From NCBI GenBank assembly GCA_003647605.1, contig QMND01000001.1, forward strand, positions 1 through 19,522: a DNA stretch of 19,522 nucleotides, written 5' to 3'. A program made the translations under genes and the position numbers. The stretch is from Candidatus Shapirobacteria bacterium. Lineage in GTDB: Bacteria; Patescibacteriota; Microgenomatia; UBA12405. Each line of letters starts with the position of its first letter. The first letter of the stretch is position 1. The notes under the pieces are model-generated. The model searched no databases and was not told the DNA's origin. It worked only from the letters and a program-made list of their open reading frames with translations. Below, in pieces: positions 1 through 19,522 of the stretch.

Positions 1-10
1 AACTTATACA

Positions 11-232
11 TCATTCTACTTCTTTATTCAGCGCTTCTACCATCTCACCAATTTCTTCATCATCCATTCCATGCCCCATCCCCCCTTCCTCCAAACTTTC
101 CATACCAGCCATCGGGCAACCAACACAATGTAAGCCAAATTTTTCCGTCATAGTTTCAACTAACTCCGGAAACTCATCCACCACCTCATTAATCAACATC
201 TTCTTGTTAATCTTCTTCTTTATCTTTTTCAT
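11..232 (-). CDS. DUF1858-type redox disulfide protein
   Basis: A 73-residue cytoplasmic protein with a lysine-rich start, then a compact helical domain carrying a C-x2-C pair (CVGC, residues 36-39) inside the context GLHCVGCPMAG. This is the signature of the DUF1858 / hybrid-cluster-protein-associated redox disulfide family, and the length is normal for a stand-alone member. The family is thought to act in thiol redox or metal chemistry, but no substrate is established. It begins 7 nt after the radA stop codon and is probably cotranscribed with radA. The ATG at 232 is the first start in frame; an internal ATG at residue 12 would remove only the basic leader and cannot be excluded. No Shine-Dalgarno sequence is seen. 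Family assignment is firm, function is not. Confidence 0.85.
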   Translation of the reverse strand: MKKIKKKINKKMLINEVVDEFPELVETMTEKFGLHCVGCPMAGMESLEEGGMGHGMDDEEIGEMVEALNKEVE

Positions 233-239
233 ATAGCCA

Positions 240-1556
240 CTATTCTATCATCTTTTTTATATCCACCACTCTTTCAACCTGCCTCAACTCCATTCCCCAA
301 GCTTCCGCTTCTTTTTTAATCTTACTCCTGTTCTTCAGCATCTTAACCTTACCCAACAAAGACAATTCTCCTACCCACAATTGCCTTTTTCCATTTCTGC
401 TCCTCATTCTCTTATTTTTATAACTAGAATACATAGCCACCAAAATTGCCAAATCAGCCTCTCTATCTTTAATTTTTATACCCCCAGCCACCGACACAAA
501 CACATCATATTTATAAAAAGGAATGCCCAACTTTTTCTGAGCCACCGCCATTATCAACAAAGTCCTGTTATAATCCACCCCCGAAAAAACTCTTTTTGGC
601 ATCTGCGAAAAACTTTCCGTCACCAAAACTTCCACTTCCACCAAAATCGGCCTTTTACCCTCCATCAACACTGTCAAAGCCGAACCCGGCACCTCTTCTT
701 TTTCAGTCAACAATTTCAAACTATCTCCCCTCATTTCTATCAACCCCTCTTTTTTCATCTCAAACACCCCAATCTCATCTACCGACCCAAAACGATTTTT
801 TATTGACCTTAAAAATCTCAACTCGCTTTTCTTGTCTCCTTCAAAATACAAGACCACATCAACCATGTGCTCTAATAATTTTGGTCCGGCAATATTCCCC
901 TCTTTAGTCACATGACCTACAATTATCATCACTACTCCTAATTTCTTGGCCACTTCCACTAATCTAAAAGTACATTCTTTAATTTGACTCACGCTACCCG
1001 CTCCAACTGACAAATCTTCTGATCTCATTACTTGAATCGAATCCACCACCACTATTTTGGGTAACTCATTTACTCGATTTAAGTAGTCAATAATACTTTC
1101 TATATCATTTACCTGTAAAACCTCAAACCTGTCTCTTTTCAAACCTAATCTATCGACTCTCAAAGCCACTTGATCAACTGATTCCTCGCCAGCTACATAC
1201 AATCCACCTATCTTACCTACAACTTCTGTTAACAAAGTACTCTTTCCCACTCCTGGTTCTCCACTAAATAATATTACTGACCCTTGAACAAATCCTTTAC
1301 CCAATACTCTATCAAACTCTGATACTTTACTAGAAAAAACCATCTTAGATTTTCCAGAATTAGCTTTGACATTTTTCAAATTAAAAACCTTAACTTCTTT
1401 TATTTGTCTTTTTCCTTTTTTTACCTTCTCTCCTCCCCAATTTTTTACCTCTTTCAATCCATTCCACTCTCCACAACTAGGACACTGACCTTGCCATTTA
1501 CTAAACTCATTGCCACAATTGGAACAAACAAACAAAACTCCGTTTTTATCTTTCAT
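240..1556 (-). CDS. radA: DNA repair protein RadA
   Basis: RadA, a RecA-like ATPase that processes recombination intermediates by branch migration. Over 438 residues the order is: a four-cysteine zinc finger (C11, C14, C25, C28), Walker A GEPGVGKST (99-107), Walker B-like VVVDSIQVM (about 169-177), the RadA signature KNRFG (253-257), and a C-terminal Lon-protease-like domain. Length is normal for the family. The reading frame extends upstream to an ATG at 1628, but I choose the ATG at 1556. It puts the zinc finger a normal distance from the N terminus, and TATAAT ends exactly 6 nt before it, so the upstream part would lie in the promoter. The small redox protein gene follows after 7 nt. Confidence 0.95.
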   Translation of the reverse strand: MKDKNGVLFVCSNCGNEFSKWQGQCPSCGEWNGLKEVKNWGGEKVKKGKRQIKEVKVFNLKNVKANSGKSKMVFSSKVSEFDRVLGKGFVQGSVILFSGEPGVGKSTLLTEVVGKIGGLYVAGEESVDQVALRVDRLGLKRDRFEVLQVNDIESIIDYLNRVNELPKIVVVDSIQVMRSEDLSVGAGSVSQIKECTFRLVEVAKKLGVVMIIVGHVTKEGNIAGPKLLEHMVDVVLYFEGDKKSELRFLRSIKNRFGSVDEIGVFEMKKEGLIEMRGDSLKLLTEKEEVPGSALTVLMEGKRPILVEVEVLVTESFSQMPKRVFSGVDYNRTLLIMAVAQKKLGIPFYKYDVFVSVAGGIKIKDREADLAILVAMYSSYKNKRMRSRNGKRQLWVGELSLLGKVKMLKNRSKIKKEAEAWGMELRQVERVVDIKKMIE

Positions 1557-1562
1557 TGCTTC

Positions 1563-1568
1563 ATTATA
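1563..1568 (-). promoter_or_regulatory. radA -10 box, leaderless layout
   Basis: A perfect TATAAT lies on the - strand, followed by GAAGCA and then the chosen ATG. A transcript starting about 7 nt after the -10 box would begin at or next to the ATG, so the mRNA would be leaderless. No convincing -35 box is seen. Confidence 0.6.
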
Positions 1569-1643
1569 AAGCATAATGTCTTTTACATTCCCAACGAATA
1601 AAGTGAGTCCCACCGGAATCTTACCCACGCTTTTGCCTAACTC

Positions 1644-1726
1644 ATAATTTCAAATGTAATTTTAAGCGCGCAATCATGTAAGTCTTACGCAACGCGTGAG
1701 CACTGCAAAATTATATTTGAAATTAT
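1644..1726. repeat. Long fold-back inverted repeat
   Basis: Arms of 20 nt at 1644-1663 and 1707-1726 are reverse complements except for one position, which would be a G-U pair in + strand RNA. The 43-nt centre contains smaller pairings: GCGCG (1666-1670) with CGCGT (1693-1697), and a GTAA/TTAC hairpin. There is no T-run on either side to make it a normal terminator. It sits between the end of the S1 gene and the start of radA. It could be a small non-autonomous fold-back element or a structured RNA; no family is recognised. Confidence 0.6.
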
Positions 1727-1819
1727 AAAAGCTATCAAAATTTTACTTATTTTTTAACTAATTTATACCATCACTGTCACAAAACTCATTTCTAGGCCTT
1801 CTAATGAAGCCATCAAAAA

Positions 1820-2914
1820 TTACTTGTACATTAAGGGCTTTTTTGTTAGAACTAGACCCAAAGATATCTTTCTTCTGTCTAAATCTATTGATTCTATATA
1901 AACTTGTACCTTGTCTCCTACTTTCAAATCCACTCCCGTATTCAACTTCGATACATGAATCAAACCCTCAACTCCAGCTTCCAATCTCACCAAAGCTCCA
2001 AAATTAGCCAACCTCACCACTTCACCTTCGGCATCTTTATCTTTACTATATTTTTCTCCAATCTTTTCCCAAGGATCAGTTCCTAACCTTTTAATCGAAA
2101 ATTGCAATCTACCATCATTCTTGCTTATTAACTTTACTTTTATCTCATCGCCAATTTTATAACTATCAGAAATCTTATTAACTTTCTCCCACGAAATTTC
2201 CGAAATATGAACCAAACCTTCCAAAGTTAAATTCTTATTCTTTTTATCCATAAATATCTTAACGAACAGACCAAAACCCTCAACTCTCATTACCTTGGCC
2301 TCAAACACATCACCTATTTTCAATTTGTCAACCGCACTAGTTTCTTCATTTACTTTATCTGGCTCGGACACCAATCTCTCCGAAAATACCAACCTATTTT
2401 TTGTCCTATCTACCTCTAAAACCTTAACCTTAACTTTTTTACCCAACATTTTCTCCGGATCACCATCATATTTTTTACCAATCTGAGACCCTGGAATAAA
2501 ACCAAAAAATCCAAAAGGAGCAATCACTACTGCTCCACCTCTATTCAAATCCTTAGCAAAAACCACCACCTCCCCATCAGACTTAACTTTTTCTTCAAAA
2601 TAATTCCAACCATAACCAGTAGCCGAATCTCTCAAAGACACTAAAATTTGACCTTTATCATTTTCTGGCACCCTAACCTGTACTTCCATTTTATCACCAA
2701 CCTTCAAATCAGATACATAATCCTTAACAAACTCAAATTCTTTACCCATCACCACCGCATCTGACTTACCCCCAATATCAATAAAAATCATCTTGCTTTT
2801 AATTGAACTAACCATCCCTTCTACTTTTTGACCACTCTTAAAACCTACTTCTACTTTTTTATCTTTAGCCAACAAATCAGCCATTGTTAAAGACTTTTTC
2901 TTTTTTCCTGCCAT
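1820..2914 (-). CDS. rpsA: S1-domain RNA-binding protein (ribosomal protein bS1-like)
   Basis: A 364-residue protein with four S1/OB-fold repeats at about 28-95, 112-181, 199-276 and 295-357. The last two carry the classic signatures (GLFVKI...EGLVHISEI and NFGALV...EGLIHVSKL). E. coli S1 has six repeats and 557 residues; four-repeat versions are usual in many other bacteria. The expected role is binding mRNA at the 30S ribosome, although a general S1-domain regulator cannot be excluded. Its -10 box TATAAT ends 6 nt before the ATG and overlaps the T-run of the rRNA operon terminator just upstream. If this mRNA is leaderless, S1 would be unnecessary for initiation on its own message, though that is inference. 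Confidence 0.85.
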   Translation of the reverse strand: MAGKKKKSLTMADLLAKDKKVEVGFKSGQKVEGMVSSIKSKMIFIDIGGKSDAVVMGKEFEFVKDYVSDLKVGDKMEVQVRVPENDKGQILVSLRDSATGYGWNYFEEKVKSDGEVVVFAKDLNRGGAVVIAPFGFFGFIPGSQIGKKYDGDPEKMLGKKVKVKVLEVDRTKNRLVFSERLVSEPDKVNEETSAVDKLKIGDVFEAKVMRVEGFGLFVKIFMDKKNKNLTLEGLVHISEISWEKVNKISDSYKIGDEIKVKLISKNDGRLQFSIKRLGTDPWEKIGEKYSKDKDAEGEVVRLANFGALVRLEAGVEGLIHVSKLNTGVDLKVGDKVQVYIESIDLDRRKISLGLVLTKKPLMYK

Positions 2915-2920
2915 ATTCTT

Positions 2921-2926
2921 ATTATA
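2921..2926 (-). promoter_or_regulatory. rpsA -10 box, leaderless layout
   Basis: TATAAT is followed by AAGAAT and the ATG at 2914. The box grows directly out of the T-run of the upstream terminator, so the -35 zone would fall in the terminator stem. No good -35 match is seen. Confidence 0.6.
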
Positions 2927-2948
2927 AAAAAACCCGACTAAGTCGGGT
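2926..2948 (-). terminator. Intrinsic terminator of the 23S-5S operon
   Basis: On the - strand a 7-bp stem ACCCGAC/GTCGGGT with a 3-nt loop is followed by seven T. It lies about 70 nt after the 5S gene and ends the rRNA transcript just before the S1 gene. Confidence 0.85.
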
Positions 2949-3017
2949 AAAACGAGGGATTGTTTACCCCAAAAAAATTATTAATTTTATATTTGCAATT
3001 TATTGGATTGAAGTAAA

Positions 3018-3161
3018 CTTAGTTTCTTTGTTCCGGCCACGACCTATCTTCAATCCACCCTGCGGTAGAACTATTGTCGGCGCTGAGGCGTTTCACTTCT
3101 TTGTTCGGAATGGAAAAAGGTGGTTCCACCTCGCTCCAATGACCGAAACAAAAAAACTAAG
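3018..3161 (-). rRNA. rrf: 5S ribosomal RNA
   Basis: The - strand reads through the 5S landmarks in order: GAGCGAGGTGGAACCACC, CCATTCCGAAC, GAAGTGAAACGCCTCAGCGCC and AGATAGGTCGTGGCCGG. The ends extend helix I: CTTAGTTT (from 3161) pairs with AAACTAAG (ending 3018). These outermost bases may belong to the precursor, so the mature molecule is probably about 3028-3150. It starts only a few nucleotides after the 23S precursor stem, within the same transcript. Confidence 0.93.
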
Positions 3162-3166
3162 TCATA

Positions 3167-3211
3167 TTTTTGGTAACCAAATCAAGTTGCTAATAGCAAA
3201 CAAAAAAGTTT
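3167..3211 (-). other. 23S precursor stem, 3' arm
   Basis: This arm pairs with 6901-6942 to form a long processing stem. It has a 14-bp run (AAACAAAAAAGTTT with its complement), then an 18-of-19 helix counting G-U pairs, then TTTTTGG/CCAAAAA. Such stems circularise 23S precursors for RNase III-type cleavage. The innermost part corresponds to helix H1 of the mature rRNA. Confidence 0.8.
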
Positions 3212-4291
3212 CTTCGATTTATTCTTTTACTAAGCTTAATGTATTACTACACTTACACCTGTAAAGCATTAACCGGTAGTCTCCCGGCAATCTTCAGTTT
3301 GACGAATCAAACAACGATTCCTTATCTTAGGGTCAGCTTCCTGCTTGAGATGCTTTCAGCAGTTATCTAATAGGAATGTGGCTACCCAGCAGTGCTCTTG
3401 ACAGAACAACTGGCACACCAGAGATTCCCTCGTCTAGGTCCTCTCGTACTGTAGACGAATCCCTTCAAGAATCGAACGATTACTGTGGATAGGGACCGAG
3501 CTGTCTCACGACGCTCTGAACCCAACTAACGCAGCGCTTTAATGGGCGAACAGACCAACCCTTCCCGGCTTCTTCACCAGGAGGATGCGCCAAGTCGACA
3601 TCGAGGTGCCGAACCGCATCGTCAATATGGACTATCGGATGCGACTAGCCTGTTATCCCCGGAGTAGCTTTTATCCAGTAAGCCCGTGCTCATACCAAAT
3701 GAGTCACGAGGATCATTAAAACCGTCTTTCGACCCTGTTTCAACTATCAAAAACGTGTTGAAATTCCGAAAAAATTATCAGAATTCGACCTGTAAGTCTC
3801 ACAGTCAAGCTGGTTTTTGCTTTTATACTTTAAATCCGATTTCCAGCCGGATCAAACCAACCTTTGTATACCCGCGTTACCTTTTAGCAGGTGCCTGCCC
3901 CAGGCAAACTGGCAACCATACACCGTCCCCCTCCAAGATTCATTGGAGTAGGTAAGACTCAAAAACAATAAAGAGAGGTATTCCACTGACGAGCAAGCTC
4001 TCCCTCCTATTCTCGACAATTATTATTTTCTTATCAATGTAAAGATCCAGTAAAGCTTCACGGGGTCTTTTTGTCCAACAGTAATTAAACGGCATCTTCA
4101 CCGCTCTTTCAATTTCACTGGGTAAATGGTCAAGACAGTTGCACAGTCGTTAAACCTTTCATACGCGTCGGAACTTACCCGACAAAGGACTTCGCTACCT
4201 TAGACTTCTTGTTAATTGTGAGTTTCAGCGTCTCACTCACACTCTGTATGTCGCCATACAGTTCGGACTATCTCATCTCTTTTTCAAGAGT

Positions 4292-4813
4292 TTAGCGTAT
4301 AGTCTCTGGGGATTCGGATAAATCCTCCAATATCTCCTTTTCACTATATTTTCTACCTTTCCCTTGCTGATTCATTTTAAAGGCCAATTTTACAATTTCT
4401 TTTAAACCTTGTCGTTGTAGATGTTTTTTATCTTTCATCATCAATACTATCTTTTCAAAAATCAAAAAGTCATTCCATTTTTTACCTAAAAGAACGTGTT
4501 TCCTAAAAAAAGGAAGTATTTTTTCTTCTAGTGTTCTTCTATTGTCAACTACATAAACCAGTACATCTGATTTACCTTTTTTCTTAACAATATAGCCACA
4601 ATGCAACTCTTTTTGAAATAATTCCAACATAATTTTATTGCTCTTATGTTGATATACAGAAAACATAGGATCAACCACCCAACCAAACTTCATTTGTTTG
4701 TATTTTTTGATTGATACAGAAAAACAACCATCTCCTTCAACAAAACCAGCCATATAGTAAAACAGATATTTTCTTCTACTTATCCGTCTTTCCTGCTGAT
4801 TGACTACATTCAT
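4292..4813 (-). CDS. LAGLIDADG homing endonuclease of the 23S intron
   Basis: A 173-residue protein with one LAGLIDADG helix (YMAGFVEGDG, residues 20-29; catalytic acid D28), followed by the usual alpha-beta domain. Single-motif enzymes act as homodimers and cut the intronless 23S allele near the insertion site, which drives intron spread. Length is normal for the family (I-CreI and I-CeuI class). The ATG at 4813 is supported by a perfect AGGAGG (4828-4823) nine nt upstream. An out-of-frame ATG lies between them. The last codons (PETIR and stop) overlap the R/P7/P3 core of the ribozyme. The frame is intact, suggesting a functional and recently mobile element. Confidence 0.93.
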   Translation of the reverse strand: MNVVNQQERRISRRKYLFYYMAGFVEGDGCFSVSIKKYKQMKFGWVVDPMFSVYQHKSNKIMLELFQKELHCGYIVKKKGKSDVLVYVVDNRRTLEEKILPFFRKHVLLGKKWNDFLIFEKIVLMMKDKKHLQRQGLKEIVKLAFKMNQQGKGRKYSEKEILEDLSESPETIR

Positions 4814-4822
4814 ACATTTTTA

Positions 4823-4828
4823 CCTCCT
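4823..4828 (-). promoter_or_regulatory. Strong Shine-Dalgarno of the intron endonuclease
   Basis: AGGAGG lies nine nt before the ATG at 4813. It is the clearest Shine-Dalgarno sequence in the window and contrasts with the leaderless layout of the chromosomal genes. An SD is needed here because the message is embedded in rRNA precursor or intron RNA. Confidence 0.8.
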
Positions 4829-6900
4829 CGGTAGTATGACATACTTAGTCTTTCCAGCATATAGCTAAATTTTACAACTGCTCCAAAGGTGTTGAACAGT
4901 TAGAGTTACTGCTGACGTTCACCAGGGCTTCAATCGCAAGCATTTCGACAAGTCGAAACACCCGTTCATTTAACCTTCTGGCACCGGTCAGGCTTCAGCC
5001 CCTATACTTCCCCTTACGGGTTTGCAGAGACCTGTGTTTTTGATAAACAGTCGCCGTGCACTCTTTTGTTGTATCCCGGATCTTATCCCAGGAAGGGCAT
5101 CTTGCAAAGCTTACGCCCAGATATTTTGCCTAGTTCCTTAACCATCTTTCTCCCAATCGCCTTGGTCTACTCGACCTACCTACCAGTGTCGGTTTTAGTA
5201 CGAATTCTTATTATTCTATTTGCGACGCTTTTCCTGGACACATAGACTTGCTTCAATCGCCCGATTTTCATCAAGCTTTCATTCATGTCTCGCCTTAAAA
5301 CGAAAAGGCGGATTTTCCAACCTCTTCTAACTTAACATTTAGACAACCAATCACATAGTTGCTGAAATTTCCATATGCCGTCACGCCCCAACTTAAAACG
5401 AATAATAAAAAGGACCGGAATATTAACCGGTTATCCATCCACTACCCCACCACTACAGTGAGCTCATGTTAGGATCGCCTAACCCTCAGTCGAACAACGT
5501 AGCTGAGGAAACCTTAGGTATTCGGCGTAGCGAATTCTCATCGCTATTACGTTACTCATGCCTGCATTCTCACTTCTGACAGCTCCAGCCTGGTTTACAC
5601 CTTAACCTTCACCGCCATCAGAACGCTCTCCTACCGCTTTGACATAAAGTCAAAACCTCCATCTTCGGTATTTTGTTTTAGCCTCCTTACATTTTCGGCG
5701 CAATCTACCAAACTCGTCAAGACGAGTCGATCAGTGAGCTATTACGCTTTCTTTAAAAGATGGCTGCTTCTAAGCCAACTTCCTGACTGTCTTAGGTAAA
5801 TCACTTCCTTTCCCACTTAACAAAAATTTAGAGACCTTAGATGAGAGTCTGGGGTCTTTCCCTTTCGCCCAACCAGCTTAGCCCGGCTGGACTGACTGCC
5901 TAGCTATAAAAAAACGGTATTCGGAGTTTGGTTAAATACCAGAGATTGCTCCCTAAATATTCATCCAGTAGCTCTACCCCCATTTTTCAACACTAGACGC
6001 TATACCTAAATATATTTCGGAGAGAACCAGCTATTTCCGGTTTCGATTAGCATATTACCTCTAACCACAGGTCATCCAATAGATTTGCAGCTCTAACTGG
6101 TGCGGGCCTCCCCTTGTCTTTCGACAAGGTTCACCCTGCCCATGGTTAGCTCAACCGGTTTCGGGTCATCTCTAATCATCTAGCGCCTTATTCAGACTCG
6201 CTTTCGCTATGCCTTCGCTCGTTTGACGAGCTTAAACTCGATAATTAAAAATACTCGCAGGCTCATTCTTCAATAGGCACGCCATTACCTCGATAAATCG
6301 GGGCTTTGGCTGCTTGTTAGCAAATGGTTTCAGATCTATTTCACTCCCATACTATGGGTATTTTTCACCTTTCCCTTACGGTACTAGTTCACTATCGGTC
6401 CGCTAGAGTATTTAGTCTTGGAGGTTGGTCCCCCCAGATTCCCACGGCATTTCGCGTGTCCCGTGGTACTCAGGAATACAGTCCAGACATTACTCAATTT
6501 CGAATACGGGGCTTTCACCCTCTTTGGCTATCTATTCCACAACATTCTCCTATATTTCATGCCTTTTTATTCTATATCCTACAACCCTCCGACAAGTCGG
6601 AGTTTGGACTAATCCGTTTTCGCTCACCGCTACTCACGGAATCTCCTTTGATAACCTAAGTTACCAAAGCCTGCTTATGCAGGTTTCGATTTATTTTCTT
6701 CCGAGTACTAAGATGTTTCAGTTCCTCGGCTTACCCAGCATGCTACATAAGCAACATGCTCCAATTGCATTACTACAATCGAGGTTTCCCTATTCGGACA
6801 TCGCTGGATCACAGTTTGTTGACAACTCCCCAACGCATTTCGCCGTCTTCCGCGTCCTTCTTCGGCTCTAGCGACCAAGGCATCCACCATTTGCTTCTTT

Positions 6901-6942
6901 AAAACTTTTTTGTTTTTAGCAACTCAATTTGATTGCCAAAAA
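6901..6942 (-). other. 23S precursor stem, 5' arm
   Basis: 5' partner of 3167-3211; together they close the 23S precursor loop. It lies at the end of the roughly 140-nt spacer between tRNA-Ala and 23S (6911-7053), in which I see no other gene. Confidence 0.8.
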
Positions 6943-7053
6943 CACCCAAAAAATTTAATTACTTCAATTCAATAAATTGTTAAAGTGCAAATATACAATT
7001 TAGAAACATTTTTGCAAATGTTCCTATTCTTGCATATTTTTAAAGGTCTCCTG

Positions 7054-7127
7054 TGGACCTGGGGAGATTCGAACTCCCGACCTCCTCGTTGCAAACGAGG
7101 CGCTCTAACCAGCTAAGCCACAGGCCC
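7054..7127 (-). tRNA. tRNA-Ala(UGC)
   Basis: A full cloverleaf of 74 nt. The acceptor GGGCCTG/CAGGTCC has one G-U pair; the D arm contains AGCTGGTTAGAGC. The anticodon arm is CCTCG-TTTGCAA-CGAGG (8-nt segment including the closing base), giving anticodon TGC. The T arm is GGGAG-TTCGAAT-CTCCC. The discriminator base is A and the CCA tail is not encoded, so it must be added after transcription. It occupies the classic spacer-tRNA place before 23S, although no 16S precedes it. Confidence 0.96.
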
Positions 7128-7135
7128 TCGTTATC

Positions 7136-7158
7136 AAAAAACCCGCTACTCGCGGGTT
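7136..7158 (-). terminator. Terminator-like hairpin in the rRNA leader
   Basis: On the - strand AACCCGC-GAGTA-GCGGGTT is followed by six T, a textbook intrinsic terminator. It ends 8 nt before tRNA-Ala and lies downstream of the only good promoter seen. It may act as an attenuator that needs antitermination, or a weak -10 (GATAAC) after the T-run may start the operon. No boxA-like antitermination site was recognised. Confidence 0.7.
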
Positions 7159-7247
7159 AATTCGTTCCTTAGCAACTTCACTTAACTACCACAATCACCC
7201 ACCTTTAGTTTTATATATAAATTAAGCTCTAGCATCGCGAGTGTCAT

Positions 7248-7276
7248 ATTTTACCCAAACCCAAGCCAATCGTCAA
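7248..7276 (-). promoter_or_regulatory. Promoter of the tRNA-Ala/23S/5S operon
   Basis: TTGACG (7276-7271), a 17-nt spacer and TAAAAT (7253-7248) make the best sigma-70-type promoter in the window. It would give a leader of about 115 nt before tRNA-Ala. Confidence 0.7.
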
Positions 7277-7290
7277 TCACCAAAAAAACA

Positions 7291-7690
7291 ACTTGTCATT
7301 ATAAGGATTTTTATAAAAAATCCGTGATAATCCCGTCGAAACTAAACCTGCTTTTTTTAACTAATCAACCCATCCTTTACACCTCCCACGGGACAATAAT
7401 TTTTCTTTGTCTTATTTATTCCCAACCTTACAACAAAACTTGATACTCCGTCATTATGAGGATTTTTGTAAAAAAATCCGTGATAATCCCGTCGGACACT
7501 TACTCATGTTTTTTATTTAACTGTCTGCCTTTACATTCCCCACGGGATTGCCACGTCGTTACACTCCTCGCAATGACGATGTTTTTCTTTCTCTTATTTA
7601 TCCCCAACCTTACAACAAAACTTGATACTCCGTCATTATGAGGATTTTTATAAAAAAATCCGTGATAATCCCGTTGGAATTCAACTTACA
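7291..7690. repeat. Tandem array of composite palindromic repeats
   Basis: About 2.3 direct copies of a composite unit, starting at 7291, 7438 and 7619 (periods about 147 and 181). Each unit begins with an imperfect palindrome around GGATTTTT/AAAAATCC flanked by ATTAT/ATAAT. An AT-rich filler follows. Unit 2 then carries an oppositely oriented element (7538-7579; GTCATTGCGAGG...CGTGGCAATCCCG when read on the - strand), of which unit 1 keeps only the ends (about 7385-7394). The units close with TTACAACAAA. No gene is seen in 7159-7695; a short open frame there follows the repeat periodicity and is not credible. Confidence 0.85.
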
Positions 7691-7695
7691 CTTTT

Positions 7696-8736
7696 TTAAT
7701 TCTCTTCATTCTCAATATTGGACTTAACCATTTTTAATACTGACCTCAACAATTCATAATACTGCGGAACAACTCTATAATTATTTTTTCTTTCCCCAAG
7801 TGCCCCATTGTCACTTCCAAAATCTATAACTTGCCTAAGGTGCGAATTAGATTCCTTTGTCAAAAACTGAGAAATGCCACTCAAATACCTACCACATTGA
7901 CCGATATTCTCCCCCACACCCATTTTAAACAATTCAGACTTTATATCCTCTCGCTCAAACACTCTTTCTTCAGAAGAAATTATATCCAAAAACACAATTA
8001 GTCGTGGAGTAAGTCGAGTCTGTCTCTGTAATGTATTAATAAGCCTATCTCTCAATTCACCGTCAGGCAAATGGCTCTTTTCTAATGAAAACGAACTCCT
8101 ACCACTTCGTTTCGACTCTTTTTGTTTAGTCACTTTTTTTTGGATATAATCCTTCGCTTCTGGTAGAGGAATAATTAAGTCAGATGTAACAAATAATGAT
8201 TCATTTTCTGGATCAAGATGTGGTTTTAATTTTATGCATTCAATATCTATCTCATAGTCCCTAAGCCAAAGAACCGCAGAAATAACATCTGAACGAAACT
8301 CTCTAGAAACCAATATTATTCTCTGCTTTTTGTTTAACTCGTCAATTTCTTCAGCAATAAATTCTTCAATTTTTGATTTAGCTCCATATTCGTCTGTTTC
8401 CAAATATTCTGCATAATATTTAAAGATATCATCTGGCAAAAAATTAGAACAATAAGAAGTGTATTTTACTGCTTGCCACTCCACACCACTCCCAGAATCG
8501 TCTCTTTTTAATTCTATAATAACCAAATTAGCCTTTTTATCGACCGCCAACAAATCCAATCTTATTCCTGACGAAAGCCTAAGTTCTTTACCAATTATTA
8601 AAAGTTCCTCTCCTAGAATTTCCGGCGTCTTTTCAATCCACTCTTCAATATCATATCTCTCTTTGAGATTAAGTGTCTCGAATCGTGTTGAAGACAATCT
8701 GATTAACTTTTTACCGTTGATATCAACCTTATACAT
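7696..8736 (-). CDS. PD-(D/E)XK nuclease-like protein (NucS/DUF91-like N-terminal domain)
   Basis: A 346-residue cytoplasmic protein. The N-terminal half has a nuclease core: RLDLLAVD (D61), IIELKR (E75 and K77) and then WQAVKYTSY with Q88, which together match the PD-(D/E)XK pattern of NucS/DUF91-type proteins. The C-terminal half (about 225-340) is helical and unrecognised, possibly DNA-binding; a K/S/R-rich linker separates the halves. Whether it serves repair, restriction or defence is unknown. It stands alone between the repeat array and the GH18 gene. Its composition (more I, S, D, N and less V, G) differs from the neighbouring housekeeping proteins, hinting at acquisition. The ATG is the first in frame after a stop in the leader. 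Confidence 0.75.
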   Translation of the reverse strand: MYKVDINGKKLIRLSSTRFETLNLKERYDIEEWIEKTPEILGEELLIIGKELRLSSGIRLDLLAVDKKANLVIIELKRDDSGSGVEWQAVKYTSYCSNFLPDDIFKYYAEYLETDEYGAKSKIEEFIAEEIDELNKKQRIILVSREFRSDVISAVLWLRDYEIDIECIKLKPHLDPENESLFVTSDLIIPLPEAKDYIQKKVTKQKESKRSGRSSFSLEKSHLPDGELRDRLINTLQRQTRLTPRLIVFLDIISSEERVFEREDIKSELFKMGVGENIGQCGRYLSGISQFLTKESNSHLRQVIDFGSDNGALGERKNNYRVVPQYYELLRSVLKMVKSNIENEEN

Positions 8737-8797
8737 ATTAACACTTTTTGGGAGATAGCTAACATTTTAAAAAAACCGACCATCACCAACAACAAAC

Positions 8798-8806
8798 ATT
8801 ATAACA
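8798..8806 (-). promoter_or_regulatory. Extended -10 promoter of the nuclease-like gene
   Basis: TGTTATAAT on the - strand would give a leader of about 55 nt before the ATG at 8736. No Shine-Dalgarno sequence is seen in that leader, so this gene departs from the leaderless layout. Confidence 0.45.
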
Positions 8807-8867
8807 CCAACTTATTCACAAAAATTCCACTAGTACTTTTAAATTGCCCTGCTACATATTGCTTCAT

Positions 8868-8897
8868 AAAGATAATATAACATACCATATTATCTTT
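8868..8897. repeat. AT-rich perfect hairpin
   Basis: AAAGATAATAT and ATATTATCTTT are perfect 11-bp arms around an 8-nt loop. It lies between the end of the GH18 gene and the promoter of the nuclease-like gene. It might act as a weak terminator or operator; there is no strong T-run on the - strand. The rest of 8737-8989 shows nothing else. Confidence 0.5.
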
Positions 8898-8989
8898 TGT
8901 AATGTCCTTGTCAACAACTTAAATCATCTTCCACACACCCATCCAAAATACTACAGCAAATAAATTCGAACTAAACCTTACTAATCTTT

Positions 8990-10180
8990 TTATCTCAACA
9001 CCCTCTCCACCATCTTCCACACCTCCCCGCTTTCTCCTTCATAACCCAAAGCCCAAAAAGCCACCCCACCCCAATTCAAATCCTTAACCACCTGCACTTT
9101 TATTTCCAAACTATTCAAATCATCGTAATATATCTGTCTTATTTCCCCATCTCTCTTAAAAACCAACCACGGAGTCAACGACAACTCATCGAAACACAAC
9201 TTGGCTTCACCCTCCTTTAGCGGTCTGAAACCATCACAATCAACCTGTCTCAAATCATACAATTTATCCCTAAATTGTTTTAATTCCTTTTTAATTCGAC
9301 CATAACTAGCCATCTGCCACCATTTACCTTTAACTACCGCATTCATCTTTTCTCCTACTGTCTTCCATTCATAACCATATAAAGGATAAATCATTACCGT
9401 CTTTTTTTTATCAATTTTTAAATCAGAAATCTTGTTAAACACTTCCCATATATCCCTCTTACCCAAATCTGACTTAAGAGGAGCTACACTTCCAGTCCTA
9501 GTCGTCCCTGGTCGATGAAAATCGTAAGCCATAATCATCAACCAATCCAATTCGTTTATTAATCTCTCTAAGTCTTCTTTTTGTCCCCTAATCACCGTAT
9601 TACAAAAAACATCCAAACTAATTTCACCTACATCTAACTCTCTTAATTGTTTAACCAACGACAAAACTTCTCTCTCTAAAATCGCCATTGGATTACCTTG
9701 ATACTCAAAATCCAAATTAACTCCATCAAAATTACCATTACTTACCAACTCTTTTACTTCCGACAAAAACTTATTTTGATTTTTCTCACTACCAAAAAAA
9801 TTATTTAACTTATTATCGTCAAACAATTTAAGTCCCAAGATATTTTTTCCTCCTCTTTTTTTGATGTTTTTTTTCATCGACAAATATTTATCTGACCATA
9901 TTTTTTTTGATTGAAAATCCCATTTCAAACTACCATTTTCTTCAACTTCAACTCCCAAAAAAATCAAATCATCAATTCCTTTATCTATTTTTTTAACCTT
10001 ATTTATCATCCATGGTGGCAAAAAAGCAACCACTCTATAATTATTCTTTTTAATCAATCTACTCTGCCCCGACAAAGGATTCAAAATCTCCATCTCCTTA
10101 TCATCAATATAATCAACCACCGCCATCACTAAACCAATTATCAACAAAATCAAACCAACTAACCAAAACCTTTTTTTCAT
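8990..10180 (-). CDS. Membrane-anchored GH18-family glycoside hydrolase
   Basis: A 396-residue protein with an N-terminal membrane anchor or signal (about 5-23) and an extracytoplasmic TIM-barrel of the GH18 chitinase / YaaH-like family. The catalytic motif reads FDGVNLDFEY (about 151-160) with the acid-base E near 159. An N replaces one D of the DxxDxDxE pattern, as in many YaaH-type members. Later barrel strands are typical: LMIMAYDF and GGVAFWALGYEGE. It probably cleaves a beta-1,4-linked amino-sugar polymer such as peptidoglycan or chitin; the substrate is not determinable. I choose the ATG at 10180 over the adjacent GTG because TATGAT ends exactly 6 nt before it. The start is only 19 nt behind tRNA-Ile. 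Confidence 0.88.
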   Translation of the reverse strand: MKKRFWLVGLILLIIGLVMAVVDYIDDKEMEILNPLSGQSRLIKKNNYRVVAFLPPWMINKVKKIDKGIDDLIFLGVEVEENGSLKWDFQSKKIWSDKYLSMKKNIKKRGGKNILGLKLFDDNKLNNFFGSEKNQNKFLSEVKELVSNGNFDGVNLDFEYQGNPMAILEREVLSLVKQLRELDVGEISLDVFCNTVIRGQKEDLERLINELDWLMIMAYDFHRPGTTRTGSVAPLKSDLGKRDIWEVFNKISDLKIDKKKTVMIYPLYGYEWKTVGEKMNAVVKGKWWQMASYGRIKKELKQFRDKLYDLRQVDCDGFRPLKEGEAKLCFDELSLTPWLVFKRDGEIRQIYYDDLNSLEIKVQVVKDLNWGGVAFWALGYEGESGEVWKMVERVLR

Positions 10181-10186
10181 CACCTC

Positions 10187-10195
10187 ATCATAACA
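10187..10195 (-). promoter_or_regulatory. GH18 gene extended -10 box, leaderless layout
   Basis: TGTTATGAT followed by GAGGTG and ATG. It sits just outside the tRNA-Ile 3' end, so any -35 contact would fall within the tRNA gene. GAGGTG abuts the ATG too closely to act as a Shine-Dalgarno sequence. Confidence 0.5.
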
Positions 10196-10199
10196 TCTG

Positions 10200-10273
10200 T
10201 GGGTGATAATGGACTCGAACCATTGACCCCAGTCTTATCAGGACTGTGCTCTAACCAACTGAGCTAATCACCC
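10200..10273 (-). tRNA. tRNA-Ile(GAU)
   Basis: A 74-nt cloverleaf: acceptor GGGTGAT/ATCACCC, D arm with AGCTCAGTTGGTTAGAGC, anticodon arm CAGTC-CTGATAA-GACTG with anticodon GAT, and T arm ATGG-TTCGAGT-CCAT. The discriminator is A and no CCA is encoded. It is separate from the rRNA operon, where tRNA-Ile often sits in other bacteria, and there is no terminator between it and the GH18 gene. Confidence 0.96.
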
Positions 10274-10283
10274 AATAATAACG

Positions 10284-10289
10284 AGTATA
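10284..10289 (-). promoter_or_regulatory. Probable tRNA-Ile -10 box
   Basis: TATACT lies ten nt before the mature tRNA 5' end, a plausible distance for a short 5' leader. No clear -35 box is seen. Confidence 0.4.
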
Positions 10290-10321
10290 ACACATTTTTA
10301 ATTCTTAAAACCCACACTAAA

Positions 10322-11689
10322 CTAATACAACTGTTCTTGTTTTTCGTCCAAAGACCTCACCAACCAAGTCGTATCCAAACCATTCACTTGACAACTCCCA
10401 TCTAAATCTTCCGCCAAATATCCACCTTCTTCTACACTTTTATAAGCAGAAGTCGCTTCTTTTACCGCTTTAAAATCAACTCCATTTACAAAACCATCAG
10501 CCCCAATCACCATCTTTCCATCCACAATCGAGACAACATCTCCTGGCAAAACCGGACTCTCCGAAAAATCAAAAATTAAATTATCGTCTAAAATTAACTC
10601 CCCTTCTGCTTTCCCGTAGAAACCAGCCTGTTCGTCTATTCCAAACTTACTTTGCAGATGCTTTGGGCCTTTTACAAATATCGCCACATTCTTTCTAGGG
10701 CTAAAATCTTCTTTTTTAACATTTATCTCCACCTCATACAAATTTTCTCCTTTTGAATTTAAAAACTCAGTCCTATGAGCAATTACTCCCTCATAGCTTT
10801 TTATTTCCCCACCGCCCATTAAAATTACTTTAACCGGCCAATCCACTGCGCATTTAGAACTCGCTCTTACTCCCTTAAATGCGATAACAAAAGCCACCTT
10901 TACATCACCAACCGCAGATATTGGAATATCTGTTGGTTCTACCGTTGGTTCTACTGTTGGTTCCACTGTTGGCTCAGGTGTTTCACAAGGCAAACATATT
11001 CCCTGGCTACAACCACAAGAACAAGCGGTCGTTCGCACCACCCACTTACCTTGCTCACACATCTTAGAAAAATCTCCATTGCAAGCCATTTCTCCATTTT
11101 TACATTCCACAGAATCAACCTTAACTTTATAAACTGTTTTTTTTGCACTCGAGATATTTAAACTTTGATCACTTTTTCCCGGATTATAACCACTAACCTG
11201 ATTATCATAAGTAGAATCCAACAACACTTCAGACTCTCCACTGTCTATAGCTTCAAATTTCAACTTAAACAAAGAAACGATACCTTTAGCCATTTTAGTG
11301 CCATCTGTTTCCATTGAAATCCCAGCCAAACTAAAAAGACCAGCTGTATTGTCAATTTTTTTAACCAAAATATCAGATTCCGATTTAAATAGAGCCGTTA
11401 CCCCCCCACTACTCAAAACAGGGTTAACTTCCACCAATTTTAACACTTTAGAATTATATTTAACTCTCAAATCAACCGCTGACAATTTTTCACCCTTACT
11501 ATCCAACATTAAAGTGGAAATTAAAAAATCTCCTTTTTTGACCGTTTTTTTATCTGGTAAAAATAAAGCCTCTATTGAGGCATAATGAGCACTCTTTCTG
11601 GTTTCCTGACTCTTTTTAACCAATACAACGGCCCCAACCAAAGCCCCCACCAACACAAAAATCCCCAAAATCTTCAATATTAACTTCAC
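10322..11689 (-). CDS. Secreted cohesin- and dockerin-type modular surface protein
   Basis: A 455-residue exported protein with an N-terminal membrane segment (5-24). In order it has: a cohesin-like beta domain (about 36-190); a cysteine-rich stretch (eight Cys, 196-235); a TPEPTVEPTVEPTVEPTD linker (237-254) encoded by 12-nt tandem repeats; an unrecognised domain (260-380); and a C-terminal dockerin-like pair of calcium loops (ADGFVNGVDF near 397-406 and EDLDGSCQVNGLDTTWL near 427-443). Cohesin and dockerin modules bind each other, so the protein could assemble or anchor extracellular complexes. It starts at GTG 12 nt after the preceding ATP-grasp gene and closes the five-gene operon, which makes it a possible substrate of those enzymes (inference). 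Confidence 0.8.
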   Translation of the reverse strand: MKLILKILGIFVLVGALVGAVVLVKKSQETRKSAHYASIEALFLPDKKTVKKGDFLISTLMLDSKGEKLSAVDLRVKYNSKVLKLVEVNPVLSSGGVTALFKSESDILVKKIDNTAGLFSLAGISMETDGTKMAKGIVSLFKLKFEAIDSGESEVLLDSTYDNQVSGYNPGKSDQSLNISSAKKTVYKVKVDSVECKNGEMACNGDFSKMCEQGKWVVRTTACSCGCSQGICLPCETPEPTVEPTVEPTVEPTDIPISAVGDVKVAFVIAFKGVRASSKCAVDWPVKVILMGGGEIKSYEGVIAHRTEFLNSKGENLYEVEINVKKEDFSPRKNVAIFVKGPKHLQSKFGIDEQAGFYGKAEGELILDDNLIFDFSESPVLPGDVVSIVDGKMVIGADGFVNGVDFKAVKEATSAYKSVEEGGYLAEDLDGSCQVNGLDTTWLVRSLDEKQEQLY

Positions 11690-11701
11690 ATCTTAATTCA
11701 A

Positions 11702-12613
11702 TCAGTTTTTAATCAACATTTCAACTACCACTTTGGCCACATTTATTTTCGTCGCCTTTTCAAAACCCTTAAACTGGCAAGCCCTATTTACTTCCAAAAC
11801 ATACAATTCTCCTTTTTCATCTCTCATCAAATCCACTCCCACATAATCCAAACCTGCCACCCTGGCCGTTTCTTCCGCCAAATCTTTCTCTTTCTCTGAC
11901 AAATTCCACAGTTCTATATCTCCACCCAAACTAAAATTACTTCTAAACTCTTTCCCTTTAGCTATTCGCTTCATCGCCCCCACCACCTGACCATCAATCA
12001 CAACTATTCTCACATCCCAATGATTTTTCAAATCCTTTTGCCACATATACAAACCCAACACTTTCTCATCCTTCCTCTCTAACCAATCTTCCACCTCTTT
12101 TTCATTCCTTAATTTAAACACTGTCTTACCCTGATAACCCATTGAATTCTTAACAATCATTGGCCAGCCCAAGTTTTCCCCCATTTTATCTAAATTTATT
12201 AACACATCCTTCTTTTGATAAAAAACCCAACTCGGCACCACCGAAATACCTTCTTTAACAAACAGGTTATGTTGGCTAATTTTCCCCATTCTTGGCCACT
12301 GTAAATAAGACTTACTATTAACACATCTCACCCCCATCAATCCCAACTGTTCAATCATTACATTCCTAGCTATCACATATTTTCCACTAATTGTCCCTGC
12401 CACTCTAAACCAAACCCCAAAAGTATTCTCCTGATTTAACTCTTTATCTTCCAACTTAACCACCACCCTCCCTCCACTAAAAACAAAACTCAAATCCTTA
12501 TACAAAGCCCTTTTTGCCTCAATTCCCATTTTCTTCGCTTCTTCCACCACTCGTCCCACCTCGTAACTGCTTTGTGACTGAGATAAAGTAAAAATTACTA
12601 TTCTTTTTTTCAT
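11702..12613 (-). CDS. RimK-like ATP-grasp ligase (paralogue 2)
   Basis: A 303-residue cytoplasmic ATP-grasp enzyme of the RimK/amidoligase type, which forms amide bonds by way of an acyl phosphate. Visible motifs: nucleotide-loop region MIVKNSMGYQGKTVF (152-166), DVRIVVI (200-206), RSNFSLGG (224-231), GVDL (259-262) and the metal-binding LEVNRACQF (273-281). The acceptor and donor substrates are not known. Its ATG overlaps the preceding gene's stop codon (ATGA), suggesting translational coupling. It is clearly related to the next gene upstream: both share (R)xN(F/Y)SxGG and EVNxxxQFxGF-type endings. They look like an old duplication that may have specialised or may form a heteromer. Confidence 0.88.
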   Translation of the reverse strand: MKKRIVIFTLSQSQSSYEVGRVVEEAKKMGIEAKRALYKDLSFVFSGGRVVVKLEDKELNQENTFGVWFRVAGTISGKYVIARNVMIEQLGLMGVRCVNSKSYLQWPRMGKISQHNLFVKEGISVVPSWVFYQKKDVLINLDKMGENLGWPMIVKNSMGYQGKTVFKLRNEKEVEDWLERKDEKVLGLYMWQKDLKNHWDVRIVVIDGQVVGAMKRIAKGKEFRSNFSLGGDIELWNLSEKEKDLAEETARVAGLDYVGVDLMRDEKGELYVLEVNRACQFKGFEKATKINVAKVVVEMLIKN

Positions 12614-13542
12614 TTCTCCCCCAACCTAACTAAAAACTTAACCATCTCTTTTGGCACATCTATACCCGTCGCCTTCATAAAGCCACTAAACTGCGGTCCT
12701 TTATTCACTTCCCAAACTACTGGTTTTCTTATATCACCATCTCTAAAAACTACATCTACTCCTGCCACCAACAAAGAACAAACCTTACTAGCTTTAATGG
12801 CTAATTTTTTAATTTCCTCAGGTAAATCAGCCACCTCAACTTCTCCTCCAGCCGAATAATTATTTCTAAATTCACCTTCCTTTTGCCTGCTTCTTTTCAT
12901 CACTCCTAACACCTTATCACCCAAAACAATAATCCGATAATCCCCATCGTTTTCTATATATTCTTCAGCCATAAATCTTTTACCTTCCTTAATCTCCATC
13001 CACCTCAACTCTTTAACCAAATTATCCAATTCTAATTGATTATCAACTTTAAAAACCCGACTGCCCCTATCTCCTCCACTCCCTTTTATGACTAGAGGAA
13101 AGTCAAAATAATTATGAGCATATTTTTTTAAAAACATCAAACTGCCATAAATAGTTCTAGGAACTTCAATACCAGCTCCTTTCAAAGCCAACATTTGGTA
13201 GGCCTTGCAAGCTCTAGAAGATTTCCCCATCTCTACCAAAGGATCAACCACCACCACCTCTTTATCTCTATAAGTCCTCAACAACAAATCAACTTCTTCC
13301 CAATGTTTACCTGTAGTCCTAAAAAATAAAACATCATAAATATCCGCCCGCATCCAACCTTTTTTACTTTTTAAACCTCTTCTGATCATCACTTGACCAT
13401 TCTGACTGTCAAAAACAATCCTATTATAAGAGACCAAATCCAAGTCTACTCCAAACTCTTTCCCAGCCTTTTTTATCAATCTCAAATGCTTAGTTATTCT
13501 ACCCCCAAACAAAATCGCAATTTTAATTTTTTTGTTTTCCAT
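12610..13542 (-). CDS. RimK-like ATP-grasp ligase (paralogue 1)
   Basis: A 310-residue ATP-grasp protein of the RimK/amidoligase type. Motifs: LVIKGSGGDRGSRVF (150-164), DYRIIVL (201-207), RNNYSAGG (226-233), GVDVVF (261-266) and WEVNKGPQFSGF (277-288). It begins 6 nt after the fused ligase-protease gene and overlaps the following ATP-grasp gene by 4 nt, so all three ligases are made from one message. It probably adds an amino acid or short peptide to a peptide, protein or small-molecule carboxylate; the substrate is not evident. No signal peptide is seen, so it acts in the cytoplasm. Confidence 0.88.
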   Translation of the reverse strand: MENKKIKIAILFGGRITKHLRLIKKAGKEFGVDLDLVSYNRIVFDSQNGQVMIRRGLKSKKGWMRADIYDVLFFRTTGKHWEEVDLLLRTYRDKEVVVVDPLVEMGKSSRACKAYQMLALKGAGIEVPRTIYGSLMFLKKYAHNYFDFPLVIKGSGGDRGSRVFKVDNQLELDNLVKELRWMEIKEGKRFMAEEYIENDGDYRIIVLGDKVLGVMKRSRQKEGEFRNNYSAGGEVEVADLPEEIKKLAIKASKVCSLLVAGVDVVFRDGDIRKPVVWEVNKGPQFSGFMKATGIDVPKEMVKFLVRLGEK

Positions 13543-13548
13543 TTTATT

Positions 13549-14880
13549 TCAATCTTTAATCGCTTTAACCAAAAAACCCTTTAAATCCTTTCTTCCCAAC
13601 AAAAACTTAGTCCTAAGTTTACTTCTATTAGCCACATTAACCGCCGTCTTTATCAACCTGCCTTTCAACCAAAAAGTTAAAGCAATCACAGGCCTGTCAT
13701 TGTGTTTGCCCAAAGAAGATCGATAATGTCGATAATATAACACATTTTTCTCCCCCAACAAACCCAACTGTCTAGCCAAATCTTCATCAATCGAACTCCT
13801 AAAGGCACCAGTATCTACTTTAGCCCTCAATTCTACCCTGTTTTTCCTTCCCTTACCTGTCTTTATTTTAACTCTTTCTAAAGCCTCCAAAACTCTGTTT
13901 CTTTTTTTATCCTTAGCCTCCACCTTTTCAAAAAAACTTTCGGCAAACAAATACTTGGCTAACTTCACTCCATGTCTCACATTTCTCACCTCAATTCCCT
14001 CAACTCTTCTCAACCTCAACCCCAAACCAGCCCTATTACACAATTGAATTGACAAACCAGGTCTAGCATTTACCTCCAACACCATCGGTCCTTTATCTTT
14101 ATCCAATAAAATATCAATTCCCATAAAACCCAAACTAGAAATAGCCATTTGACATTCAATAGCCGTCTTTAGTATTTCTTCCCATTCTGGCACTCTAATT
14201 CCATTTACCTTAATTTTCTTCTTTTTTCTATAATCATAAATTTTACGAATCATTTCTTTTTTTCCTTTAACTCCAAAAGTCGTAATACCCGTTGCCAAAT
14301 CTATTCCCAAACCAACAGCCCCTTGTTGTAAATTCGACTTACCCCCTGATTCGGCTGTCGGCACTCTCAGCATAGCCATAACTGGTACATTATTGTAAAC
14401 AATCACCCTAACATCAGGTGTTCCTGTTTTGGTTAAACACAAAAATTTAGGATGTATTTTAATTCTCTCCTCCACTAAAACCGTATCTCTCATTCCATGC
14501 AAACTATACCTACCTTCCAAAATCTCCCTACAATGTAATCGTAAATCAGCTACATTCACAATTTCCCCATCCATTTTTCTCCATTCTCCTGCCCATTTAG
14601 CTCTTTTTCTAACCACCACAATTCCTTCACCACCATAGCCGGAAGCTGGCTTCACCACAAAATTTCCCTCTAATTCTTCCCACTTAAAATCAGTCACTTG
14701 TTTGTAATTTTTAAACCTTCTAATTAAAGAAGGTACCCCCACTCCCGCCTCAGCTAAAATTTTTTTAGTTTTCCATTTTTTATCAGCAATCGCCCTACCC
14801 CTAGCGCTGTTCTTTTTCAAATAGACCTTATTCCTCTCGTTTTTAGTTAAAAACCTCCTGTATTGCTTCAAATTGATCAT
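13549..14880 (-). CDS. Alpha-L-glutamate ligase-like ATP-grasp fused to a RimB-type retropepsin
   Basis: A 443-residue two-domain protein. Residues 1-300 match the alpha-L-glutamate ligase-like ATP-grasp family: KPASGYGGEGIVVV (77-90), DVRVIVYNNVPVMAM (156-170), SNLQQGAVGLGIDLATG (182-198), GIDILL and LEVNARPGLSIQL (268-280). Residues 340-443 are a RimB/DUF785-like retropepsin fold with VDTGAF (355-360) and LLGRKDL (427-433), formerly called ATP-dependent zinc protease. In other bacteria these are usually separate neighbouring genes; here they are one polypeptide. The ATG comes 2 nt after the 7TM gene's stop codon. The fusion suggests tag addition and trimming on the same target (inference). 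Confidence 0.9.
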   Translation of the reverse strand: MINLKQYRRFLTKNERNKVYLKKNSARGRAIADKKWKTKKILAEAGVGVPSLIRRFKNYKQVTDFKWEELEGNFVVKPASGYGGEGIVVVRKRAKWAGEWRKMDGEIVNVADLRLHCREILEGRYSLHGMRDTVLVEERIKIHPKFLCLTKTGTPDVRVIVYNNVPVMAMLRVPTAESGGKSNLQQGAVGLGIDLATGITTFGVKGKKEMIRKIYDYRKKKKIKVNGIRVPEWEEILKTAIECQMAISSLGFMGIDILLDKDKGPMVLEVNARPGLSIQLCNRAGLGLRLRRVEGIEVRNVRHGVKLAKYLFAESFFEKVEAKDKKRNRVLEALERVKIKTGKGRKNRVELRAKVDTGAFRSSIDEDLARQLGLLGEKNVLYYRHYRSSLGKHNDRPVIALTFWLKGRLIKTAVNVANRSKLRTKFLLGRKDLKGFLVKAIKD

Positions 14881-14882
14881 GT

Positions 14883-15740
14883 CTAACGAATTGCTTTTTT
14901 AAATCGCTCAATCTCCGTCAATCTAATTCCTTTGTAATTCCCTACCCAAAAATTGAGTACCAGTACCAACACAAACAAAACTTCAGGGTATAACAATGAC
15001 CATTCCTGAACCAACCTAATATCCATCACAATGGCTCCAAAAATCGACAAAACCAAAGTCCCAAAAGTTAATTTCTTAGCCTCTTTTCTACTTTTAGCCA
15101 ACTGAGTTCTAACAAAGTCTTCCGCCAGCATAATCATCATTAAAACTGGAAAAATAGAAATTTGACTAATGTTAAACCAACCCAAAAAGGAGGACATAGC
15201 CATCAAAAAAAAAGTCCCTACTGAAATTAACAATAAGTTCATTGACCTAGCTGGCCAAAAGTGCAATCTTAATCTCTTGGTCAACCATCGACTAACCAAA
15301 GAAATCAACAAAATACTGGCAAATAACAACAAACCTCCACCTATACCTGTATTTAAAAAAGTCACCGCCACCATAGTTGGGGTAAAAATACCATAACCCC
15401 TCAAACCCAAAACATAATGTAAAAATGAAACTAAGGTTGCCACCACCGGCAACAATAATAATAGTACTATTGTATTGGTTGACACCCCTCTAGCTACTGC
15501 CAATCTAATTAATTTTCTCATTGTGTTCAAACCGTTCCATTTGCCCACCTCTTGTTGATCCAACAATCGTTCCAACTCAAACACCAAAGTCTTGTCTCCA
15601 GTTTTCTCCAACTTGTCCATCTCAACAACCTTATTTTCTTCCACTGGAATTACCACCTCGTCTACTATAGCCATTGCTTTTTCTTTAGTCCACAAAAAAG
15701 CAACTAATCCCATTATCACCACCAAAAAAAAATTTTTCAT
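14883..15740 (-). CDS. 7TM protein of the UUP1 / 7TM-transglutaminase family, transglutaminase domain missing
   Basis: A 285-residue membrane protein. It has a signal peptide (1-24), a short extracytoplasmic stretch (25-88), then about seven membrane helices (roughly 90-112, 116-131, 133-151, 168-188, 193-206, 225-240 and 250-267). The region LRGYGIFTPTMVAVTF (113-128) and the following helices resemble the 7TM part of the inactive-transglutaminase/7TM family. Homologues known from proteobacteria carry a large inactive transglutaminase domain before the 7TM unit; here only about 65 residues remain. It heads the operon and is separated by 2 nt from the ligase-protease gene, its usual partner. 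It probably anchors the system and exposes or exports its target. Confidence 0.8.
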   Translation of the reverse strand: MKNFFLVVIMGLVAFLWTKEKAMAIVDEVVIPVEENKVVEMDKLEKTGDKTLVFELERLLDQQEVGKWNGLNTMRKLIRLAVARGVSTNTIVLLLLLPVVATLVSFLHYVLGLRGYGIFTPTMVAVTFLNTGIGGGLLLFASILLISLVSRWLTKRLRLHFWPARSMNLLLISVGTFFLMAMSSFLGWFNISQISIFPVLMMIMLAEDFVRTQLAKSRKEAKKLTFGTLVLSIFGAIVMDIRLVQEWSLLYPEVLFVLVLVLNFWVGNYKGIRLTEIERFKKAIR

Positions 15741-15746
15741 ACCCCT

Positions 15747-15755
15747 ATTTTACCA
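15747..15755 (-). promoter_or_regulatory. Extended -10 promoter of the 7TM/ATP-grasp operon
   Basis: TGGTAAAAT followed by AGGGGT and the ATG at 15740: again a 6-nt gap, predicting a leaderless first gene. It faces away from the pilin operon promoter at 15848-15856. Confidence 0.55.
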
Positions 15756-15847
15756 TAGCCCCATTTAAACCAAGCACAAACCCTGTCAATAACTGATTGT
15801 TCATCCCATCGGAAGCAAACCAATGCTTTTAACCAACTTAACCATTC

Positions 15848-15856
15848 TGTTATAAT
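15848..15856 (+). promoter_or_regulatory. Extended -10 promoter of the small-membrane-protein operon
   Basis: TGTTATAAT, then TAATT, then the ATG at 15862. The 5-nt gap predicts a leaderless transcript. A weak TTTAAC lies at -35 spacing. Confidence 0.6.
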
Positions 15857-15861
15857 TAATT

Positions 15862-16212
15862 ATGTTCAAAAATATATTGACTTCTCCCGTTCTTGCCCAA
15901 GTCAATATAGGTTCTGATACCCCCTTGGGAACAGGATCTTTGGGTTCAAAATATCCCAACTTCGCTTCTCTTCTTAATATTCTAGTCAAAAACTCCATCA
16001 CTGTTATCAGTGTCATTTTAGTCGTCCTCCTAATTGTCGGTGGACTTATATACATCATCAGTGCTGGTAGTCAAGATCAAAAAAACACCGAAAAAGGTTT
16101 AAAAATAGTTCAAAGCGCTGTCACTGGTTTTGTTGTTGTTTTCTTAAGTTATGTTATAGTTCAAATAGTTCAAGTCATAACTGGTTTAGAAATTCTAAAT
16201 CCAACCATATAA
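15862..16212 (+). CDS. TrbC/VirB2-like small membrane protein 1
   Basis: A 116-residue protein with a short N-terminal leader ending near VLAQ, a G/S-rich extracytoplasmic stretch (about 15-40), then two membrane helices (about 45-66 and 84-106) joined by a short charged loop (SAGSQDQKNTEKGLK). Two helices around a short polar loop is the pilin-type TrbC/VirB2 layout common in Patescibacteria. It is the most divergent of the first five copies in the loop motif. It may be a pilus subunit or secretion-channel component; the window holds no VirB4/VirD4-type ATPase to confirm this. It opens an operon with the next three genes. Confidence 0.75.
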   Translation: MFKNILTSPVLAQVNIGSDTPLGTGSLGSKYPNFASLLNILVKNSITVISVILVVLLIVGGLIYIISAGSQDQKNTEKGLKIVQSAVTGFVVVFLSYVIVQIVQVITGLEILNPTI

Positions 16213-16218
16213 ACACTA

Positions 16219-16584
16219 ATGAAACTAAAAAAACATAAAAAATTCATCTTAGCTGGTATATTTGGTAGCATCAAAGCCCCCCAAGGAATAGATAAATACA
16301 TCGGCACCGCCGGCAACAAAGGTAACGCCCTTTTTCTTTTCATGAATAACATATTTAAATTAATTGGAGTTGTAGCTGGCATTTTTACTATTTTCCAATT
16401 TCTTATGGCTGGCTTCGCCTACATCAGTGCTAGTGGCGAACCCAAAAAAATCGAATTAGCTTGGGCCAAAATTTGGCAAGCTATCATTGGTCTAGTAATT
16501 GTTGCCAGTGCTTTTGTCATTGCTGGAGTCATTGGTCGTCTTACCCAAATAGATGTTTTAAACCCTGAAATTTATGGTCCATAA
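16219..16584 (+). CDS. TrbC/VirB2-like small membrane protein 2
   Basis: A 121-residue paralogue with a basic N terminus (MKLKKHKKF), two membrane helices (about 43-69 and 86-108) and a loop reading YISASGEPKKIELAWAK, followed by the AIIGL start of helix 2. It begins 6 nt after the preceding stop codon. A TATAAA five nt before its ATG imitates the leaderless layout and could be an internal start, but it overlaps the upstream stop codon and may be chance. The N terminus lacks a clean cleavage site, unlike copies 4 and 6. Confidence 0.75.
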   Translation: MKLKKHKKFILAGIFGSIKAPQGIDKYIGTAGNKGNALFLFMNNIFKLIGVVAGIFTIFQFLMAGFAYISASGEPKKIELAWAKIWQAIIGLVIVASAFVIAGVIGRLTQIDVLNPEIYGP

Positions 16585-16924
16585 AATACTCGCCTATAAA
16601 CTTGAAGGTATAGGTATACAACCAGGAGATACTCCAGTTGAACAAACACAAAATCTAGAAAAAATTATTAGCCAAATTATTGGGGTTTTGTCTGTGGTTG
16701 CCGTTATTTGGTTTATTTTTCAAGTCATCTTTGCTGGCTACGCCTACATGTCTTCTCAAGGCGACAAAACTAAACTGGAAACTGCCCGCAAAAGACTAAC
16801 CCAAGGCATACTGGGATTAGTTATATCATTGATAGCCATTTTCATTGGTGCTCTAATTGCCAAACTAGCCGGATTTAAAAATATTTTTGATTTAAACAGA
16901 CAATTTAACCAAATGGGCCTATGA
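16574..16924 (+). CDS. TrbC/VirB2-like small membrane protein 3
   Basis: A 116-residue paralogue overlapping the previous gene by 11 nt. It has two membrane helices (about 35-57 and 76-98) with the loop YMSSQGDKTKLETARKRL and then GILGLV, the best form of the shared motif. No classical signal peptide is visible, so insertion would rely on helix 1. The overlap implies translational coupling, and the next gene follows with a 4-nt ATGA overlap. Confidence 0.75.
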   Translation: MVHKILAYKLEGIGIQPGDTPVEQTQNLEKIISQIIGVLSVVAVIWFIFQVIFAGYAYMSSQGDKTKLETARKRLTQGILGLVISLIAIFIGALIAKLAGFKNIFDLNRQFNQMGL

Positions 16925-17340
16925 TAAACATTAAAAACAAACTTACCACCATCCTAAATTCTTTTTTTATATTTATAATTTTCTATTTCTCATTCACCAA
17001 TCCCGTATCAGCTCAAATTACTAATCCGTTACTACCTAAAGCTAAACAAAATATCAATCACCCTACCATCTTCTTAAACAGATTTTTAAAAATGGCTATT
17101 GGTATATTTTTTATGGTTGGTATTCTCTACTTCCTCTGGCATCTCGCCATGGGCGCCTATCATCTAATTGCCACCCAAGGTGACAAAAACAAATTCCAAA
17201 CCGCCAAAGACGAGTTAACCCACGCTTTTGTTGGTTTAACAATCCTTTTTTCACTTTTCGCCATTCTAAAATTAATCGGTATTGTTTTTGGTATAAATAG
17301 TCTTAGTGAAAACCTAAAATTATCATTACCTTCACTTTAA
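16921..17340 (+). CDS. TrbC/VirB2-like small membrane protein 4
   Basis: A 139-residue paralogue with a clear signal peptide (about 1-32, ending PVSAQ), an extracytoplasmic segment, helix 1 (about 58-82), the loop LIATQGDKNKFQTAKDEL and helix 2 (about 92-115). It overlaps the preceding stop codon as ATGA and is the last gene of the tightly packed group; 79 nt separate it from copy 5. Signal-peptide processing fits a pilin-like or envelope-channel role. Confidence 0.75.
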   Translation: MINIKNKLTTILNSFFIFIIFYFSFTNPVSAQITNPLLPKAKQNINHPTIFLNRFLKMAIGIFFMVGILYFLWHLAMGAYHLIATQGDKNKFQTAKDELTHAFVGLTILFSLFAILKLIGIVFGINSLSENLKLSLPSL

Positions 17341-17374
17341 TATCTACCTATTGCTAAACAAAGGCATTTTCTAT

Positions 17375-17380
17375 TATAAT
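17375..17380 (+). promoter_or_regulatory. Possible -10 box before small membrane protein 5
   Basis: TATAAT lies 39 nt before the ATG at 17420 and would give a short AT-rich leader without a Shine-Dalgarno sequence. A second TATAAA at 17412-17417 is too close to the ATG for a leaderless start. Weak evidence. Confidence 0.35.
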
Positions 17381-17419
17381 TAATCATCAAATTACAAATT
17401 TACAGATTTTTTATAAAAA

Positions 17420-17791
17420 ATGAATAAACTAATCCAAAAAAATAAATTACTGGCTTTCGCTACTCCCATTTTTGCTCAAGACATTAACTTCCACGCCGGC
17501 GAAGATTTCGAACAACTAGAAAACCTAACTGTTGGGGGAATGGTTTCGGGTGGAATTAGTCTAATTATGTTGATTGTTGCCTTAGTGTTCTTCTTTATGT
17601 TAGTTTGGGGAGGACTAAGATGGGTCATGTCGCAAGGAGACAAGACTAATGTAGAAAATGCCCGCAATCAAATCACTAATGCTCTTATTGGTCTAGCTAT
17701 TGTCTTTGCCGCTTGGGCCATTATGAAACTCATTGGCACACTTTTTGGTGTTCAAATTTTAGACGGATTAAGTATTCCAACTTTCAATTAA
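17420..17791 (+). CDS. TrbC/VirB2-like small membrane protein 5
   Basis: A 123-residue paralogue: short leader ending PIFAQ (about residue 20), an acidic extracytoplasmic segment, helix 1 (about 43-67), the loop WVMSQGDKTNVENARNQI, then NALIGLA opening helix 2 (about 87-110). The SQGDKT core is shared with copy 3. An intrinsic terminator 20 nt after its stop codon ends this transcript, so copy 6 is a separate unit. Possibly a major pilin-like subunit with its own expression level (inference). Confidence 0.78.
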   Translation: MNKLIQKNKLLAFATPIFAQDINFHAGEDFEQLENLTVGGMVSGGISLIMLIVALVFFFMLVWGGLRWVMSQGDKTNVENARNQITNALIGLAIVFAAWAIMKLIGTLFGVQILDGLSIPTFN

Positions 17792-17810
17792 CAACAAATT
17801 TACCAATTCA

Positions 17811-17840
17811 CACCCCGACTTATGTCGGGGTGTTTTGTTT
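17811..17840 (+). terminator. Intrinsic terminator after small membrane protein 5
   Basis: CACCCCGAC-TTAT-GTCGGGGTG, a perfect 9-bp stem with a 4-nt loop, is followed by TTTTGTTT. It separates copies 5 and 6. Confidence 0.9.
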
Positions 17841-17850
17841 ATCTCTTCTT

Positions 17851-17859
17851 TGTTATAAT
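17851..17859 (+). promoter_or_regulatory. Extended -10 promoter of small membrane protein 6
   Basis: TGTTATAAT, then TTTCT, then the ATG at 17865: a 5-nt gap, leaderless layout, placed just after a terminator. Confidence 0.6.
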
Positions 17860-17864
17860 TTTCT

Positions 17865-18263
17865 ATGCTAAAACTTTTAATCTTTTTTTTCTTCACCTTT
17901 TTTCTCCTAGCTCACCCCTATCAACAAATATACGCCCAAACCCCTAAAAAATGGACTGGTCGTTGTGTCGCCACTTTCGACAATGAAGTCGCCACTATTC
18001 AAGGTTTAGAATGTCTGTTTTATAATATCCTCCAAATTATTGTTTTTATAGCTGGAATTTCCTTCTTTATTATGTTTGTAATTAACGGATTCCGTTATAT
18101 TTTTTCCAGTTCTGATCAAAAACAACTTGCCAATATACAATCTGCCTTAACTATGTCTATTTTTGGAGTTATCGGCATTATCGGATCATGGCTAATCCTC
18201 CGTCTTATAGAAAACATAACTGGGCTCAATGTCACCCAATTTAAAATCCCTGGTCCAAATTAA
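17865..18263 (+). CDS. TrbC/VirB2-like small membrane protein 6
   Basis: A 132-residue divergent member. It has a signal peptide (about 1-25, ending YAQ), an extracytoplasmic segment with two cysteines (in GRCVATF and GLECLFYN), helix 1 (about 56-78), the loop YIFSSSDQKQLANIQSAL and helix 2 (about 93-115). The glycine of the SQGDK motif is replaced by S. The cysteine pair is unique within the array and could form a disulfide outside the cell. It has its own promoter and ends 12 nt from the convergent ATPase gene, with no terminator seen between them. Confidence 0.75.
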   Translation: MLKLLIFFFFTFFLLAHPYQQIYAQTPKKWTGRCVATFDNEVATIQGLECLFYNILQIIVFIAGISFFIMFVINGFRYIFSSSDQKQLANIQSALTMSIFGVIGIIGSWLILRLIENITGLNVTQFKIPGPN

Positions 18264-18275
18264 TACCATCTTTTC

Positions 18276-19445
18276 TTAACCAAAAAAATTTTCCGAGTTG
18301 ATTACTATTTTTTTTGCATCTGGATACCTATTCTTAAAAGCCAAACTAAAATTACCTTTTTTAAACTTAATTTCCACTCCTATTAAAGTTTTATAGTTAC
18401 TCAAAATCAAATCCACCTCTGAACCAGACTTAGTTCTCCAATAATTAGCTTTCAAATTTGAACCACTATATCCCAATTCTTTTTTAACCTCAGAAATAAT
18501 AAAATTTCCAAACATCGCCCCTCTATCTTGTCTTAAATTGATATTATCAAAATTTTCTATTAATCCATTTCTCAAACCCAAATCCCAAAAATATATTTTA
18601 GGCGATTTGCCAATTTCGTCTCTTTTGTTTTTACTAAAAGGAAACAATCTGTATAACAAAAAACTCTGTTCAAATATGTCAATATATCTTTGGACTGTTG
18701 GTATAGACAAACTAATTTTTCTTGAAATCTCAGCATAATTAATCACATTACCTATCTGATAAGCCAAAACCTTCAACAGTTCCAACGCCTTTGACCTATT
18801 ATCTATCAAATCTAACTCAATAATATCTTTAAAAATTACCTTTTGAGCTAAATTTTTTAAATAATCTTCCTTGTTTTTAGATTGGACAATTTCCGGATAC
18901 AACCCATACCTCAACACCTCAGCCACCAAATTATCTATCGAATACAATTTAAAAGTCAGTTGATCGTCCAATCTTAAAATTTTATCTAAAACCGACACCA
19001 GCTTAGTTTCTTTTTCTATTCCCAACTGAAACAACATTTCACCCCAAGTCAAAGGATATAAAAAATAATCAAAAGCCCTACCTGCCATGCTTTCAGCTGT
19101 TTTATTTTTTATTCGCAAAGACGACGAACCTATTATGATAATTTGAATACCCTGAAGCTGATCATAAATAATCTTAACCGCTCGACCAGGGTTCTCAATC
19201 AAATGAATTTCATCTATCAATATTTGTTGGTAATTTCCAATCATTTTCCTATAATTATCAGAACTATATGTCTCCAAACTATCAATCGTCGACTTCTCGT
19301 CTACTAACAAATACAAAGCATCAGGAAACAACTTTTTTAACAAAGTGGTTTTTCCCACTTGTCTAGCCCCCAATAAAACAACTATTTGTTTATTGACTTT
19401 AAAATGTTCTTTAATTTTCTCCTCTAAAATTCTGTATTTATTCAC
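18276..19445 (-). CDS. AAA ATPase with C-terminal DUF4143
   Basis: A protein of about 389 residues of the AAA_14/DUF4143 family: Walker A GARQVGKTT (about 26-34), Walker B ILIDEIH (about 75-81), sensor region IIIIGSSSLR, a winged-helix middle part (SIPTVQRYIDIFEQSFLLYRLF) and a C-terminal restriction-enzyme-like fold remnant (GSEVDLIL...GVEIKF). Family members are widespread in Bacteria and Archaea, often in variable regions, and their function is not settled. A TTG at 19451 is in frame, but it touches the -10 box TATAAT and cannot be transcribed from it. The GTG at 19445 lies 6 nt after the box and is chosen. I-rich and V/G-poor composition hints at acquisition. Confidence 0.88.
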   Translation of the reverse strand: MNKYRILEEKIKEHFKVNKQIVVLLGARQVGKTTLLKKLFPDALYLLVDEKSTIDSLETYSSDNYRKMIGNYQQILIDEIHLIENPGRAVKIIYDQLQGIQIIIIGSSSLRIKNKTAESMAGRAFDYFLYPLTWGEMLFQLGIEKETKLVSVLDKILRLDDQLTFKLYSIDNLVAEVLRYGLYPEIVQSKNKEDYLKNLAQKVIFKDIIELDLIDNRSKALELLKVLAYQIGNVINYAEISRKISLSIPTVQRYIDIFEQSFLLYRLFPFSKNKRDEIGKSPKIYFWDLGLRNGLIENFDNINLRQDRGAMFGNFIISEVKKELGYSGSNLKANYWRTKSGSEVDLILSNYKTLIGVEIKFKKGNFSLAFKNRYPDAKKIVINSENFFG

Positions 19446-19451
19446 AGTCAA

Positions 19452-19481
19452 ATTATAGCACCACTTTTACAAAAGTATCAA
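19452..19481 (-). promoter_or_regulatory. Promoter of the AAA/DUF4143 gene
   Basis: TTGATA (19481-19476), an 18-nt spacer and TATAAT (19457-19452) with an extended TGC before it. This is a strong promoter, and the GTG start follows after 6 nt. The spacer contains the palindrome ACTTTT-AC-AAAAGT. Confidence 0.75.
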
Positions 19482-19506
19482 CTTTTATAAAGTTAACTTT
19501 ATAAAA
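19463..19506. promoter_or_regulatory. Overlapping palindromes in the ATPase promoter, probable operator
   Basis: TTTTATAAAGTT and AACTTTATAAAA form a perfect 24-bp palindrome (19483-19506). A related palindrome ACTTTTACAAAAGT (19463-19476) sits in the promoter spacer. Two or three similar half-sites around -35 suggest binding of a dimeric regulator; which one is unknown. Confidence 0.55.
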
Positions 19507-19522
19507 ATATAAACCATTATAA

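Follow-up and report, generated by a model that had tools for sequence, protein, structure and literature searches.

What would a membrane protein, three ATP-grasp ligases, a retropepsin and an exported cohesin-type protein do together in one bacterium? The question is raised by a run of five genes in a DNA window of 19,522 nt, the whole stretch analysed here, which is one whole contig (QMND01000001.1) of Candidatus Shapirobacteria bacterium (assembly GCA_003647605.1; 0.95 Mb in 195 contigs, 84% complete). The genes occupy positions 10322..15740, all on the minus strand, with intergenic gaps of 2, 6, -4 and 12 nt. When ORF positions and gaps were re-derived, the order and spacing agreed with the original prediction, and Pfam and NCBIfam agree with the gene identities it gave (a 7TM protein, an ATP-grasp/retropepsin fusion, two RimK-type ligases and a cohesin-type protein), the Cohesin match being weak. 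It had also placed the five genes behind one promoter, which gained no support, since a promoter scan of the window gave no more sites than shuffled sequence. Among the matches listed for the fusion protein, the four top named relatives comprise three Candidatus Shapirobacteria and an unplaced Patescibacteria record. Near 13 of the fetched loci, one of them that of the window, there are GH18 homologues.

The five proteins of the window

The 7TM membrane protein (285 aa, 14883..15740, minus strand) matches PF14402 (7TM_transglut) with 93.0 bits, and its gene adjoins the fusion gene with a gap of 2 nt. Against the RloB model, only positions 312-505 of 508 are matched, with 64.9 bits against a cut-off of 900; thus the protein corresponds to the C-terminal part of RloB, and the Pfam and NCBIfam models find no transglutaminase domain in it. 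Its predicted structure is confident (pLDDT 87.6), and the fold matches of this model are too weak for assigning a role. Towards its C-terminus the protein has a conserved G-x-R...RF stretch.

The next gene (13549..14880, minus strand) encodes a fusion of 443 aa, in which Pfam finds ATPgrasp_ST and Zn_protease (retropepsin) in one protein. The ATP-grasp domain covers residues 16-294 (13999..14835; PF14397, E 2.3e-58), and the retropepsin domain, of the RimB/RloA type, covers about residues 330-439 (13564..13893; PF05618, 35.3 bits, cut-off 27). The protein is also homologous to TIGR02291, which we assume to cover RloC, with an E value of 4.1e-77 and a score of 259.3 bits, below the curated cut-off of 314.2. 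Among 11 conserved ATP-grasp positions tested, nine are invariant in all 217 full loci described below. The Asp-Thr-Gly motif of the retropepsin is intact in the window (D356-T357-G358, 13807..13815), and K354, R396 and R419 are kept together with D356. These three were equated with the Lys/Arg contacts of the poly-Glu channel of RloA by our mapping from motif and spacing, the residue roles being those given in PMC12239564; the R396-R419 spacing of 23 residues is equal in RloA. On these sequence likenesses, the ligase and the retropepsin of the fusion are both related to poly-glutamate enzymes. We found no hydrophobic segment in the fusion protein, so the window retropepsin has no signal peptide, and both activities are predicted to be cytoplasmic.

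Two RimK-type ATP-grasp ligases of 310 aa (12610..13542) and 303 aa (11702..12613) follow on the minus strand. Both narrowly exceed the cut-off of 143.4 for RimK family alpha-L-glutamate ligases (TIGR00768), with 144.6 and 151.2 bits, respectively. The last gene (10322..11689, minus strand) encodes an exported protein of 455 aa with a hydrophobic N-terminus, a cohesin domain, a PT linker, a beta domain and a dockerin-like C-terminus. The cohesin region (residues 37-190, 11120..11581) has a cohesin beta-sandwich by the fold test, and its Pfam Cohesin score (PF00963, 16.2 bits) is under the gathering score of 24.1. At E 0.1 Pfam makes no dockerin type I call (PF00404) in the window protein; 7 of 25 homologues have such a call.

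Distribution in Patescibacteria

Is this gene set peculiar to one genome, or is part of it conserved? Among 95 sampled relatives, the fusion query is present in 56, and the 7TM query is present in the same 56. In the fetched loci of the window's family the 7TM gene lies directly upstream of the fusion gene, the exception being a partial second fusion copy in one genome (G066, short contig L073). In a phylum-wide sample, the fusion profile matches 158 of 379 genomes at E 0.001, and 113 of these matches are strong (E below 1e-30). PF14402 is found in 109 of the 379, and all 109 have a strong fusion match. As for the four strong-fusion genomes without PF14402, our own profile finds a 7TM gene in three (L188, L233, L236), and the fourth is a fragment. 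When named genomes were scanned, at least 572 stretches encoding a relative came up, and the best 80 of these come from Patescibacteria wherever the record title gives a group; here we take Shapiro-, Woese-, Collier-, Moran-, Kaiser-, Kerfeld-, Dojka- and Portnoybacteria, among others, to belong to that phylum. The anchored loci were pooled, and 231 of them were reduced to 221 distinct ones. In 210 of the 221 the gene just upstream, on the same strand, encodes the 7TM protein, and the median gap is 2 nt. The 7TM protein and the ligase-retropepsin fusion are therefore a conserved unit across Patescibacteria.

The extra ligases are tied to this unit, as had been predicted. In the window's family, all 28 loci have at least one RimK-type gene after the fusion and 23 have both; of the five loci with one such gene, at least two run to the contig end. 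In the pooled set, at least one RimK-type gene is found in 108 of 221 loci, at least two in 73 and at least three in 19, and any further ATP-grasp gene of either type follows the fusion in 122. Families and gene order thus support the view of the locus as a variant of the 7TM/ATP-grasp/retropepsin module with added ligases.

Retropepsin decay and MATCAP

Is the retropepsin the only peptidase joined to this ligase? Among the relatives we found a second one, of the MATCAP family, which is known mainly from microtubule work. Of the 221 loci, 54 encode such a MATCAP-type metallopeptidase (PF08014), either joined to the ligase or after it. It forms the C-terminus of the ligase-retropepsin protein in 35, with the retropepsin region still recognised in 22 of these, and in 19 more loci it is a separate gene no more than five same-strand genes downstream. 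In four fused examples PF08014 scores 204.6, 204.9, 177.4 and 149.9 bits (cut-off 27), and in those four Pfam makes no retropepsin call. A lone MATCAP protein (L123) matches the KIAA0895L structure 7z5g, which we take to be the human protein, over residues 4-319 with an E value of 1.6e-39. Both metal-binding motifs, HExxTH and EEGxA, are present in 48 of the 54 MATCAP loci when loosened patterns are used. PF08014 matches 5 of the 95 relatives and none of the 34 genomes of the window's family, including the source genome, whose assembly is 84% complete. We did not find a MATCAP-bearing arrangement of the module in the literature searched, a scope outside which the 2009 comparative amidoligase study lies.

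The presence of MATCAP goes along with decay of the retropepsin. Of 217 full loci, 173 keep the D-[TS]-G motif of the retropepsin and 44 have it broken; MATCAP is found in 42 of these 44 versus 12 of the 173 intact ones. If only loss of the Asp is counted (29 of 217 loci), MATCAP is present in 27 of the 29, and among broken loci that retain a recognisable retropepsin region it is present in 29 of 31. As for the two exceptions, in one (L252) we read MATCAP-like residues at the end of the fused ORF, ahead of a frame break, and in the other (L104) a MATCAP match lies elsewhere in the same genome. The ligase has not decayed in the broken set, since all 11 positions tested are kept in all 44 loci, while K354, R396 and R419 are kept in 7, 1 and 3 of the 44 versus 151, 165 and 155 of the 173 intact loci. 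With the ligase positions kept and both the motif and the poly-Glu contacts lost, the pattern resembles that of relaxed selection acting only on the protease part.

How often did this happen? The retropepsin losses are confined to two or three clades, which calls for phylogenetic caution about the swap. In a tree built from the ligase part, 8 changes are needed for the broken state and 13 for MATCAP presence, and comparison of independent pairs gives about two concordant, none opposite and five undecided (p 0.5). One clade of 37 tips contains 29 broken loci with a fused MATCAP, 4 intact with a fused MATCAP, 3 intact without MATCAP and 1 broken without it; in a clade of 13, 11 are broken with an adjacent MATCAP. 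A third group of broken loci is one poorly supported pair, and the eight intact loci with an adjacent MATCAP are scattered as single lineages. Taken at the level of sequence, the data suggest that two unrelated proteases, retropepsin and MATCAP, can replace each other as the eraser of the module. The joining to the same ligase of two unrelated peptidases which have relatives that take off glutamate chains, and which appear to replace one another, is the best evidence here that the ligase would build an acidic chain which the peptidase shortens. The swap supports an eraser function by comparative genomics, and it predicts that both peptidases cut the same chain.

Possible functions of the module

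How might such a module work? The rlo operon of Pseudomonas aeruginosa encodes a retropepsin (RloA), a 7TM protein with an inactive transglutaminase domain (RloB) and an ATP-grasp protein (RloC) (mBio 2025, PMC12239564). RloA is secreted and cleaves polyglutamate, and deletion of rloB or rloC suppresses the loss of the RloA proteases (PMC12239564), as would be expected of a writer and an eraser if the uncut product is harmful. The module of the window likewise has the three core families in one operon, with the DTG motif and the mapped poly-Glu Lys/Arg residues kept. However, a single protein that lacks a signal peptide contains both its ligase and its protease, whereas RloA is secreted; its 7TM protein has no transglutaminase domain; two RimK ligases are added; and the carriers are Patescibacteria, while 96% of RloB matches come from Proteobacteria (PMC12239564). 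As the transglutaminase domain and a secreted protease are absent and the ligase is under the TIGR02291 cut-off, we do not count the module as an rlo member. By analogy it is nevertheless a variant of that known system and would work like it. The target of the membrane-linked rlo version is called an open question in the discussion of that report (PMC12239564).

The linking of the two enzyme types in a single polypeptide also has a counterpart, the RimBK hybrid of Desulfotalea psychrophila, whose protease domain cleaves poly-glutamylated S6 (J Biol Chem 2025, PMC11957791); RimB likewise cleaves polyglutamate. There RimB is N-terminal and joined to the RimK ligase, while here the ATP-grasp domain comes first and the retropepsin after it, and the 7TM protein found here is not mentioned for RimBK in the excerpts of PMC11957791 used for this comparison. 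A third likeness, through the MATCAP of relatives, is to the tubulin code of TTLL and TMCP/MATCAP enzymes. TTLL ligases have the ATP-grasp fold. The MATCAP-family enzymes TMCP1 and TMCP2 take C-terminal residues off tubulin and deglutamylate it (PMC10499314). A writer plus a MATCAP eraser of glutamate chains would be common to both systems. The module differs in being bacterial and in not being known to have a tubulin substrate, its predicted writer and eraser are joined in one protein or encoded by a single operon, and its MATCAP is that of relatives of the window's family, PF08014 having no match in the 34 genomes of the family itself.

We consider it rather likely that the module is a Patescibacterial membrane-coupled writer and eraser of short acidic amino-acid tails. 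The ligase domain, aided by the two RimK-type ligases, would add amino acids, judging from its relatives most likely glutamate, to a predicted acceptor site at a C-terminal or side-chain carboxylate. The fused retropepsin would trim long chains, and chain length would then be set by one bifunctional enzyme on the cytoplasmic side. The 7TM protein may recruit this enzyme to the membrane, or may pass a signal or the modified product to the other side. Elsewhere, in lineages whose retropepsin has decayed, a fused or adjacent MATCAP metallocarboxypeptidase may have taken the eraser role, and the exported cohesin protein would be an optional neighbour in the window's family. A wider scenario can be put forward tentatively. 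Patescibacteria might possess a reversible tail modification like the tubulin code, with 7TM-tied ATP-grasp writers fused to erasers and with retropepsin and MATCAP interchangeable in one role, and the MATCAP beside dead retropepsins, being near the animal tubulin carboxypeptidase, could then point to the source of the eukaryotic enzyme.

That bacteria make and cut poly-glutamate tails is already shown by the rlo and rim systems. Shown here is a membrane-linked version widespread in Patescibacteria, strong fusion matches being found in 113 of 379 sampled genomes, with predicted writer and eraser in one polypeptide, and, as a new feature in relatives, a MATCAP fused to the ligase or following it. 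The module also offers a bacterial model of MATCAP.

There is a further question of what else the enzymes could act on. They might serve the cell wall, the ligases loading a peptidoglycan or lipid-linked precursor, the peptidases trimming it and the 7TM protein flipping or anchoring it. In 28 of 221 loci, a gene that matches our profile of a class A penicillin-binding protein follows with the same orientation (Pfam was run on one example, L119), rlo mutants of P. aeruginosa have cell-shape, ampicillin and osmotic defects (PMC12239564), and the GH18 homologues mentioned above would also fit. However, the penicillin-binding protein link holds for certain lineages only and could reflect synteny inherited together with ruvC and yebC, the ligase and the retropepsin are akin to poly-glutamate enzymes, and the families listed (for two of the proteins, the 25 best) include no D-Ala ligase-type model that attains its cut-off. 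We regard a wall function as unlikely. Still less probable is that the module makes a soluble product of small size (for instance a poly-glutamylated cofactor, or a storage or secreted peptide) which the 7TM protein exports. RimK relatives do make cofactor and peptide tails, there are matches under the cut-off to the models of MptN, CofF and cyanophycin synthetase, and RimB stimulates the synthesis of free poly-alpha-glutamate by RimK (PMC11957791). But the number of RimK-type ligases ranges from none to three or more, which is odd for one fixed product, and no cofactor pathway is seen among the annotated neighbour clusters, in which ORFs under 70 aa are uncalled and a precursor peptide could escape.

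Could the substrate be the exported protein encoded at the end of the module, which would tag or trim it, as first proposed? Two observations speak for it. In 22 family genomes, 11 of 39 cohesin-type ORFs (a hand count in which a few matches span the Pro/Thr linker alone) lie within about 10 kb of the module (binomial p 1.4e-12 under a uniform null of 10 kb in 800 kb), and the C-terminal residue of the window-type subfamily is exactly Tyr in 26 of 26 proteins of the database set, an end which a C-terminal ligase could read. But an exported protein would need to meet cytoplasmic enzymes before secretion, the Tyr end is retained in genomes without a module match, and 10 of 18 further cohesin-type copies end in another residue. 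Moreover, 28 of the 39 ORFs sit elsewhere in the genome, and cohesin-type homologues occur in family genomes (G003, G007, G009, G015 and G031) where the same searches gave no 7TM, fusion or RimK-like match. This makes the cohesin protein a most improbable substrate. Of the two additions originally ascribed to the module, then, the ligases are linked with it, while the cohesin gene is mostly encoded elsewhere, although its enrichment nearby means that it may have some link. It is probably a family-level add-on, an associated neighbour and not core, and among the pooled loci only 14 of 221 have a neighbour of this type.

Variants of the core proteins in relatives

Several lineages have a longer 7TM protein of about 500-550 aa, with a large extension at its N-terminus (ligase-retropepsin fusion loci L174, L193, L237, L143 and L150). 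Pfam places a PKD domain in the extension at L150, L174 and L193, and found none in that of L237. The extension of these long proteins occupies the place where RloB, the 7TM protein of the Pseudomonas aeruginosa rlo operon, has its transglutaminase domain. The fusion itself is extended at L223 (3218-5782) and also at L224; the added region matches our custom profile of a second ATP-grasp type. Pfam makes no call for it at L223. There are also weak matches to the fusion profile that cover the retropepsin part alone, and the ORFs concerned are about 135-175 aa long (genomes G307, G378, G391, G411, G354 and others). They probably represent stand-alone RimB-like proteins of Patescibacteria that lack the fusion.

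Genes flanking the module

Which genes accompany the module? A GH18 glycosidase with a hydrophobic N-terminus is encoded at 8990-10183 (-), and it may be a functional neighbour, since 13 of the fetched loci, counting the window, have a homologue close to the module. In 28 of the 221 loci (e.g. L119 and L174-L185) the module is followed by a gene for a class A penicillin-binding protein, often with ruvC (and yebC) upstream. This arrangement hints either at a cell-wall link of the module or at inherited synteny. On the other side of the operon, six successive small membrane proteins with profile matches to T4SS_pilin (PF18895) are encoded at 15862-18263 (+), four of them above the cut-off of 26.6 and two under it. 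The run is divergent, pointing away from the operon, and most loci of the window's family also have small genes of about this size, divergently oriented, upstream of the module.

The C-terminal tyrosine of the cohesin protein

A C-terminal Tyr is common in the subfamily of the exported cohesin protein (10325-10327 in the window). The exact Tyr end is found in 26/26 members of one set of the subfamily and, among 45 copies from genomes, in 35; acidic C-terminal residues occur in several of the ten copies that do not end in Tyr. Some genomes in which the searches detected no ligase module have the Tyr end as well. It is possible that it serves as a C-terminal sorting or processing signal of an unrecognised kind.

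The rRNA region

The 23S rRNA match (3201-6910) is enlarged. It likely contains an intron, because an ORF for a LAGLIDADG endonuclease (PF00961, E = 2.2e-21) sits within it at 4292-4813 (-). The Rfam scan lists no 16S rRNA on this contig. At 7053-10273 (-), two protein genes, a NucS_C-like ORF and the GH18 gene, lie between tRNA-Ala and tRNA-Ile, and the rRNA operon appears to be split.
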